Shown here one piece after another: positions 1 through 64,000 of a DNA stretch of 64,000 bases. Made by a program: the position numbers and the translations under genes. The notes beneath the pieces were generated by a model, which searched no databases, was not told the DNA's origin, and saw only the letters and a program-made list of their open reading frames with translations. The stretch spans positions 1-64,000 of the forward strand of contig PLLO01000003.1 of the NCBI GenBank assembly GCA_003142255.1. Reading direction: 5' to 3'. How positions within the stretch are numbered: position 1 is the first letter of the stretch; each line of letters begins with the position of its first letter. This DNA is from Bacteroidales bacterium (GTDB taxonomy: Bacteria; Bacteroidota; Bacteroidia; Bacteroidales; VadinHA17).

Positions 1-99
1 TCACGGTGATGTCCCCTTATACTATGTTTTCTTGAAAGTAGGAGCGGTTTGCAAAAACCGTGACAAGTCTTATAACCTTTATTGTCCGTGTTAGCAGTA
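1..99 (-). repeat. attC-like element of cassette 2, truncated by window edge
   Basis: On the minus strand this begins with tactgctaac (99-90), continues with the caataaagg box (84-76), and contains a small hairpin (cggttt/aaaccg near 45-60) and TGTC/CGGT-type motifs like those in the element at 761-1160. The first ten bases are a perfect inverted repeat of the other end of the cassette at 758-767. The distal half lies outside the window, so its full length is unknown. Confidence 0.5.
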
Positions 100-172
100 G
101 AATTTATTCCCAATATTTCAATAAATATTACTGTCAATCTCACTAAAATTGGTCATTTTAATCTTATCTTAA

Positions 173-679
173 CTATATACTATAGGAGATATCGGTAATT
201 TCAAAAACTATATCTTTCTTGGCTTGTTTTAAAATAACTTTGTCTCCAATTTTTTTATTTATTAATACCTTGGCTATGGGTGATATAAAGGAGACTTTAC
301 CTTTGGAAATATCTGCTTCATCAACGCCGACAATTTGAAAAGTCTGAATTTTTTTGGATGCTTCTATTTTGAGAGTTATTATTGCACCGAATCTTATTTC
401 ATTTTGTGGTTGCTCGTTTTGATTAACTATTTTAGCTTCAAGAATTCTGTTATTCAATAGTTGTAATTTTGCATTAATATAGTTTAACGCAATTCGTTTC
501 TCATTTTCGTTGGCATTATTCAGATTGTTTTTTTCATTGACAAGCATCTGTTTCTCAGCTAATAGTTGATTCATACCAGATGGAGTAACAAAGTTTGTCA
601 CTCCTTCTGGTAAATATGCCCTCTGTGGTACTATCGGAACTTCTTCTTGATCGTCTTCTTTAACAAATCCTCTGCTCAT
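173..679 (-). CDS. GreA/GreB-family transcription elongation factor-like protein, cassette-borne
   Basis: This 168-residue protein has a helical N-terminal half (about residues 28-85, rich in Asn, Lys, Glu and Leu) predicted to form the Gre coiled coil. A C-terminal FKBP-like Gre domain follows (about 92-168), with the typical run from FGAIITLKI through VGVDEAD, SFISPIAKVLINKKIGD and a terminal beta strand. Gre factors bind the secondary channel of RNA polymerase and stimulate cleavage of backtracked RNA. The acidic tip residues needed for cleavage cannot be assigned with confidence, so it may instead be a Gre-like competitor or regulator. It starts at ATG with no clear ribosome-binding site. 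The gene is alone between two attC-like elements and is AT-rich, which suggests acquisition as a cassette rather than being the housekeeping copy. Confidence 0.8.
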   Translation of the reverse strand: MSRGFVKEDDQEEVPIVPQRAYLPEGVTNFVTPSGMNQLLAEKQMLVNEKNNLNNANENEKRIALNYINAKLQLLNNRILEAKIVNQNEQPQNEIRFGAIITLKIEASKKIQTFQIVGVDEADISKGKVSFISPIAKVLINKKIGDKVILKQAKKDIVFEITDISYSI

Positions 680-760
680 AGCTTAATAATGTTAATCAGA
701 GTGTTCCTTTTTGGTAGTAGAAATCTTGGGTCACTCTTTTTCAGGATGGGTCATTTTTAC

Positions 761-1160
761 TGCTAACGGCCCGGCAATAAAGGGAGGTTGTGTTACCTGA
801 CGCAAGCACCGGGCAGGGTCCCGGTACTTTAGCCAGAAAACTGTCACGGTGCAAGGAGGGTATGGCGCACTTTTTGCTGTCCTGGTACAAATTTTATTGA
901 ATATTACGAGTGTCGCGGTACAAAGTTAATAAGTGGCCGAGAGGTTGTCTCGGTAGCAGAAGGTTTGTAAATGGGCACTGGCGCAGTGTCGCGGTAGAAA
1001 TTGTCTCGGAGCCATAAATTTGTCATGGTGCAGGATTTTAATTGCAGGCAGATGCACGTGTCCGGGTGCAAAGGCCATTACGAATTTGTCTAGGGTGCAG
1101 AAGCAAAAGCAAAAAGTGTGACAAACAACTTACCTTTATTGTCCGTGTTGGGTGTTAGGC
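761..1160 (-). repeat. Long attC-like inverted-repeat element of cassette 1
   Basis: This gene-free stretch (the gap between genes is 680-1249) has attC geometry on the minus strand. An outer box acccaac (1153-1147) precedes a spacer and the inner box caataaagg (1141-1133). Inner box cctttattg (783-775 on the minus strand) and the crossover-like box gttagca (767-761) close the other end. The 9-base inner boxes are perfectly complementary. The loop between them holds nine degenerate copies of TGTCNCGGTGCA on the plus strand, starting at 842, 878, 911, 946, 987, 1002, 1021, 1059 and 1087. No credible coding region is present. At about 400 bp it is far longer than typical attC sites (roughly 60-150 bp). 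Confidence 0.55.
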
Positions 1161-1249
1161 TTTTTTAGATTTGTCATGTTAGTCAAGTTCTTTTTATTAA
1201 ATGCGAATGGGTTATGTCAGTTATAAATAGTTACAGGCTTGTAAATTCT

Positions 1250-1900
1250 TTAGTTTTCATAGTAATTTATTAATAATGAATTTGAATCTCTCCAAATGAT
1301 CCATCCCAAATCAATAATTGGTCCTCCAATGTATATTGTATCTCCATTATATTTATCAGTCGAATCTTGATAGTATCCTATTTTCATCCAATTGCCAGAT
1401 ATTTCAAGTACTCTGAAGCATTCGTATTTTTTGAAATCAATTGTATCTGATTTTAAATCAGTTGTTTTATAGATTTTGTCAGTTATTTTCTTTCTTGTAA
1501 TGCATAACATACTCTTTAAATAATCGTCCCATGTGCTAAAAGTCAAAGAGCTATCAATTTTTACCCAATATTTTTCTACTGATCCATAATGGATATTTAC
1601 ATAGTACCAATTGTTTTTTTTGTCCAAACAGATCAAATCAAGATTCAATAAATTACCGTCTCCATCGAATTCCATAGGTTGTATCGGAGTCAAGAAATTG
1701 TTTGACTCTATTGTTTTTAAATTGCTTTCGCTTTTTGAAAAGGGGATCTGTTTATTTTCTATATTTTTAGTAGTGTCACCATAAAATTTTAATGTTCCAG
1801 TAGGGTTTGAAAGTCGGATTACTCCAATACCAAGCATATTGTCACTTTGAGAAAATGCAATTCTTGAAATCAAGCAGATTAACATAAATAGGTATCTCAT
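1250..1900 (-). CDS. Secreted protein of unknown function, cassette-borne
   Basis: This is a 216-residue protein when started at the ATG at 1900; a TTG seven codons upstream is less likely. Residues 1-18 (MRYLFMLICLISRIAFSQ) form a standard signal peptide, so the product is exported. The rest is rich in Trp, Tyr, Asp and Ser. Two segments (around NWYYVNIHYGSVEKYWVKI and the CFRVLEISGNWMKIGYY stretch) look like the strand-turn-WxxV/I pattern of bacterial SH3-like domains, but this is only a resemblance. I do not recognise a family. It is the first cassette gene after the putative attachment site, on the same strand as the recombinase, and is AT-rich compared with the chromosomal genes to its right. 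Confidence 0.7.
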   Translation of the reverse strand: MRYLFMLICLISRIAFSQSDNMLGIGVIRLSNPTGTLKFYGDTTKNIENKQIPFSKSESNLKTIESNNFLTPIQPMEFDGDGNLLNLDLICLDKKNNWYYVNIHYGSVEKYWVKIDSSLTFSTWDDYLKSMLCITRKKITDKIYKTTDLKSDTIDFKKYECFRVLEISGNWMKIGYYQDSTDKYNGDTIYIGGPIIDLGWIIWRDSNSLLINYYEN

Positions 1901-1945
1901 TTTTAAAATATTAGTGATCAAATGATAGTCTGTCGTGCACTTAAG

Positions 1946-1974
1946 CTTACACCCAACTTGTTTATTGCGTTAGT
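1946..1974 (-). other. Candidate attI-like site at the cassette 1 boundary
   Basis: On the minus strand the sequence actaacgcaataaacaa (about 1973-1958) leads directly into gttgggtgtaag (1957-1946). The gttgggt part fits the GTTRRRY crossover box of integron sites, and the flank carries one taac/caataaa half-site like those in the attC-like elements. This is the junction expected between a fixed attachment site and the first cassette. It could equally be an attC remnant with its centre deleted. Confidence 0.4.
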
Positions 1975-2052
1975 AAAATTACCGAAATGCAGCTGAAAAC
2001 GTGTAGATAGATGCATGTTTGGTACTTTTTGTGGTTTGATAAAATTTGACCC

Positions 2053-2652
2053 TTATTCCTGATAAACTCCCTTAACTGCTTTTAACCTCTTGCCATCCAG
2101 AATATATGTGGCCTGCAACGGTCCAAAATAAAACCTGAATGTCAATTCGTCCGACGACCTGATAGCTGTAACCATCTCCGGAGTAAAATCAATTATAAAC
2201 TTCTCGTCAAACCACATGTTGGTGCTTGTGTCTGACGTCTCATAGGAACTCACTCCTGTACTGTCAGCAGACACTAAACTGGAGGACGATGACTCAGACT
2301 CTGTCTTGAATTCAGAAACCGGTTCCACCAGTTTTAATTCGAATTTCTGCCCTCCGGCCTTCATATACCCGTCACTCTCTATCCTGAAACTGGTCGACGA
2401 CCTCGCAATTACAAAATATGCACTCGGATAAGATTCACCCCCCGATACATCTTTTACCTTCTCAAAAACGATCTTCGCCGAAGTGACTTCTGTCCTTCTC
2501 TCATCATTCCTGATGCTGACCCTTGCTATCCGCTTCGAACTATTCCTGAATTCATCGTCATACGTGATAACCCGGTTGTAAAACCGTCCGGAACAACCTG
2601 CCGCCATAATCATTAATGCTATGAAAGCGAACCTGAAATCTATTTTATTCAT
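2053..2652 (-). CDS. Lipoprotein of unknown function
   Basis: This 199-residue protein starts at the ATG at 2652, two codons after a GTG that is also in frame. The first 22 residues form a lipoprotein signal ending in MAAGC, so the mature protein would be anchored by Cys. The middle has a Ser/Thr-rich, probably disordered stretch (about 115-145). The C-terminal part has beta-strand character (DELTFRFYFGPLQATYIL). I do not recognise a family. The start lies only about 40 bases after the recombinase stop codon at 2692, so both may be cotranscribed. It sits between the recombinase and the first cassette and is less AT-rich than the cassettes, so it is probably part of the fixed platform. Confidence 0.75.
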   Translation of the reverse strand: MNKIDFRFAFIALMIMAAGCSGRFYNRVITYDDEFRNSSKRIARVSIRNDERRTEVTSAKIVFEKVKDVSGGESYPSAYFVIARSSTSFRIESDGYMKAGGQKFELKLVEPVSEFKTESESSSSSLVSADSTGVSSYETSDTSTNMWFDEKFIIDFTPEMVTAIRSSDELTFRFYFGPLQATYILDGKRLKAVKGVYQE

Positions 2653-2691
2653 AACCACCGGAATTTTAAGGTTAATAAATCTTATTCCTGA

Positions 2692-4215
2692 TTACTTTAT
2701 GTCCAGATCCTCAATAGGACTCCTCACTGCAATAAGATTACGCCGGCTGACATGAGTGTAAATTTCCGTGGTCCTCGAACTCCTGTGCCCTAAGAGCTCC
2801 TGTATGTACTTGATGTCCAGCCCGCTCTCATGCAGGTGCGTGGCATAGCTGTGCCTCAGGCTGTGTACCCCGACTTCCTTGTTTATTCCGGCCTTTTTCA
2901 AGGCCTGCTTGAAAACATTGTAAACGCTTTCAACCGAATATTTCCCGCCACCCTGGCCTTCAAACAGATATGTGACCGGACGATAGCCGGCAACGTATTC
3001 ATCAAGCTTTGCCCATACTTTGTCCGAAACCGGCACCATCCTGTCCACACGCCCTTTGCCCTCCCTTATATTCAATATCCCCCTGTCCCTGTCAAGATCG
3101 GTCAGCTTTATATTGGTCGCCTCCGATCTTCTTAACCCGCATGAGTAAATCATCCATAAAAGAAGTTTGTGCTTTATATTCCTGGCCGAACCCAGAATTC
3201 TCGTGATCTCATCTTTCGAAAAGACCTTCGGCAATGCCCTGCTGCGCCTCGGCCTCTCCATTATCTGCGGAATTACCTTACCCTTGCCCGCGATCTCATA
3301 ATAAGTCTTTACTGCAGAAATCATCTGGTTCTGATATGATGCCGAAAAACCGAGCTTCACAATGAACGAGTCCATGAAATCAGATACATCATTCTGAGTG
3401 ATCTTTGCAGGATCCTTTTCATTATAATACTTGAAAAACACTTCAAGCAGCGAAAGATAAGATACCGAGGTCCTGTTGCTGTACCGGTTCTCCTCAAGAT
3501 ACCGACGCAGAAGATCAACACCTTCAACCGCTTTTGGCATCATCTGCCTCGACCTGACCTCTTCACTGAACTCTTTTCTCTTTTCTTTCAGATCATCAGG
3601 CACGACTGATTTTTTGACTTTCACCTCAACTCCCTGAGTCGAGAAATAATCGGAGAGGGAATCGACTTTTAGCTGCGTCCACTGAAGCAGAAACTCCTTG
3701 TGGATCTTGTCGTAATAACACTTCCCGTAACTTCTGATCTCATCTATCCACTCTTTTTCGTACCGTCCCCTGAACCTGATCGATAAGCGCCCGCCTTCGT
3801 CACTGATCCGGAATTCGACCGGACCGTACCCAGATTTCAGATTCTTGTTCTTCTCCAGCTTGATGGGAGAGACGGCAGGCTTTTTCTCCAATTCATCGTC
3901 AGGAGGACTTTTTACGACAACCGTAACAGGCTTATGTTCCGGTGGTTCTCCGGTTGCCTGCCTGATGATAATATGCCGGTTGTAACTCGATGATATGGCA
4001 GATATATCCACATCTGCCTTATCTTTGAAAGCGAGGAGTATCTCCTTGATCGATTCCTCATTGTCTTCGACATACCATTGCTTGCGCGTGTTACTGAAAG
4101 CACGGACATGGAGCGACCTGACAGTTTCATCTATCACGGGATCAAAATCAAAATTGATGAAGATCCGCGGTTTTTCACGATGGAAAATCCTTTCCAGAGT
4201 AACTTTTTTGTTCAT
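2692..4215 (-). CDS. Tyrosine recombinase with duplicated N-terminal extension
   Basis: This is a site-specific recombinase of 507 residues, started at the ATG at 4215 rather than the upstream TTG. The last 270 residues are a complete XerC/D-type enzyme. A SAM-like core-binding domain (about 230-330) precedes a catalytic domain with Arg in CGLRRSEA, Lys in REGKGRVDR, HSLRHSYATHL, the second His in LLGHRSSRTT and the Tyr nucleophile in EIYTHVS. The C-terminal tail VRSPIEDL resembles the VRSPLDAL tail of IntI1. The IntI-specific insertion before HSLRH is absent. The first 210 residues hold two related modules of about 55 residues that recall HARP-like DNA-binding repeats. It lies upstream of the cassettes in the same orientation and is the obvious candidate to move them. 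Confidence 0.9.
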   Translation of the reverse strand: MNKKVTLERIFHREKPRIFINFDFDPVIDETVRSLHVRAFSNTRKQWYVEDNEESIKEILLAFKDKADVDISAISSSYNRHIIIRQATGEPPEHKPVTVVVKSPPDDELEKKPAVSPIKLEKNKNLKSGYGPVEFRISDEGGRLSIRFRGRYEKEWIDEIRSYGKCYYDKIHKEFLLQWTQLKVDSLSDYFSTQGVEVKVKKSVVPDDLKEKRKEFSEEVRSRQMMPKAVEGVDLLRRYLEENRYSNRTSVSYLSLLEVFFKYYNEKDPAKITQNDVSDFMDSFIVKLGFSASYQNQMISAVKTYYEIAGKGKVIPQIMERPRRSRALPKVFSKDEITRILGSARNIKHKLLLWMIYSCGLRRSEATNIKLTDLDRDRGILNIREGKGRVDRMVPVSDKVWAKLDEYVAGYRPVTYLFEGQGGGKYSVESVYNVFKQALKKAGINKEVGVHSLRHSYATHLHESGLDIKYIQELLGHRSSRTTEIYTHVSRRNLIAVRSPIEDLDIK

Positions 4216-4261
4216 TAGCACAGCGAGACATGATAAAAACAAATTTAATGAAAATCAATCT

Positions 4262-4318
4262 CTTGTCAAAAAAAAATGAGAGGGATTTTTCAGCTAAAAC
4301 CTGAAGAAGGCTGAAAAG
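4262..4318 (-). terminator. Possible terminator after the CsgG operon
   Basis: On the minus strand, just after the stop codon at 4319, a tttcagc/gctgaaa stem with a long loop is followed at some distance by an uninterrupted T-run (4268-4276). This is a weak intrinsic terminator at best. Confidence 0.35.
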
Positions 4319-5281
4319 TCAATTACCGGGCTTCAGATCTATTTTGAACCTGATAAAATACTGATTCCTGTCAAGAATAACATCGAAATGGTCAGCTATC
4401 TTCCTGTAATACTGGTTCTCTGAATAGAGATTAGCCTTCTGAGTGACGTTTACACTGTTGAAAAGATTCGTGATGTAAAAAGCCGAAAAGATCAGAGTCG
4501 TTAACGATGGCAGAACGTAATTCCTGTTCGGTTTATCCTTGCTAAGCTCATATTTCCATGCCGAATAAGCTCCGATCCCGAATGCTGCATTGAGCCCGAA
4601 TGCCTGAAGCGCATCGAAGTAGAAACCGGAATATGCCTGCCCGAGGCCAGGTACAATGGCAGATAACGGCAGAGCAATGCCTACATGCTTTTTACTGAAC
4701 GTTGCCGGGCCGGCTAATTCATTTTTGATCCCGGTCAACTCCTCATTGGCAATAAAGGAATTGTCAATGAGGTCGAGGTCTTTAATGCATTCCGGTTTCT
4801 GCCTGGTATTGATCTCGGCATACGCTTTCATGAAATGATACTGGTTTTTGAATAATCCGGGATCCACGATCTTGGAAAGATAAATACCGGCCCTGGTGTA
4901 TTCTTTCTGCATAAGCAGCGAATAGCTGTATTTCATTTTCAGCAGGTCAGCAATCTTATAGCGGGAGTTGTCGAGGTCAAAAATCAGATTTTCAGCTTCT
5001 TTCCAATGACCGGTAAGAAGAGATGCATCAACAGCATCGACAGCGGCATTGATCTTTTTAACCGAATCTGTTTCAAGAAGATAGCTGGAATAATTATAAA
5101 AATACGAAAGCTGGTATTCGCCTTTTTCGAGAAACTTCACACCAAGCCTTCGCAAGGTTCCCGACGAAACAAGCGTATCCTGTGAAAATAAGCTGAATGA
5201 ATTAATGGTTAAGAGAAGGATCAGGATCAATAGTCGTCCAATCCTTCTTTGCGAAGATATTGTTTGCTTTAACAGGGTCAT
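4319..5281 (-). CDS. DUF5683-like membrane protein with N-terminal TPR-like region
   Basis: This is a 320-residue protein. An N-terminal hydrophobic segment (about 15-33) ending at FSQ looks like a signal peptide. A helical region (about 40-185) with repeating aromatic and leucine spacing looks TPR-like. The region around residues 200-275 has the small-residue motif PLSAIVPGLGQAYSGFYFDALQ and two or three membrane segments, as in DUF5683-type proteins of Bacteroidota. No enzymatic motif is visible. Its start lies inside the upstream YidD-like gene (about 80 bases overlap), so translation is likely coupled. It is the last gene of the operon beginning with CsgG, suggesting a role in envelope assembly or secretion, but no specific function can be given. 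Confidence 0.75.
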   Translation of the reverse strand: MTLLKQTISSQRRIGRLLILILLLTINSFSLFSQDTLVSSGTLRRLGVKFLEKGEYQLSYFYNYSSYLLETDSVKKINAAVDAVDASLLTGHWKEAENLIFDLDNSRYKIADLLKMKYSYSLLMQKEYTRAGIYLSKIVDPGLFKNQYHFMKAYAEINTRQKPECIKDLDLIDNSFIANEELTGIKNELAGPATFSKKHVGIALPLSAIVPGLGQAYSGFYFDALQAFGLNAAFGIGAYSAWKYELSKDKPNRNYVLPSLTTLIFSAFYITNLFNSVNVTQKANLYSENQYYRKIADHFDVILDRNQYFIRFKIDLKPGN

Positions 5282-5687
5282 ACACTTTAATGATGTTGTT
5301 TCCGAGATTAACCGGCAGATAATGCTTAAGATATTTCATGTCGAAGTTTTCCCTGAAATAGATCCGGTCCATTCCCATTATAAACCCTAAGACCGCACCA
5401 TTTTCCGACATTGCCGTCAGGGTGAAGGAGGAACAGGATGGTGAAGCAGGACATTTAGGACCCTGCCTCGGGGAAACATTATCCTGGTAATAGTTCAGCA
5501 TTTTTCTGAAGAGAGGATCTGACCGGTGCCTTTTTGCCTGATCCTGCACCTTCGTGAAACCGCCGGCGCTGACTTTCTCCCATGTCTCCCACGACTGTGA
5601 ATGCAGCGATGGGGAAACACAGGTCAGCGCAAGGGAGAAAATAATAATAAGTCTCTTTTCAGTTCTTAAGCAGCTTTTTGTATTCAT
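5202..5687 (-). CDS. YidD-like protein with an N-terminal signal peptide
   Basis: This 161-residue protein starts with a signal peptide (about 1-31, ending SLHSQ). The core around residues 65-115 carries the YidD signature: a YQDNVSPRQGPKCP segment, then PSCSSFTLTAM and a hydrophobic helix, GFIMGMDRIYF. YidD proteins are short membrane-associated factors that assist membrane protein insertion with YidC, normally about 70-100 residues and on the cytoplasmic face. Here the signal peptide and the C-terminal extension of about 50 residues imply a periplasmic or envelope location, so the classical role is doubtful. It overlaps both neighbours (29 bases with the lipoprotein gene, 80 with the DUF5683-like gene), evidence of tight coupling in one operon. 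Confidence 0.8.
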   Translation of the reverse strand: MNTKSCLRTEKRLIIIFSLALTCVSPSLHSQSWETWEKVSAGGFTKVQDQAKRHRSDPLFRKMLNYYQDNVSPRQGPKCPASPSCSSFTLTAMSENGAVLGFIMGMDRIYFRENFDMKYLKHYLPVNLGNNIIKVYDPVKANNIFAKKDWTTIDPDPSLNH

Positions 5688-6696
5688 CGGGAGTGAGGCC
5701 GTAGTTCTTCATGAAATATCCATCAGGGTACGACTTCCACGTTTCATCGCCATATTCATACTTGAATTCAAAAGTGATAGGAATTGAGAGCCCGATTTCC
5801 ATCAGAAGGGCGTTGGCAATCTGCGTTCCGGCCCAGCTTCCAGCATTAGCCATGAACTCTTTCTTGAGATCTTCACTGTCGGGCATGGGAGCATAGAATG
5901 TCATGGCTGCCGAATAATCCTGCATGGCTTTGTCTTTTTCGGCCACAGGTATCTGGTTAAACTTGTTGAAGCCCCCGAAAGCAATTACTTCATGCTTTTT
6001 GATATCAAGAGCCATTATATGAATGACGACATAGACTGTTTTTACCTTCTTGATACCCATCCTGTAATAGTTATATACAGCCGAGATAGCCATTGTGGGT
6101 AGGTAAGCTACGAGGCCAGTCAGCCCCAGGAAGGTCAAGGGCGTTCCTAAAGGGTTCGAAGGCAGGACGCCTGTCTGGGTGTTTTTTGACACCCTGGCAA
6201 TGATCAGGACATCGGCGCCTACATCCTCACCGGCTTTATAAAGAAGGTTGTAATTCGGGGTCATCCCGAACCCGGCATCTTCGGGCGACTTGATATATTT
6301 TGCCTGCAGCCCCAGGAATCCGTATTCCTGTTTCGGGAAGATATCGTTCTTTTTTAAATTATCCTGCGGCAGCTTGTTAAGCATTATCTGCTTATTGACC
6401 AGCTTCATCCTGTTTTTTTTCCACAAAGCCTCTGTAAGCGAGTTTGTTACAACCAGCCCTACATCGTTATAGGCAGGGATCCTGTTAAAAGCGCCGACAC
6501 ATCCATACAGCAAATATCCCTTGCAGAAGCCTTCATCTTCCGACCAGTCCACCACAGGGAGAACGGCAACAGTTGTTTTTGCTGAAGTTATTTTTTCATT
6601 AAGCTTCTCTCCTCCGGTCATCATAAGTGCGTTTGGAGCGCACGAAGCTGCCACGAGAGCAACAGAAGCGATAAGGTAAAATTTAAAGTTTCTCAT
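5659..6696 (-). CDS. Lipoprotein, CsgG-operon partner
   Basis: This is a 345-residue protein when started at the ATG at 6696, giving a clean lipoprotein signal ending VAASC. An in-frame ATG at 6723 would add nine residues and place hydrophilic sequence before the signal. The mature part starts with an alpha/beta segment (TTVAVLPVVDW) followed by a helix (VVTNSLTEALWKKNRMKLVNKQIM), a layout like CsgG or TolB-type domains that bind in the periplasm. A hydrophobic Gly/Leu-rich stretch (about 185-215) may insert into or contact the membrane. I do not recognise the family precisely. It follows the CsgG gene almost without a gap and overlaps the YidD-like gene, so it probably works with CsgG at the outer membrane. 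Confidence 0.75.
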   Translation of the reverse strand: MRNFKFYLIASVALVAASCAPNALMMTGGEKLNEKITSAKTTVAVLPVVDWSEDEGFCKGYLLYGCVGAFNRIPAYNDVGLVVTNSLTEALWKKNRMKLVNKQIMLNKLPQDNLKKNDIFPKQEYGFLGLQAKYIKSPEDAGFGMTPNYNLLYKAGEDVGADVLIIARVSKNTQTGVLPSNPLGTPLTFLGLTGLVAYLPTMAISAVYNYYRMGIKKVKTVYVVIHIMALDIKKHEVIAFGGFNKFNQIPVAEKDKAMQDYSAAMTFYAPMPDSEDLKKEFMANAGSWAGTQIANALLMEIGLSIPITFEFKYEYGDETWKSYPDGYFMKNYGLTPDEYKKLLKN

Positions 6697-6716
6697 TATT
6701 ATCAGGTTTTTATGTT

Positions 6717-7460
6717 CTACCATTTATACAAATTGCTTTCAATAACTTTATTAATAAGCTGCCGCGATGCATTTCTGATCCCCCTGCCTGCGAGCGTGTT
6801 ATCGAACCCCTGGACACCCTGCCCGAACTCGATCGCGGTTTTTACGCCTGGAATAGGAAGAAGCATCTCAAGACCGAAGACCGAATTTTTTGACATGGCA
6901 ATGCCAACAGTGGAAGTCGTAAGCGGAACCTCCTTCGTGGGCACATCGGTGAATTTAATGTCGATGGCGACCCTGGCAGTTCCCTTGCCCATCTCCATTG
7001 TAAGTCCGCCGCCGACTCCGTAATTCGAATCGGTAATCTTTGTCTTAACTGTTGTTCCGGTTTTCTTTATGCCGAATTCAGTAACGGAGCCGCTGATTAT
7101 ATACCTGACTCCGAGTCCTCTGCATACTTCGAGAAGCTCTTCGTTGGTAAGCTGGTCATAAGAGTACTTCATCTCGTCTATCTTGGCTGCCAACATCGTC
7201 CTGTCGATCAGTATGAATCTTTTTGATTCCACCAGAGCTGACTGGAACATTGTTGTTGCCGCTCTTCCAAGCACATCAGATTCAAAAAAGCTTTCATTTG
7301 TAAAATCGATCACCGTTACCTTTGGTTCATTTCCCGTGGGGGTGTACTCAGGTATCGGGATGACAACATTATCATCGTCTTTCTCCTGTGCAAGCACGGG
7401 TTGGAAGATTAAGAAGGCGATTAAGAAGCTTAATGAAGTAGAATAAATTTTTTGTCTCAT
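6717..7460 (-). CDS. CsgG/HfaB-family outer-membrane secretion protein
   Basis: This 247-residue protein belongs to the CsgG family, whose best-known member forms the nonameric outer-membrane pore that exports curli subunits. Visible features are a signal peptide (1-24, ending VLAQ) and the hallmark region from about residue 47: VTVIDFTN, then LGRAATTMFQSALVESKRFILIDR, and GVRYIISGSVTEF. The beta-hairpin region that forms the pore follows (about 135-190). The protein ends with a conserved helix (LINKVIESNLYKW). There is no Cys after the signal peptide, so it is not lipidated as E. coli CsgG is. No curlin repeats, CsgE or CsgF are seen nearby, so the substrate is unknown. It is the first gene of a four-gene operon. 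Confidence 0.88.
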   Translation of the reverse strand: MRQKIYSTSLSFLIAFLIFQPVLAQEKDDDNVVIPIPEYTPTGNEPKVTVIDFTNESFFESDVLGRAATTMFQSALVESKRFILIDRTMLAAKIDEMKYSYDQLTNEELLEVCRGLGVRYIISGSVTEFGIKKTGTTVKTKITDSNYGVGGGLTMEMGKGTARVAIDIKFTDVPTKEVPLTTSTVGIAMSKNSVFGLEMLLPIPGVKTAIEFGQGVQGFDNTLAGRGIRNASRQLINKVIESNLYKW

Positions 7461-7719
7461 CTTAAAAGAATATCAAACCGGCTGCAAATCCCGAACTATA
7501 AAAAACTCATTTTGAACTATTCTTCAGAATGTAATTTCTGTCTGTTACAAAACTATTTTCAGAATATGTTGAAGAGCCTCAGGTTTTATGCTGATAAATT
7601 TAACAATAAAATACGACTTTGTTCAATATTATAAAACAATTCTGAAGAAAATATTTCACCGTGAAACTGACTTTTCAGGTCACATCTTTTCCGGTTTCAA
7701 TGACTGCTGAATCAATCTG

Positions 7720-10503
7720 TCATTGAGCTGTTTTGGGAAGCATTACAAACTCAAAATAATTATCAAGAAAAACCTTGTTTGCCATTTCCTGAATCTTCTT
7801 GCCGTCGAGGTTCTTGTAGATTTCTGTCGAGTTTTCCGGCAAAGGAGTATAAATGCCATTGTTGATATAACACTTTACCCGGTCCATTATATAATCGTTT
7901 GTCTTCATCCTCTCTGCATCTTCCTTCAGGAAATTCTCACGGGTCATGTTCACCTCTTCTTCGGTGACACCCTTTGTCTTGATATTATAAAGCTCATCGA
8001 GCACTAATCCCCTCAGGTAATCAGCCCTCTCGGGAGCACAGGTGAAGTTCATCGCTATCTTATAAGTTTGTGCAGGTCGTGCATTTGTAGCAGCCGAAAC
8101 ACTTACTCCATAGGTACCGCCCTCTTTTTCCCTGATTGAGGTTACGTACCTCATGTTCAGGATGTACCTGAGAGCATTTATATATTCAATATTCTCTGGA
8201 GTGTAGGGAAAATCGCCATAGAAATATACATAATTCATAGCCTTCGGATCCTTCATTTCAACATAGATCTTTTTGACGAAATGTTCCTTTTTTGGCCATA
8301 GTTTGTAATCAATCCAGGATTCCTTGCGGCCAAAATCGGGAATTGAACCGATATATTTTTCGATCAGCGGAATTAGTTTTACAGTATCTATGTTTCCGAC
8401 AAAAACGAAATAAAAATCACCGGCATTCTTATAGCGGTCATTAGCAATTGAATAAGCTTTTTCAATATTCATTCTGTCGTAGAAGTCAGTATTTTGAAGG
8501 ACAGTCCGCGGACTATAATTGGTGAGCAGCATCGAAAGCGTATCTGAAAATACAGCGTTTGGATTAGCATTCCTGTTTGCCAGGCTGGCCTTGTTTCTTT
8601 GGATTGAAGATTTTAAAATCTCGTCATCATGCCGTACAGGCGTAAATTCCAGATAGAAAAGCTGAAGCATCGTTTCAATATCTTTGACTGAAGAAGATCC
8701 GTATATTCCTTCTTCCAGTTCTGTTATTATAGCGCCAGCATTCGCATTTTTTCCGGCCAGAAACTTCCTGAGATCCTGATATGAAAAGTCACCAAATCCG
8801 CACATGTTCTTTGCAGTGGCTGCAAGGAATGCAGAAGGCAGATCTCCTGTTGCAACAAGTGAATTGCCACCATAGCTGACAGCATGCAGTTGGATTTCAT
8901 CAGCTTTGTTGTTGGTGTATTTAAGGTAAACTTTGGCACCATTTGCAAGAGTAAGTTCCGTACCGTCAAATTCTTTGATGTACTCATTCCTGACGACCGG
9001 CGATCCTTTCAATTCATCTTTTATAAGAGATGTTGGGAGAACCTTATCGATATAGGGCTCAATTTGTGATTTATTAACCTCGTCCCTGGCAGCTATTAAT
9101 TCATTTTCTGAAGGTATTTTCACTCCCTCTTTTACAGGACCAGTGACAACGATGACTTGATTTTCATCAGTTATCCACTCTTTTGGAAGAGAGTTCACCT
9201 GTTCAAGTGTCACGGTCGGCAGAAAACTTTTTGCCAGTTCATAAGTGTAAGAAATGCCAGGTGCTGGATTGCCGGAAGTGAAATTGCTTATGTACTCATA
9301 TACAATGGAGGAAGAGAGACGTTTTTCTCTTTCATTATAAGAATTCTCATATGATGAAAGCAATCTTTTTTTCGCCCGTTCCAGCTCGCCTGCTGTAAAC
9401 CCGAACCTTTTAACTCTTTCATTCTCCGTCAGAGCAGCTTTGAAAGACCTTACCGGATCGGCGGTCAGGGCATTGACATACATAACATAGCAATCCTGGT
9501 ACTTTGTAAGGGAACTATATCCTGAGTATGCCGATAACATTGGCGGATTCTCCTTCTGAATCAATTCATTGAACCTGTCTGAAAGCATCATGTTATAAAG
9601 ATTATTTACTAGCCTTTGCCTGTAATAATTCAGATCCTTTACTTCAACACCGGGATGCTTTATATATAACTGGATTGATAAATTCTGTGCCTCCTTGTCA
9701 GTTGCAATTGTCACAAGAAGATCTTTATTATCCTTTACTATCGTTTTTGCATCTTCAGGTTTCTTTTTGTTCTCAGGGATATCGGAGAAGAGCTTTTCAA
9801 TTTTTTTTCTGATTGCTTCTCTGTCGATATCACCCACAACTACAACAGCCTGGAGATCGGGCCTGTACCATTTTTTATAATAGCTGCGCAGGAAATCGGG
9901 AGCTGCATTATCAATTACATTAACTTCTCCAATGACATTGTGATTGGCATATTTTGAACCTGCGTAAAGGACAGGATTCGTGATCTTACTCATCCTGAGG
10001 CCTGAACCTCCGCCTGTCCGCCATTCTTCATGTATGACTCCTCTTTCCTTGTTGATCTCAGCATCGGAATATGTAACGTTTGAGGCCCATTCGCGAAGAA
10101 CGAGAAGCGAGGAATCAATACATCCTTCCCTTAAAGTGGGTACATCGTTCAGGGTATAAACAGTCATGGCGCTGGAAGTACCTGCATTTAACCCTTTCCC
10201 AAACGACACACCGATTGATTGCAGGTAATTCAGAATTCCTTTATCGGGGAAAGCTTTGGTGCCGTTAAAAGCCATATGCTCGCAGAAATGAGCCAGACCA
10301 TTCTGGTCTTCATTCTCATTAATTGCACCGGCGTTTTCCACAAGGTAAAACATGGCACGCTCTTTCGGCAAAATGTTCTTTTGAATATAATAAGTCAGCC
10401 CGTTATCGAGCTTTCCATACAGAACATCAGGATTCAGAGGGACGACTTGTCCATACAGCGAAGTCATCCCGATCATCAGAAGCAGAGAGAAGAAAGTTTT
10501 CAT
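7720..10503 (-). CDS. Secreted M16 (pitrilysin-like) zinc metallopeptidase
   Basis: This 927-residue protein has a signal peptide (1-19). The first M16 domain carries the inverted zinc motif HxxEH (HFCEH, residues 72-76), with the distal acidic ligand expected in the NKERGVIHEEWR segment. Inactive M16C-type domains follow: a central one around 185-370 and another starting near 690, as in two-domain pitrilysins that close like a clam around short peptides. The signal peptide places it in the periplasm or outside the cell. The gene stands alone, about 260 bases from the CsgG operon and divergent from the GH97 gene. The start is an ATG that fits the signal peptide. Confidence 0.93.
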   Translation of the reverse strand: MKTFFSLLLMIGMTSLYGQVVPLNPDVLYGKLDNGLTYYIQKNILPKERAMFYLVENAGAINENEDQNGLAHFCEHMAFNGTKAFPDKGILNYLQSIGVSFGKGLNAGTSSAMTVYTLNDVPTLREGCIDSSLLVLREWASNVTYSDAEINKERGVIHEEWRTGGGSGLRMSKITNPVLYAGSKYANHNVIGEVNVIDNAAPDFLRSYYKKWYRPDLQAVVVVGDIDREAIRKKIEKLFSDIPENKKKPEDAKTIVKDNKDLLVTIATDKEAQNLSIQLYIKHPGVEVKDLNYYRQRLVNNLYNMMLSDRFNELIQKENPPMLSAYSGYSSLTKYQDCYVMYVNALTADPVRSFKAALTENERVKRFGFTAGELERAKKRLLSSYENSYNEREKRLSSSIVYEYISNFTSGNPAPGISYTYELAKSFLPTVTLEQVNSLPKEWITDENQVIVVTGPVKEGVKIPSENELIAARDEVNKSQIEPYIDKVLPTSLIKDELKGSPVVRNEYIKEFDGTELTLANGAKVYLKYTNNKADEIQLHAVSYGGNSLVATGDLPSAFLAATAKNMCGFGDFSYQDLRKFLAGKNANAGAIITELEEGIYGSSSVKDIETMLQLFYLEFTPVRHDDEILKSSIQRNKASLANRNANPNAVFSDTLSMLLTNYSPRTVLQNTDFYDRMNIEKAYSIANDRYKNAGDFYFVFVGNIDTVKLIPLIEKYIGSIPDFGRKESWIDYKLWPKKEHFVKKIYVEMKDPKAMNYVYFYGDFPYTPENIEYINALRYILNMRYVTSIREKEGGTYGVSVSAATNARPAQTYKIAMNFTCAPERADYLRGLVLDELYNIKTKGVTEEEVNMTRENFLKEDAERMKTNDYIMDRVKCYINNGIYTPLPENSTEIYKNLDGKKIQEMANKVFLDNYFEFVMLPKTAQ

Positions 10504-10941
10504 TTGTTTTATTTTAAGGGTGAAGAATAATATTAAAAGAGTTCATGATTCGTAGTGAATGGTACCCGTGCACCGTGTACCATAAAAACCCTTGCCTTAC
10601 TTATGCCAAGGCCCCGTCAGTCACATAGGCAAATAACAGAAAACACGACGAAACTAATAGTATTATTATATTGTTATGCTTATGCCTGACTAAGCCTTTC
10701 ACCTTATCTAATAAAATTAAATAAAATAAATCAATTAAGAAAGTTTCTGACGGGGAAAAAATGAACATTGCAATTATTTCTCCTCCGGCTCACTTGTTGC
10801 GGGTTTGCAATGAGCATATGCTTCAGGCTTTCTCGCATTTATCCGACAAATTGACTGGACTGGATCAATTCCCGTTGAATTATTATTACTTTCAGCATTT
10901 CAATCCTGGATTATTTAGAAATACTTCAATCGAGAAAAGAG
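10504..10941. other. Intergenic region between divergent peptidase and GH97 genes
   Basis: This gap of about 440 bases must hold the divergent promoters. It contains a short inverted motif (ggtacccgtgcaccgtgtacc near 10560) and a cttgcc/ggcaag-like pair near 10590-10612. No RNA gene is recognised. An open frame at 10761-10985 runs into the GH97 gene and is not supported. Confidence 0.4.
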
Positions 10942-12885
10942 ATGAAAAGAATTGCAATTTTCCTGATCATGTCCTTTGCCTGTAGTGGATCATTAATCAT
11001 TTCACAGGACGTACAGGTGAAATCGCCCGATGGTCGGATTCAAATCAATGTCAGCAACAGCGAAATGCTTACATATTCAATTACTTACAATGGAAAGGCA
11101 ATTATAAATCAGTCATCGATGGGATTCGAGCTTAAGAACGAACAACCAATGAAGGGTGACTTTCTGATCACCGGTCAATCAACAAAAAGCGTTAATGAGA
11201 CATGGAAGCCCGTGGTGAGATCGAAGCATGCTGAAATAGCCAATAATTATAACGAGCTGCAACTGCTGCTGAAAGAAAAAAATGCGCCGATGCGGCAGAT
11301 GGAGCTTTTTGTGAGGGCTTATAACGACGGAGCCGCATTCAGGTACAAGCTGTCGAGGGCGGCAAGTATCGGCGATCGCCAGATCACAAAAGAGCTGACT
11401 ACTTTTTCTATCCCCGGCGATCCGAAAGCCTGGATTGTGGAATACCCGAAGGGATATTCTTCATCAAATGAAGCGGAGTTTTTTGATCATCCGCTGAGCT
11501 ACCTCACCGAAAAATCAATTGCAGGAATGCCTCTGCTGATGGAGTACGGAAATAACTGCTGGGTCGCGATAACCGAGGCAAAGATCGACAACTATGCAGC
11601 ATTTTATATAGGTACAAACGGAAATGCCTGCCAGCTTTCGACTAAGCTGGTGCCTCTTCCCGGAGAAGAGGAGAATGGCGTTAAGGTTCGTTTCAGCGAC
11701 GAGGTTTATTCTCCCTGGCGCGTTCTGATAATAGGAGAGACCCCGGGAACTCTTATCGAATCAGAGATAATTCAAAACCTGAACGATCCGTGTGTGATCG
11801 CGGATCCTTCGTGGATAAAACCGGGGATGAGCGCATGGGACAACTGGTGGAGCGGCGAGGTGAAGATGGAGATGCCTGTAATTAAGCAGTACATCGATCT
11901 TGCATCGGCAATGAGATGGCCTTACATGCTGGTTGACTGGCAGTGGTACGGGAAATTCAATTCTCCTGATGCTGATATCACAAAATGGGCGCCCCAGATA
12001 AGCATGCCGGAGATTATCCAGTATGCCGCGAGCAAAAATGTGAAGATAATAGTCTGGCTCTATTCCAGTGATGTAAACAGGAACGCAGCCTTCAGGAAGG
12101 CGTTTCCGCTTTACCGGGAATGGGGAGTGGCGGGCATCAAGATCGACTTCATGGACCGCGACGATCAGCAGATGGTTAACTGGTATCACGACATAATAAA
12201 ATGTGCTGCTGAGAATCATCTTCTTGTCGATTTTCACGGAGCATACAAGCCTGACGGGATCATTCGCACCTGGCCCAATATGATCACCAGGGAGGGAGTG
12301 ATGGGCAACGAATATTACAAGTTTTCGAACAAGATGAGCCCTGAGCATAACGTAAAGCTGGCATTTACAAGGATGCTTGCCGGACAGATGGATTACACAC
12401 CGGGTGGATTTATGAATGTCACAAAAGCACAGTTTAAGCAGCAGACACCAGCACTGGTCTGGAATACCAGGGCAGCCGAGCTGTCGAAATTCGTGATTTA
12501 CGAGAGTCCGCTTACGGTGGTATGCGATCATCCTGATCATATACTGAATCAGCCGGGAGCCGATTTCCTGAAGATGGTGCCGACAGTGTGGGACGACATA
12601 AAGTTTCTGGGAGGATATCCCGGCGATTATGTGGCACTTGCAAAGAGAAGCGGCGACAGATGGTTCGTCGGGGTGATGAATGATACTATAGGAAAGACAG
12701 TAACTATAAAGCTCGATTTTCTGCAAAAGGGAAAATATGTGATGATAAGCTGGTCCGACACTAAGAACTCGGACAAGGTCCCGGCAGAGCTGAAGAAATC
12801 GGAGCAGAAGGTCATTCCGTCTGACATAGTAAAGGTTACAATGGCTAAGAACGGAGGCCGGGTAATGGTGATAAGGCCTGAATGA
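10942..12885 (+). CDS. Glycoside hydrolase family 97 (alpha-glucosidase/alpha-galactosidase type)
   Basis: This 647-residue exported enzyme has a signal peptide (about 1-21). The N-terminal super-beta-sandwich of GH97 (about 22-275; VQVKSPDGRIQINV opening) is followed by a TIM barrel (about 280-560) and a C-terminal beta domain. The barrel carries WIKPGMSAWDNWWSG, MLVDWQWYG and the GIKIDFMDRDDQ segment near residue 400. In this family the retaining alpha-galactosidase type has an Asp nucleophile at this strand, where inverting SusB-type enzymes have Gly. The Asp seen here therefore suggests a retaining enzyme, by inference. REGVMGNEYYKF holds further conserved acidic residues. No SusC/SusD genes are adjacent, so it is not in a visible polysaccharide utilisation locus. 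A purine-rich stretch (gagaaaagag) precedes the ATG. Confidence 0.93.
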   Translation: MKRIAIFLIMSFACSGSLIISQDVQVKSPDGRIQINVSNSEMLTYSITYNGKAIINQSSMGFELKNEQPMKGDFLITGQSTKSVNETWKPVVRSKHAEIANNYNELQLLLKEKNAPMRQMELFVRAYNDGAAFRYKLSRAASIGDRQITKELTTFSIPGDPKAWIVEYPKGYSSSNEAEFFDHPLSYLTEKSIAGMPLLMEYGNNCWVAITEAKIDNYAAFYIGTNGNACQLSTKLVPLPGEEENGVKVRFSDEVYSPWRVLIIGETPGTLIESEIIQNLNDPCVIADPSWIKPGMSAWDNWWSGEVKMEMPVIKQYIDLASAMRWPYMLVDWQWYGKFNSPDADITKWAPQISMPEIIQYAASKNVKIIVWLYSSDVNRNAAFRKAFPLYREWGVAGIKIDFMDRDDQQMVNWYHDIIKCAAENHLLVDFHGAYKPDGIIRTWPNMITREGVMGNEYYKFSNKMSPEHNVKLAFTRMLAGQMDYTPGGFMNVTKAQFKQQTPALVWNTRAAELSKFVIYESPLTVVCDHPDHILNQPGADFLKMVPTVWDDIKFLGGYPGDYVALAKRSGDRWFVGVMNDTIGKTVTIKLDFLQKGKYVMISWSDTKNSDKVPAELKKSEQKVIPSDIVKVTMAKNGGRVMVIRPE

Positions 12886-12927
12886 ACAGGCAGTTTTTCA
12901 TTCCCGTTGATTTTATCAAAATTAATT

Positions 12928-12956
12928 TTGAATAAATAAAATTTCGTTTACTTTTG
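12928..12956 (+). promoter_or_regulatory. Bacteroidota-type promoter of tRNA-Asp
   Basis: TTG at 12928-12930 and TACTTTTG at 12949-12956 are separated by 18 bases. They match the -33 TTG and -7 TAnnTTTG boxes of the primary sigma factor in this phylum. The -7 box ends 16 bases before the tRNA. Confidence 0.75.
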
Positions 12957-12972
12957 CAACTCGATAAATGTT

Positions 12973-13046
12973 GGTGCGGTAGTTCAGTTGGTTAGAATAA
13001 CGGCCTGTCACGCCGTGGGTCGCGGGTTCGAGTCCCGTCCGCACCG
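12973..13046 (+). tRNA. tRNA-Asp (GTC)
   Basis: The 74-base sequence folds as a full cloverleaf: acceptor stem GGTGCGG/CCGCACC, anticodon GTC at 13007-13009 in the loop ctGTCac, T-arm GGGTTCGAGTCCC, and discriminator G at 13046. The CCA end is not encoded. GTC reads the aspartate codons. Confidence 0.97.
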
Positions 13047-13056
13047 CAAACACCAC

Positions 13057-13083
13057 AAAACCCGATGAGCAATCATCGGGTTT
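13057..13083 (+). terminator. tRNA-Asp terminator
   Basis: aaacccgatga and tcatcgggttt form an 11-bp stem closed by a gcaa tetraloop right after the tRNA, followed by a T-rich stretch. Confidence 0.8.
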
Positions 13084-13143
13084 ATTGTTTTCCGGAACTC
13101 GTTGGAAACTTGTTTCCATAAGAGTGACGGAAAACAATAAACC
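13079..13143. repeat. Cruciform-type palindrome downstream of tRNA-Asp
   Basis: The 16-base arms at 13079-13094 and 13128-13143 are perfect inverted repeats. Between them a second stem, tggaaac (13103-13109) and gtttcca (13112-13118), is nested. The left arm overlaps the tRNA terminator. Confidence 0.7.
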
Positions 13144-13155
13144 ATTTGCTGCGAT

Positions 13156-13382
13156 AGCAGCAATGGTTTTGTGGGGCTTGCAAGGTAACCCGTGGAGGAA
13201 AGGGTCCGCGAGTTACGCGAAGCAGGAACGAGCAATCCCGGCCCTTCAGCAGCAATGGTTTTGTGGGGCTTGCAAGGTAACCCGCGGAGGAAAGAATCCG
13301 ATCGGCTGAAAGACGATCAATCCCGTGGTTAGCAGACTTCATAATGAAAGAATCCGATCGGCTGAAAAACGATCAATCCCGT
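13156..13382. repeat. Two interleaved direct-repeat pairs
   Basis: A 47-base segment at 13156-13202 recurs with few changes at 13248-13294 (offset 92). A second segment of about 37 bases at 13290-13326 recurs at 13346-13382. The short open frames through this patch follow the repeats and are not credible genes. Confidence 0.75.
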
Positions 13383-13391
13383 CAGGATATC

Positions 13392-13790
13392 TCAATAACA
13401 ACTTTTAATATTATCGATCATTATAAATTCGATGGGGATATCAAAAGCCGTCGAAATAGACTCGCCGCGATCCAGTAAATCGTCGTCGTCGTTTTCGATA
13501 TACCATTTAATGACGAGCTCTTTCGATTGCTGCTTGACCTGCGAAAGTCTTCTGAGGATAGAAGTAAGAATTATTGTATTAAAGCTATTCAGATATTCCA
13601 GTGCAATAATGACCTGAGTCGTTTTAACAGGATTGAGAAGGTAAACATCAATCCAATTGGTTATTTGTTCAGGAACCTTTCTCAGGTTTTCATCTATCGC
13701 CCGTCCTGATACCTTAATAATTCCTTCAGGATTAAGAAGAACATCAGGACTCTTATCAGTAGGTAAAATATGAACTTCTTCGATTTTCAT
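13392..13790 (-). CDS. SiaC-family regulatory phosphoprotein (DUF1987), orphan copy
   Basis: This 132-residue protein is of the DUF1987/SiaC family. In Pseudomonas, SiaC is phosphorylated by SiaB and, when unphosphorylated, activates the diguanylate cyclase SiaD. Seen here are the family outline: an N-terminal strand, LNPEGIIKVSGRAI (compare TEGVFEIKGRSI in the paralogue at 33878), a central ALEYLNSFNTIILTSILRRL region, and the acidic VIKWYIENDDDDLLDRGE segment. The paralogue has an NTSSSK string at the expected phosphorylation site; here it is NSFNTI, so the modified residue may differ. It has no SiaB next to it and could be an output partner for the SiaB at 33281. Confidence 0.85.
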   Translation of the reverse strand: MKIEEVHILPTDKSPDVLLNPEGIIKVSGRAIDENLRKVPEQITNWIDVYLLNPVKTTQVIIALEYLNSFNTIILTSILRRLSQVKQQSKELVIKWYIENDDDDLLDRGESISTAFDIPIEFIMIDNIKSCY

Positions 13791-13892
13791 TTCTTTAATT
13801 ATAATGTTGATTTTACCCTGTTGTTGAATGAAATATTAAAACTGCTTGAACATCAAATTTCATAAATATACTTCAATTAAACAAACTATTAA

Positions 13893-14162
13893 TCAGTTAT
13901 AAACAGGCGGGAATATTTTGAGGCACTTTTTACCTGCTCCTGATTTATCTTCCGGATTATTTTTTTCAGACCTCTTATTTCTGATATTTCTTATAATGCT
14001 GAGTATCAGAAAAGCTATACAGATACCTGTAATGACGCCGATTGTTAAAGACAATATTATCAGTGAAACAGGTTTGACAGCATAAAAGAGCAATGCTGTT
14101 AATATTAAGCATATAATTACTGCCAGAAATGATACAACGATTATTAAAGTTTTATTCTTCAT
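13893..14162 (-). CDS. Small two-helix membrane protein
   Basis: This 89-residue protein has two hydrophobic segments (about 5-28 and 32-58) and a basic, soluble C-terminal tail (RNIRNKRSEKNNPEDKSGAGKK). This layout is like LapA-type small inner-membrane proteins, but the similarity is one of shape only. It has an ATG start and about 100 bases of AT-rich sequence on either side. The function is unknown. Confidence 0.6.
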   Translation of the reverse strand: MKNKTLIIVVSFLAVIICLILTALLFYAVKPVSLIILSLTIGVITGICIAFLILSIIRNIRNKRSEKNNPEDKSGAGKKCLKIFPPVYN

Positions 14163-14287
14163 CTTTTAGAAGGTTATTGCCGAAGCCGGACTGGTTATTG
14201 AAATGATTAAATATAGTTCTGATATATCAGGCTAAATTAAACAATTCAATAAAGATAAAGAGTAATTTTATTTAAAACTATAATAAA

Positions 14288-14503
14288 TTAAGAAGAGGGT
14301 TCCGACTCGGTATCAACTTCAAGATCAAGCTCATGCTCCTGCTCCTGCTCCTTCCTTTCTGTATCCTTAGAAATTCTCTTTGCAATTGCCCTGTTGAATT
14401 CCTCAGCCTGTACATCCCTTTTAAGAGAGTACTTTTCCCTGCGATTAACAGCAGCTATTAAATTTTCTTCTTTTACAAGCGGAATAGTTATCTCATCTTT
14501 CAT
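14288..14503 (-). CDS. Small charged protein of unknown function
   Basis: This 71-residue protein is started at the ATG at 14503, which gives MKDEITIPLVKEENL; an ATG 11 codons upstream is also open. The protein is highly charged, with a helical middle (VQAEEFNRAIAKRISKDTERK) and an acidic tail made of Glu, Gln, Asp and Ser. The tail is encoded by a low-complexity gctcctgctcct-like run. No family is recognised. Confidence 0.5.
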   Translation of the reverse strand: MKDEITIPLVKEENLIAAVNRREKYSLKRDVQAEEFNRAIAKRISKDTERKEQEQEHELDLEVDTESEPSS

Positions 14504-14656
14504 AATACAATGATTTAAATTAATCGTACTAAGCATTCCTGATCAGTCGGACAAGGACCCTGCTTTGCAGGTTTTATTGGCATTTTTAAAAGTCCGGATA
14601 TCGATTTGTTTCAGGGGGCAAAGATACTAAAAAGTACGGTGCGAAATACAAATGCC

Positions 14657-14830
14657 TTATTTCTTCGTTTCCGGATGAATATAAATTACATCCTCCTTCA
14701 TTTTAACCACCTTCTCCTTTTCTACGTGATTTGCAATCAGCACACCGATGGTGATCAAAATCGCAAGGACTAGAAATATAAGGAAAGGCGGACTTTTTAG
14801 CAATTCCAGAAGGAATGAATTCTTTTTCAT
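14657..14830 (-). CDS. Small single-pass membrane protein, 57 residues
   Basis: This short gene is easy to miss. The ATG at 14830 opens a 57-codon frame ending in TAA at 14657-14659. The protein begins MKKNSFLLELLKSPPFLIFL, continues through one membrane helix (about 15-33) and ends with a charged tail (HVEKEKVVKMKEDVIYIHPETKK). It follows the rsmD gene by about 106 bases on the same strand. The clean basic-hydrophobic-charged layout supports a real gene. The function is unknown. Confidence 0.6.
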   Translation of the reverse strand: MKKNSFLLELLKSPPFLIFLVLAILITIGVLIANHVEKEKVVKMKEDVIYIHPETKK

Positions 14831-14936
14831 ACGGGCAGGATATTGAATGAAACAAGTTAGCAGGTATAAATTTATTAAACAACATCATATAAAGCAAATA
14901 TTTTATATGACATTTATTACCAGTGCCTTCAGTATA

Positions 14937-15485
14937 TTAACCTGCTTTAACTGCTGGTCTGAAGAAACTGAAGTTTACTCCACCGTAATTACGATGCTCA
15001 AAAAACAGATTGTGACCTCCGAAGCTCATGTCCCTCGGATGCTCAAGGATAAAAAACCCGTCTTCTTTAATTATGCCTGAGCCGGCGACAAGGTCCGGTA
15101 TCTCCTTAAGCCATGAAAGTTCGTAGGGGGGATCAGCAAAAACGATATCATACTTTGCCGTGCACGTCTTCAGGTATGCTTTAACATCAATATGAATCGC
15201 CTTTATGTTGCTGAATTCAAGCTCTCTGATGATCTTCCTGATCCCTGCAATGTGTTTAATATCCTTTTCGACAAGATGAATCTCCTTTGCTCCGCGGGAA
15301 GCAAATTCATAGCTTATGCACCCGGTTCCGGAGAAAAGATCAAGCACTGTAATATCTTCAAAATCAACCCTGTTGCTCAGGATATTGAAGAGCCCCTCCC
15401 GTGCAAAATCGGTTGTAGGCCTTGCCCTGAGACCTGACGGTGGAGTGATCCGCCTTCCTCTGTATCTTCCTCCGATTATTCGCAA
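14937..15485 (-). CDS. rsmD: 16S rRNA (guanine966-N2)-methyltransferase RsmD
   Basis: This 182-residue enzyme methylates the N2 of G966 in 16S rRNA in the assembled 30S subunit, using S-adenosylmethionine. The hallmark start MRIIGGRYRGRRI, the cofactor-binding VLDLFSGTGCISYE (about 48-61) and the catalytic DPPY motif (about 119-122) are all present. The start is TTG: the N-terminus matches the family exactly and the upstream frame is closed by a stop before any ATG. It overlaps the end of the DUF3822 gene by 10 bases, indicating coupled translation. Confidence 0.95.
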   Translation of the reverse strand: MRIIGGRYRGRRITPPSGLRARPTTDFAREGLFNILSNRVDFEDITVLDLFSGTGCISYEFASRGAKEIHLVEKDIKHIAGIRKIIRELEFSNIKAIHIDVKAYLKTCTAKYDIVFADPPYELSWLKEIPDLVAGSGIIKEDGFFILEHPRDMSFGGHNLFFEHRNYGGVNFSFFRPAVKAG

Positions 15486-16318
15486 CTGGTTACACTGAAA
15501 AGATTAATAAACTTATGAAGACCGATATCGTTGAATACGTAGCTGAAGGTGAAATTCCCTGACGGCTCAATGAATTTCAGGTTTCGCACATATAAGGCAA
15601 AATTTGAATAAAGGTCATCGAATTTCTCCGTTGTACCTGTGAAATGTATCGTCTCTTCATTGCTTATTCCCTTGCTTTTAAAGAGATTCAGGACATAGTA
15701 AAGAATATCCGTTATGTTCCTGAACCTAAAAGTATTACTGAAGGTCAGCGTGCCGCGATCATAAATAAAAATGTTGAAATATTCCCTTTCGACATGAAGG
15801 TGAATATAGTGTCCGGAGCTGCTTTTGCTGTTATGGGCAAGCTGTGCAAGAAGAGGTTTTGTATGATGGAAGGGATGAACTGCCGGGAAGAAGCGTTCAC
15901 GGAGGTCAAGAAATGGTTTGATGACAGAGAATACGATAAAGGCATCAGGATCAGTGATCTTGTTGGAAAGTATCACGTCGTTTTCATCCTTTATCAGGTT
16001 GAAGCTGAAGTACTCATCCTTCTTTCCAGGATCGAAAAGCGGTGCCGGCACAAGCGTGAACTTAGGCGAAGGGAAAACCATATTCACCTTTTTGTATTTC
16101 TTCAGAAGAAAATCGTCCTTGCTGATGATTTCTGCGACCTGATCGGCTGTAAAGTACTTGTTTTCATCAGGTTCCGATGAACGAAGCAGAATAAATTTGT
16201 TCCTTATTGTATCAAGCAACGTGAAGGCAAATCCATCCTGGCTCAGCTGCATCGACAGATCGTAATTCTCCGTGGAGTTTATGTCAAGAGTCTCATCAAA
16301 TAGTTCCAGGAACGGCAT
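15476..16318 (-). CDS. DUF3822 family protein
   Basis: This 280-residue protein is of the DUF3822 family, found in Bacteroidota and typically placed beside rsmD, as here. The fold is expected to be actin/ASKHA-like by general outline (an N-terminal strand pair such as LSMQLSQDGFAFTLLD and a second half with HYIHLHVEREYFNIFIYDRG). I see no nucleotide-binding motif that proves it. There is no signal peptide, so it is cytoplasmic. Its last 10 bases overlap rsmD. The function is unknown; the linkage suggests a role tied to rRNA modification or shared expression only. Confidence 0.85.
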   Translation of the reverse strand: MPFLELFDETLDINSTENYDLSMQLSQDGFAFTLLDTIRNKFILLRSSEPDENKYFTADQVAEIISKDDFLLKKYKKVNMVFPSPKFTLVPAPLFDPGKKDEYFSFNLIKDENDVILSNKITDPDAFIVFSVIKPFLDLRERFFPAVHPFHHTKPLLAQLAHNSKSSSGHYIHLHVEREYFNIFIYDRGTLTFSNTFRFRNITDILYYVLNLFKSKGISNEETIHFTGTTEKFDDLYSNFALYVRNLKFIEPSGNFTFSYVFNDIGLHKFINLFSVTSCE

Positions 16319-16380
16319 TCAATAAATTTTATTTATGAACAAATATATAGAATATGTTTCAAAGTCTCACTTGTTAAATT

Positions 16381-16453
16381 CTTCCTTTGTGCCCCTTTGT
16401 GATTACCTTTGTGTCCTTTGTGGTTAAACTTTCTTCACGACCACAAAGAGAAC
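16381..16453. repeat. CCTTTGTG-type intergenic repeat
   Basis: Several copies of ccTTTGTG run together (16384-16424) and face an inverted cacaaagag (16442-16450). The same family occurs at 58280-58372. Confidence 0.6.
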
Positions 16454-16458
16454 GAAGT

Positions 16459-17886
16459 ATGCGGGAAACGATAATTTATAACAACCTCTGCAAGAACCTT
16501 GGCAATACACCTACTGACGACCAGTCGGCAGCGATGAAGAAGCTGGCATCTTATATCTGCGACAACAATAACGACACGATATTCCTTCTTACCGGGTATG
16601 CAGGTACCGGTAAGACCAGCGTGATCAGCTCGGTGGTGAAGACACTCGATCTTCTGCGCATGAAGTCGGTCCTGATGGCACCTACGGGCCGGGCTGCCAA
16701 AGTACTGGCCAGCTATGCCGGTAAACCGGCTTTCACAATCCACAAGAAGATTTACAGGCAGAAATCATCGAAAGATGGTTTTGGAAGCTTCATGCTCGAC
16801 AGGAACATCAGTAAAGATACCTGGTTCATTGTCGACGAGGCTTCCATGATATCCAATACTTCCAATGAAAGTTCTCTTTTCGGCACCGGCAAACTGCTCG
16901 ACGACCTTGTTGAATACGTTTACTCAGGCAGGGAGTGCAAGCTTATCCTTGTTGGCGACAGCGCCCAGCTTCCTCCGGTCGGTTCAGCTCTCAGCCCGGC
17001 ACTTGATCCATCAGCTCTCGGGGAATTTGGTTTTGGACTTATCACCTCGGAATTGAAGCAGGTAGTAAGGCAGAGCGAGACATCCGGAGTGCTCATGAAT
17101 GCAACCGGGGTGAGGCTTCAGATCGAGGAGAACAGCCTTGTTCACCCTTCGATTAATTGTGACGATTACAAGGATGTCGTAAAGCTTGGAGGCAATGAGC
17201 TCATCGATGAGCTATCGGTATCGTATGGCTCCTGCGGGCTCGAGGGCACTATAATTGTCGTTAATTCAAACAAGCAGGCCAATCGATATAACCAGGGAAT
17301 CCGTAACCGGATATTCTTCAGGGAAGAGGAGATCAGCACCGGGGATATAGTGATGATAGTGAAGAACAATTATTCTCTGCTGGAAGAGGATGAGAACGGG
17401 CCGGGATTCATCGCTAATGGCGACATTGCAGAGGTCAGGAAGATCAGGAGATTCGAGGAACGTTATGGATTCAGGTTTGCCGATATGACTCTCTATTTTC
17501 CGGATTACGATTTCGAAGTCGAATCAAAGGTGATGATCGATGTTCTTCATCTCGACACACCCTCGCTTCCTTCTGAAAAGAACAGGGAGCTCTTCCAGAG
17601 TGTACTGGCTGATTATCAGCATATTAAATCTAGAAGGAAGCAGTTGGAAGCAGTAAGAAGCGACAAGTGGTTCAATGCGCTCCAGATAAAATTTGCCTAT
17701 GCCGTAACCTGTCATAAAGCGCAGGGAGGCCAGTGGGAGAGGGTCTTTATTGATCAGGGTATGTTCAACCGCAACGAGATCTCAGTCGACTACCTCAGGT
17801 GGTTCTATACAGCGCTTACGCGTGCAACCGACAAGGTCTATCTCGTCAATTTCAGTGAAGAGTGGTTTAACCCCCAGCCACGCTAA
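16459..17886 (+). CDS. RecD-like superfamily 1 DNA helicase
   Basis: This 475-residue protein starts at the ATG at 16459 (MRETIIYNN); the open frame upstream lies in repeat sequence. It is an ATP-dependent 5'-3'-type helicase of the RecD/Pif1-like group. Motif I is GYAGTGKTS (about 44-52), the motif II region is WFIVDEASMIS, motif III is LILVGDSAQLPPVG, and the C-terminal UvrD-like module has YAVTCHKAQGGQWERV and WFYTALTRA. There is no N-terminal RecB-binding domain, so it is a stand-alone helicase. The gene is monocistronic. Its stop is followed by a C-rich/G-rich hairpin. Confidence 0.9.
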   Translation: MRETIIYNNLCKNLGNTPTDDQSAAMKKLASYICDNNNDTIFLLTGYAGTGKTSVISSVVKTLDLLRMKSVLMAPTGRAAKVLASYAGKPAFTIHKKIYRQKSSKDGFGSFMLDRNISKDTWFIVDEASMISNTSNESSLFGTGKLLDDLVEYVYSGRECKLILVGDSAQLPPVGSALSPALDPSALGEFGFGLITSELKQVVRQSETSGVLMNATGVRLQIEENSLVHPSINCDDYKDVVKLGGNELIDELSVSYGSCGLEGTIIVVNSNKQANRYNQGIRNRIFFREEEISTGDIVMIVKNNYSLLEEDENGPGFIANGDIAEVRKIRRFEERYGFRFADMTLYFPDYDFEVESKVMIDVLHLDTPSLPSEKNRELFQSVLADYQHIKSRRKQLEAVRSDKWFNALQIKFAYAVTCHKAQGGQWERVFIDQGMFNRNEISVDYLRWFYTALTRATDKVYLVNFSEEWFNPQPR

Positions 17887-17894
17887 AGCATGGC

Positions 17895-17978
17895 CTGCCC
17901 CCTGAAGGGGGCCTTATACATATAATGGATTTAGATATTTATGCCGAATTAGCCCCCCTTTAGGGGGGATGGGGGGTC
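17895..17978. repeat. C-rich/G-rich hairpin repeat
   Basis: Two palindromes, gccccctgaagggggc (17897-17912) and agccccccttt/aggggggat (from 17950), belong to an intergenic family seen again near 20290-20388, 44155-44217 and 55783-55828. It separates convergent genes and could end transcripts from both. Confidence 0.55.
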
Positions 17979-18393
17979 AGTCACCTATTATTTTAACGAG
18001 AACTCTCTTTCTCCGTTTCCCGTCGAATTCGCCGTAGAATATCTGTTCCCACGGACCGAAATCGAGCCGTCCGTTTGTAACGGCGACAACAACCTCGCGA
18101 CCCATCAACGTTCTCTTGATATGGGCATCGGCATTATCCTCAAAGCCGTTATGCTTATATTGTGAATAGGGCTTTTCGGGAGCCAGCTTCTCAAGCCATA
18201 CTTCAAAGTCGTGGTGAAGGCCCGATTCATCATCATTTATAAATACACTGGCAGAAATGTGCATCGCGTTTACAAGCACTAATCCTTCAGCTATTCCGCT
18301 TTCAGAAAGACACTTCTCAACCTGGCTGGTTATATTTACGAATGCTCTACGGGTTGGTATCTCGAACCAGAGCTCTTTACGATAGGATTTCAT
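17977..18393 (-). CDS. YjbQ family protein (UPF0047)
   Basis: This 138-residue protein starts at the ATG at 18393 ([10 protein letters not shown]), matching the usual family length. YjbQ proteins are small beta-rich trimers, sometimes called secondary thiamine-phosphate synthase because of a weak side activity; the physiological role is unclear. The conserved motifs [18 protein letters not shown], the [13 protein letters not shown] run, the [18 protein letters not shown] segment and [16 protein letters not shown] are all present, including the His and Glu residues of the presumed metal site. It is the last minus-strand gene after the phosphohexomutase, with repeat sequence between them. Confidence 0.9.
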
Positions 18394-18441
18394 TGCAGTA
18401 ACTAATTTATTGTAATATGTATATTTCCAAATGGTGCCCGA

Positions 18442-18498
18442 ACTCACCCCTCTTCTTTTCCCCTCTCTGCTTTGCAAAGAGGGGGCTTGGGGGTGAGT
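18442..18498. repeat. Intergenic inverted repeat
   Basis: actcacccc (18442-18450) pairs with ggggtgagt (18490-18498), with an inner ctttgcaaag palindrome at 18470-18479. It lies between the phosphohexomutase and yjbQ genes. Confidence 0.55.
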
Positions 18499-18513
18499 AC
18501 AAGTGTAAAAAGG

Positions 18514-20247
18514 TTAAGCTAGTTTCATATCATTAATTATCCCTGCAATTTTCTGATCAAGGATCTTTTCTGTCTCATCGAATTTATCGGCAGAGCTTAG
18601 TTTTGCATTTACGCTGAAGTAGAATTTGATTTTCGGTTCCGTTCCCGAAGGCCGAACTGAAATCTTGGATCCGTCTCCGAGGAAGAACTGCAGGACATCG
18701 GACTGAATGAGGTTGATCTTCGTTTTCTTCCCGGTAATGCAATCAGTCGAAACTAGCGAATCATAGTCGTTGATCTTCACCACTTTACTGCCGTTGATGC
18801 TCTTCGGCGGGTTATTCCTGTAAGCCTGCATCATAGCCTTGATCTCACTATGACCCTCCAATCCCTTGCGGACAATATTTATCAGCTTTTCCCTGAAAAG
18901 GCCGTACTCGGTATAAATATCGATAAGCACTTCGTAAATCGACTTGCCCCTGCTTTTTGCCCATGCAGATATTTCAGCCATAAGCGAACACGAGGCTACC
19001 GAATCCTTGTCCCGCACGTAATCTCCGGGAAGGAATCCATAGCTTTCCTCACCTCCTCCGATATATTTCTTCTTTCCTTCGAGCTTCCTTATAAGCTCGG
19101 CGAAGAATTTGAAGCCGGTGAGGACATTGTAACATTCCACGTTATGCTTCTCGGCTATCCTGTCCATAAGATCGGTAGAAACGATTGTCTTGATAATATA
19201 TTCGTTGCCCTTGTATAGCTTCTTCTCCTTGTATTGGGAGAGGATATAATAAACGAGGAGTACACAGGTCTGGTTACCATTCAAAAGAACAAACTCGCCT
19301 TTTTTATTCCTGCAGGCTATTCCAAGCCTATCGGCATCGGGGTCGGAAGCCATAACAAGCTCAGCCCCTGTCTCGATCGCTTTTTCAATTGCCATTTTAA
19401 GGGCTCCGGGCTCTTCAGGATTAGGCGATTTTACCGTCGGGAAATTTCCGTCAATCTTATCCTGTTCCGGCACACTTATTATATTCCTGAAGCCGAAAAG
19501 CTTAAGGGCAGGAGGGATCAGCATTACTCCTGTACCGTGGATCGGAGTGTAAACTATCCCGATATCGCTGTGCTTTTTAATTATTTCAGGGTTCAGGCTC
19601 ATCTTAAGAACCTCAGCGAGGAAGAGATCATCTGTTTCTTTTCCTATTATTTTGATCTTATCCTTTTTACCGTTGAATTTTATTTCGCTCACGGATTTAA
19701 TTTTCCTTACCTCGGCAGTGATCCCTTCATCATGGGGTGCAACAACTTGTCCGCCATCATTCCAGTATGCTTTGTAGCCGTTATATTCAGGGGGGTTGTG
19801 CGAAGCAGTTATCACAACTCCGCTCTGGCATTTATAATGCCTTACGGCAAATGACAATTCGGGCGTTGGCCTGAGCGACTCGAAGAGGTAGACTTCAAAA
19901 CCGTTGGCGGAGAATATATCCGCTGTAGTTTCGGCAAAGTACCTGCTATTGTTCCGGCAATCGTGAGCGATTGCAACACTTATTCCCTTGTTGCCGCACT
20001 GTTTGATTATATAGTTTGAGAGTCCCTGGGTAGCCATGCCGAGGGTATAGATGTTCATCCTGTTCGTTCCGGCGCCCATGATGCCTCTCAGTCCGCCTGT
20101 CCCGAATTCGAGATCCTGGTAAAAGGCATCGATAAGTTTCTTTTCATCATGTTCAAGCATATCTGCAACCTCTTTGCGGGTCTCCTCGTTGAAGTCGCTT
20201 CCAAGCCAATGGCTGGCTCTCTTTCTGATTTCGTCGGTTGTCAACAT
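18514..20247 (-). CDS. Alpha-phosphohexomutase (phosphoglucomutase type)
   Basis: This 577-residue enzyme interconverts hexose 1- and 6-phosphates through a phosphoserine. The four domains of the family are visible: the active-site loop VITASHNPPEYNGYK with the phosphorylated Ser (about 143-157), the magnesium loop ASDPDADRLG (about 299-308), the sugar-binding loop GGEESYGFLPGDYVRDKD (about 395-412) and the C-terminal phosphate-binding RPSGTEPKIKFYF. The length fits the PgcA/PGM2-like group (glucose, possibly mannose or ribose). It sits downstream of the dTDP-rhamnose and UDP-glucuronate genes. Glucose-1-phosphate is the shared precursor, which fits a metabolic link. Confidence 0.94.
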   Translation of the reverse strand: MLTTDEIRKRASHWLGSDFNEETRKEVADMLEHDEKKLIDAFYQDLEFGTGGLRGIMGAGTNRMNIYTLGMATQGLSNYIIKQCGNKGISVAIAHDCRNNSRYFAETTADIFSANGFEVYLFESLRPTPELSFAVRHYKCQSGVVITASHNPPEYNGYKAYWNDGGQVVAPHDEGITAEVRKIKSVSEIKFNGKKDKIKIIGKETDDLFLAEVLKMSLNPEIIKKHSDIGIVYTPIHGTGVMLIPPALKLFGFRNIISVPEQDKIDGNFPTVKSPNPEEPGALKMAIEKAIETGAELVMASDPDADRLGIACRNKKGEFVLLNGNQTCVLLVYYILSQYKEKKLYKGNEYIIKTIVSTDLMDRIAEKHNVECYNVLTGFKFFAELIRKLEGKKKYIGGGEESYGFLPGDYVRDKDSVASCSLMAEISAWAKSRGKSIYEVLIDIYTEYGLFREKLINIVRKGLEGHSEIKAMMQAYRNNPPKSINGSKVVKINDYDSLVSTDCITGKKTKINLIQSDVLQFFLGDGSKISVRPSGTEPKIKFYFSVNAKLSSADKFDETEKILDQKIAGIINDMKLA

Positions 20248-20280
20248 AATGAAATAGATAATATTTATTTTCTTTTTTTA

Positions 20281-20390
20281 ACTAAAACCCCCTTTCCTCC
20301 CGCTGAAGCAGGACAGGCTGTTTCCCCCAGGGGGGAAAGCTAGAATAGATCCATCCCCCTTGGGGGAGGGTTGGTGTGGGGGTCATTTAT
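20281..20390. repeat. Intergenic repeat with cctcccgctgaagc core
   Basis: The gap contains cctcccgctgaagcaggac and C/G-rich palindromes (cccccaggggggaa, cccccttgggggagg). A near-identical cctcccgctgaagcgggac string is at 22747-22765. Confidence 0.55.
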
Positions 20391-20397
20391 CCAAAAA

Positions 20398-21264
20398 TCA
20401 TTTTAACTTTTTAATGCATTTTTCCAAACTACTCCTCCAGTGCGGGATTTCCAGATTGTAGGTCTCCTTAATTTTTGTTTTATCGAGCACTGAGTATGAT
20501 GGCCTCCTGGTTTCAGTATGGTAATCTTTTGAGAGAACCGGGATGATTTTGCAGTCAAGTCCGGCTTCCTTTACAATCTCTGTCGCAAAATCATACCAGC
20601 TGCAGACACCTTCATTTGAATAATGATAAATGCCGGCATGAAGGGCGAGCTTATTCCTTACAACACCTGAAATTACCGTCATTATTGCATTTGCGAGATC
20701 GGCTGCATAGGTCGGAGTTCCAGCCTGGTCGAATACGACTCTTAATGTGCTGTTTCCCTTTCCCTTTGAAATTATGGTTTTGACAAAATTTTCACCAAAT
20801 GAAGAATAGAGCCATGAAGTTCTTATGACCATCGATCCGAAGTGAAGAAGAGCGGCTCTTTCTCCTTCCAGCTTTGATTTCCCATAAGCGTTGAGCGGAT
20901 TAGGCACTGAGCCTTCATTATAGGGAACATTTGCATTACCGTCAAAGACATAATCTGATGAAATATGAATCAGCCTGCAGGCTTTTCCGTTTACCGCCTC
21001 TGTAATGTTTTTAACTGCAATACTATTGATCAGCATTGCCTTCTCCTGATACTTTTCAGCCTTGTCGACAAGGTTATATGCAGTGCAGTTTATTATCCAT
21101 CCCGGATCGGCGTTACTAATGAATTTTTCAGTCTGCGCTTTATCAGTTATATCAAGGGTATCGATATCAGTAAAGATAAACTGGTAACCGTAATAGCTTT
21201 TTGCTGCTTCTTTAAGCTCATTGCCGAGTTGCCCGTTTGAACCTGTCACAAGGATTATAGCCAT
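20398..21264 (-). CDS. rfbD: dTDP-4-dehydrorhamnose reductase RfbD
   Basis: This 288-residue short-chain dehydrogenase catalyses the last step of dTDP-L-rhamnose synthesis, reducing dTDP-4-keto-L-rhamnose with NAD(P)H. The N-terminal nucleotide-binding TGSNGQLG (7-14), the HISSDYVFDG strand-loop and the catalytic YGKSKLEGE (Tyr-x-x-x-Lys, about 127-131) are present, as is RTSWLYSSFGENFVKT. The start is four bases after the rfbC stop, so it is cotranscribed with rfbC and rfbA. Confidence 0.95.
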   Translation of the reverse strand: MAIILVTGSNGQLGNELKEAAKSYYGYQFIFTDIDTLDITDKAQTEKFISNADPGWIINCTAYNLVDKAEKYQEKAMLINSIAVKNITEAVNGKACRLIHISSDYVFDGNANVPYNEGSVPNPLNAYGKSKLEGERAALLHFGSMVIRTSWLYSSFGENFVKTIISKGKGNSTLRVVFDQAGTPTYAADLANAIMTVISGVVRNKLALHAGIYHYSNEGVCSWYDFATEIVKEAGLDCKIIPVLSKDYHTETRRPSYSVLDKTKIKETYNLEIPHWRSSLEKCIKKLK

Positions 21265-21268
21265 AATA

Positions 21269-21817
21269 TCAGAAATTATATTCTGCTTCCATGAAGGAAG
21301 GGTGTTTCAAATCTTTTTCACTTATCACCGGTGTGGCTCCGCCTGTCGGCCATACAATTTTAAGCTCCGGGTCGTTGAGGGATATTCCTCTCTCCGACAA
21401 TCTGTTGTACACGTTATCTACTTTATACTGGATTATAGCAATGTCGCTCAGAACAGAAAAGCCGTGTGCGAAACCTCCCGGAACGAATAACTGTGACTTG
21501 CCATCGGAGTCGAGTTCAATGCCATACCATTTTCCAAAGGTAGGGGAGCTCCTTCGCAGATCGACTGCCACATCATAAATCATTCCCTCTACTACCCTTA
21601 CAAGCTTAGCCTGCTGATGCGGACTGAGCTGGTAGTGAAGTCCGCGGATCACTCCTTTTGTCGACTTTGATTCATTATCCTGGACGGGGGTGAAGTTGAT
21701 CCCGGCTTTTTGAAAATCATCGCAGTTGAAGCTCTCAAAGAAATAGCCTCTGTTATCGGCATGAATTAACGGTTTGATGACTATCAGATCCTTAAAACCT
21801 GTTTCAATAATTTCCAT
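21269..21817 (-). CDS. rfbC: dTDP-4-dehydrorhamnose 3,5-epimerase RfbC
   Basis: This 182-residue cupin epimerises dTDP-4-keto-6-deoxyglucose at C3 and C5. Family motifs are present: ADNRGYFFESFN, PVQDNESKSTKGVIRGLHYQ (catalytic His in GLHYQ, about 62), AVDLRRSSPTFGKW, FVPGGFAHGFSVLS and YKVDNVYN with the conserved Tyr. It is nine bases downstream of rfbA and four bases upstream of rfbD. Confidence 0.96.
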   Translation of the reverse strand: MEIIETGFKDLIVIKPLIHADNRGYFFESFNCDDFQKAGINFTPVQDNESKSTKGVIRGLHYQLSPHQQAKLVRVVEGMIYDVAVDLRRSSPTFGKWYGIELDSDGKSQLFVPGGFAHGFSVLSDIAIIQYKVDNVYNRLSERGISLNDPELKIVWPTGGATPVISEKDLKHPSFMEAEYNF

Positions 21818-21826
21818 TCTTGCGCG

Positions 21827-22720
21827 CTATTTTAATCCTCCAAAGACGCTTATTTCGTCAGAGGCGATCCTCAGGAGGTATTTTCCATACTGGCTGTTTT
21901 TGAATGGCAGAGCCAATGCAATAAGCTGTTCTTTTGTAATAAACCCTCTTTTTAATGCTATCTCTTCAATACATGAAGCCTTGAGACCCTGCCTCTGCTC
22001 GAGGGTCGCAATGAAGTTTGAAGCCTGCAGAAGACTTTCATAGGTCCCGGTATCGAGCCATGCCATCCCTCTTCCCATAAGCTTTACCTCAAGCATTCCC
22101 TCTTTTAGAAATAGCCTGTTCAGGTCAGTTATCTCAAGCTCTCCGCGTTCCGAAAGCTTCAATGATTTAGCCTTCTTAACTACGCTGTTGTCATAAAAGT
22201 AGAGGCCTGTCACTGCATAATTCGATCTTGGCTGTGAAGGTTTTTCCTCTATGCTGATGGCTTTGCGGTTATTGTCGAATTCAACGACTCCGTATCTTTC
22301 CGGATCAGTAACGTAATAACCGAACACGCAGGCTCCTTTGCTGATCTTTGCAGTCTCCATAAGAACATCTCCGAATCCGTGACCATAAAAAATATTGTCG
22401 CCGAGTATCATGCATACCGTATCATTTCCTATGAATTTCTCGCCAAGGACGAAAGCCTGTGCGAGGCCGTCGGGAGATGGCTGCTCTATGTAGCTGAAGG
22501 ATAGTCCGAGCGATTTGCCGTCACCCAGAAGGTTGCGGAATCCAGGCAGGTCGCGGGGAGTGGAGATGATGAGTATCTCGCGTATGCCTGCAAGCATGAG
22601 CGTCGATAACGGGTAATAGATCATCGGCTTGTCGTATACCGGCAGCATCTGTTTTGAGATCGAGCTGGTTATCGGGTAAAGCCTTGTTCCTGAACCTCCT
22701 GCGAGAATTATTCCTTTCAT
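21827..22720 (-). CDS. rfbA: Glucose-1-phosphate thymidylyltransferase RfbA
   Basis: This 297-residue nucleotidyltransferase makes dTDP-glucose from dTTP and glucose-1-phosphate, the first step of rhamnose synthesis. It has the signature [12 protein letters not shown] at the N-terminus, the [15 protein letters not shown] segment, [31 protein letters not shown] and [11 protein letters not shown]. Length and motifs fit the RmlA short form. It heads rfbA-rfbC-rfbD. The dTDP-glucose 4,6-dehydratase (rfbB) needed to complete the pathway is not in this window. Confidence 0.96.
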
Positions 22721-22733
22721 TTATTCTATTTTT

Positions 22734-22846
22734 AACCCACCCCTGACCTCCCGCTGAAGCGGGACAGGCTCTCCAGGGAGGGGATCAGTTTGGTGCAAAC
22801 TTTACACTTTTGTCTTGTGACTTTTATCTTTTGTCTTCCTTTTGCC
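22734..22846. repeat. Intergenic repeats between ugd and rfbA
   Basis: A cctcccgctgaagcgggac palindromic unit (22747-22765) is followed by an acttttgtcttgtgactttt-type unit (22801-22820). The latter recurs after clpB at 41127-41160. Confidence 0.55.
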
Positions 22847-22869
22847 GGTCGCCGGCAGCCGGTTGCCAA

Positions 22870-24186
22870 TTATCTTCTTCCTATCCCATAATATTTAAAC
22901 CCCATCTTCTTAATCGAAGCCGGGTCATATATGTTCCTGCCGTCAAAAATTACTTTCTCTTTCATCAATGAAGCCATCTTCCTGAAATCGGGCAGGTGAA
23001 ATTCAGACCATTCAGTCATCAGGACCATTGCATCGGCCCCTTCGAGAGCCTCATAGGGATCAGAAGAGTAGACGATTTTGTTCCCCAGTACTTTCTTTGT
23101 CTCTTCCATGGCTGCCGGGTCATAAGCCCTCACTTTTGCGCCTGCCTTAAGCAAATTTCCAATCAGGTTAATGGCTGATGATTCCCTGATGTCGTCTGTC
23201 TTCGGCTTGAACGACAATCCCCACACTCCGACGGTCCTGTTTTTGAAATTATTCCTGAAATGAACAGCCATCTTGTTAAAAATGATGTTCTTCTGATATT
23301 CATTAGCTTTTTCGACAGATTTTACCACATTAAGCTCATATCCATGGTCATGGGCTGTCCGGATAATTGCCTTCACATCTTTTGGGAAGCAAGAGCCTCC
23401 ATATCCGGTTCCGGGATAGAGGAATTTACTGCCGATCCTTGAGTCGCTGCCAATGCCTTTCCTGACATGGTTGATGTCGGCTCCGAGGATATCGCACAGG
23501 TTTGCGATTTCGTTGATGAAGCTGATCCTGGTGGCGAGCATTGCGTTTGCAGCGTACTTGGTTATTTCTGCCGATGCAATGTCCATAAAAAGTATCGGGT
23601 GATTATTAAGCACAAAAGGATTATAGAGACGTCTCATTATCTCACCGGCTTTTTCGCTGTCGATACCGATTACGATCCTTTCGGGTTTAAGGAAGTCTTC
23701 AACTGCGGCCCCTTCCTTGAGAAACTCGGGATTGCTGGCCATGTCGAAGGTTATCTTTGATTTGCGTTCATCAAGCTCTTTGCGGACAGACTTCCTGATC
23801 TTTTCCGAAGTTCCGACAGGGACGGTACTTTTTGTAACAATGACTGTATATGATGTGATCACAGAACCTATTTCCCTTGCCACTTCAAGTACATGTTTCA
23901 GGTCGGCGCTGCCGTCTTCTCCCGGAGGCGTTCCTACAGCTATGAATATTACCTCGGCCCCTTTGATCCCATCCTTTAGCGACGAGGTGAAAAACAGCCT
24001 GTTCTTCTCAACATTGACCCTGATCATGCCTTCAAGACCTGGTTCATAAATGGGAACAGTCCCTTCATTCAACTGCTTGATTTTAGATTTGTTATTATCG
24101 ATACATGTCACAGTGACACCACTTTCAGCAAAACAGGTCCCTGTTACCAGTCCAACATAACCTGTTCCCACAACGGCAATTTTCAT
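22870..24186 (-). CDS. ugd: UDP-glucose 6-dehydrogenase
   Basis: This 438-residue enzyme oxidises UDP-glucose to UDP-glucuronate in two NAD-dependent steps. The Rossmann motif GTGYVGLVTG is at residues 7-16. Further motifs are KSTVPVGTS, NPEFLKEGAAVEDFLKPERIVIG, the central dimerisation helix and the catalytic Cys in GYGGSCFPKD (about 260-269), then WGLSFKPKTDDIRESSA. The product is a precursor for acidic surface polysaccharide. It is the first gene of the minus-strand sugar-nucleotide cluster, separated from rfbA by repeats. Confidence 0.96.
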   Translation of the reverse strand: MKIAVVGTGYVGLVTGTCFAESGVTVTCIDNNKSKIKQLNEGTVPIYEPGLEGMIRVNVEKNRLFFTSSLKDGIKGAEVIFIAVGTPPGEDGSADLKHVLEVAREIGSVITSYTVIVTKSTVPVGTSEKIRKSVRKELDERKSKITFDMASNPEFLKEGAAVEDFLKPERIVIGIDSEKAGEIMRRLYNPFVLNNHPILFMDIASAEITKYAANAMLATRISFINEIANLCDILGADINHVRKGIGSDSRIGSKFLYPGTGYGGSCFPKDVKAIIRTAHDHGYELNVVKSVEKANEYQKNIIFNKMAVHFRNNFKNRTVGVWGLSFKPKTDDIRESSAINLIGNLLKAGAKVRAYDPAAMEETKKVLGNKIVYSSDPYEALEGADAMVLMTEWSEFHLPDFRKMASLMKEKVIFDGRNIYDPASIKKMGFKYYGIGRR

Positions 24187-24283
24187 ATAAACCTGCTGTT
24201 TTAGTTCTTAATATATGCAAAGATAATAGAACATGTGGAATTGGGAAATCTGACTTGCTTCCTGCGGTTGCTGTCTTGGGAGG

Positions 24284-24520
24284 CATGGAATGACGGGTGA
24301 TTCCTGAAAGATTACGGTTGAAGGAAGCAGAAGATTCCTCGCTTGCGCTCGGAATGACATGGCTTTTTAGGATAATATGGGAAGGATATGCGATTCGTCA
24401 TGGACGAATCGCATATCCTTCCTCCCTCTAAAATTCATGAACTGTCATTCCGAATGGATCCGCCAGCCGGCGGAGAAATGAGGAATCTCCCCATTGCAGC
24501 GCGGAATGAACGGAAATCCC
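24284..24520. repeat. Composite palindromic element with a perfect inner hairpin
   Basis: The outer arms are gattcctcgcttgcgctcgg-aatgac (left, about 24332) and gtcattccgaa...gaggaatct (right, to about 24490). The centre holds a 20-bp perfect stem, 24380-24399 against 24403-24422, with a three-base loop. The same two-level design, with a different inner stem, is at 56195-56372. The rest of the 24187-24777 gap holds smaller palindromes (ccgggcttcagcccgg at 24591-24606) and the rpsA promoter. Confidence 0.65.
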
Positions 24521-24707
24521 TGACTTCAGCGCGCCTTGAAATAAACAACTGACTCAGGGCCTCTGCACTTTGTAGACTCACTCACTAACCCCGGGCTTCA
24601 GCCCGGAGTAAAAACACCCCCGACACGGCCCCAGCCCCGGAGGGGCTTAATATGTTTCAACCCTATGAAAATCTTCTCTTTATTATGGCATATTTCAAAA
24701 ATATGGA

Positions 24708-24715
24708 TATCTTTG
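24708..24715 (+). promoter_or_regulatory. -7 box upstream of rpsA
   Basis: TATCTTTG matches the phylum's TAnnTTTG -7 element. It lies 62 bases before the start codon, leaving an AT-rich leader. No exact TTG -33 box is at the right distance. Confidence 0.5.
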
Positions 24716-24777
24716 CGAACCAATTTTCTCAAAATAATGTCTAACTTATTAATTATTAGTTCTTTTAAATTACGATT

Positions 24778-26856
24778 ATGACTGAAAGCAAAAAGAAAAC
24801 AACCGCCAAAGAGGTTGTTGAAAAAAACGAAGATCTTATAAAACCTGTTAAAAAAGCAAAGGTTAAAGAGACAAAAGAGAAACTTATTGAGGAAGCTCTC
24901 GAAGTTGAAGCAGCTCCTGTTATTGAAGAAAAAGAAATAGAAGTTTCTGCAGTCAGCGAGGCTCCTGAAGCTGAAGTTGCTGACGAAAAGGAAGCTGAAG
25001 TTGCTGAAGAAAAGAAAGAGAAAAAGCCCAGGAAAGCAAAGTCTGAACATGAAACCGAACATCCGGTTCACGTCGCCAACGAAGATTTTGACTGGGAAAA
25101 TTTCGAAAAGGATGAGCATAAAGACTCACCCAAGCACAAGGAATATGAAGCAATGTACGACGATACTCTCTCAACCGTTGCGGTTGACGAGGTTGTTCAT
25201 GGTACAGTTATCCAGATGACTCCCCGCGAAGTTGTCATCAATATAGGCTATAAATCGGAAGGTGTCGTTAGCTTGAACGAATTCCGCTATAACCCGAACC
25301 TGAAAGTAGGCGATACCGTTGAGGTATATGTCGAAAGCCAGGAGGACAAGAAAGGTCAGCTTCTCCTTTCACATAAAAAAGCACGCGCAATCAATTCATG
25401 GGACAGGGTTAATGCATCGCTCGAAAAAGACGAGATCATAACCGGTTACATCAAGTGCCGTACGAAAGGCGGTATGATAGTCGATGTATTCGGCATCGAA
25501 GCTTTTCTTCCCGGTTCACAGATCGACGTCAAGCCGATCCGCGATTACGACGTGTTTGTAGGCAAGACAATGGAATTCAAAGTTGTAAAGATCAACCAGG
25601 AATTCAAGAACGTTGTTGTGTCTCATAAAGCTCTTATCGAAGCTGAACTCGAACAGCAGAAGAAAGAGATCATTGCCAAGCTCGAAAAAGGACAGGTTCT
25701 TGAAGGAACCGTTAAGAATATTACATCATACGGAGTATTTATTGACCTCGGCGGTGTCGACGGTCTTATTCATATTACAGACCTTTCATGGGGCAGGGTC
25801 AACCACCCTGAAGAGATCGTTCAGCTCGACCAGAAACTCAATGTTGTTATCCTCGACTTTGATGATGAGAAGAAGAGGATCGCTCTCGGCCTCAAGCAGC
25901 TTACACCTCATCCATGGGATTCAGTCAATCCTGATCTCAAAATTGGCGATAAGGTAAAAGGCAAGGTTGTCGTTATGGCCGATTACGGAGCATTTGTTGA
26001 AATAGCCCCGGGCGTTGAAGGTCTGATCCATGTATCTGAAATGTCATGGTCACAGCATCTGCGCAGTGCACAGGAGTTCATGAAAGTTGGCGACGAAGTT
26101 GAAGCTGTAGTGCTTACACTCGACAGGGCTGAAAGGAAAATGTCTCTCGGCATCAAGCAGCTCAAGCCGGATCCATGGCAGAACATCGACGATAAATATA
26201 CAGTTGGTTCAAAACATATGGCTAAAGTCAGGAACTTTACCAACTTCGGCGTATTTGTTGAGATTGAAGAAGGCGTTGACGGACTGATCCATATTTCGGA
26301 CCTTTCATGGACCAAGAAGATCAAGCACCCGGCAGAATTTACTGCAATAGACGCTGAAATTGAAGTTGTCGTCCTTGAAATCGACAAGGATAACAGGAGA
26401 CTGAGCCTCGGTCACAAGCAACTCGAAGAAAACCCATGGGACGTATTCGAAGGAGTCTTCACCGTTGATTCCGTACACGAAGGAACCGTTATGGAAGTAT
26501 TCGACAAGGGAGCGGTAATTGCCCTTCCTTACGGAGTTGAAGGCTTTGCTACACCGAAACACATGGTGAAAGAAGACGGAACAATGGCAAAAGTCGATGA
26601 AAAACTGATGTTCAAGGTTATCGAATTCAATAAATCGGCCAAAAAAATCATCGTTTCTCATAGCAGGGTTTTCGAAGATGAAAAGAAATCAACTGAAGCT
26701 CCTGTTAAGAAGACAGAGGGTGAAACACCCAAGAAATCAACGAGAAAGCCTAAGTCAAATGCCGAAAAAACGACACTTGGTGATATTACCCAATTGGCTG
26801 CTTTGAAAGAAGAAATGGAAGAAAAACAGAATAAAGCATCCAAGAAAGAGAAATAA
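24778..26856 (+). CDS. rpsA: 30S ribosomal protein S1
   Basis: This is a 692-residue ribosomal protein that binds mRNA and aids initiation. After a charged, low-complexity N-terminal extension (about 1-115, repeats of EAEV and KEKK type), six S1 OB-fold domains follow at about 130-200, 215-280, 300-370, 388-457, 475-542 and 560-630. Domains 3-5 carry the most canonical GVFVEI-GVDGLIHISDLSW pattern. The C-terminal tail is Lys/Glu-rich. The N-terminal extension is longer than in E. coli S1. In Bacteroidota, where Shine-Dalgarno sequences are weak, S1 is presumed important for start selection. It opens a plus-strand run including a STAS protein and RNase Z. Confidence 0.96.
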   Translation: MTESKKKTTAKEVVEKNEDLIKPVKKAKVKETKEKLIEEALEVEAAPVIEEKEIEVSAVSEAPEAEVADEKEAEVAEEKKEKKPRKAKSEHETEHPVHVANEDFDWENFEKDEHKDSPKHKEYEAMYDDTLSTVAVDEVVHGTVIQMTPREVVINIGYKSEGVVSLNEFRYNPNLKVGDTVEVYVESQEDKKGQLLLSHKKARAINSWDRVNASLEKDEIITGYIKCRTKGGMIVDVFGIEAFLPGSQIDVKPIRDYDVFVGKTMEFKVVKINQEFKNVVVSHKALIEAELEQQKKEIIAKLEKGQVLEGTVKNITSYGVFIDLGGVDGLIHITDLSWGRVNHPEEIVQLDQKLNVVILDFDDEKKRIALGLKQLTPHPWDSVNPDLKIGDKVKGKVVVMADYGAFVEIAPGVEGLIHVSEMSWSQHLRSAQEFMKVGDEVEAVVLTLDRAERKMSLGIKQLKPDPWQNIDDKYTVGSKHMAKVRNFTNFGVFVEIEEGVDGLIHISDLSWTKKIKHPAEFTAIDAEIEVVVLEIDKDNRRLSLGHKQLEENPWDVFEGVFTVDSVHEGTVMEVFDKGAVIALPYGVEGFATPKHMVKEDGTMAKVDEKLMFKVIEFNKSAKKIIVSHSRVFEDEKKSTEAPVKKTEGETPKKSTRKPKSNAEKTTLGDITQLAALKEEMEEKQNKASKKEK

Positions 26857-26888
26857 TCATTAAATTAGAGCTATCAAATTTTAATATT

Positions 26889-27227
26889 ATGGATTTCAAT
26901 ATTGAAAGCCGGAATAACAGTACAGTGATCCAGATCCAGTCTGAGAAGCTTGATACACATATTGCTCCTGCTCTGAAATCTGAACTTGTACTGGTTTCAG
27001 GCAAGGGTGAGAAGAATATCATCCTTGACCTTGAAAAATGTCAGTACTGCGACTCGTCGGGTCTTAGTGCCATCCTGGTAGCCAACAGACTTTGTAAAAA
27101 TGCCGGTGGTACATTTGTGCTTTGCGGCCTGAATGAAGCCGTTGAACGTCTTATCACTATTTCTCAGCTCGATACCGTCCTGACAATCACCGGGACGATA
27201 GCCGACGCTGAAAAGATGATATCCTGA
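26889..27227 (+). CDS. STAS-domain anti-anti-sigma factor-like protein
   Basis: This is a 112-residue single STAS domain. The regulatory segment YCDSSGLSAIL (about 55-65) contains the Ser that is phosphorylated by anti-sigma kinases in SpoIIAA-type proteins. The following helix and strand (NAGGTFVLCGLNEAVERLI) are typical. It lies 32 bases after rpsA and 17 before the RNase Z gene, so probably cotranscribed. The partner kinase is not adjacent. A second STAS protein is encoded at 41164-41499. Confidence 0.92.
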   Translation: MDFNIESRNNSTVIQIQSEKLDTHIAPALKSELVLVSGKGEKNIILDLEKCQYCDSSGLSAILVANRLCKNAGGTFVLCGLNEAVERLITISQLDTVLTITGTIADAEKMIS

Positions 27228-27244
27228 GACCGCTGCTTTGCAGG

Positions 27245-28174
27245 ATGCCGATGAAAGTTACAGTACTTGGCAGTAGCTCTGCATTGCCGACATCAGAAAG
27301 ATACCCTTCCGCTCATGTGCTCAATGCGCATGAGCGGTTGTTTTTAATAGACTGCGGTGAGGGAACCCAGATGCAGCTCCGCAGGAACAGGATCCGGTTC
27401 GGAAAAATAAACCACATATTCATCAGCCACCTCCATGGCGACCATGTTTTCGGTCTCTATGGACTTTTATCAACATTCAGCCTCATGGGCAGGGTGGCTC
27501 CTGTTCACCTTTACGCCCCTGAAAGCTACCAGGAAATGCTCTCATCGCACCTGGCTGATTTCGACATACACCTGAATTACGAAATTGATTTCATTCCTCT
27601 TTCCGGCAAAGACCCCGTTAAGATACTTGATGATAAATACATCACTGTAACCTCATTTCCTCTTCAGCACAGGGTAACGGCTTTCGGTTTCTTTTTCGCG
27701 GAAAAGCCACACGACCGCAATATTATTAAGGAGTCAATCGACAGGTATGAAATCCCTACAGTAAGAATTCCCGCAATAAAAAAGGGCGAAGATTTTATCA
27801 CAAAGGATGGGGTTCTGATAAAAAATGAAGATATCACTGTTTCCGGGCCGGCACCTCTTTCCTATGCCTATTGCAGCGATACGAAGTATTTTAAGCGGCT
27901 TCCTTCTTTTATTAAGGGGGTCGATCTTCTTTACCACGAAGCCACTTTCGACATGTCACTTGAAGATCTGGCGAAAACCACCGGCCATTCGACGACTCTC
28001 GATGCTGCAAAAGTTGCCTCTGAAGCAGGTGCGGGCAGCCTGATGATAGGACATTTTTCGGCCAGGTACAAGGATGTTATGCCTCTTGTAGAAGAGGCGA
28101 GGAAGATATTTCCGAAGACATTCGCGGCTATTGACGGGCATTCTTACGAAGTGGGCAGCCACACTGATTCTTAA
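27245..28174 (+). CDS. rnz: Ribonuclease Z
   Basis: This 309-residue beta-lactamase-fold nuclease matures tRNA 3' ends. The zinc motif HLHGDH (SHLHGDHVFGL, about 61-71) and the GSSSALPT N-terminal strand are present. YCSDTKY, LLYHEATF, the ALxKTTGHST-like LAKTTGHST helix and the final His in GHFSARY complete the site. An ATG two codons later (27251, MKVTVLG) is an equally good start. CCA is not encoded in the window's tRNA, consistent with the need for 3' trimming. Confidence 0.95.
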   Translation: MPMKVTVLGSSSALPTSERYPSAHVLNAHERLFLIDCGEGTQMQLRRNRIRFGKINHIFISHLHGDHVFGLYGLLSTFSLMGRVAPVHLYAPESYQEMLSSHLADFDIHLNYEIDFIPLSGKDPVKILDDKYITVTSFPLQHRVTAFGFFFAEKPHDRNIIKESIDRYEIPTVRIPAIKKGEDFITKDGVLIKNEDITVSGPAPLSYAYCSDTKYFKRLPSFIKGVDLLYHEATFDMSLEDLAKTTGHSTTLDAAKVASEAGAGSLMIGHFSARYKDVMPLVEEARKIFPKTFAAIDGHSYEVGSHTDS

Positions 28175-28220
28175 TTAAGAATTTCTATCTTTGACCTCTT
28201 TCGGAATTAATTGAAGCAGA

Positions 28221-29750
28221 GTGCAGGATAAAATTTTAATACTTGATTTCGGTTCTCAATATACTCAACTGATCGCCAGGAGGATAAGGGAGCTAAATGC
28301 CTATTGCGAGATATATCCTTTCAACCATTTCCCTGTTCCCGACAGTAGTGTTAAAGGGGTTATTTTGTCAGGAAGCCCCTCTTCGGTACGCGATAAAGAT
28401 GCTCCGGTTCCTCAGCTGGGGAAAATCAAGGGTCATATTCCTCTGCTCGGCGTTTGTTACGGTGCTCAATATCTTGTACAGGGATTCGGAGGCGAAGTGA
28501 TGCCATCGAGCACACGTGAATATGGCAGGGCTAACCTTATAACAATTGATAAAAGCGACCTGCTTTTTAAAAATATAACTCCCGGTACCCAGGTCTGGAT
28601 GTCGCATGGAGATACGATCACCAAATTGCCGGAAAATTACGAGATTACGGGCTCGACAACCGACGTGAAAACCGGAGCATTCCACATAAAGGGAGAAGAA
28701 ACATGGGGCATCCAGTTCCATCCTGAGGTGTACCATACCACAGAAGGGAAACAGATGCTCAGCAACTTTGTAGGAGACATTTGCAGATGCGCAATGAACT
28801 GGACCCCCGGATCGTTTGCTGAATCGACGGTTGCCGGTCTGAAGGAAAAACTTGGTAATGATAAAGTGATCCTTGGCCTTTCCGGAGGCGTCGATTCATC
28901 AGTAGCAGCTGCACTTCTTTACAGGGCGATCGGCAAAAACCTTACCTGTATCTTCGTCGATAACGGCCTGCTACGAAAGAATGAATTTTCAAAAGTGATG
29001 GATTCTTATCTGGGACTGGGATTGAATGTGATTGGAGTTGATGCGGGAGACAAGTTCCTCGATAAGCTTGAAGGAGTGAGCGACCCCGAAAAGAAGAGAA
29101 AAATCATAGGCAAGGTATTCATTGAAGTTTTTGAGGAAGAAGCACGCAAGGTGAAGGATGTGAAATGGCTTGCACAGGGAACCATTTATCCTGATGTAAT
29201 TGAATCAGTATCGGTTAATGGTCCATCGGCAACAATTAAGTCGCATCATAATGTCGGAGGACTTCCCGACAAGATGCACCTGAAGGTTATTGAGCCTCTC
29301 CGGCTGCTCTTCAAGGATGAAGTGAGAAAAGTAGGTGCCACCCTCGCACTGCCCGATTTTATTCTGAAAAGGCATCCTTTCCCCGGACCAGGACTTGCCA
29401 TCAGGTTGCTGGGAAAGATATCAAGGGAAAAGCTGGCGATACTCAAGGAAGCCGATGAGATATTTATTGAGGGTCTTAAGAAGCATGGGCTTTATGACAA
29501 GGTTTGGCAGGCAGGGGTAATACTCCTTCCGGTTCAGTCGGTCGGAGTGATGGGCGACGAGAGGACATATGAAAGCACAGTCGTTCTCAGGGCTGTGAAT
29601 TCCACTGACGGTATGACAGCCGACTGGTCGCAGCTGCCTCATGAATTTCTTGGAATGATCTCAAGCGAGATAATAAATAAGGTAAAAGGAATCAACAGGG
29701 TGGTATATGATATAAGCTCAAAGCCACCATCCACTATTGAATGGGAGTAG
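28221..29750 (+). CDS. guaA: GMP synthase (glutamine-hydrolysing)
   Basis: This 509-residue enzyme converts XMP to GMP. It has an N-terminal glutamine amidotransferase domain with the catalytic Cys in LLGVCYGAQ (Cys79) and HPEVYHT. The ATP pyrophosphatase loop is [11 protein letters not shown] (about 219-229). The C-terminal dimerisation domain ends with [10 protein letters not shown], the family's conserved terminus. The start codon is GTG; the sequence [17 protein letters not shown] matches the family start directly and no ATG fits. Confidence 0.97.
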
Positions 29751-29811
29751 CACGAACAAAAGGATGTAAAACCCGTTTATGATGAATGGGATCTAATAAG
29801 TTATTACAATT

Positions 29812-31413
29812 ATGAAATTCAGGAAAGCATTACCACCAGCAATATTCTTTGTTTTATTGATCTTCAGTTTGCCGGTATCGGCACAGACACTGAATGAGGG
29901 AACGTTCAAGATTGGAAGGACTTTGGGACTGATCGACCAGTTTTATGTCGATTCCGTGAACCTTGATCAGCTGACTGAAAAGGTGATCATAAGCTTGCTT
30001 AAGGATCTTGACCCGCACTCTACTTATATTTCTGCAAAGGATGTCAAGGATATGAATGAGCCGCTCCAGGGCAACTTCGAAGGCATCGGCATTCAGTTCA
30101 ACCTTCTTCACGATACAATAATTGTAATTGAGCCAATTTCAGGAGGACCATCCGAAAAGGTAGGCCTTCGTGCCGGCGACAGGATAGTAACCATAAATGG
30201 AGAGAAAGTGGCAGGCACCGGAATCACGACTTTAGGGGTTCGAAGCAAGCTTATGGGCCCAAAGGGAACAACGGTAGTTCTCGACATTGTAAGGAAGGGA
30301 GAGAAGGGTGTTCTGGATTTTACAATTATTCGTGACAAAATTCCTATATATAGTCTCGACGCTGCATATATGCTCGATAAAGAGACAGGTTATGTGAAGC
30401 TTAACAAGTTTGCTGCCACCACCAATAAGGAATTCAGCGATGCCATTACCCCTCTTAAGAAGAGCGGAATGAAGAATATAATAATAGACCTCAGGTCAAA
30501 TGGCGGCGGGGTAATGTCGGCTGCAACAGACCTTGCTAATCATTTCTTTGCCGATCAGAAGCTGCTTGTCTATATGTCCGGGAGAAAGATGCCAAGACGC
30601 GATTTCGAATCCTCAGGAGCAGGCGACCTTTCTGCCTCAAGAGTGGTTATCCTTACGGATGAAGGATCGGCCTCGGCCAGCGAGATTTTTACCGGCGCCC
30701 TTCAGGACTGGGACAGGGCGGTGGTAATGGGCAGACGCTCCTTTGGAAAAGGGCTGGTTCAGAATGGTTTTTATCTTACCGATGGTTCGATGATAAGGCT
30801 CACGATAGCGCGTTATTACACACCGACAGGACGATCGATTCAAAGCCCGTATAACGAGGGTTACGATAAATATATGACCAACTTCTACAAGAGATACACG
30901 GATGGTGAGATGATGTCGGCCGACTCGATTCATTTCCCCGATTCACTGAAATACACTACCCTTATAAACAAACGTACCGTTTATGGCGGTGGAGGTCTTA
31001 TGCCTGATGTCTTCGTTCCGGCGGATACTGCTTTCTATTCAGACTATTACCGGGATCTTGGCAGGAAAGCTGTTTTCACCAGCTTCATCCTTGAATACGC
31101 CGATAAAAACAGGGATAAGATAAAGTCGGCATACACATCCTTCGATGATTTTAATGCAAGATTCCGGTTTTCTGACGATGATATCCTGGCATTCATAAAG
31201 AAAGGGGAGGATGCAGGCGTAAAATACAATGAGCATCAGTTCAAGGTATCTGAACAAGAGATACTTCTTGCACTAAAAGCATTGGTAGCTTATAATAACT
31301 GGCAGTCGACCGAATACTTCAGGATAATAAACAGGAACGATAAGCTGATAGAAAAGGCCCTGAATTTAATATCTGACAAGGATGCCTATAACAGGATTCT
31401 TGGTAACAAATAG
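29812..31413 (+). CDS. S41-family C-terminal processing peptidase
   Basis: This 533-residue exported protease has a signal peptide (about 1-24), an N-terminal helical region and a PDZ domain (about 95-170; GPSEKVGLRAGDRIVTINGE). The S41 core follows with TGYVKLNKF, the IIDLRSNGGG strand, the nucleophile Ser in EGSASASEIF (about 283-292) and the general-base Lys in RRSFGKGLVQ (about 306-315). The tail of about 130 residues, past the VVxYYTPTGRSIQ-like segment, is typical of Bacteroidota homologues. It acts in the periplasm, trimming or degrading proteins from their C-termini. It starts 61 bases after guaA. Confidence 0.95.
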   Translation: MKFRKALPPAIFFVLLIFSLPVSAQTLNEGTFKIGRTLGLIDQFYVDSVNLDQLTEKVIISLLKDLDPHSTYISAKDVKDMNEPLQGNFEGIGIQFNLLHDTIIVIEPISGGPSEKVGLRAGDRIVTINGEKVAGTGITTLGVRSKLMGPKGTTVVLDIVRKGEKGVLDFTIIRDKIPIYSLDAAYMLDKETGYVKLNKFAATTNKEFSDAITPLKKSGMKNIIIDLRSNGGGVMSAATDLANHFFADQKLLVYMSGRKMPRRDFESSGAGDLSASRVVILTDEGSASASEIFTGALQDWDRAVVMGRRSFGKGLVQNGFYLTDGSMIRLTIARYYTPTGRSIQSPYNEGYDKYMTNFYKRYTDGEMMSADSIHFPDSLKYTTLINKRTVYGGGGLMPDVFVPADTAFYSDYYRDLGRKAVFTSFILEYADKNRDKIKSAYTSFDDFNARFRFSDDDILAFIKKGEDAGVKYNEHQFKVSEQEILLALKALVAYNNWQSTEYFRIINRNDKLIEKALNLISDKDAYNRILGNK

Positions 31414-31426
31414 CTGACTTTACTGA

Positions 31427-31834
31427 TTAGCTTGATTTTTTCGCAGAATAAATGAAATCGTAAGAAATCGTCGGATCAGTATCATCTGTTAAAGAATATG
31501 TCCATTCAAGAATATCATTATCAATTGTGATATTCCAGGTGGATGTAAATCCGATTATAGTCACAGTATTGCCGCTTAAAGTCCAGGAAAACAGACCGTA
31601 GACATCTCCGTTCTCGTAATATATTCCTGTACCGCTGGAGGCAAACTCATATGTCTCTTCATTGTCTTTGAGATAGACCGTATACGAGTCCTTTTTAACA
31701 CTACTATTGTATGTGACCTGTGTTCTTGAAATAACATTCCACTTACCAATAATTGCTTCACTCAGGGGAATATCCTTTTTGCACGATGTTATTACTGCCA
31801 GAAACACAAGCGGGGTTAATATAAGCCTTTTCAT
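31427..31834 (-). CDS. Lipocalin-like lipoprotein
   Basis: This 135-residue protein starts at the ATG at 31834 (MKRLILTPLVFLAVITSC); upstream in-frame sequence is not signal-like. A lipobox (VITSC) anchors it. The mature part begins with AIIGKWNVISRTQ, the Gly-x-Trp opening common in small lipocalin-like domains of Bacteroidota lipoproteins, followed by beta strands (YTVYLKDNEETYEFASSG, the TVTIIGFTSTWNITI stretch). The ligand is unknown. The gene is alone and convergent with the ctp gene. Confidence 0.8.
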   Translation of the reverse strand: MKRLILTPLVFLAVITSCKKDIPLSEAIIGKWNVISRTQVTYNSSVKKDSYTVYLKDNEETYEFASSGTGIYYENGDVYGLFSWTLSGNTVTIIGFTSTWNITIDNDILEWTYSLTDDTDPTISYDFIYSAKKSS

Positions 31835-31980
31835 AATGTCTTTAATTAGAGTTATAAAGGGGAAATCCCTTTCGTAAAGAAACGATAAAATTTGGAAAAT
31901 GGTTTGCATTAAAACAAAAGATTTCGTAAAAACTTATTTTATATGGGCAAATGACTAATTTTGAAAATCACTGACGGATA

Positions 31981-33132
31981 ATGAAATTCACAGCTAAGAC
32001 TCTTTACGGGCTCGAAAATGTACTGGCCGGCGAGCTGGAGGAACTGGGTGCCTCAGATATACAGGCAGCCAACAGGGCAGTTTTGTTCAGCGGCAGTAAA
32101 GAGCTGCTTTACAAGGTTAATTACTGTTCAAGGAGTGCACTCTCATTTCTTGTCCCTTTATCAGGCTTCAGGATCAGGTCGAAGGAAGATCTTTATAAAA
32201 AGGCATCGGAGGTGGAATGGTCTGAAATTATGAACCACGACTCCTCATTTTCTGTAGCGCCTGTTGTGAGATCGGAACTTTTTACTCATTCAGGTTACCC
32301 GGCACTCATAGTCAAGGATGCCATTGCTGATTATTTCAGGGAGAAAACCGGCAAAAGGCCATCAGTCAACACCACTGACCCCGATGTGGTTATCAATCTC
32401 CATATAAGCAACGATCATGCTGACATATCGCTCGATTCCTCGGTAATACCTTTGTATAAAAGGGGTTACAGGGCAGAACAGGGATTGGCTCCGCTGAATG
32501 AAGTGCTTGCAGCAGGAATGCTGATGCTTGCAGGATGGGATGGCACTCTGCCGCTCCAGGATCCCATGTGCGGTTCCGGCACTCTGCTTATTGAAGCACA
32601 GATGATTGCAAACAGGATACCTCCTGGAAAATTCAGGCAATTTTTCGGATTTACACGATGGAAGGATTTTGACGAGACCCTGTTTAACAAGGTGAAAAAG
32701 GAGAGTGAAGCTCAAATAATAAAATCAGGCACATTGGTTACCGGCAGTGATATATCGGAGATCGCTGTAAGGCAGGCAGAAGCAAATGTCAGAAAAGCAG
32801 GGCTTGAAGGACTGGTATCAATAGGGCTGTCCGATTTCAGGGATGTCGGGAGAGCGTCTGACAATGGTTATCTTGTAATTAATCCTCCCTATGGTGAGAG
32901 GCTTAAACCCGCTGAGATAGAGAACCTTTACAGCATGATAGGCACAACGCTAAAGCACCATTTTGCCGGGAACAAGGCGTGGATTATCACTTCCGGCAAA
33001 GAGTACCTGAACAACATCGGGCTCAAGCCGAAAAAAAAATATACTCTTTTCAACGGTGCTCTCGAATGCGTGTTTGCAGGATACGAACTCTATGAGGGAA
33101 CGAAAAAGCAGGCAGGTGTGAAATCACCATAA
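31981..33132 (+). CDS. rlmL: THUMP-domain 23S rRNA (guanine-N2)-methyltransferase, RlmL type
   Basis: This 383-residue protein has an N-terminal ferredoxin-like/THUMP RNA-binding module (about 1-155). The methyltransferase domain follows, with LQDPMCGSGTLLIEAQMIA (about 190-208) for S-adenosylmethionine and NPPYGERL (about 301-308) as catalytic loop. It matches the N-terminal half of E. coli RlmL, which makes m2G2445 of 23S rRNA; the C-terminal RlmK half is absent, as is usual in this phylum. A possible -7 box (TAATTTTG, 31956-31963) is very close to the ATG. Confidence 0.92.
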   Translation: MKFTAKTLYGLENVLAGELEELGASDIQAANRAVLFSGSKELLYKVNYCSRSALSFLVPLSGFRIRSKEDLYKKASEVEWSEIMNHDSSFSVAPVVRSELFTHSGYPALIVKDAIADYFREKTGKRPSVNTTDPDVVINLHISNDHADISLDSSVIPLYKRGYRAEQGLAPLNEVLAAGMLMLAGWDGTLPLQDPMCGSGTLLIEAQMIANRIPPGKFRQFFGFTRWKDFDETLFNKVKKESEAQIIKSGTLVTGSDISEIAVRQAEANVRKAGLEGLVSIGLSDFRDVGRASDNGYLVINPPYGERLKPAEIENLYSMIGTTLKHHFAGNKAWIITSGKEYLNNIGLKPKKKYTLFNGALECVFAGYELYEGTKKQAGVKSP

Positions 33133-33213
33133 AAATGGTATTTATCACAATAATTGCATACTTTTATCAAAAAGGAGGCGGGACCTGAAGGTGTAATGTG
33201 AAAAAGTTATAAT

Positions 33214-33242
33214 TTGGTAACTTCATATTTTTATTATATTTG
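33214..33242 (+). promoter_or_regulatory. Promoter of the siaB-siaC pair
   Basis: TTG (33214-33216) and TATATTTG (33235-33242) with an 18-base spacer match the phylum's -33/-7 consensus. The start codon follows 38 bases later. Confidence 0.75.
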
Positions 33243-33280
33243 TTATTGGAAAAAGGGTTCCTTACCCAAAAAGAGGTTAA

Positions 33281-33844
33281 ATGGGTTTTGATATAGATAA
33301 TTACTTAACCGGCCTGGCAAAGAACAATGTTATTCTTCATTATAAGGGTAATGTTGATTCTGAGGTCATAAATCATATTCTTGATACGGTTGAGGATAAG
33401 ATGGTTCAGGTAAATGAGCAGGCCAAGCTCCGGAAAAAGGTCTATAATGTCCTTGTAGAAAGCCTGCAGAACCTGTATCACCATGTCGATAAAGTTCCTG
33501 ACGATTTCGAGGACCAGACGTCCGAAAAGTTTGGCCTGCTTATTGTAGAGAAGGTCGACAACGGTTATAAAATAATTACCGGGAACTTTGTACATGCAGA
33601 TAATATTGAAAAGCTCGAAGAAAAGATCAAACGGATCAACAGGTCAAGCCACGAGGAGATTAAGGAACTCTATAAATTCATCCTCAACCACCAGCGCATC
33701 TCTGCCAAGGGTGGAGGCGGACTTGGTCTTGTCGACATTGCCAGGAAAACAGGCAACAAGTTAGATTATACATTTAAAAAATATAATGACAAGTACTTTT
33801 TTTTCTACCTGAATATTCTGGTCGACGAAAGAGAACAAGTATAA
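33281..33844 (+). CDS. SiaB-family protein kinase (DUF6272)
   Basis: This 187-residue protein is of the SiaB/DUF6272 family. In Pseudomonas, SiaB phosphorylates SiaC and so controls a diguanylate cyclase. The fold is related to GHKL ATPases: a helix with an Asn-containing segment (VLVESLQNLYHHVD, about 52-65) and a Gly-rich ATP lid-like motif (SAKGGGGLGLVDIARKTG, about 142-159). It lies 33 bases upstream of its SiaC partner and has its own promoter, so it forms a two-gene unit. No SiaA phosphatase or SiaD cyclase is nearby. Confidence 0.88.
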   Translation: MGFDIDNYLTGLAKNNVILHYKGNVDSEVINHILDTVEDKMVQVNEQAKLRKKVYNVLVESLQNLYHHVDKVPDDFEDQTSEKFGLLIVEKVDNGYKIITGNFVHADNIEKLEEKIKRINRSSHEEIKELYKFILNHQRISAKGGGGLGLVDIARKTGNKLDYTFKKYNDKYFFFYLNILVDEREQV

Positions 33845-33877
33845 ATTAAATTAACAAAAACTTAAAACTTAATAAAA

Positions 33878-34258
33878 ATGGAACCGATCATTATCGAAGG
33901 AACGCCGAAAACTCCGACAGTTAAATTTGATGCTACAGAAGGTGTATTCGAAATCAAAGGACGTTCAATTCCCGAAAACTCAGTTGAATTTTACAAACCT
34001 CTGGTTGACTGGCTCGACAGCTACAAGGAGACACCTCTGCCAAAAACAGTTGTGAATATCCGGCTTGAGTATTTCAACACAAGCTCCTCGAAATGCATTC
34101 TTGATGTATTCAAGAAGCTTGAGGCAATTCATAAGGCCAAGAATGAAGTTGAAGTAAACTGGTACTACGAGGAGGATGATGAGGATATGCTGGAAGCCGG
34201 TGAAGATTATGAATCTATCATCAGAGTGCCGTTCAAGATGATTGAAATAGTAGAATAA
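33878..34258 (+). CDS. SiaC-family regulatory phosphoprotein (DUF1987)
   Basis: This 126-residue SiaC-like protein is the likely substrate of the upstream SiaB-like kinase. Motifs are GTPKTPTVKFDATEGVFEI, a Lys-Gly-Arg-Ser-Ile-Pro turn, the central LEYFNTSSSKCILDVF with the Thr/Ser cluster at the presumed phosphorylation site (about 67-71), and the acidic VNWYYEEDDEDMLEAGEDYE segment. A paralogue lies at 13392-13790. A strong intrinsic terminator follows about 50 bases after its stop. Confidence 0.9.
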   Translation: MEPIIIEGTPKTPTVKFDATEGVFEIKGRSIPENSVEFYKPLVDWLDSYKETPLPKTVVNIRLEYFNTSSSKCILDVFKKLEAIHKAKNEVEVNWYYEEDDEDMLEAGEDYESIIRVPFKMIEIVE

Positions 34259-34309
34259 TCTTCTTAAAATCTCTTTTTGATCGTTATCAGATCGGTTATT
34301 CCAAAAACT

Positions 34310-34339
34310 AAAAGGGGCTTTTGAAAAGCCCCTTTTTTT
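34310..34339. terminator. Bidirectional terminator between siaC and the ABC transporter gene
   Basis: aaaaggggctttt and aaaagcccctttt form a long stem with flanking A- and T-runs, so it can stop transcription from both sides. The minus-strand stop codon of the transporter gene lies within its T-run. Confidence 0.85.
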
Positions 34340-37300
34340 ATTCAGATCCCTTGAACTTTTTCCCCATTACCACTTCTCCCGAATCAAGCAATTTCTTGAG
34401 TATCCTGAAATAAAGTGCAAGATAGAGCAATATAGTCATCACCCAGAGAACAATCACGTTCACGGTAAATGTATCCATATCCCTTCCGAATATTCTCTTT
34501 ATTGGAGAATAAAAATGTGCCTTTATCATGTTGCTCCTGGGATCCATATAAATAGGATCAATCTTCTGGATAATCTCACCTTTGTAATCAATAATCCTGA
34601 CTCGTTCATTCTTGTTGGTTACAAACTCTTCAAGCGACTCGTTGGCATAAGCATTTTTAAGCGCCAGAACGATTCCGCTTTTTTCTCTGTCAATCTTGGA
34701 AATAAGAGCATCCTTCATCTGGCTCGCCTGGTTGGAATAGGCTACAAAGTATTTTCGTAATGTTTCAACATATTTAAGTGCTTCACTGATAATTTCAGGT
34801 GTTACTTTCTCAGGAGTAAGCGAATCGACAGGATTGAATTTAATATCAGGAGTCTCGATAAGCTGCTTCCTGACCTCATTGCGTGAAATCAGAAGCTTGC
34901 TGTTGAAATCATTGCTCCTGACACCCCTGTCGAGATCCGTCTTGATGTTTTCAAACTTGCCTTTTATCTCGGAATACCAGTAATCTTTCTTGAATTTAGC
35001 CTTGCTGAGAGCCTTATCAAAGACGTAGAATTGCTTCTCATATTTATTGTCCTTGAACTGTTTGACAGCCAGAGCTTCATATCCCCAGCGTGCAGTAATG
35101 ATTTCACCGTATAATGGAACGGTAACTGGTGAAGAAAAAGGAACATCCGGATTGAGCTTTTCAAACTTGACCATAATACCGCTCAATATAATCTGCGGGA
35201 TTACAAGGAAAGGTATTAAGATATAAATGGTAACAACGGCTTTGAAACTGTCTGAGATGACCAGTCCGAGCATGTTTGCTCCGGCCCAGCAAGTGAAGAG
35301 CACCAGCCAGTACTCGAACCACATTCCTTTTATGCCGATAATGGAGTTGCCGATAATCACAAAGCTAAGTGCCTGGATGGCAGAGATACTCAGCTGAACT
35401 AAGACCTTGGACATAAGGTAGCTGTTCCAGCTGAGATTAAGGAATGCCTCTCTCTTAAGTATTTTCCTGTCCTTGATGATCTCTTCGGCGCTCACAGTAA
35501 GTCCCATGAATATGGCAATGATTACCGACATGAATATATATACAGGCAGGTTGCTGTTCTGATAAAGAGTGTACTTTGGATGTGCCACGCTCTCGTCAAA
35601 ATACCTGATCAGGAAAGCCAGTGCAAAAGCCAGTACAGGAGCTTCAAGCAGGGTAATGAGCAGATACTGTATATCGGCAACCTTTGACAGCACATCACGC
35701 TTTGTAAATACAAGCATCTGCCTGAATTTATTAGGCGTTTTGAAATTTATCTCCGGGATAGCGCCGCCCGGCTCAATAACATCTTCTTTTTTCTCATCCT
35801 TGTAAAGGCTGCTCCAGTCGGCAGGCGATATGCGCCTGGTATCAGTAGGCTGACCGCTTTCGGTGAAGACCCTTGTTTCAACAATATTGAATATCTGCTC
35901 GGGGTTGACGTTGCCGCAGACATAGCATTCGCTCTCGTTGTAGTTTGCCTGCTCAATTTTTCTCTTGAAGTATTCGATCGACTCAACCGGGTTGCCATTA
36001 TAAATAAGGTATCCGCCGGTATCAAGAATGATGAGCTTATCGAACATCTTGAAAATTTCAGAGGAAGGCTGATGAATTACTATAAAGAGAAGCTTCCCCT
36101 TCCTGGCAAGCTCCTTCAGAAGGTCAAGAATGTTTTCTGAGTCGCGCGATGAGAGACCCGAGGTGGGCTCATCGAGAAACATTATTGCAGGTTCACGGAT
36201 AAGCTCCAGTGATATGTTTAATCTTTTTCTCTGACCGCCGCTGATCTTTTTATTGAGAGGGCTTCCAACCTGAATATCGCGAATCTCAAAAAGGCCCAGG
36301 TTTTTCAGGGTATTGTCGACCCTTGTCACAATCTCCCCTTCGGTAAGGTTATCAAAGCAGAGCTTGGCATTATAATAGAGGTTTTCGAATACCGTAAGCT
36401 CTTCTATCAGCAGGTCATCCTGCGAAACATAGCCAATAAGACCCTTGATCTTTTCCTTATCCTTATGGATGCTCACGCCGTTTATCAGGACCTCACCGTC
36501 ATTCGGGGGATTGGTTCCGTTCAGGACACCCAGAAGGGTCGATTTCCCGGCTCCGCTGGCTCCCATGATGCCGACCATCCTCCCGGATTCTTCCCTGAAG
36601 CTCATATGGTGAATTCCCACCTGGCCACTCTTGAACCGGAACTCTATATTGTTTACCTCATATACAACCCTGGAAGCTTTGAATTCCTCCTTGAGGAACT
36701 GCATTGTCACATCCCAGTAATAGATAGGCTTTATCTTGTTCCCTTTTATTGATGAACCCTGGCTGAAGGGATATACTTTGTCTTCCTGCAGCAACTGACC
36801 ATTCATCGTAAGTTCGCCCGTGCCCGTAAACCTGACGAAATAGAGTTTCACTGAGGGAACGAATAATATCCATATTTGTCCCTTCATCAGATCCTTGTAA
36901 ATATGCTTGGCCTCCTTCAGACCAGGTTCCTTATTCCCATTGATCAGAAGAAGATTCTGAGAATCAGGAATATTTGTGAAAGGATTCAGAACGAATCTTT
37001 CAATGAAACTATATTCTTCCCCGGTAATATTTAACCCTTCAGCAAGAGTGCTGATAAATCCAAGTTCGAGCTGGCTCACGTCCTGCCCGCCGGATTTGCA
37101 GAATTCAAGTGCCTGGATCACTACGACAATTCTCTGTTCCTGGTCAAGCTGTCCCTGCTCGTTTATCTCCTTACATAGCTTCCGTATCCTAATGGCAATA
37201 GCCCCTTCACGACGTTCAGCACTGCTCTTTTCAAGCTTCTTCCTTGCTTCCTCAAACTCAGCATCATATTTAAGAAGGTACTCTTTTACCAGTTCCTGGT

Positions 37301-37415
37301 TAAGCAGCCGCTTTAGAAAAGCCTCGACGACACCTCTTCTTTCTTTGTCATTGCTCTGAGGTTTCGCAATTATGGCAAACAACTGCATGAGGGTTTCCAG
37401 GATCTTTTCACTCAT
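34338..37415 (-). CDS. Large ABCG-type ABC transporter with TerB-like N-terminal region
   Basis: This is a 1025-residue half-transporter. Residues 1-145 are helical and acidic, resembling TerB-like domains. A beta-rich stretch (about 170-265, GELTMNGQLLQEDKVYPF) looks FHA-like. The ABC ATPase follows (about 260-490): Walker A GASGAGKST (about 282-290), VSQDDLLIEELTVFENL, signature ISGGQRKRLNISLEL, Walker B AIMFLDEPTSGLSS and the switch His in IHQPSSEIF. A Cys pair (CYVCG) occurs near 510. An ABC2-type membrane domain starts near 600 with about six helices. A large extracytoplasmic loop lies near 790-970 before the final helix. White/ABCG-like order suggests lipid or hydrophobic-compound export. 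The substrate is unknown. Confidence 0.9.
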   Translation of the reverse strand: MSEKILETLMQLFAIIAKPQSNDKERRGVVEAFLKRLLNQELVKEYLLKYDAEFEEARKKLEKSSAERREGAIAIRIRKLCKEINEQGQLDQEQRIVVVIQALEFCKSGGQDVSQLELGFISTLAEGLNITGEEYSFIERFVLNPFTNIPDSQNLLLINGNKEPGLKEAKHIYKDLMKGQIWILFVPSVKLYFVRFTGTGELTMNGQLLQEDKVYPFSQGSSIKGNKIKPIYYWDVTMQFLKEEFKASRVVYEVNNIEFRFKSGQVGIHHMSFREESGRMVGIMGASGAGKSTLLGVLNGTNPPNDGEVLINGVSIHKDKEKIKGLIGYVSQDDLLIEELTVFENLYYNAKLCFDNLTEGEIVTRVDNTLKNLGLFEIRDIQVGSPLNKKISGGQRKRLNISLELIREPAIMFLDEPTSGLSSRDSENILDLLKELARKGKLLFIVIHQPSSEIFKMFDKLIILDTGGYLIYNGNPVESIEYFKRKIEQANYNESECYVCGNVNPEQIFNIVETRVFTESGQPTDTRRISPADWSSLYKDEKKEDVIEPGGAIPEINFKTPNKFRQMLVFTKRDVLSKVADIQYLLITLLEAPVLAFALAFLIRYFDESVAHPKYTLYQNSNLPVYIFMSVIIAIFMGLTVSAEEIIKDRKILKREAFLNLSWNSYLMSKVLVQLSISAIQALSFVIIGNSIIGIKGMWFEYWLVLFTCWAGANMLGLVISDSFKAVVTIYILIPFLVIPQIILSGIMVKFEKLNPDVPFSSPVTVPLYGEIITARWGYEALAVKQFKDNKYEKQFYVFDKALSKAKFKKDYWYSEIKGKFENIKTDLDRGVRSNDFNSKLLISRNEVRKQLIETPDIKFNPVDSLTPEKVTPEIISEALKYVETLRKYFVAYSNQASQMKDALISKIDREKSGIVLALKNAYANESLEEFVTNKNERVRIIDYKGEIIQKIDPIYMDPRSNMIKAHFYSPIKRIFGRDMDTFTVNVIVLWVMTILLYLALYFRILKKLLDSGEVVMGKKFKGSE

Positions 37416-37500
37416 ATAAGGTCACTTTTTATTCCGACTTGAAGTTATGAAATTAATTGTATGGTACAAAAAATCTAAGTTTGATTTTTTAAGCCCGTAA

Positions 37501-38094
37501 TCAACCTTTTCTTTTCTTTTTCTTCTCGACGGAGAAGCCGAATTTGCCTATTAACCTGCCTGTCTCATAATATTTTCCGTGCAGGTACCCTACGGGATTG
37601 GCATCGGCCAGGTTGAAGCGGCCGCTCTCTTCGTCGATATACTTTTTATCGGCATTTATTGCCACCACTTCGGAGATGAACATATGATGGCTGCCCAGTT
37701 CCTTTATTTCCCTTACAACGCATTCAATGTTGACAGGAGACTCTTTTATTAGAGGCGCCTTTACCTTTGAGGCCGGCACGGGAGTCAGCCCCATCTCTTT
37801 GAATTTGTCATGATCGCGGCCCGATTTGACACCGCACCAGTCAGTTGCGTATGCAAGCTCCCTTGTAGTGAGGTTTATCACAAACTCGCCATTTTTCTTA
37901 ATAATGTCGTAAGAGTGACGCATTGGTCTGACTGATATATAACACATTGCGGGATCAGAACATATTGTTCCGGTCCATGCAATTGTAATTATATTGTATT
38001 CCGATGGTTCCGATCCGCATGTTACCATAACAGCAGGAACAGGATAGATCATTGTACCGGGTTTCCAGAGAATTTTAGTCATTGAATTAAGCAT
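37501..38094 (-). CDS. Flavin reductase family protein
   Basis: This 197-residue protein has a flavin reductase-like (split barrel) fold that binds FMN. Motifs are PVPAVMVTCG, the NIITIAWTGTICSDPAMCYISVRP flavin-binding region, SYDIIKKNGEFVINL, and a C-terminal YLHGKYYETG. ATG codons at 38094 and 38082 are both possible starts; the second gives MTKILWKPG. Members reduce flavins or act as small electron carriers; the partner is not evident here. The C-terminus is strongly basic (KKKKRKG). Confidence 0.88.
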   Translation of the reverse strand: MLNSMTKILWKPGTMIYPVPAVMVTCGSEPSEYNIITIAWTGTICSDPAMCYISVRPMRHSYDIIKKNGEFVINLTTRELAYATDWCGVKSGRDHDKFKEMGLTPVPASKVKAPLIKESPVNIECVVREIKELGSHHMFISEVVAINADKKYIDEESGRFNLADANPVGYLHGKYYETGRLIGKFGFSVEKKKKRKG

Positions 38095-38128
38095 TTGAGG
38101 TTAAATATAATGTTTATTTCCTCTTTTA

Positions 38129-38375
38129 GCCACGAATGTGGCTGGATATGAATAACCCCCGGCGAAACCGGGAGTAGATTAAGAATCAACATGAACATCA
38201 CAGGAAAAAGAGTTTTGAAGAAGAATACAGAAATCTGATTATGGAATCTGGGATTAAGATAGATGAGAGGTTCTTTCCATGACTTTTATTAAGCCCCTTC
38301 AGGGCTTGTCAAGCTAGTAAGGATGTTACCCCCGGTTTCGCCGGGGGTTATTCATATTTGGCTCTTTCAGAGCCG
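38129..38375. repeat. Inverted-repeat element with 27-base perfect arms
   Basis: Positions 38146-38172 and 38331-38357 are perfect inverted repeats of 27 bases, each containing a ccccggcgaaaccggg-type hairpin. Each arm is flanked outside by a small stem (gccacgaatgtggc on the left, ggctctttcagagcc on the right). The centre has a further stem, aagccccttcagggctt. The 38095-38517 gap holds nothing else recognised. Confidence 0.7.
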
Positions 38376-38517
38376 GGAGTGGCAAACAATCCAAAAAATG
38401 GAATTATTTTTTTAGCTTTCTTGTCAATATGACATAATTAGACTAAATTATAGTGCCAAAAAGTCCTTGTTTCAGGTGCGGCAGACAATTTGATCCTTCC
38501 CAGTAAAACAAAATAAA

Positions 38518-41106
38518 ATGAATCTGAATAATTTCACATTAAAAGCACAATCCTCGGTTCAGCAGGCATTTAACATAGCAGCTGCAAAAGGACAGCAGGC
38601 AGTAGAATGTGCTCATCTTCTCAAGGGGATAATGACGGAAGCTGAAAGCGTCACCGATTTTCTGTTTGGGAAAATGGGCGTTAATACCGCAAATCTGTCG
38701 CATGGCGTGGATAAGCTTATAGATTCATATCCGAAGGTTTCAGGTGCAGAGGCATATCTCTCTTCATCTTTATCCGAAGCAATCCGGAAAGCCAATGGTT
38801 TTGCATCCGGCATGAAGGATCAGTTTGTCACCGCCGAGCACCTTCTTATGGGTATTCTTGATAGCAGCGACAAAGCTTCAAGACTGCTTAAGGATCATGG
38901 AGTGACAATGGAGGGTCTTAAGGGATCAGTTAATGAGCTCAGGAAAGGTGCCTCGGTTGACAGCCAGACAGCAGACGACACATTCAATTCTCTGAACAGG
39001 TATGCCATAAACCTTAATGAAAGAGCCAGGTCAGGGAAGCTTGATCCCGTGATAGGCCGTGATGATGAGATACGCCGTATTCTCCAGATACTTGGACGGC
39101 GCACGAAGAACAACCCACTGATGATCGGCGAGCCGGGCGTGGGCAAGACTGCAATTGCAGAAGGGATAGCTCACAGAATAGTAAGGGGCGACGTCCCTGA
39201 AGATCTTAAATCGAAAGTTATTTATTCACTCGATATGGGTGCCCTTATTGCAGGCGCCAAGTACAAAGGAGAGTTTGAGGAGAGGCTCAAATCGGTGATA
39301 AACGAAGTTCTTGGCTCAAACGGTGAAGTCATCCTTTTCATCGATGAAATACATACCCTGGTAGGCGCGGGTCAGTCTGAAGGTGCCATGGACGCTGCCA
39401 ACATTCTCAAGCCGGCACTTGCTAGGGGAGAGCTCAGGGCCATCGGTGCCACGACTCTTAACGAATACCAGAAATATTTTGAGAAGGATAAAGCTCTCGA
39501 ACGAAGGTTCCAGGTAGTTATGATCGATGAACCTGACCGTGAGGACACAATATCAATACTGCGGGGAATACGCGAAAAATATGAGACGCATCATAAAGTC
39601 ATTATCCGGGACGAGGCAATAATTGCAGCAGTCGATCTTTCTGTCCGCTACATTACCAACAGGTTTCTTCCCGACAAGGCTATCGACCTGATTGATGAGG
39701 CTGCGGCAAAACTCAGGCTCGAAATGAATTCCGTGCCCGAAGAGGTTGATGAGGCACAGAGATCAATTACCAGGCTTGAGATCGAAAGAGAAGCAGTAAA
39801 AAGAGATGGCGATAAAGACAAAGAAGAAGAAATTTCACGTGAGCTTGCAGAATTACAGGCAAAAAGAGATGATCTGAATGCAGCCTGGAAAACTGAAAAG
39901 GAAATGATCAGTTCAGTGCAGTCGAAAAAAGAGGCTGTCGAATCTCTCCGTGCCGAAGCCGATCAGGCTGAAAGAACAGGTGACTACGGGAAAGTTGCCG
40001 AAATAAGATATGGCAGGATAATAGGACTTGAAAAGGAAATAGCAGGGCTGAAGGAACGGATCGAGAAAAAAAGAAGCAAGGGTTCCCTGATCCAGGAAGA
40101 GGTACGGTCGGAGGATATTGCTGAAATTGTTTCAAAGTGGACAGGAATACCTGTGTCGAGAATGCTCGAAAGCGAAAAAGAGAAGCTGCTCCGTCTTGAG
40201 GATGAGCTTCATAAAAGAGTTGTAGGGCAGGATGAAGCCATCAGCGCCGTTGCAGATGCTGTAAGAAGATCAAGAGCCGGACTTCAGGACCAGAAAAGAC
40301 CTGTAGGATCATTTATTTTTATAGGCACCACAGGTGTGGGAAAGACAGAACTTGCCAGGGCTCTGGCAGAGTTCCTCTTTAATGATGAGAACCTGATGAC
40401 ACGGATCGATATGTCGGAGTACCAGGAAAGGCACTCGGTATCACGGCTTATCGGCGCACCTCCCGGATATATAGGTTACGAGGAGGGAGGCCAGCTTACG
40501 GAAGCCGTGCGCCATAAACCCTATTCAGTAATCCTCCTCGACGAGATTGAGAAAGCTCACCCTGATCTATTTAACCTCCTGCTCCAGGTGCTCGACGAAG
40601 GCAGGCTGACTGACAACAAGGGGAGAACGGTGAATTTCAGGAATGTCATAATCATTATGACATCAAACCTTGGATCCGATATTATCAGGGACAGGATGGA
40701 AAAATGGAATAACAAAATGCCGGAGAAGGAAGAGGAACTTTTAAGGAAGGATATTTTTGCGCTTCTGAGAAAATCGATGAGGCCGGAATTCCTTAACAGG
40801 GTCGATGAGATTGTAATGTTCAAGCCGCTAAACATAGAACAGATACGGGAAATAGTGGTCATTCAGCTTGACAGAGTAAAAAAGATGCTCCAGGAACATA
40901 ATATCGAGCTTAAAGTGACCGATGAGGCAGTAAGCTGGATTGCAGAAAAGGGGTATGACCCTCAGTCAGGAGCAAGACCGGTAAAAAGGCTGATTCAGAA
41001 GGAAATAATAAATGAACTTTCAAAAGAGCTGATTGCCGGTAAAATTCCGAAAGATGCTGTTGTAAAGGTTGCTATCGAGAAGGGGAAGATAATTTTTAAG
41101 GTTTAA
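38518..41106 (+). CDS. clpB: ATP-dependent disaggregase ClpB
   Basis: This 862-residue Hsp100 chaperone rescues aggregated proteins with DnaK. It has an N-terminal double Clp domain (about 1-145), AAA+ domain 1 with Walker A GEPGVGKT (about 204-211) and [13 protein letters not shown], the coiled-coil M domain (about 400-525) that marks ClpB, and AAA+ domain 2 with Walker A GTTGVGKT (about 603-610) and [22 protein letters not shown]. There is no ClpP-binding IGF loop evident. It is monocistronic; no CIRCE element is seen upstream. Confidence 0.97.
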
Positions 41107-41163
41107 GGTCTCCTTTCTCCTTATATCACTTTTGTCTTGTGACTTTTGTCTTTTGTCTTCGCC

Positions 41164-41499
41164 TTACCTCATTGACCTGATGCAGGCATCGAGGTCATCG
41201 AAAATCTCAAATATAGTATGCAGGTGAAGGGTTTGAAGTACCTGCATTACAGCAGGTTCGGGATTAGCAAGCTTAAGCGTGCAATAATTGTTGCGGGCAC
41301 TCTTCAGGACTGAAAGAAGGCATCCGAATCCTGAACTGTCAATATATGCGACGCCCTTGAGATTGAGAATGACTTTTGAAGCTCCATTCCCGAAGAGCTT
41401 GTTTATCTCTTCCCTTATTTCATCGGTGATAAGTGCATTGATCCTGTCGACACTGAAAGTGACTATGTCGATCTTGTCCCTTTTTTCGACGTTGATCAT
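41164..41499 (-). CDS. STAS-domain protein (anti-anti-sigma factor-like)
   Basis: This 111-residue STAS domain has the regulatory Ser in VAYIDSSGFGCLL (about 51-63). It starts one base after the stop of the Hpt gene, so the two are translated as a unit. The pairing of Hpt and STAS suggests one short signalling path, but no kinase is adjacent. Confidence 0.92.
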   Translation of the reverse strand: MINVEKRDKIDIVTFSVDRINALITDEIREEINKLFGNGASKVILNLKGVAYIDSSGFGCLLSVLKSARNNYCTLKLANPEPAVMQVLQTLHLHTIFEIFDDLDACIRSMR

Positions 41500-41862
41500 C
41501 TAGCTCTTTTTTATTCCATTGATTACCAGGTCATCCAACTCCTTAACAGCTTCTGCTGTGTCGTTTCTGAACCTGTCAATATAAGACTGGTATTTCTCAG
41601 TTTCCTTTCCCTCTTTGGCCTGCAGCTCTAATGTCTTCAGCAGGTCGGCAAGGTCGCTCATCCCCATAATTGCAACTGACGATTTTGCTTTGTGTGCAAG
41701 CAGTCCGAGTGAAAGATAATTCTTCTGTTCAAGGAATGATTTCATCTCATTGTGAAATTCAACGACCTGTTCCCTGAACATCTCTACAATCTCCCGGACT
41801 ATTTCACTATCACCACCTGATACGGAATCGAGGTACTCAGTATTTATGAATTTGTAATCCAT
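41500..41862 (-). CDS. Hpt-domain phosphotransfer protein
   Basis: This 120-residue protein starts at the ATG at 41862 (MDYKFINTEYLDSVSGGD); an upstream in-frame start would add an unlikely hydrophobic leader. It is a four-helix Hpt domain. The phosphoacceptor His lies in LLAHKAKSSVAIMG (His about 54), with the usual HxxKxS pattern. Such proteins relay phosphate between receiver domains of hybrid kinases and response regulators. It is coupled to the STAS gene, and divergent from the PorE-like gene. Confidence 0.92.
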   Translation of the reverse strand: MDYKFINTEYLDSVSGGDSEIVREIVEMFREQVVEFHNEMKSFLEQKNYLSLGLLAHKAKSSVAIMGMSDLADLLKTLELQAKEGKETEKYQSYIDRFRNDTAEAVKELDDLVINGIKKS

Positions 41863-42012
41863 AACGCCAGAAAATAATAGGATCAATTTATACGAATGCA
41901 AAGAATAGAACAAATATAGCTAAATTTTTTATCCACATAGATTTCCAATACCACTAAACGTTTTTTGTAAATGAAAATAAGTGCTAAATTTATAGCGAGA
42001 AAAAAATATGTT

Positions 42013-44094
42013 ATGAAGCATATAAAGTATTTCCTGGCTTTGTTTTTCATTTTCAGCTTCTCCTTCCTTAATGGTCAGACCGATATTAAGGTGAAGAAAA
42101 GTGAATTTAAGAAAGATAAGAACGGATTCGACCTGGCCTGGCAGCATGTCACCGTCGGCGACTCTTATTATTCAGAACAGGGTGTATGGTACGGCGAGGC
42201 TTTCGACGAATATGTAAAGGCAGGGATCTATAACAGTTCAAATCCTGAACTGAACTACAAAACGGGGGTCTCAGCCCTGTTTTCCGATAACAAGGAAAGA
42301 GCTTCTGAATTCTTCCTTAAAGCACTTCAGTATAAAAGCGGCATAACTAATGATATCCTCCTGCTTACAGGCCACTCCCTTCAATTTGTCGGCAAATATG
42401 CCGAAGCAATTGAAAAGCTTACCAGCTACCTTAATTCCCCGGAAAAGAAATCGGAGCAGGATATTTCAAATGCAAAAAAGTACATTGAGGAATGCAATTC
42501 TGCAATTATCATTACAAAAGATACACTCAGGATAGAGATAAAGAACATCGGGCCGAATATCAATTCAGATGCCGACGAATATGCAGAAATATTCACAGCC
42601 GACGGGAAAACGATGTATTTTGCCTCTCGGCGGGAATTCTCGAAGTCGAGCACATTATATGGCGATGGTAAATTTGACGAGAACATCTTCATCTCGACAC
42701 TTATCAACGGCACATGGGGAACTGCAGCCACAACAGGCAAAAACCTGAATACCAAATTCTGCGAGACTCCGCTGTACATTAATGCTGCCGGCGACGAGCT
42801 GTATATCTATGCCGGGTACGAGAATGGCGGAGACATCAAAGTTTCAGTCCAGAAGAAAGATGAATGGAAAGCACCTTCTGTCATTCCATTTAACATCAAT
42901 AGCAGCGATGCTGAGACATCTTTTACTTTCAATCCTGCAGGAAATGAAATATGGTTTGTGACAGATAAGAGAAAGGACGGACTTGGCGGTAAGGATATTT
43001 ATATTACCAAAAAGCTCGATGAAAAGAAATGGTCCAAACCGGTAAATGCCGGTCCGAATATCAACTCTTCCCTTGATGAGGAGTCAGTAAGGTTTTCTGA
43101 TCTTGGCGATACAATCTGGTTCGGCTCAAAAGGTCATAATTCAATAGGCGGCTTTGATGTTTTTTACAGCGTCAAGGGTCCGGCCGGGGAGTGGGGAAAG
43201 GCTGTGAATTGCGGTTTCCCGATAAATACATCATGGGATGATATATTCTACAATAAGCCTAAAGGCAGCAAATCTTTCTACTTTGCTTCAAACCGCCCCG
43301 GAACCATAGGCGGACTGGATATTTTTGAAGGGAAGGCTCTTCCTCCGAAACCTGTACCGGTGGCTCCTCCTAAACGAGATACCGTTGTTATAAGGGATAC
43401 TGTCGTGGTAATAAAGCAGGTTGTACAGGCTCCCACTCAGCGGGTGGTTGCTCCTGCACCACCGAAAGAAGTAGTACTTTATCTTATCGGAAAAGTAAAA
43501 GATTCGGAGACATCCGACCCTGTCCTTGCGAAGATCGATGTAATTGACCTCGCAACCGACCAGAATGTTGCAACGACGGCAAGCTCTGACGTCGATGGCA
43601 CATACAGGGTACGTCTTCCTGAAAAGAAACCTTACATGATCGATTTCCGCGGAGCAGGATTCCTGTCAGATATGAAGAGGATTAACATCCCGGCAAACTA
43701 TTCTTCCGATGTTTATAACCTCGATATTTCATTGGTCAGGATCAAGGTCGGCAAAAAGGTGGTCCTCAATAATATCCTCTTCGAAACGGGAAAATCAATA
43801 CTTACGACTAGCTCTTATGCAGAACTTGACCGTCTTTATAATATCCTGATCGATAATGCCCAGATGAAGATCGAAATATCGGGGCATACTGACAAGACAG
43901 GGAGTGAGCCCATAAACTTCAAGCTTTCGCAGGACAGGGCAAAATCTGTTGTGGAATATCTTGTAAGGAAGGGCATTGACCGGTCGAGGCTTGAATACAG
44001 GGGATTTGGTTCTCTTCAGCCTATAGCCGATAATGCAACCGCCGCAGGAAGGACCAAAAACAGGAGGGTTGAATTCAAAATACTTGAATTCTGA
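42013..44094 (+). CDS. PorE-like outer-membrane protein: TPR, PD40 propeller, OmpA domain
   Basis: This 693-residue protein starts at the ATG at 42013; a signal peptide (about 1-22, FLNGQ) follows. Domain order is: TPR-like helices (about 45-160), WD40-like/PD40 beta-propeller repeats (about 185-440; repeated FxxDGKTMYFAS and DIYITKK-type blades), a Pro-rich linker, a carboxypeptidase-regulatory-like domain (about 480-570) and a C-terminal OmpA peptidoglycan-binding domain (about 590-693; SGHTDKTGS and SQDRAKSVVEYL). This order matches PorE of the type IX secretion system, though PorE is a lipoprotein and no lipobox is seen here. It probably links the outer membrane to peptidoglycan. Confidence 0.88.
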   Translation: MKHIKYFLALFFIFSFSFLNGQTDIKVKKSEFKKDKNGFDLAWQHVTVGDSYYSEQGVWYGEAFDEYVKAGIYNSSNPELNYKTGVSALFSDNKERASEFFLKALQYKSGITNDILLLTGHSLQFVGKYAEAIEKLTSYLNSPEKKSEQDISNAKKYIEECNSAIIITKDTLRIEIKNIGPNINSDADEYAEIFTADGKTMYFASRREFSKSSTLYGDGKFDENIFISTLINGTWGTAATTGKNLNTKFCETPLYINAAGDELYIYAGYENGGDIKVSVQKKDEWKAPSVIPFNINSSDAETSFTFNPAGNEIWFVTDKRKDGLGGKDIYITKKLDEKKWSKPVNAGPNINSSLDEESVRFSDLGDTIWFGSKGHNSIGGFDVFYSVKGPAGEWGKAVNCGFPINTSWDDIFYNKPKGSKSFYFASNRPGTIGGLDIFEGKALPPKPVPVAPPKRDTVVIRDTVVVIKQVVQAPTQRVVAPAPPKEVVLYLIGKVKDSETSDPVLAKIDVIDLATDQNVATTASSDVDGTYRVRLPEKKPYMIDFRGAGFLSDMKRINIPANYSSDVYNLDISLVRIKVGKKVVLNNILFETGKSILTTSSYAELDRLYNILIDNAQMKIEISGHTDKTGSEPINFKLSQDRAKSVVEYLVRKGIDRSRLEYRGFGSLQPIADNATAAGRTKNRRVEFKILEF

Positions 44095-44154
44095 TAATCG
44101 TCAGGTTTTAGACTATTTGGAATCAGTTAATTTGCTTTAATATTTATAGCCATT

Positions 44155-44217
44155 GACCCCCTTTCTTTTTCCCCCGTGGCGGAATCCCGAGTACTCGGGA
44201 GGGATGGGGGTAAAGGG
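44155..44217. repeat. C-rich/G-rich intergenic repeat
   Basis: cccccttt...cccccgtgg faces gggagggatgggggtaaagg with an inner cccgagtactcggg palindrome. It is of the same family as 17895-17978. Confidence 0.5.
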
Positions 44218-44299
44218 AATGAAATTTTAAAACAAAATCAATTTGCGAAAGATTAAATGTCTAAATAAAAACTTTAAATATTGAATAATTATTTTACCA

Positions 44300-45403
44300 A
44301 TGAAGAATACCGCATTTACTGAATTCCACGAAGAAGCGGGAGCAAGGATGGTCCCGTTTGCAGGCTACAACATGCCGCTGGAATATACCGGGATAAACGA
44401 TGAACATCTCAATGTAAGAACAGGAATAGGCGTTTTTGATGTCTCTCACATGGGCGAGTTCTGGGTTACCGGACCTCATGCCCTTGCATTTCTCCAGCAT
44501 ATTACTTCGAATGATGTTTCCGCACTCGTTGATGGCAAGGTTCAGTACTCATGCTTTCCAAACGGTAAAGGAGGAATTGTCGACGACCTTCTTGTTTACA
44601 GGTTCAATGCAACAAAATACCTTCTGGTCGTAAATGCAGCCAATACTGAAAAAGACTGGAACTGGTGCGTCAAGAATGCCCCGGCGTTCGGCCTTGTTTC
44701 GGGGAAAGATCTCGTGAATGCTTCGGATAATATTGCCCAGCTTGCCGTCCAGGGCCCCCTGGCGATGAAGGCAATGCAGAAGCTGACTAAAACTCCGATC
44801 ACCGGGATGGAATACTATACTTTCAAGGAAATCGATTTTGCGGGTATAAAAGATGTCATTCTTTCTACAACGGGTTATACCGGGGCGGGCGGTTGTGAGA
44901 TTTATGTGAAGAACAATGACGGTCCAAAACTCTGGAATGCAGTTTTTGAAGCCGGAGAAGAATTCGGAATAAAACCCACAGGACTGGCAGCTCGCGATAC
45001 TTTAAGGCTTGAAATGGGCTACTGTCTCTATGGCAACGATATTAATGATAATACATCACCGATAGAAGCAGGGCTGGGCTGGATAACAAAGTTTACCGGT
45101 TCAAAGGATTTTATCGATAAGGATCTTCTTCTGAAACAGAAAAATGAAGGAGTCGATAAAAAACTCAGGGGATTTGTAATGATCGACAGGGGAATACCCC
45201 GACAGCATTATGAAGTCGTTGATTCAAGTGGAAATATTATTGGCGAGGTGACTTCCGGCACCATGTCGCCCATGCTGAAGCAGGGAATCGGAATGGCATA
45301 CCTGGCAAAAGGTTTCTGGAAACCCGATACTGAGATTTTCATCAGGATAAGGAATAAAGACCTGAAGGCCAAGGTGGTGAACTTACCGTTTTACAATAAA
45401 TAA
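44300..45403 (+). CDS. gcvT: Glycine cleavage system aminomethyltransferase (T protein)
   Basis: This 367-residue T protein transfers the methylene group from the aminomethyl-lipoyl H protein to tetrahydrofolate. Family motifs are [31 protein letters not shown], [17 protein letters not shown] [29 protein letters not shown] and [17 protein letters not shown] with the catalytic Asp, then [21 protein letters not shown]. gcvH and gcvP are not in the window. Its stop overlaps the ATG of comB (taATG). Confidence 0.96.
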
Positions 45404-46125
45404 TGGCGAAAAGGAACCTTGAAACATGTTTTTCACCTGCATTGTATGAAGCCGACCGGCATTCGGGTTCTGTTGTGGTGATCATTGACATACTTCGGGC
45501 TACATCTGCCATATGCACTGCTTTTGCCAACGGCGCATCATCAATTATTCCTGTTGAAACCGTCGAAGAGGCGAAAGAATATAAAAACCAGGGCTATCTT
45601 GTAGCAGCAGAGCGTGATGGCTATGTACTTGATTTTGCCGATTTCGGCAATTCACCTTTCAACTTTACAAGGGAAAAGGTTGAGGGAAAAACCATTGTGT
45701 ACAGCACTACCAACGGCACCACGATAATTAAGATGGCTTCATCGGCAGGAAAGATAGTGACAGGATCATTTCTGAATATCAGCGCACTTACCGAATGGAT
45801 CATTTCCCAGGAGAGCGATGTAGTGCTATTTTGCGCCGGGTGGAAGAACAGGTTCAATCTTGAGGATACGATCTGTGCCGGGGCAGTTGCAGAGAAGCTT
45901 ATGGCCACATCCCTTTATTCAACCATCTGCGATTCGACCCATGCTGCAATGGATCTCTGGTCGCTGGCAAAAAACGACCTTCAGGGCTATATTGAAAAAA
46001 CTGCACAACGAAGCCGACTGCGAGACAAGGGACTCGATGACTGCATAGAATTCTGCCTGACTGCCGATTTTACGAAAAAGATACCTGTAATTAAAAATGG
46101 GATTCTTGTTGATAATATTTTATAA
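45403..46125 (+). CDS. comB: ComB-like 2-phosphosulfolactate phosphatase
   Basis: This 240-residue protein is of the ComB family, which removes phosphate from 2-phosphosulfolactate in coenzyme M synthesis in methanogens. Homologues are widespread in bacteria that lack coenzyme M. Motifs are VVIIDILRATSAI, the PVETVEEA strand, AAERDG, DFGNSPFNF, YSTTNGTT and FCAGWKNRFNLEDTICAGA. It overlaps gcvT by one base. In this setting the substrate may be another phosphorylated sulfonate or a related compound. Confidence 0.9.
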   Translation: MAKRNLETCFSPALYEADRHSGSVVVIIDILRATSAICTAFANGASSIIPVETVEEAKEYKNQGYLVAAERDGYVLDFADFGNSPFNFTREKVEGKTIVYSTTNGTTIIKMASSAGKIVTGSFLNISALTEWIISQESDVVLFCAGWKNRFNLEDTICAGAVAEKLMATSLYSTICDSTHAAMDLWSLAKNDLQGYIEKTAQRSRLRDKGLDDCIEFCLTADFTKKIPVIKNGILVDNIL

Positions 46126-46175
46126 ATTGATAGTTTTAGTGTTAATTAATTAACAATACCTACCTCTTTTTATTA

Positions 46176-46183
46176 TATTTTTG
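46176..46183 (+). promoter_or_regulatory. -7 box upstream of serC
   Basis: TATTTTTG fits TAnnTTTG and lies 49 bases before the ATG. It starts a new transcription unit (serC to yggS). No matching -33 TTG is clear. Confidence 0.45.
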
Positions 46184-46232
46184 TCAAACCAGTGGGTCGT
46201 ATATATTAATTATTAATTGTAAAATACCAATT

Positions 46233-47303
46233 ATGAAAAAACACAATTTTTATGCAGGGCCTTCAATTCTCCCTCAGTACACGCTCGATAAGACAATTGA
46301 AGGAATTAAGGATTTTGCAGGTTCAGGGCTGTCTGTTCTTGAGATCTCTCACCGCAGCAAGGAATTTATTGCTTGCATGAACGATTCCATTGCGCTTGTC
46401 AAGGAGCTTCTTGAAGTGCCTTCAGGCTACCAGGTTATTTTTATAGGCGGCGGTGCCAGCATGCAGTTTGCTATGGTCCCGATGAATATGATGGAAAAGA
46501 AATCGGCTTACCTCGTTACAGGCGAGTGGGCAAGCAAGGCATTCAAGGAAGCAAAACTGTTTGGCGAAGCTGTTGAGGTTGCCTCATCCAAAGACAAAAA
46601 CTTTAATTATTTACCAAAAAATTATATAGTTCCTTCCGATGTCGATTATTTTCATGTTACCACGAACAATACTATCTTCGGAACAGAGCTGAAAAAAGAT
46701 CCTGACGTAAAAGTGCCTTTGATTGCCGACATGTCGTCAGATATCTTCAGCAGGCCTTTCGATGTTTCAAAATATTCGATCATTTATGCCGGTGCACAGA
46801 AAAACCTTGCTCCTGCGGGCGTAACCATGGTTATTATAAAAGAGGAAGTACTCGGCAAAGTTACACGTCCGATACCAACCATGTTGGACTACAGAACACA
46901 TATAAAGGCAGAGTCGATGTTCAATACTCCTCCGGTGTTTGCAGTTTTTGCAGCTCAGCAGACATTGACATGGCTTAAGAATATGGGCGGAGTGAAGGTC
47001 ATACAGAAGAAGAACATTGAAAAGGCAGCTATCCTTTACGACGAGATCGACAGGAACAAATTGTTCGTTCCTACAATTAAGGATGTTGAAGACAGGTCTC
47101 TGATGAATATATGTTTCATCATGGCAGACGCTTACAAAGAACTTGAAAAACCATTTGCCGAATTTGCAAAATCGAAAGGTATGATAGGCATTGAGGGACA
47201 CCGTTCCGTCGGAGGCTTCAGGGCTTCGACTTACAATGCCCTTCCGAAGGAGAGTGTGCAGGCGCTTGTTGATGTTATGAAAGAATTTGAAAAGAATAAT
47301 TAA
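46233..47303 (+). CDS. serC: Phosphoserine aminotransferase
   Basis: This 356-residue PLP enzyme makes O-phosphoserine from 3-phosphohydroxypyruvate and glutamate. It opens with [11 protein letters not shown] and has [25 protein letters not shown] and the PLP Lys in [14 protein letters not shown] (about 186-199). [16 protein letters not shown] lies near the end. It starts the run serC-serA-DUF1015, with 12-15 base gaps. Confidence 0.96.
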
Positions 47304-47315
47304 TAAAACCGAGAT

Positions 47316-48236
47316 ATGAAAATCCTTGTCGCAACAGAAAAAGCTTTTGCACCGGCTGCTATTAAGCTGATACGGGAAGTGACAGATGCTGCAGGCCACC
47401 AGCTTGCATTGCTTGAAAATTATAAAGATGTTTCGGAGCTCCTCGCTGCAGTTGCTGACGCCGATGCCATGATAGTCAGGAGCGACCTGGTCACTGCCCA
47501 GGTTCTCGATGCCGCGAAAAAGCTCAGGATAGTCGTAAGGGCAGGAGCAGGATATGACAACCTCGACCTTCCGGCATGCACTGCCCATAAGGTGGTGGCA
47601 ATGAACACACCCGGGCAGAACTCCAATGCAGTTGCAGAACTTGCTTTCGAAATGATGCTTTACCAGGCACGTGGCGGGTTCTCCGGTAAGTCGGGAAGCG
47701 AGCTCAGGGGAAAAACCCTGGGACTTCATGCTTTCGGCAATGTCGGAAAATATATGGCTGAGATAGCAAAGGGATTCGGCATGGATGTCTATGCATTTGA
47801 TCCGTTTGTAACTGAGGATGTGATGAAAAAATCAGGAGTCAAAGTATGCAAGAGCGTTGATGAGCTCTACTCGGCATGCCAGTATGTTTCGCTTCACATG
47901 CCGGCCAATGACAAGACGAAAAAATCAATTAACTATGAGCTTCTGAAGAAAATGCCTAAAGAAGCCGTACTGGTGAATACTGCAAGGAAAGAAGTGATTG
48001 ATGAGGAAGGGCTTCTTAAGATATTCGGGGAGAGACCCGACTTCAGGTACCTTTCCGATGTGGAGCCTGACTGCAAAGCTGTCTTCGAAGAAAAATACAA
48101 GGGAAAGTTCATCTTTACGGCTAAAAAGATGGGAGCCCAGACTGAAGAAGCAAACATCAATGCAGGTGTTGCAGCAGCAAGGCAGATAGTTGATTATTTC
48201 AAAACCGGAAACGAAAAATTCAAGTTAAATAAGTAG
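47316..48236 (+). CDS. serA: D-3-phosphoglycerate dehydrogenase, short form
   Basis: This 306-residue NAD-dependent dehydrogenase feeds serine synthesis. The Rossmann region has GKTLGLHAFGNVGKYMAEIA and AFDPF. NVTA-type sites include VRAGAGYDNLD with the catalytic Arg-side and VNTARKEVIDEEGL. There is no ACT or other regulatory domain. The usual catalytic His near the C-terminus is replaced: the segment reads FTAKKMGAQTEEANINAG, with Lys where His is expected, as I recall for Entamoeba/Bacteroidales-type enzymes. It lies between serC and the DUF1015 gene. Confidence 0.93.
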   Translation: MKILVATEKAFAPAAIKLIREVTDAAGHQLALLENYKDVSELLAAVADADAMIVRSDLVTAQVLDAAKKLRIVVRAGAGYDNLDLPACTAHKVVAMNTPGQNSNAVAELAFEMMLYQARGGFSGKSGSELRGKTLGLHAFGNVGKYMAEIAKGFGMDVYAFDPFVTEDVMKKSGVKVCKSVDELYSACQYVSLHMPANDKTKKSINYELLKKMPKEAVLVNTARKEVIDEEGLLKIFGERPDFRYLSDVEPDCKAVFEEKYKGKFIFTAKKMGAQTEEANINAGVAAARQIVDYFKTGNEKFKLNK

Positions 48237-48251
48237 AAATACATATTCTTA

Positions 48252-49502
48252 ATGGCAGTCGTCAGACCTTTCAGGGGATTGAGACCTCCCCGTGAAATAG
48301 CGAAAGACCTCGCATGTCTTCCCTATGATGTTATGAATACTGAAGAAGCTGCTGCAATGGCGGCAGGAAAAGAGTGTTCATTGCTTCATATCACGAGGGC
48401 AGAGATAGATCTGCCCGCAGGCACCGATATCCATTCCGAAGAGGTTTATAAAAAATCGGTCGATAATTTTACCCTCTGGCAGAAAAAAGGATGGCTCGTT
48501 CAGGATGAATCACCTTATTATTACATCTATGCGCAGACTATGGCAGGAAGGACCCAGCACGGTATTGCTGCCTGCGCTTCAGTCGATGATTACCTGGATG
48601 GCATCATTAAGAAGCATGAGCTTACCAGGCCCGATAAGGAACAGGACAGAATGGTCCATATAAGAGCCAACAATGCCAATATTGAGCCTGTTTTCTTTAC
48701 ATACCCTGCTGTGAGGGAGATAGATTCGATAGTGAAGAAAATCGTAAAGAAGGAGAAGCCTGAATATGATTTTACCGCTGAAGATGGTTTCAGCCACCAT
48801 TTCTGGGTCGTAAAGGACCCGGAAATTATAAGAAGGATCGGCAAACTTTTTACTGAGAAGGTCCCATTTACTTATGTCGCCGATGGACATCACCGTACTG
48901 CAGCTGCTGCCCTGGTAGGAAAGGAGAAGCGTGAAAAGAATCCGGCACACAACGGTTCCGAGGAGTATAACTTCTTCCTTGCAGTGCATTTCCCGGATGA
49001 CCAGCTTCGAATCATTGATTATAACAGGACCATAAAGGACCTTAACGGTCTCAGCGATGACGAGTTTCTTAAAAAGCTTGAAGCCGGATTTGTAATCAGG
49101 GAAAAAGGAGTCAAGACTTATAAGCCCCGCAGGCTTCATAACTTTTCGATGTACCTTGGAGGGAAATGGTTCTCTCTTACAGCTAAAAAGGAAACATATA
49201 ATGATGATGACCCGATCGGCGTTCTTGATGTCACCATACTTAATAACCTTGTTCTTACCCCTTTACTTGATATTCAGGATCTCAGGAGGTCGAAGAGGAT
49301 TGATTTCGTCGGAGGCATTAGAGGCCTTGGCGAGTTGAAGAAGAGAGTCGACAGCGGCGAGATGAAAGTTGCATTCGCACTTTATCCTGTGTCGATGAAG
49401 CAGCTGATAACGATTGCCGATTCCGGCAACATAATGCCGCCAAAGACTACATGGTTTGAACCCAAGCTCCGTAGCGGACTGGTGATTCATCTTCTGGAAT
49501 AA
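48252..49502 (+). CDS. DUF1015 family protein, serine-operon associated
   Basis: This 416-residue protein is of the DUF1015 family. It starts FRGLRPPREIAKDLACLPYDVMN, typical of the family. The central motif VADGHHRTAAAALVG (about 214-228) resembles the DGHHR or DGHTR motif of ParB/SerK-like proteins. Archaeal SerK is an ADP-dependent serine kinase of that superfamily. The gene directly follows serC and serA (15-base gap) and no SerB phosphatase is present here. A role in converting phosphoserine to serine is therefore attractive but unproven. The final segment LFxxRLRSGL-like FEPKLRSGLVIHLL closes the protein. Confidence 0.88.
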   Translation: MAVVRPFRGLRPPREIAKDLACLPYDVMNTEEAAAMAAGKECSLLHITRAEIDLPAGTDIHSEEVYKKSVDNFTLWQKKGWLVQDESPYYYIYAQTMAGRTQHGIAACASVDDYLDGIIKKHELTRPDKEQDRMVHIRANNANIEPVFFTYPAVREIDSIVKKIVKKEKPEYDFTAEDGFSHHFWVVKDPEIIRRIGKLFTEKVPFTYVADGHHRTAAAALVGKEKREKNPAHNGSEEYNFFLAVHFPDDQLRIIDYNRTIKDLNGLSDDEFLKKLEAGFVIREKGVKTYKPRRLHNFSMYLGGKWFSLTAKKETYNDDDPIGVLDVTILNNLVLTPLLDIQDLRRSKRIDFVGGIRGLGELKKRVDSGEMKVAFALYPVSMKQLITIADSGNIMPPKTTWFEPKLRSGLVIHLLE

Positions 49503-49515
49503 TCTATTCCCGCGC

Positions 49516-50184
49516 ATGAACGCCATTGGCGAAAATATTATTTCACTAAAACGGGAGTTGCCCTCCGGGGTGAAGCTGGTAGCAGTATCGAAGACCAAAC
49601 CGGTTAGTGATATCCTTCAGGCATATAACGCAGGACAAAGGATTTTCGGGGAGAACAGGGTTGGAGAATTACTAGCGAAGAAAGACCAACTTCCGGGAGA
49701 TATAGAATGGCACCTGATCGGACACCTCCAGACCAATAAGGTAAAAAGCATAATTTCTTTCGTGAGCCTCATACATTCTGTTGATTCATTCAGGCTGCTG
49801 AAAACAATAAATGATGAAGCTCTGAAGATGAGCAGGGTAGTCAGTTGCCTGCTTCAGTTTCACATCGCCACCGAAGAGACAAAATTCGGCTTCAGCATTG
49901 AAGAGGCGCTGAAGATGATGGATTCTGAAGAATTTTCAAATCTCAGATCAGTGAGGATCTGCGGGGTAATGGGAATGGCAACATTCACTGACGATAAAAA
50001 TCTGGTCAGCAGTGAATTCCGTTCACTGGCAGGTTATTTCAGATTGCTTAAAGAGCGATTTTTTAAGAATAACCCTGAATTCTGTGTAATATCGATGGGA
50101 ATGTCGGACGATTTCAGGATTGCGATCGGAGAGGGTAGCACTATGGTAAGGATAGGCAGCCTTATCTTCGGGAAAAGAAAATAA
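49516..50184 (+). CDS. YggS/PLPBP family pyridoxal-phosphate homeostasis protein
   Basis: This 222-residue PLP-binding protein has a TIM-barrel fold with the cofactor Lys in LVAVSKTKP (about 22-30). Further motifs are FGENRVGELLAK, WHLIGHLQTNKV, the SVDSFRLLKTIN helix, and SMGMSDDFRIAIGEGSTMVRIGSLIFG at the C-terminus. It has no known catalysis; it keeps PLP in balance. It follows the DUF1015 gene by 13 bases, and the upstream SerC uses PLP. Confidence 0.94.
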   Translation: MNAIGENIISLKRELPSGVKLVAVSKTKPVSDILQAYNAGQRIFGENRVGELLAKKDQLPGDIEWHLIGHLQTNKVKSIISFVSLIHSVDSFRLLKTINDEALKMSRVVSCLLQFHIATEETKFGFSIEEALKMMDSEEFSNLRSVRICGVMGMATFTDDKNLVSSEFRSLAGYFRLLKERFFKNNPEFCVISMGMSDDFRIAIGEGSTMVRIGSLIFGKRK

Positions 50185-50191
50185 AAGCCCA

Positions 50192-50707
50192 CTATTTCTC
50201 AAGGATGGAAATAAGCTCAAGAGTCAGGGTCTTTTTTTCATTTACCCAGGCTTTCGGTGAGTCTTTTATCGTTTTTATTAAATCATCCCTGCTTTCCCGG
50301 CTGATATTGGCAGCAGACCCCTCAATGACTGTCATGCTTTCTATGGTAGTAACATAATCTCCTTCGATAAAGATTTTTATCATATCCTCAATGAACCCGG
50401 AGTAATCGAGGCCGGATTGCCAGCACGACGATACAAGCATGCTTATTGTATCTCCATTCCAGGATTTCCGGATCTCCGCAACAATCTCACTCCTTGCCGA
50501 GAGGTCCTTGATATCATTGAAAAAGTCACTGATGGCCCTGAGAACGCTTTTGTCGTCTGATGCGTCAAAAGTTTCTGCAAGCAAACCGATAGCACCTTCA
50601 AAAGGCTCATCTTCCCTGAGGGATTTGATCGCCTGGACAATCTGCAATGAATTCTTTTTGCCAAGAACAATGGCAAGCTCCTTAAGCTTTTTATCTGATT
50701 TTATCAC
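50192..50707 (-). CDS. Helical protein of unknown function
   Basis: This 171-residue, all-helical, acidic protein has regularly spaced Leu/Ile positions (ELAIVLGKKNSLQIVQAIKSL, then FEGAIGLLAETFDASDDKSVL), suggesting HEAT-like repeats. The start is GTG at 50707; no ATG lies near. It is convergent with yggS. No family is recognised. The absence of signal peptide or membrane segments indicates a cytoplasmic protein. Confidence 0.65.
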   Translation of the reverse strand: MIKSDKKLKELAIVLGKKNSLQIVQAIKSLREDEPFEGAIGLLAETFDASDDKSVLRAISDFFNDIKDLSARSEIVAEIRKSWNGDTISMLVSSCWQSGLDYSGFIEDMIKIFIEGDYVTTIESMTVIEGSAANISRESRDDLIKTIKDSPKAWVNEKKTLTLELISILEK

Positions 50708-50825
50708 ACTAAATTATTTTAGGCAAAATTATAAATAGAGTCAATAACATGCTGCTCTTTTTGAAAAATAAAAATATTATACTAATTTAGTCCTGAATTA
50801 CGTTTGATAATTAAACATTTAAATC

Positions 50826-51743
50826 ATGAATAGAAATTACAGGTTTAGTTCAGTTATACTGGTGGTACTTATTCTGGTTACCAGTTTATTTACCGGTTGT
50901 AAAGGTGGAAAGAAATCCGTTGATCAGAGTGTAACGGTAAAGGTGCCACAGAATAATGCCGTAATATTACAGGATATTAAACAGGCTGAGAAGATTTTCA
51001 ATGCCTTACCATCTCCCATTGAATCAGCCCAGCTTATTAAATCGGCAGGAGCAAAGTTTGATGAAAAACTTCTGAACCCTGTCTCAAATGTCAACACTTA
51101 CGTGACAAATAAGGCTATGGCCCTTAACCTTGGCGTTTATACCTGCGACCTGAGCTTTGCCAGTATGTATGAGCAGACACAGCTGCTGATCGATTATATG
51201 AATGCAGCCAAGAAGATGGCCGACGGTCTCGGAATTCTTAAGGCAATTGAACAGGATGATATTGACAAGCTCGAGGAAAATATAAATAATGCAGATGTCA
51301 TTATGGAAGTTGTCTCCCAGACATTTATGAATTCCAATTCATATCTCCAGGATAACGGTCAGCCTGCAACCGCAGCCATGGTTCTTGTTGGCGGTTGGAT
51401 TGAAGGGCTTTATATCTCAACCCAGCTGATTGACATGAAAGAGTTCAACGGAAACAAACTCGTGGGAAGGATCATTGATCAGAAACTTTCAATTGATATT
51501 CTTCTTAATCTGCTCCAGAGCAGCAAAGGTAATCCTGCCGTTGATGAGCTGATAGTTCAGGTTGCCAAGCTTAGTGACGTTTTTAAGAAAATTTCAATTA
51601 AGTCCGGTCCTATCAGAACTGAATATGACGCCGCTTCCAATTCAACTATGCTGAAATCAGAGGTTAAAACTGATATGACTCCTGAAACTTTCAAAGAACT
51701 CTCGACAGTTGTTGCTGATATCAGAAATTCATTTGTAAAATAG
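50826..51743 (+). CDS. Lipoprotein of unknown function
   Basis: This 305-residue lipoprotein has signal MNRNYRFSSVILVVLILVTS and lipobox FTGC (Cys about 25). The mature protein is predicted mostly helical, with conserved-looking blocks NLGVYTCDLSFASMYEQTQ and MVLVGGWIEGLYISTQ. No family is recognised beyond a general likeness to conserved Bacteroidota envelope proteins. The next gene starts eight bases later, so the two form an operon of envelope proteins. Confidence 0.8.
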   Translation: MNRNYRFSSVILVVLILVTSLFTGCKGGKKSVDQSVTVKVPQNNAVILQDIKQAEKIFNALPSPIESAQLIKSAGAKFDEKLLNPVSNVNTYVTNKAMALNLGVYTCDLSFASMYEQTQLLIDYMNAAKKMADGLGILKAIEQDDIDKLEENINNADVIMEVVSQTFMNSNSYLQDNGQPATAAMVLVGGWIEGLYISTQLIDMKEFNGNKLVGRIIDQKLSIDILLNLLQSSKGNPAVDELIVQVAKLSDVFKKISIKSGPIRTEYDAASNSTMLKSEVKTDMTPETFKELSTVVADIRNSFVK

Positions 51744-51750
51744 ATATACC

Positions 51751-52194
51751 ATGAGAATATTTAAGACTTTACCGTTACTTGCATTATTCTTATTTGCCTT
51801 TAGTGGATCAGTTGATGCGCAATGCAAGGCTTTCGCAAAAAAGGAGTGCCTGCCTGAACTGGGCACTTATACCCACGACGGTAACTATCATGCAGCTGTA
51901 CTTGTCGAAGGGGAAGAAGCTGAATTGTATAAAACATTCTATTCCGACATGGAGTACAGGGTTGCTATCGTTGGAGAAGATAAGCTTCCTATGGTTGAAT
52001 TCAAGGTTCTCGATGCAAATAAGAATGTCCTTTATTCAAATAAAGAAAAGGATTATGCCAAGACGTGGGACTTTAAGCTCCAGTCGAGCCAGCAGCTCAA
52101 GTTCGTGGTAAAAGTATCGTCGTTCAACAAACCGGGCGACACACCTGCAAGCGGATGCGTGGCAATAATGTTCGGATTCAAGATGAAGAAATAA
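51751..52194 (+). CDS. Secreted beta-rich protein of unknown function
   Basis: This 147-residue protein has a signal peptide (about 1-24, SVDAQ). The mature domain starts with Cys-containing CKAFAKKECLPEL and continues with beta strands (YRVAIVGEDKLPMVEFKVLD, then LKFVVKVSSF). It ends with a CVAIMFGFKMKK strand. Cys residues at the start and end might pair. It is probably made with the upstream lipoprotein. No family is recognised. Confidence 0.75.
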   Translation: MRIFKTLPLLALFLFAFSGSVDAQCKAFAKKECLPELGTYTHDGNYHAAVLVEGEEAELYKTFYSDMEYRVAIVGEDKLPMVEFKVLDANKNVLYSNKEKDYAKTWDFKLQSSQQLKFVVKVSSFNKPGDTPASGCVAIMFGFKMKK

Positions 52195-52214
52195 TCTGTT
52201 TATCAGCATTATAT

Positions 52215-52248
52215 CGTAGAGCCGGATCTGAGATCCGGCTCTACTACG
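52215..52248. terminator. Hairpin between convergent genes
   Basis: gtagagccggatct (52216-52229) and agatccggctctac (52231-52244) form a perfect 14-bp palindrome between the plus-strand gene ending at 52194 and uvrA ending at 52253. There is no long T-run, so termination is probable rather than certain. Confidence 0.6.
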
Positions 52249-52252
52249 TATT

Positions 52253-55036
52253 TTATATCAGTTTCGATGCAAGGTATTTCCCTGTGTAGGATTTTTTGCA
52301 TTTTGCAAGCCCTTCCGGTGTTCCTTCGAAAACAACATAGCCACCCTCTTCTCCTCCCTCGGGACCAAGGTCAATTACCCAGTCACAGCTCTTTACAACC
52401 TCCTGGTTATGCTCGATCAGTATTACGGAATGACCATGTTCGACAAGTGCATTGAGCGATTTGAGCAGCTTGTTGATGTCGTGAAAGTGAAGTCCTGTAG
52501 TAGGCTCATCGAATATGAATAAGATATGTCCTGATCCCTTTTCCTGGCTTAGGAAATATGCAAGCTTGACCCGCTGGCTTTCACCACCCGATAGTGTGCT
52601 TGACGACTGTCCCATCTTTATATAACCAAGACCCACATCAGACAATGGTTTAAGCTTCTCTATGATCCTGCTCTCACTCCTTCCGGGATGGGTATTGAAG
52701 AAATCTATAGCATCATCAATGGTCATCTCGAGCATGTCATAAATATTTTTGTCGTGATACCTGACTTCAAGGATCTCTTTTTTGAATCTCATACCCTTGC
52801 AGGCTTCACAGGTGAGCTCAACGTCGGCCATAAACTGCATCTCAACATGGATGATCCCTTCACCCTGGCACTCTTCACAGCGCCCGCCATCGACGTTGAA
52901 TGAGAAATGAGACGCCTTGAAGTTATTCTGCACCGACGCCTGAAGCTCCGAGTAGAGCTTTCGTATCTCATCATACGCTTTCAGATATGTTACAGGATTC
53001 GACCTGCTCGACTTGCCGATCGGATTCTGGTCAACCATCTCTATACCCGACAGGCTGGCAATATCGCCAGTGACCGTCTTGAAGTGTCCTGGGTTAAGGT
53101 TACTCCCTTTGATCTTATTGGACAGGTACTTATACAACACTTCGTTTACGAGGCTCGATTTTCCGGATCCGCTGACCCCCGTTACAGCTGTGATGGTATG
53201 CAGTGGAAATCTGACATCTATTGATTTGAGGTTGTTTTCCCTGGCCCCTTTAACCTCAATATAGCAGTTCCATTTTCTTCTTTTCCCGGGTACAGGGACA
53301 GAAAGTCTTCCGCTCAGATAACCTGCAGTGAGCGATTTGTTAGCAGGAGTAAGGTCAAGCCCTCCCTGGTATACCACTTCACCACCAAGCCTGCCTGCTT
53401 CCGGCCCCATATCGATTATTTCATCAGCTTCCCTTATTATTTCCTCCTCATGCTCAACAACTATTACTGTATTCCCCATGTCGCGAAGCTCTTTCAGGAC
53501 TTTGACAAGAAGGTTTGTGTCGCGTGGATGAAGCCCGATGCTGGGTTCATCAAGAATATACATCGAACCGACCAGGTTGCTCCCTAGTGCCGTAGAGAGG
53601 TTAATCCTCTGAGATTCACCGCCCGATAGGGTCGATGACATCCTGTCGAGAGTGAGATAGGGAAGACCGACATCGAGCAGGAATCGCAGTCTTGTCGTGA
53701 TCTCCTTCAGTAATCTCTCAGCAATTACTGCATCGGCAGGCGGCAATGAAATATTTTTAAGGTATTCATACAGATCGCTTACAGACATCCTGACAAGCTC
53801 CTGGATACTCTTTCCTGCCACTTTTACATAACCGGCCTCCTTCTTCAGCCTCGATCCCTTGCATTCAGGACAGATTGTCTTGCCACGGTAGCGGCTCAGC
53901 AGCACCCTGTATTGTATCTTGTATTTCTTCTCCTCAAGGTGATCGAAGAACCGGTTCAGCCCGTAGAAATATTTGTTTCCTTTCCACAGGAGAGCTTTCT
54001 GATCATCTGTGAGCTGGAAATATGGCTTATGAATTGGAAAGCTGAACAGATCTGCGCTGCTAATGAGCCTCTCCTTCCATTTCTTCATCGTCTCGCCTTT
54101 CCAGCAGACGATGGCATCCTGGTAAACTGAAAGATTCTGATCAGGAATGACAAGGTTCTCATCTATGCCGAGGATCTTTCCGTACCCTTCACATACAGGG
54201 CATGCACCTATTGGGTTATTAAAGCTGAAAAGATATTCCGAGGGCTCTTCAAATAGTATCCCGTCCTCCTCAAATTTATTTGAGAAGCTCTCCCTTCGGA
54301 TGTTTTCATTATCAAGGATTGCAACCTGGCAATATCCTTTGCCAGTCTGAAATGCGGTCTGAGCCGAATCGGCTGCCCTGCTGAAGCTGTCGGCAGAGTG
54401 GCTTATTATCAGTCGGTCAACCACTATGTTTATCTGCTGCCCGGAATGAAAAGCAGCATGGTTTTCAGGGTTATCAATCCTGATCAGCTCACCATCTGAT
54501 TCTATCCTGTTAAAACCCTGCTTTACCAGGAAGGAAAAATATTCACTTACCTTAATATTTTCCGGTATTTCGCCCGATGAGGTGATAATTACAGTGGTGC
54601 CTTCCGGCAACGACGCCAGGAAATCTACAATATCATCAGATGAGTGCTTCTTTACTTCCCTTCCCGAAACAGGAGAGTATGTTCTGCCTGTCCTCGCATA
54701 CAGGAGCCTCATGTAATCGTATATTTCGGTAGAAGTTCCGACAGTCGATCTCGGGTTCCGGGAGTTGACCTTTTGCTCAATGGCAATTGCAGGTGGTATC
54801 CCATTTATGAAATCAACCTCAGGCTTGTTCATTCTGCCGAGAAACTGGCGTGCGTACGACGAAAGGCTCTCTACATACCTTCTCTGGCCCTCTGCATAGA
54901 CAGTATCGAATGCCAGTGACGATTTGCCCGATCCTGAAACGCCGGTTATCACAATCAGCTTATCCCTTGGTATTTTAAGACTTATATTTTTAAGATTGTG
55001 AACCCTTGCCCCCCTGATATCAATACTCCCGTTCAT
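52253..55036 (-). CDS. uvrA: Excinuclease ABC subunit A
   Basis: This 927-residue DNA damage sensor of nucleotide excision repair has two ABC modules. Walker A is GVSGSGKSS at about 33-41 and again near 623. Zinc-finger pairs are CPVCEGYGKI, CPECKGSR (about 400) and CEECQGEG...CEACKG (about 740-770). Signature motifs TLSGGESQRINL and TLSGGESQRVKL and Walker B ILDEPSIGLHP and IFDEPTTGLH are intact. The region around 55-85 (SLSSYARQFLGRM) is typical. It is divergent from the ECF sigma factor gene. Confidence 0.97.
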   Translation of the reverse strand: MNGSIDIRGARVHNLKNISLKIPRDKLIVITGVSGSGKSSLAFDTVYAEGQRRYVESLSSYARQFLGRMNKPEVDFINGIPPAIAIEQKVNSRNPRSTVGTSTEIYDYMRLLYARTGRTYSPVSGREVKKHSSDDIVDFLASLPEGTTVIITSSGEIPENIKVSEYFSFLVKQGFNRIESDGELIRIDNPENHAAFHSGQQINIVVDRLIISHSADSFSRAADSAQTAFQTGKGYCQVAILDNENIRRESFSNKFEEDGILFEEPSEYLFSFNNPIGACPVCEGYGKILGIDENLVIPDQNLSVYQDAIVCWKGETMKKWKERLISSADLFSFPIHKPYFQLTDDQKALLWKGNKYFYGLNRFFDHLEEKKYKIQYRVLLSRYRGKTICPECKGSRLKKEAGYVKVAGKSIQELVRMSVSDLYEYLKNISLPPADAVIAERLLKEITTRLRFLLDVGLPYLTLDRMSSTLSGGESQRINLSTALGSNLVGSMYILDEPSIGLHPRDTNLLVKVLKELRDMGNTVIVVEHEEEIIREADEIIDMGPEAGRLGGEVVYQGGLDLTPANKSLTAGYLSGRLSVPVPGKRRKWNCYIEVKGARENNLKSIDVRFPLHTITAVTGVSGSGKSSLVNEVLYKYLSNKIKGSNLNPGHFKTVTGDIASLSGIEMVDQNPIGKSSRSNPVTYLKAYDEIRKLYSELQASVQNNFKASHFSFNVDGGRCEECQGEGIIHVEMQFMADVELTCEACKGMRFKKEILEVRYHDKNIYDMLEMTIDDAIDFFNTHPGRSESRIIEKLKPLSDVGLGYIKMGQSSSTLSGGESQRVKLAYFLSQEKGSGHILFIFDEPTTGLHFHDINKLLKSLNALVEHGHSVILIEHNQEVVKSCDWVIDLGPEGGEEGGYVVFEGTPEGLAKCKKSYTGKYLASKLI

Positions 55037-55192
55037 CCCTGAATTCTGATTATTCGTGTAAAAATTTAGTTAAAATTCAAAAGTAATACTTTAAGATTAA
55101 AAAAAATTGTTTTCTTTGGTATCGAAATCAAATCTTAAAAAGGAGGACTGCCTATTTAACAACTCTACTCTTAGTAATTAACAGAGAGAGCT

Positions 55193-55780
55193 ATGAATAA
55201 ATTGATTTCTGATTATGAACTGATACAGAGGTTCATAAAAGGCGAGCAGTCCTGCTTTGACCAGTTAATCCACCGTCATAAAAACAAAGTTTTCGCTTAT
55301 ATAAGTTTATATATTCGCGACCAGGCGCTTGCTGAAGACCTTTTTCAGGATACATTTATGAAAGTTATCCAGTCTGTAAAGGCTGGAAAGTACCAGGATA
55401 ACGGTAAATTCATTTCCTGGGTGATGCGTATCGCCCATAATCTGATAATTGACCATTTCAGGAGGATAAAGCAGATGAATACCATTTCGAACGACGATTA
55501 CGAATCTGACCTGTTCAATTCGAAGAAGCTGTGCGATTCAAACGTCGAAGACGATATGATAGCAAGACAGATTCAAAAGGATGTGAGAAAGATGATCACC
55601 TTCCTGCCGGAGGACCAGCGTGAGGTTGTTATTCTGCGCCATTATGCAGGGCTCAGCTTCAAGGAGATAGCCGAAATTACCGATGTAAGCATTAATACGG
55701 CCCTCGGACGAATGAGGTATGCGCTCATCAATATGCGCAAGCTTATTGCGGAGAAGAAGATTTCTCTGACACTTAATTAA
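55193..55780 (+). CDS. ECF-type RNA polymerase sigma factor
   Basis: This 195-residue sigma-70 family protein has region 2 (about 22-92; AEDLFQDTFMKVIQ and WVMRIAHNLIIDHFRRIK) and region 4 (about 133-185; MITFLPEDQREVVILRHYAGLSFKEIAEITDVSINTALGR, split by one loop). There is no extension and no anti-sigma gene with a membrane segment next to it. A 65-residue frame follows at 55900. A purine-rich aggagg at 55140-55145 lies too far upstream to be its ribosome-binding site. Confidence 0.93.
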   Translation: MNKLISDYELIQRFIKGEQSCFDQLIHRHKNKVFAYISLYIRDQALAEDLFQDTFMKVIQSVKAGKYQDNGKFISWVMRIAHNLIIDHFRRIKQMNTISNDDYESDLFNSKKLCDSNVEDDMIARQIQKDVRKMITFLPEDQREVVILRHYAGLSFKEIAEITDVSINTALGRMRYALINMRKLIAEKKISLTLN

Positions 55781-55782
55781 AT

Positions 55783-55828
55783 GCCCCCATCCCCCCTTAG
55801 GGGGCAGTCCGCCAGCTGGCGAACGGGG
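55783..55828. repeat. C-rich/G-rich intergenic repeat
   Basis: gcccccatccccccttaggg and a ccgccagctggcg palindrome (55809-55821), then gaacgggggtt. It may end the sigma factor transcript. Confidence 0.5.
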
Positions 55829-55899
55829 GTTACATATAAATATTTTTTTCTGATTTTAATAATATATTTTGCTATAGCGCGTTTTCAAATAAAACCAAT

Positions 55900-56097
55900 A
55901 TGACGCCTATGGATTTGAATTCTACCCCTTTCCTTTCATACCACGAAATCAAAACTGACAAAATTGACCTTTATGAGGATGCTTTTGGATTATACCAGCA
56001 GTTCAGCGATGTGATAGGAATTCTAAACCTGGTAAAACCGTTACCCGGTAAACGGCTGACACGCCGGCTGATACAAAATATCAGGAAGAATTATTAG
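55900..56097 (+). CDS. Small protein of unknown function
   Basis: This 65-residue frame opens with ATG (a second ATG is three codons later). It has a helical middle (YEDAFGLYQQFSDVIGILNLV) and a basic tail (KRLTRRLIQNIRKNY). It follows the sigma factor gene by about 120 bases and has codon use similar to its neighbours. No family is recognised, and the small size leaves real doubt. Confidence 0.4.
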   Translation: MTPMDLNSTPFLSYHEIKTDKIDLYEDAFGLYQQFSDVIGILNLVKPLPGKRLTRRLIQNIRKNY

Positions 56098-56194
56098 CAA
56101 GAAGTGCAGATCTGGGGGGATTCCTCATTTCTCAACCTGTCTGGGGATCCATTCAGGATGATAATTCATTTATGTTAGGGGCTGAGGTTATATA

Positions 56195-56415
56195 TCAATA
56201 GGATTCCTCATTGCGCTGCGCTTCATTCGGAATGACAATTTGTTTAAGTTGGGTGGTGGTAAAGAGGAGGCGGTTCGCATTGCGAACCGCCTCCTCTTTA
56301 CCCCATGATCCCCTCCTCTGGTTGTCATTCCGAGCGCTAGCGAGGAATCTCCTGCACACATCCTCCATGTTTTTTATGGAGTCCCTGTCATTCCGAGCGT
56401 CAGCAAGGAATCTTT
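56195..56415. repeat. Composite palindromic element with a perfect inner hairpin
   Basis: The outer arms are ggattcctcattgcgctgcg-cattcggaatgac on the left (56200-56236) and gtcattccgagcgctagcga-ggaatctcc on the right (56324-56352), with a partial third arm to 56411. The centre is a perfect 20-bp stem, 56260-56279 against 56281-56300. The design equals that of 24284-24520 but with a different inner stem. The rest of the gap from 56098 holds no other feature before the promoter at 56447. Confidence 0.65.
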
Positions 56416-56446
56416 TTTAACACAGAAAAATAGTTCTGTGTTTTTT

Positions 56447-56477
56447 TTGTTTATTAATATTTAATATAATATCTTTG
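56447..56477 (+). promoter_or_regulatory. Promoter of the SPFH gene
   Basis: TTG (56447-56449), a 20-base spacer and TATCTTTG (56470-56477) match the -33/-7 consensus. The ATG follows 25 bases after the -7 box. Confidence 0.7.
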
Positions 56478-56502
56478 TGATATCAATATAATATCATACA
56501 AA

Positions 56503-57357
56503 ATGAAACAGGAATTAACAGTTAAACCCGTTTCGGGTTATGTGGCCCTGCTGATGGCAATATTGTTCATTGGCGGTGCTATTGCCGGATTTGCTTTTCA
56601 GATAATCTGGCTTGGTGCGCTTCTTATGCTACTTTTTATTTTTACCATTCGGGGATTTAAAGTAGTCAATCCAAACAGTTCGCTGGTTATGGTCCTGTTT
56701 GGAGCATATAAGGGAACAATTCGTGAAAACGGATTCTTCTGGGTTAATCCATTTTACATCACTCGTCATATTTCCTTAAGGGCACGCAACTTCAACAGTG
56801 AGCCTATAAAGGTCAATGATAAGATAGGTAACCCTATTAAAATAGGATTCGTGCTGGTATGGAGAGTACAGGATACATTTAAAGCTGTATTTGATGTCGA
56901 TGATTTTCAGCATTTTGTTCTGGTTCAGAGCGACGCTGCCTTAAGAAAGCTGGCAGGATTGTATCCGTATGATAATTTTGAAGATCATGAAGCTGTAATT
57001 GCACTCAGGGGCGGGGGAGAGGAGATAAACAAAGAACTTGAAAAAGAGATCCGCGAAAGGCTGGTAATTGCCGGTATCGAAGTAATCGAGGCAAGAATAA
57101 ATTACATTGCCTATGCTGAAGAGATCGCAAATGCAATGTTGAGAAGGCAGCAGGCTACTGCAATTGTTGCTGCAAGATTCAAGATCGTTGAAGGTGCAGT
57201 TTCGATGGTCGAAATGGCTCTGGAACAGTTATCTGTTAAAAAGATTGTTGAACTTGACGAAGAGAAAAAAGCTGCAATGGTCAGCAACCTGATGGTTGTT
57301 CTCTGCGGCGATAAAGATGCCACGCCTGTCGTAAACGCGGGGACTTTACATTCCTAG
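56503..57357 (+). CDS. SPFH-domain (stomatin/prohibitin-like) membrane protein
   Basis: This 284-residue protein has two N-terminal membrane segments (about 12-36 and 38-54) followed by an SPFH/Band-7 domain (about 55-215). Motifs are [22 protein letters not shown], the [15 protein letters not shown] strand pair and a coiled-coil with [21 protein letters not shown] repeats (about 205-240). Such proteins form large membrane-bound oligomers, often scaffolds for proteases or microdomains. It lies one codon upstream of an Arc-like 59-residue gene, an arrangement that suggests one functional unit. Confidence 0.92.
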
Positions 57358-57358
57358 C

Positions 57359-57538
57359 ATGAGCGAGAAGAAACCGTTTGTTCTCAGGATCGACCCCGAG
57401 AAGCTGAAAGCACTCGAGAAGTGGGCTGCTGACGAATTTCGCAGCACGAACGGGCAGATTGAATATATCCTTGATCAGGCTCTCCGCAAGGCGGGAAGGT
57501 TGAAAAAAACAGAGAACCCGGAGAAATCGGATCACTGA
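57359..57538 (+). CDS. Arc-like small protein (ribbon-helix-helix type)
   Basis: This is a 59-residue gene that starts one base after the SPFH stop codon (tagcATG) and ends with TGA at 57536-57538. It has a short strand (KPFVLRIDP) then two helices ([17 protein letters not shown] and [16 protein letters not shown]), the ribbon-helix-helix layout of Arc-type DNA-binding proteins. A basic tail follows. It overlaps the 3' end of rsmE on the other strand by seven bases. Small Arc-like partners beside SPFH genes are known in this phylum, as I recall. Confidence 0.8.
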
Positions 57539-58236
57539 TTGATAAAGTATATGGAATGGCAGGCAGCAACGCCTGCCGTTTCTGTTCTTAGCCGGCTCTT
57601 CCCGAGGCTGACAGGTATAAATCCGTTGTTCACTGCTTTGATGATCTCCTCTTCAGAAAAGTCTCCCTCGGGACCAATCAGAATGACAGCATCGCTTCCC
57701 CTTTGATAAACCTCTCCAATGGACTTCCTTTCATAGCCATTATTACAATGTGCAATCATAAGGGTGCCTGGGTTTGATGAGATTATAAAATCTTTGAATT
57801 CACAGGCCGGATTCAGCTTTGTGGAGCTTGCCTTGAGTGATTGCTTCATTGCTGAAATAATAATATTGTTCAGACGCTCTGGTTTTAATCCCTGTTTTTC
57901 AGTATGATGGCAGATAATAGGAGTGATCTCATCAATTCCTATTTCAACGCTCTTCTCGACAAACCATTCAAATCTTTCCAGGTTTTTCAGGGGAGAAATA
58001 CCGATATGAAGTCTGTAATCGCGCTTCTCAAAACCTTTTATAACATCTAGGACCCTGATTTTGCAGGCTCTCTGATCAGGATCACTTATGACTCCTTCAT
58101 ATAGATTACCCTTTCCGTCGATGAGTTTTATCTCTGAACCTTCGACCATTCTCAGGACCCTTACCGTATGTTTTGATTCCCGCTCATCAAGCGTGTAATA
58201 TTCACCTGTTATATCGGGAGCATAAAATACCTGCAT
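57532..58236 (-). CDS. rsmE: 16S rRNA (uracil1498-N3)-methyltransferase RsmE
   Basis: This 234-residue SPOUT methyltransferase modifies U1498 in 16S rRNA. An N-terminal PUA-like domain (about 1-70; [21 protein letters not shown]) is followed by the knotted domain with [34 protein letters not shown] (about 184-197) and [16 protein letters not shown]. It is convergent and slightly overlapping with the Arc-like gene. Confidence 0.95.
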
Positions 58237-58279
58237 AGCATTTGGTTTTTACAAAAGTAAAATATTTGAACTATCCTTC

Positions 58280-58372
58280 GCGATCCTTTGTGAAAACCTT
58301 TGTGTTCCTTTGTGGTCAAATCTTTTACCACGAAGGGTCACGAAGGATGTACTAAGGTTCACAAAGGAGTTA
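58280..58372. repeat. CCTTTGTG-type intergenic repeat
   Basis: ccTTTGTG copies on the left (58280-58316) face inverted cacgaagg and cacaaagg copies on the right (58330-58370). It is of the same family as 16381-16453. It sits between divergent rsmE and the phosphodiesterase gene. Confidence 0.6.
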
Positions 58373-58385
58373 TAGGAGCGGATTT

Positions 58386-58892
58386 ATGAAAATCGGCATT
58401 ATTTCAGATACTCACGGATGGATCCATCCCCGGCTCTTTGAACACTTTAAGGAGGTTGATGAGATATGGCATGCGGGCGATATAGGCAATATTGAAACCG
58501 CAGATATCCTGGCAGCATTCAAGCCTCTCAGAGCCGTCTATGGTAACATTGATGATGCTGTAGTAAGACGTGTTTACAAGGAAAATCTGAAATTCAAAGC
58601 CGAAGAGACCAGCATCTGGATTACACATATCGGAGGCTCGCCCGGTCACTATGATATAAGGGTTAAAGAGGAGATTATAAAGAACCCTCCCGACATTTTT
58701 ATTTGTGGTCATTCACACATTGCGAAAGTGATGTATGATAAAAGACCCGGGCTTTTATATATTAATCCGGGAGCAGCAGGTTATTATGGCTTTCATAAAT
58801 TCATGACAGCCATCAGGGTACAGATCGACGGCAAGGTTATTCACGATATGGAGCTTATTGAACTAGGCGAGAGAGGGAAAGTTACCTTGTAA
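58386..58892 (+). CDS. YfcE/MJ0936-type metallophosphodiesterase
   Basis: This 168-residue calcineurin-like phosphoesterase has the full metal-binding set: SDTHG (about 6-10), HAGDIG, VYGNID, ITHIGG and CGHSHIAK (about 107-114), all spaced as in YfcE. These enzymes cleave phosphodiester substrates with two metal ions; the physiological substrate is unknown. It has no signal peptide. Its last 11 bases overlap the convergent 1503-residue gene. Confidence 0.93.
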   Translation: MKIGIISDTHGWIHPRLFEHFKEVDEIWHAGDIGNIETADILAAFKPLRAVYGNIDDAVVRRVYKENLKFKAEETSIWITHIGGSPGHYDIRVKEEIIKNPPDIFICGHSHIAKVMYDKRPGLLYINPGAAGYYGFHKFMTAIRVQIDGKVIHDMELIELGERGKVTL

Positions 58893-61800
58893 GTCCCTTA
58901 AGATCAGGCTGCTGTTCATTATTTTCAACAGGTACTGTCATCCTCTGGAGAAATTTACCGAGCCGGTCTTCCACTGAGATCATATAAGTGTACGGCTGCC
59001 TCACTGAAGAGTCGGGGTGCTTGCGCTGACTAAGCTTTATATTGGCAATCAGTGTGTTGTAGCCATTATTGCCTGATTGAGTCATCATACTTCCTCTTAT
59101 ATAGGAGAAATAATACCAAGTCGACTCATCGGCCTTAAGGTAAATGTCAAACATATCGCCTGAACGCCTCCGCTGTATCTCCACAAAACCATCGACGTAT
59201 GTATTGACCGGTTGAGATCCGATATATCCGATACCTATTTTCCCTTTCGATCTGAATGAAGAAGATGCTTCATTCCAGTAAAGGTTAACGTCGTTCAGGA
59301 AGATTTCGAAATTGAACTCTTTTGGCAAGTTCCTGGATGTCCCGAAAAGATCGACATCTTCCTTCATGCGTCCTGCTGCTTCGGCACCGATCAGGTTCTT
59401 CATCCCTTTTGTGTATATCTCGCTGTTAAGATTGACAGGCTTCAGGGATGGCATCGCTTTTATCTCGTCACCCATCATTTTCAGTGCCTCAGGCGAGAAG
59501 TAGAAATCAAAGGCGAGGAGAGCCTCAATATTGACATCGTTAGAATCGAGGGTATGGATTACCTTGCCGGCAGCAGTAAGCTTCACCAGGTTGTAATTGG
59601 CCCCGAAATTGAGTTTCCCTTCACCGGAAAGAATGCAGTAATTCTTATCCAGGGCTACTATGTCGTCACTGCTGGACGGGTCGGCAATCTTTTCAAGGGA
59701 GGTGATGATGTAGCGGCCTTTTGGCTTATCGTACCATAGATATCCTTTTGAGGTAACGAGTCCGACATCAGTCCATGATTTCTGCGCTGAAAGGAATGCC
59801 GGGTAAACTTGAACTGAATCGAGGTTGATATAGGAGCCCGAAAACACCATGTTATCGTTAATGTCACGTGGTTTATCATTTATCGGGATCATCACGTTTT
59901 TCGGGTCGATATAGGATTTGAACTTGACCGGATAGCTCTTCATCTCGCTGCATTTATTAACTATCGCGGCACCACCGCTGAACAGCAGGTTATCTTTTGT
60001 CGAGTAAAGATTTACATCGCCAAAGAATGAAAAGTCAGGATTGAGCATGAATTTCTGATTGTCCGGGATATATCCTTTGGCGCTTGTCTTCAGCGTGTCG
60101 ACTGTCAGCTCAGGGAAATTAATCTGCTGTATCTCTTTATTTTCATCAACATAATCATAGATTGCGCTTCCGGTATATCGTTTTGTCGATTCAATGTCGA
60201 TTTTGGCCGAATGCAGTATATGCTTGTTGTTCACAGCGACGATTGCATTCTGCATTTGCTGGATCTTTGCCCTCCTGTTTATAGTGATCTTTCCTGTATC
60301 CGGCTGAATAAGTGCGTCTGCGATATGGATGTAGTTGATGTTTTCTGCTTCGATATACTCTCCGTCAAGATGATAATTTCCCTTCCATGATGAAAATGAA
60401 ATAGTATCACCAATCACGTTTGTAGCAAAGAAAGTGGGCTTGTCAAGCTTTGCAAAGTCAAGTTTAACAAGTTTTTCAGGCGTGATCATCGGTGCATCTG
60501 ACTTCCCTTTTTGTTCCATATCGAGGACCTTTGATTCCATATTATAATTAAAATCAGTCATCTTGCAGATATACTGGATCTCGGGAAATTTAACGACAGA
60601 GGTATCGGTATTCAGATGAAAGCTGGTCATCTTCAGGTCGAAATTGATATTGGTGGCAGCATTTTCGGCAATGAATGCATAACCGTTGGTCGATGCCGAT
60701 TTAAGGTTATAATTTGCTGTATCGGCTTTTATTGAGTTGGTGCTAAACCTGAACAAGTCTGATGTCAGCCTTGATTCACCACTATTGACTACACCGGTTC
60801 CGCTAAGCAGGGAAGGAGTAAGCTTCAATGATCCGTCAAGTGTCGTTCCGTTATCAAACATGCTGAAATTCTTGCTGCTGGCATTTGAGGCCATCCACTC
60901 ATCTTTTTCAGGCAGCCATTTGATCTTAACATCTTCGCTGTTGAGGGTCGGGAATAATCCAGCCCCATCCTTTTCAATATTGAAAGTTGCCGCCTGGGTA
61001 AGCATTGAATCGGGAAAGAACCGGAATTGCTCCGATTTTGTAGTTGATGTAAGATGCTTAAGGGAACCGCTGCCAATAAGCCCCTTGTTGCTCATGCTTA
61101 AGTTATTATATAACCTTCCCTTTGTCCCATACACCTCTATTCCCTCCTGGGGGACGTTCATATTAAATCCGAGCGAGTTATTCTCCTGTATAGTAAGAAA
61201 TTCCCGGATGGGTTTCAGGATATTGCCTGCATGAAATTCACCGGCAAGATTCATATCCTCATTGGTATAATGGTCAATGTTCTCGTACGTAAAAGGATCT
61301 ACCCTGAAGTAGAAATCTCCCTGCGGGTAAACATTTTCAAGTCCCGGGATCTTGTCATAAAAGATGTACGAATAGGTAATTGCATTGATTATAGGATACT
61401 GTTTCAGGCTTTTAAGTCCCGACTTATTATCGGGGCCGTCGATATAGAGTTCTGCAGTTCCAAGCTGGATCATGTTGTCGATATCCTTTATCACTGCATT
61501 TCCATAATTATCTTTCTTGTCAGTTTCAACGGCTATTTTTATAGAGTCTATTTTTTGAAGTCTTATTTTGAATGTGTCGTAGTTGAAGGAGAATTTATGT
61601 CCGAAAACCGTGAAAAGCCCAGCTTCCACGACACCGTCAAACTGAATGCTTCTGTTTTTGCCAAGGACTATCTGCCTGTTGTATGGATATATGGCAACTT
61701 TCTGGGAATCGCTCAGGAAGACCTGGGATACACCGTTTACGGTAATCCTGAAATTCTTAAGGTCGAGTATTGCATTATCGAGCGGAGCTTTTGTTTCGCT

Positions 61801-63393
61801 TGTAATAAAGATGATATCATAATCCTTCTTCTTCGCGAATGAATTCAGGAAATCATCGACTTTGCTCTTGAGCGTTATCTCGTTGAATTTCCGATCATAG
61901 AAAACAAAGCCCTTATTTGCCATATCGATGCATAATGCCGTAACCGCATCAAGTGGTTTTCCAAGCCATTTGGCGAACTCCTCGACGGGGAATGTTGGAG
62001 AGTAATACCATTCGACGAATTTCTTCAATCTGTACAGCGGGTTATATTCATCCAATCCTGCAAGCTTCATAAAATAATTGGCGTCGAAGAATGAAGAAGA
62101 TTCGAACTGAGCTTCCCCAAGTGAGGCTCCTCTTGCCCTTGACAGGATAATCTTCGATTCTTTCATATCCCATGAGAGAAGTTCGAAATACATGTCGAGG
62201 TTATGGAATGAGTCGAAGTAGGGGCTTTTCGAAATCGGGTTGTTTCCCCTGTAAAGGTTTACCTGCCTTGTTGATGCGTTATAGGAAAAAGAAAGGTTGG
62301 AATGGTAAATTGAATCCTTATCGAGATAAAGCGACATTGATGTCTCGGCGCTTACCAGACCGGTTTTTGAGAACATGAACTCCATCGATTTTATTTTCAG
62401 GTAGAGCGTATCGTTTCTGAACAGGGTAATCATTGCCGGCCGGACCTTAGTACCATTTCCAAACAGGCTTGCTCCCTCAATTGAGAGCCCTCCTTCGTAG
62501 TTAACCCCCTCATATATTTTATTTAGCCTGAACTCTTTTTCGTAAGTTTCAAACCTGGGGAAATCAGCCCTTTCCTTAACCTTGTAGGTCATAGCAATAT
62601 CAGACAGCTTGCCGTAAACGGGCGTCTTAAAGTAGGTTTTATGTGTCAGCCTGGCGGAATCGACAGAGAAATTACTCTTTGCTGTGCTGATATCATAATT
62701 ATCCATTTCAGCATAAACCTCTGTTGCAGGATAACCGGCTTTTTCCCAGGTAACTTTTCCTTTTGTGCCATGAAACAGCTGGATGTCGGGGTAATATATT
62801 CCGGTAGCATTATAAATCTCCGTGCTGTCTTTCTGTGAATAGCATGTAAGGGTGGCATCCTTGATCTTAACCAGGAAAACGGTATCGTGCAAAAACTGAA
62901 GCTGACTGTTTTTAACCTTCCACCTGATCGCTGATGATTCTGAAAGGACATTATCCCTGATCATTATTTTTGTATTGCGGATGTATCTGTCGATATTCTC
63001 CATCGGATACCTGGGGTTAAATGCCAGATCGCTTAACCCTGCAAGCCAGCCGGCCAGGAATTTTTCTCCGCTCTTCTTATCATTTATAGTGTTAAGGGTG
63101 ATCAACAGATCGTTGAAGTGAGGCACGGGCCTCATCCCTTTTCCTGAAAACTGGCTTGCCAGGTCGATGATCCCGGCCATGTTATCCTTGCTGAACGCAG
63201 CGCTGTCCCAACTGGCCAGGAAGGTTCCCAGGTTACCTTTCTGTTCATCATTCAGGTTGGGTCCCATAAACGCTGTTAGCTCCTCCCTGAATTTCGCCGG
63301 ATCGCCGGAGAATGTCGATTTCCCCTGGGAAAAAAGGATTGCGGGAAGAAGAGCCTGTAGAGCCAGGCACAAAACGGCCAGCTTTTTTAACAT
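58882..63393 (-). CDS. Very large secreted protein of unknown function, 1503 residues
   Basis: This 1503-residue exported protein has a signal peptide (about 1-22, AILFSQ). Its N-terminal 150 residues are helical. The rest is a long series of beta strands, with repeated patterns such as GKVTWEKAG, DISTAKSNFSVDSA, YNLKSASTNGYAF, and many short YxxAxxxxI strands. This recalls AsmA/TamB- or LptD-OstA-type repetitive beta proteins. No membrane anchor or C-terminal sorting domain is clear. I do not recognise a named family. It lies downstream of tpiA, with a small hairpin (63410-63426) between. Confidence 0.8.
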   Translation of the reverse strand: MLKKLAVLCLALQALLPAILFSQGKSTFSGDPAKFREELTAFMGPNLNDEQKGNLGTFLASWDSAAFSKDNMAGIIDLASQFSGKGMRPVPHFNDLLITLNTINDKKSGEKFLAGWLAGLSDLAFNPRYPMENIDRYIRNTKIMIRDNVLSESSAIRWKVKNSQLQFLHDTVFLVKIKDATLTCYSQKDSTEIYNATGIYYPDIQLFHGTKGKVTWEKAGYPATEVYAEMDNYDISTAKSNFSVDSARLTHKTYFKTPVYGKLSDIAMTYKVKERADFPRFETYEKEFRLNKIYEGVNYEGGLSIEGASLFGNGTKVRPAMITLFRNDTLYLKIKSMEFMFSKTGLVSAETSMSLYLDKDSIYHSNLSFSYNASTRQVNLYRGNNPISKSPYFDSFHNLDMYFELLSWDMKESKIILSRARGASLGEAQFESSSFFDANYFMKLAGLDEYNPLYRLKKFVEWYYSPTFPVEEFAKWLGKPLDAVTALCIDMANKGFVFYDRKFNEITLKSKVDDFLNSFAKKKDYDIIFITSETKAPLDNAILDLKNFRITVNGVSQVFLSDSQKVAIYPYNRQIVLGKNRSIQFDGVVEAGLFTVFGHKFSFNYDTFKIRLQKIDSIKIAVETDKKDNYGNAVIKDIDNMIQLGTAELYIDGPDNKSGLKSLKQYPIINAITYSYIFYDKIPGLENVYPQGDFYFRVDPFTYENIDHYTNEDMNLAGEFHAGNILKPIREFLTIQENNSLGFNMNVPQEGIEVYGTKGRLYNNLSMSNKGLIGSGSLKHLTSTTKSEQFRFFPDSMLTQAATFNIEKDGAGLFPTLNSEDVKIKWLPEKDEWMASNASSKNFSMFDNGTTLDGSLKLTPSLLSGTGVVNSGESRLTSDLFRFSTNSIKADTANYNLKSASTNGYAFIAENAATNINFDLKMTSFHLNTDTSVVKFPEIQYICKMTDFNYNMESKVLDMEQKGKSDAPMITPEKLVKLDFAKLDKPTFFATNVIGDTISFSSWKGNYHLDGEYIEAENINYIHIADALIQPDTGKITINRRAKIQQMQNAIVAVNNKHILHSAKIDIESTKRYTGSAIYDYVDENKEIQQINFPELTVDTLKTSAKGYIPDNQKFMLNPDFSFFGDVNLYSTKDNLLFSGGAAIVNKCSEMKSYPVKFKSYIDPKNVMIPINDKPRDINDNMVFSGSYINLDSVQVYPAFLSAQKSWTDVGLVTSKGYLWYDKPKGRYIITSLEKIADPSSSDDIVALDKNYCILSGEGKLNFGANYNLVKLTAAGKVIHTLDSNDVNIEALLAFDFYFSPEALKMMGDEIKAMPSLKPVNLNSEIYTKGMKNLIGAEAAGRMKEDVDLFGTSRNLPKEFNFEIFLNDVNLYWNEASSSFRSKGKIGIGYIGSQPVNTYVDGFVEIQRRRSGDMFDIYLKADESTWYYFSYIRGSMMTQSGNNGYNTLIANIKLSQRKHPDSSVRQPYTYMISVEDRLGKFLQRMTVPVENNEQQPDLKGLTR

Positions 63394-63432
63394 GACTAAT
63401 TATTTATTGCCCCGTCTTAGCCGGGGAAAGTT

Positions 63433-64000
63433 TTAAAATGCCTCTGCAATGGCTGCGAAATCTTCCTTTTTGAGGGATGCGCCGCCAATAAGACCTCCGT
63501 CAACATCAGGCTTCGAAAAAAGCTCTGCCGCATTCGATGGCTTACAGCTGCCACCGTAAAGAATTGTCATCTCTTCGGCACACTCCCTGCCATATTTCTC
63601 TTTTACGAGTCCCCTGATATAATGATGCATCTCCTGAGCCTGTTCTGGTGTGGCAGTAAGGCCTGTCCCGATTGCCCATACCGGCTCATAGGCGATAACG
63701 ATCATTTTCATCGATTCGGCCGGAAGGGTGAAAAGTCCCTCTTCAAGTTGCCTCTTGATAATAATCAGATGCCTTCCTTGCTCTCTCTCCTCCTTAACTT
63801 CGCCGCAGCAGAAGATCACTTTAAGACCGGTGTTTATTGCAAGCAGGGTTTTCTTATTCAGCAGCCTGTCATCTTCATGATAATAGCTTCTTCTTTCGGA
63901 ATGACCTATTATCACATATTGTGCACCGGTGCTTTTTATCATGGTTGCAGATACTTCGCCTGTAAATGCGCCTGACGGCTCGGCAGCACAGTTTTGCGCG
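63433..64000 (-). CDS. tpiA: Triose-phosphate isomerase, partial (5' end beyond the window)
   Basis: This is the C-terminal 188 or so residues of triose-phosphate isomerase, which interconverts dihydroxyacetone phosphate and glyceraldehyde-3-phosphate. The frame stays open to the right edge and reads [20 protein letters not shown] before the internal ATG at 63942, matching the family's N-terminal half, so that ATG is not the true start. The catalytic His is in VIIGHSERR and the catalytic Glu in [12 protein letters not shown]. The phosphate-binding [10 protein letters not shown] and [11 protein letters not shown] are intact. The stop is followed by a ccccg/cggggg-type hairpin. Confidence 0.95.

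Follow-up and report, generated by a model that had tools for sequence, protein, structure and literature searches.

A predicted exported YidD-like protein of Bacteroidales and its likely TPR-DUF5683 partner: a distinct clade with a candidate periplasmic role

The window, i.e. the whole stretch of DNA analysed here, comprises 64,000 nucleotides from a Bacteroidales bacterium (assembly GCA_003142255.1, contig PLLO01000003.1). Near its start the minus strand carries a run of overlapping genes encoding, in order, a CsgG-family protein, a lipoprotein, an exported YidD-like protein (called exYidD) and a protein with a TPR-like region and a DUF5683-like end (the partner). The features are listed below, with their evidence in brackets.

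6717..7460, minus strand: CsgG-family protein with signal peptide (PF03783, 44.3 bits, cut-off 20.8)
5659..6723, minus strand: lineage-specific lipoprotein with an SCAP lipobox by eye (no Pfam family)
5202..5687, minus strand: exYidD, predicted exported YidD-like protein, 161 aa (ATG start; PF01809, TIGR00278, exported-YidD HMM)
5598..5687, minus strand: predicted signal peptide of exYidD, residues 1-30, cut before Gln31 (sequence; Q31 in 16/16; strict rule passed)
5358..5513, minus strand: YidD core, residues 59-110, with CPASPSCS (C79, C85), G97, G101 and R108 and without the third cysteine (Pfam, 16-protein alignment, motif rule)
5271..5279, minus strand: DPV motif, residues 137-139, counterpart of the classical DPVP end, here further downstream (16-protein alignment)
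4319..5281, minus strand: TPR-DUF5683 partner with signal peptide, TPR-like region and DUF5683-like end, PGLGQAYSG (PF18935 below cut-off; partner HMM)
2692-4242: tyrosine recombinase, 516 aa, with a long N-terminal extension (found after the exYidD operon in the window and in locus L033)

The exYidD gene overlaps both of its neighbours, as the initial annotation had stated: it shares 29 nt (5659-5687) with the upstream lipoprotein gene and 80 nt (5202-5281) with the downstream partner gene, provided that the partner's first ATG is used. Its product matches PF01809 at residues 60-109 with 39.8 bits (Pfam cut-off 27) and TIGR00278 with 48 bits (cut-off 40). Judged by profile score, it is a member of the YidD-domain family, and a chance resemblance is ruled out by the same two curated cut-offs. 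On an exported-YidD HMM built without the window row it scores 55.7 bits (E 1.2e-15). Twelve of 41 relatives match it at E 1e-4 or better, and its own genome gives the only strong match. This genome also contains an additional, classical YidD on another contig, which reaches 87.9 bits vs 41.2 for the window copy. When this classical protein was compared with PDB by sequence, no YidD was found and the one match obtained (E 0.96) is unrelated. AlphaFold models built from two-row alignments were unusable for exYidD (mean pLDDT 32.6) and for the partner (42.8).

Two further parts of the initial annotation were partly right. The core does contain cysteines, C79 and C85, but these are two of the three YidD cysteines, the third being replaced by Arg112 according to the 16-protein alignment or by Glu113 according to the motif rule. 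The C-terminus is indeed enlarged, but part of what had been described as an extension is extra length inserted ahead of the conserved DP end motif (YDPVK, residues 136-140), and a tail comes after that motif. As a side observation, C79 and C85 (5433-5453) are six residues apart and could pair as a periplasmic disulfide; the third cysteine is absent in half of the exported set.

To place the window protein among its relatives, 72 exported and 45 classical proteins were compared. The 72 are the matches listed in the order and phylum searches and in the surrounding loci, and so form a lower bound. A protein was classed as "exported" here if its HMM match extended into the N-terminal columns (68 of 72); L004, L085, L104 and L135 were added by hand. 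Extra regions entered the set according to how far the hits extended and how long the frames were, and neighbouring genes played no part in this choice; two genomes (G191 and G042) were selected for their long frames, so that the sampling favours fusions. The window and L033 are near-copies and both stand within the 72, and a 73rd exYidD in a congener (G685) lies outside the counts.

A maximum-likelihood tree of the 117 cores, made without the N-terminal part, separates the 72 exported from the 45 classical proteins by one branch with support 99/85, on 86 usable columns and with a bootstrap not fully settled. From this comparison of sequences, the window protein is placed in a distinct exported YidD clade. 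The DPVP end occurs in 43 of the 45 classical proteins and in none of the exported ones. The third cysteine is kept by all 45 classical proteins, whereas in the exported set 36 proteins have Cys at this position, 34 have Asp and two (the window and L033) have some other residue; L134 and nine classical rows were scored by eye. The exported clade is present in at least 30 of 295 order genomes, the window genome included, and in at least 38 of 395 phylum genomes besides the window's, which extends it to several other classes; a PF01809 match of any kind is found in 284 of the 295. A plasmid search with the exYidD of L006 returned two records, both matching the core only. In two genomes, G160 (L095) and G233 (L101), two exYidD modules of different subtype lie close together.

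The hydrophobic N-terminus of exYidD runs into SLHS and then QSWETW, and the reading of a YidD core behind a signal peptide was borne out by a strict rule (a hydrophobic run, then Ala/Gly/Ser/Pro, then Gln, all upstream of the first cysteine), which the window protein passes. In the alignment of 16 proteins, chosen by hand as exported-looking, Q31 directly follows the hydrophobic N-terminus and is invariant (16/16), and so are Cys79, Pro83-Ser84-Cys85-Ser86, Gly97, Gly101 and Arg108. The strict rule is passed by 69 of the 72 exported vs 1 of the 45 classical proteins, a contrast partly built in because the exported set was defined by an HMM covering N-terminal columns; the core-only tree is free of this. 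Of the three that fail, L086, L118 and L119, each resembles a signal peptide by eye, and L103 passes solely via its fused partner. A loose rule also hits 20 of 45 classical proteins, since the helix before their core often ends in FYQ. Between the glutamine and the first cysteine lie 28 to 67 residues, with a median of 54 (68 rule-passing proteins, L103 left out). In none of 68 exported proteins up to 260 aa was another strongly hydrophobic segment (KD19 1.6 or more) found near or after the core.

With such cleavable-looking signal peptides throughout the clade, the predicted export of exYidD out of the cytoplasm is well supported, in agreement with the relocation that had been proposed for it. 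That the signal peptide is read from sequence lends slight support to a different view, in which the N-terminus anchors the protein in the membrane and leaves the YidD core in the cytoplasm. We regard this as very improbable. With a KD19 of 1.46, the hydrophobic stretch of the window protein is only modest for an anchor, and we reject an anchor in place of a signal peptide on the cut-site glutamine (16/16), on the length of the spacer and on three fusions in which YidD is placed ahead of the TPR part with one signal peptide in front.

These fusions lead to the partner. The window partner scores 19.8 bits on PF18935, below the Pfam cut-off of 26.7, and so does not reach the DUF5683 gathering score. 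On a downstream-partner HMM built without the window and L033 it scores 54.6 bits (E 3.9e-15, positions 5-272 of 280); proteins of the second-partner (B) type reach similar scores on this HMM, which leaves the choice between A and B undecided. An identification of the DUF5683-like end with TM2 reached a probability of only 28.7% and is hence not claimed.

In 63 of the 72 exported loci the gene immediately downstream, on the same strand, encodes a TPR-DUF5683 protein, mostly with overlapping stop and start, and the same 63 loci were recovered with the partner HMM that omits the window and L033. Three proteins (L023, L085 and L104) have YidD fused ahead of the partner in one frame, with one signal peptide for both parts. 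Altogether 66 of the 72 exported YidD proteins have an adjacent or fused partner. None was seen beside the remaining six: L004, L005, L128, L135, L137 and the second copy of L101, which the end of the stretch cuts off. Judged by motif, at least 36 loci have a second partner, B, behind the first. In L103, B is fused ahead of YidD and the downstream partner is still next door. This fusion (7468-8643), which lacks a YidD signal peptide, is a natural topology test.

Homologues without a signal peptide in the same operon would have spoken against export, and among the classical proteins there was no such case: the partner is adjacent to none of the 45 classical YidD genes (downstream sequence of 302 nt or more, median 1494); at one classical locus, L099, a module lies about 5 kb away. 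L103 is a partial case: its YidD has lost its own signal peptide but forms the rear part of a fusion whose partner part carries one. The clade, its signal peptides, the adjacency of the partner and the fusions are direct readings of the sequences. At this level the partnership is well supported: the TPR-DUF5683 protein is the likely partner of exYidD, and the two form an old and widespread gene pair. That exYidD is so constantly paired with, or fused to, a single type of envelope protein also weighs against a lytic, membrane-active role for the exported protein. Two things point to lysis, the old name "haemolytic domain" and a report that YtjA of B. subtilis lyses cells (PMC3573977), but we give this reading almost no credence.

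Upstream of exYidD, a signal-peptide protein of about 230 aa was found in 25 of the 72 loci, belonging to the order and two other families. Its matches in PDB are weak (best E 0.02), and a LolA-like nature was unsupported, with one member scoring 14.9 bits on DUF4292 (cut-off 23). The module of L025 has a TM2 protein upstream (PF05154, 54.7 bits).

Classical YidD sits at the cytoplasmic side of the inner membrane. Its role as an insertion helper, derived from E. coli work, is worded as putative or suggested in the literature (PMC8082313, PMC3573977), and similarly in PMC6822775. The explanation that we find best, and hold with about even confidence, is that a periplasmic YidD assembles or scaffolds its TPR-DUF5683 partner. 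A duplicated YidD would have gained a signal peptide early in the phylum and then moved to the periplasm. The exported protein, cut before Gln31, would be soluble or surface-bound on the periplasmic side of a membrane, and the protein encoded directly downstream would be its partner. There exYidD would most likely help to fold, insert or hold the partner's hydrophobic DUF5683-like end from the periplasmic side, mirroring the presumed cytoplasmic-side role of classical YidD. In the window lineage a CsgG-type protein and a lipoprotein would have been added to the pair, which may there be coupled to an outer-membrane pore. We infer in this scheme that the two proteins form a physical complex, that exYidD is located at a membrane surface and that it has an assembly role. 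The B::YidD fusion of L103 fits a periplasmic YidD only if the partner's hydrophobic end crosses the membrane an even number of times. Counting against the scheme are the six exported proteins that show no partner, the window partner's score below the Pfam DUF5683 cut-off and its position in the partner tree.

The stable gene order and the fusions would also fit an exYidD that is built permanently, as a structural subunit, into an envelope complex together with the TPR-DUF5683 proteins and gives no insertion help. In some groups this complex would also include the 230-aa signal-peptide protein, upstream in the 25 loci mentioned, and a TM2-like small protein as in the L025 module. The data here separate a subunit from an assembly factor in no way. 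We consider a subunit a serious possibility, if a somewhat less probable one than assembly or scaffolding of the partner by a periplasmic YidD.

The window's own module departs from the common pattern. Locus L033 has the end of the lipoprotein gene (encoding its C-terminal part), exYidD, the partner and the recombinase in the window's order, with 91.6% DNA identity. Path lengths in the YidD tree place the fused L023 and L104 closest to the window once L033 is set aside, with no strong support. In the partner tree, the main downstream-partner group excludes the window and the fused forms, which are found on B's side of the tree with support of 85 to 95; the nearest row after L033 is the fused L104, by a hair. 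No second partner was seen beside the window or the three YidD-first fusions, and for this reason the window appears to be of a single-partner kind. On these sequence features, the window copy looks like an unusual single-partner variant without the third YidD cysteine.

It had been proposed that exYidD assists a CsgG-type outer-membrane pore. The CsgG gene lies two genes upstream within one overlapping run, and it is the only CsgG match in its own genome. On the other hand, a phmmer search with the window CsgG (E 0.01) gave no homologue across the remaining fetched loci, many of which extend only about 1.5 kb per side. The window lipoprotein was found in its own genome only, among 295 order and 395 phylum genomes (the samples overlap). 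A comparison of CsgG and the lipoprotein with PDB gave nothing useful. Congener G685 has an M16 gene matching the window's neighbour with 94% protein identity; no CsgG match occurs in the 605 bases remaining on the contig beside it, yet G685 has an ordinary exYidD and partner elsewhere in its genome. These three lines (phmmer on the loci, the lipoprotein in both genome samples and the G685 locus) rule out CsgG as a conserved partner. Thus the suggested survey of homologue neighbours succeeded for the DUF5683-like gene, adjacent or fused in 66 of 72, and failed for CsgG, which phmmer detected at none of the other loci fetched; help for a CsgG pore as the general role of exYidD is unsupported, and we consider it improbable. 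CsgG could still be a local client of exYidD in the window lineage.

The recombinase beyond the partner was compared with two models. It is the best match in its own genome to the integron integrase model, with 185.5 bits (cut-off 265) split around the model's middle, and it scores higher, 212.6, on the XerA model (cut-off 220); the integrase model gives matches in all 14 control genomes. A dispersed repeat with attC-like ends, TAACACGGACAATAAAGG ... CCTTTATTGCCGGGCCGTTA, is present at 757-1152 of the window, in L182 on contig C5 of the same genome, and in L183, L184 and L175. The repeats of C5 sit between short ORFs, mostly in the same direction, in units of about 130 bp or longer, and repeats with attC-like ends flank the M16 gene of G685 on both sides. 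The array looks like an integron-style cassette array. When window positions 757-940 were folded as DNA, no excess structure was found (z 0.09), which counts against such a reading.

Taken at its widest, the analysis would point to a previously undescribed periplasmic machine, carried by Bacteroidota and other classes of the phylum. It would combine an exported YidD with one or two TPR-DUF5683 membrane proteins, the YidD fold would act on membrane proteins from the periplasmic face, and the machine would have been rewired to a CsgG-type outer-membrane channel in the window lineage. We offer this only tentatively and rate it as rather unlikely in its full extent. Among the literature matches listed for YidD, PF01809 and DUF5683 (titles and abstract starts, with few subscription papers or preprints covered), no exported YidD appeared, and novelty is unproven. 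The clade nevertheless offers YidD a likely dedicated partner, its natural fusions identify the proteins that act jointly, and with a setting in the periplasm, location is easy to test. The cut-off of TIGR00278, NCBI's YidD equivalog model, was passed by all six exported proteins scanned, the window's included; that the model names exported relatives as the classical factor is a warning, and the YidD label on the window protein is probably misleading.

When compared with known systems, the window shares with the CsgG family (PF03783) a gene in the same overlapping run, but this gene has no lipobox by eye, is without exYidD linkage in the other fetched loci and, unlike the curli system, has no curli genes noted beside it. 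The window partner ends in the PGxGxxYxG hydrophobic region of DUF5683 (PF18935), but has a TPR-like region in front and scores under the Pfam cut-off. With YidD (PF01809, TIGR00278), exYidD has in common the core CxxxP(S/T)CS signature, the conserved glycines and arginine and the DP end motif. It differs from classical YidD in its signal peptide and the spacer of about 54 residues (clade median) before the first cysteine, in lacking the DPVP end and, in the window, the third cysteine, and in forming a separate clade. Finally, classical YidD belongs to the cluster order rnpA-yidD-yidC (PMC10502375), whereas the neighbours of the window exYidD are a lipoprotein and a TPR-DUF5683 protein.
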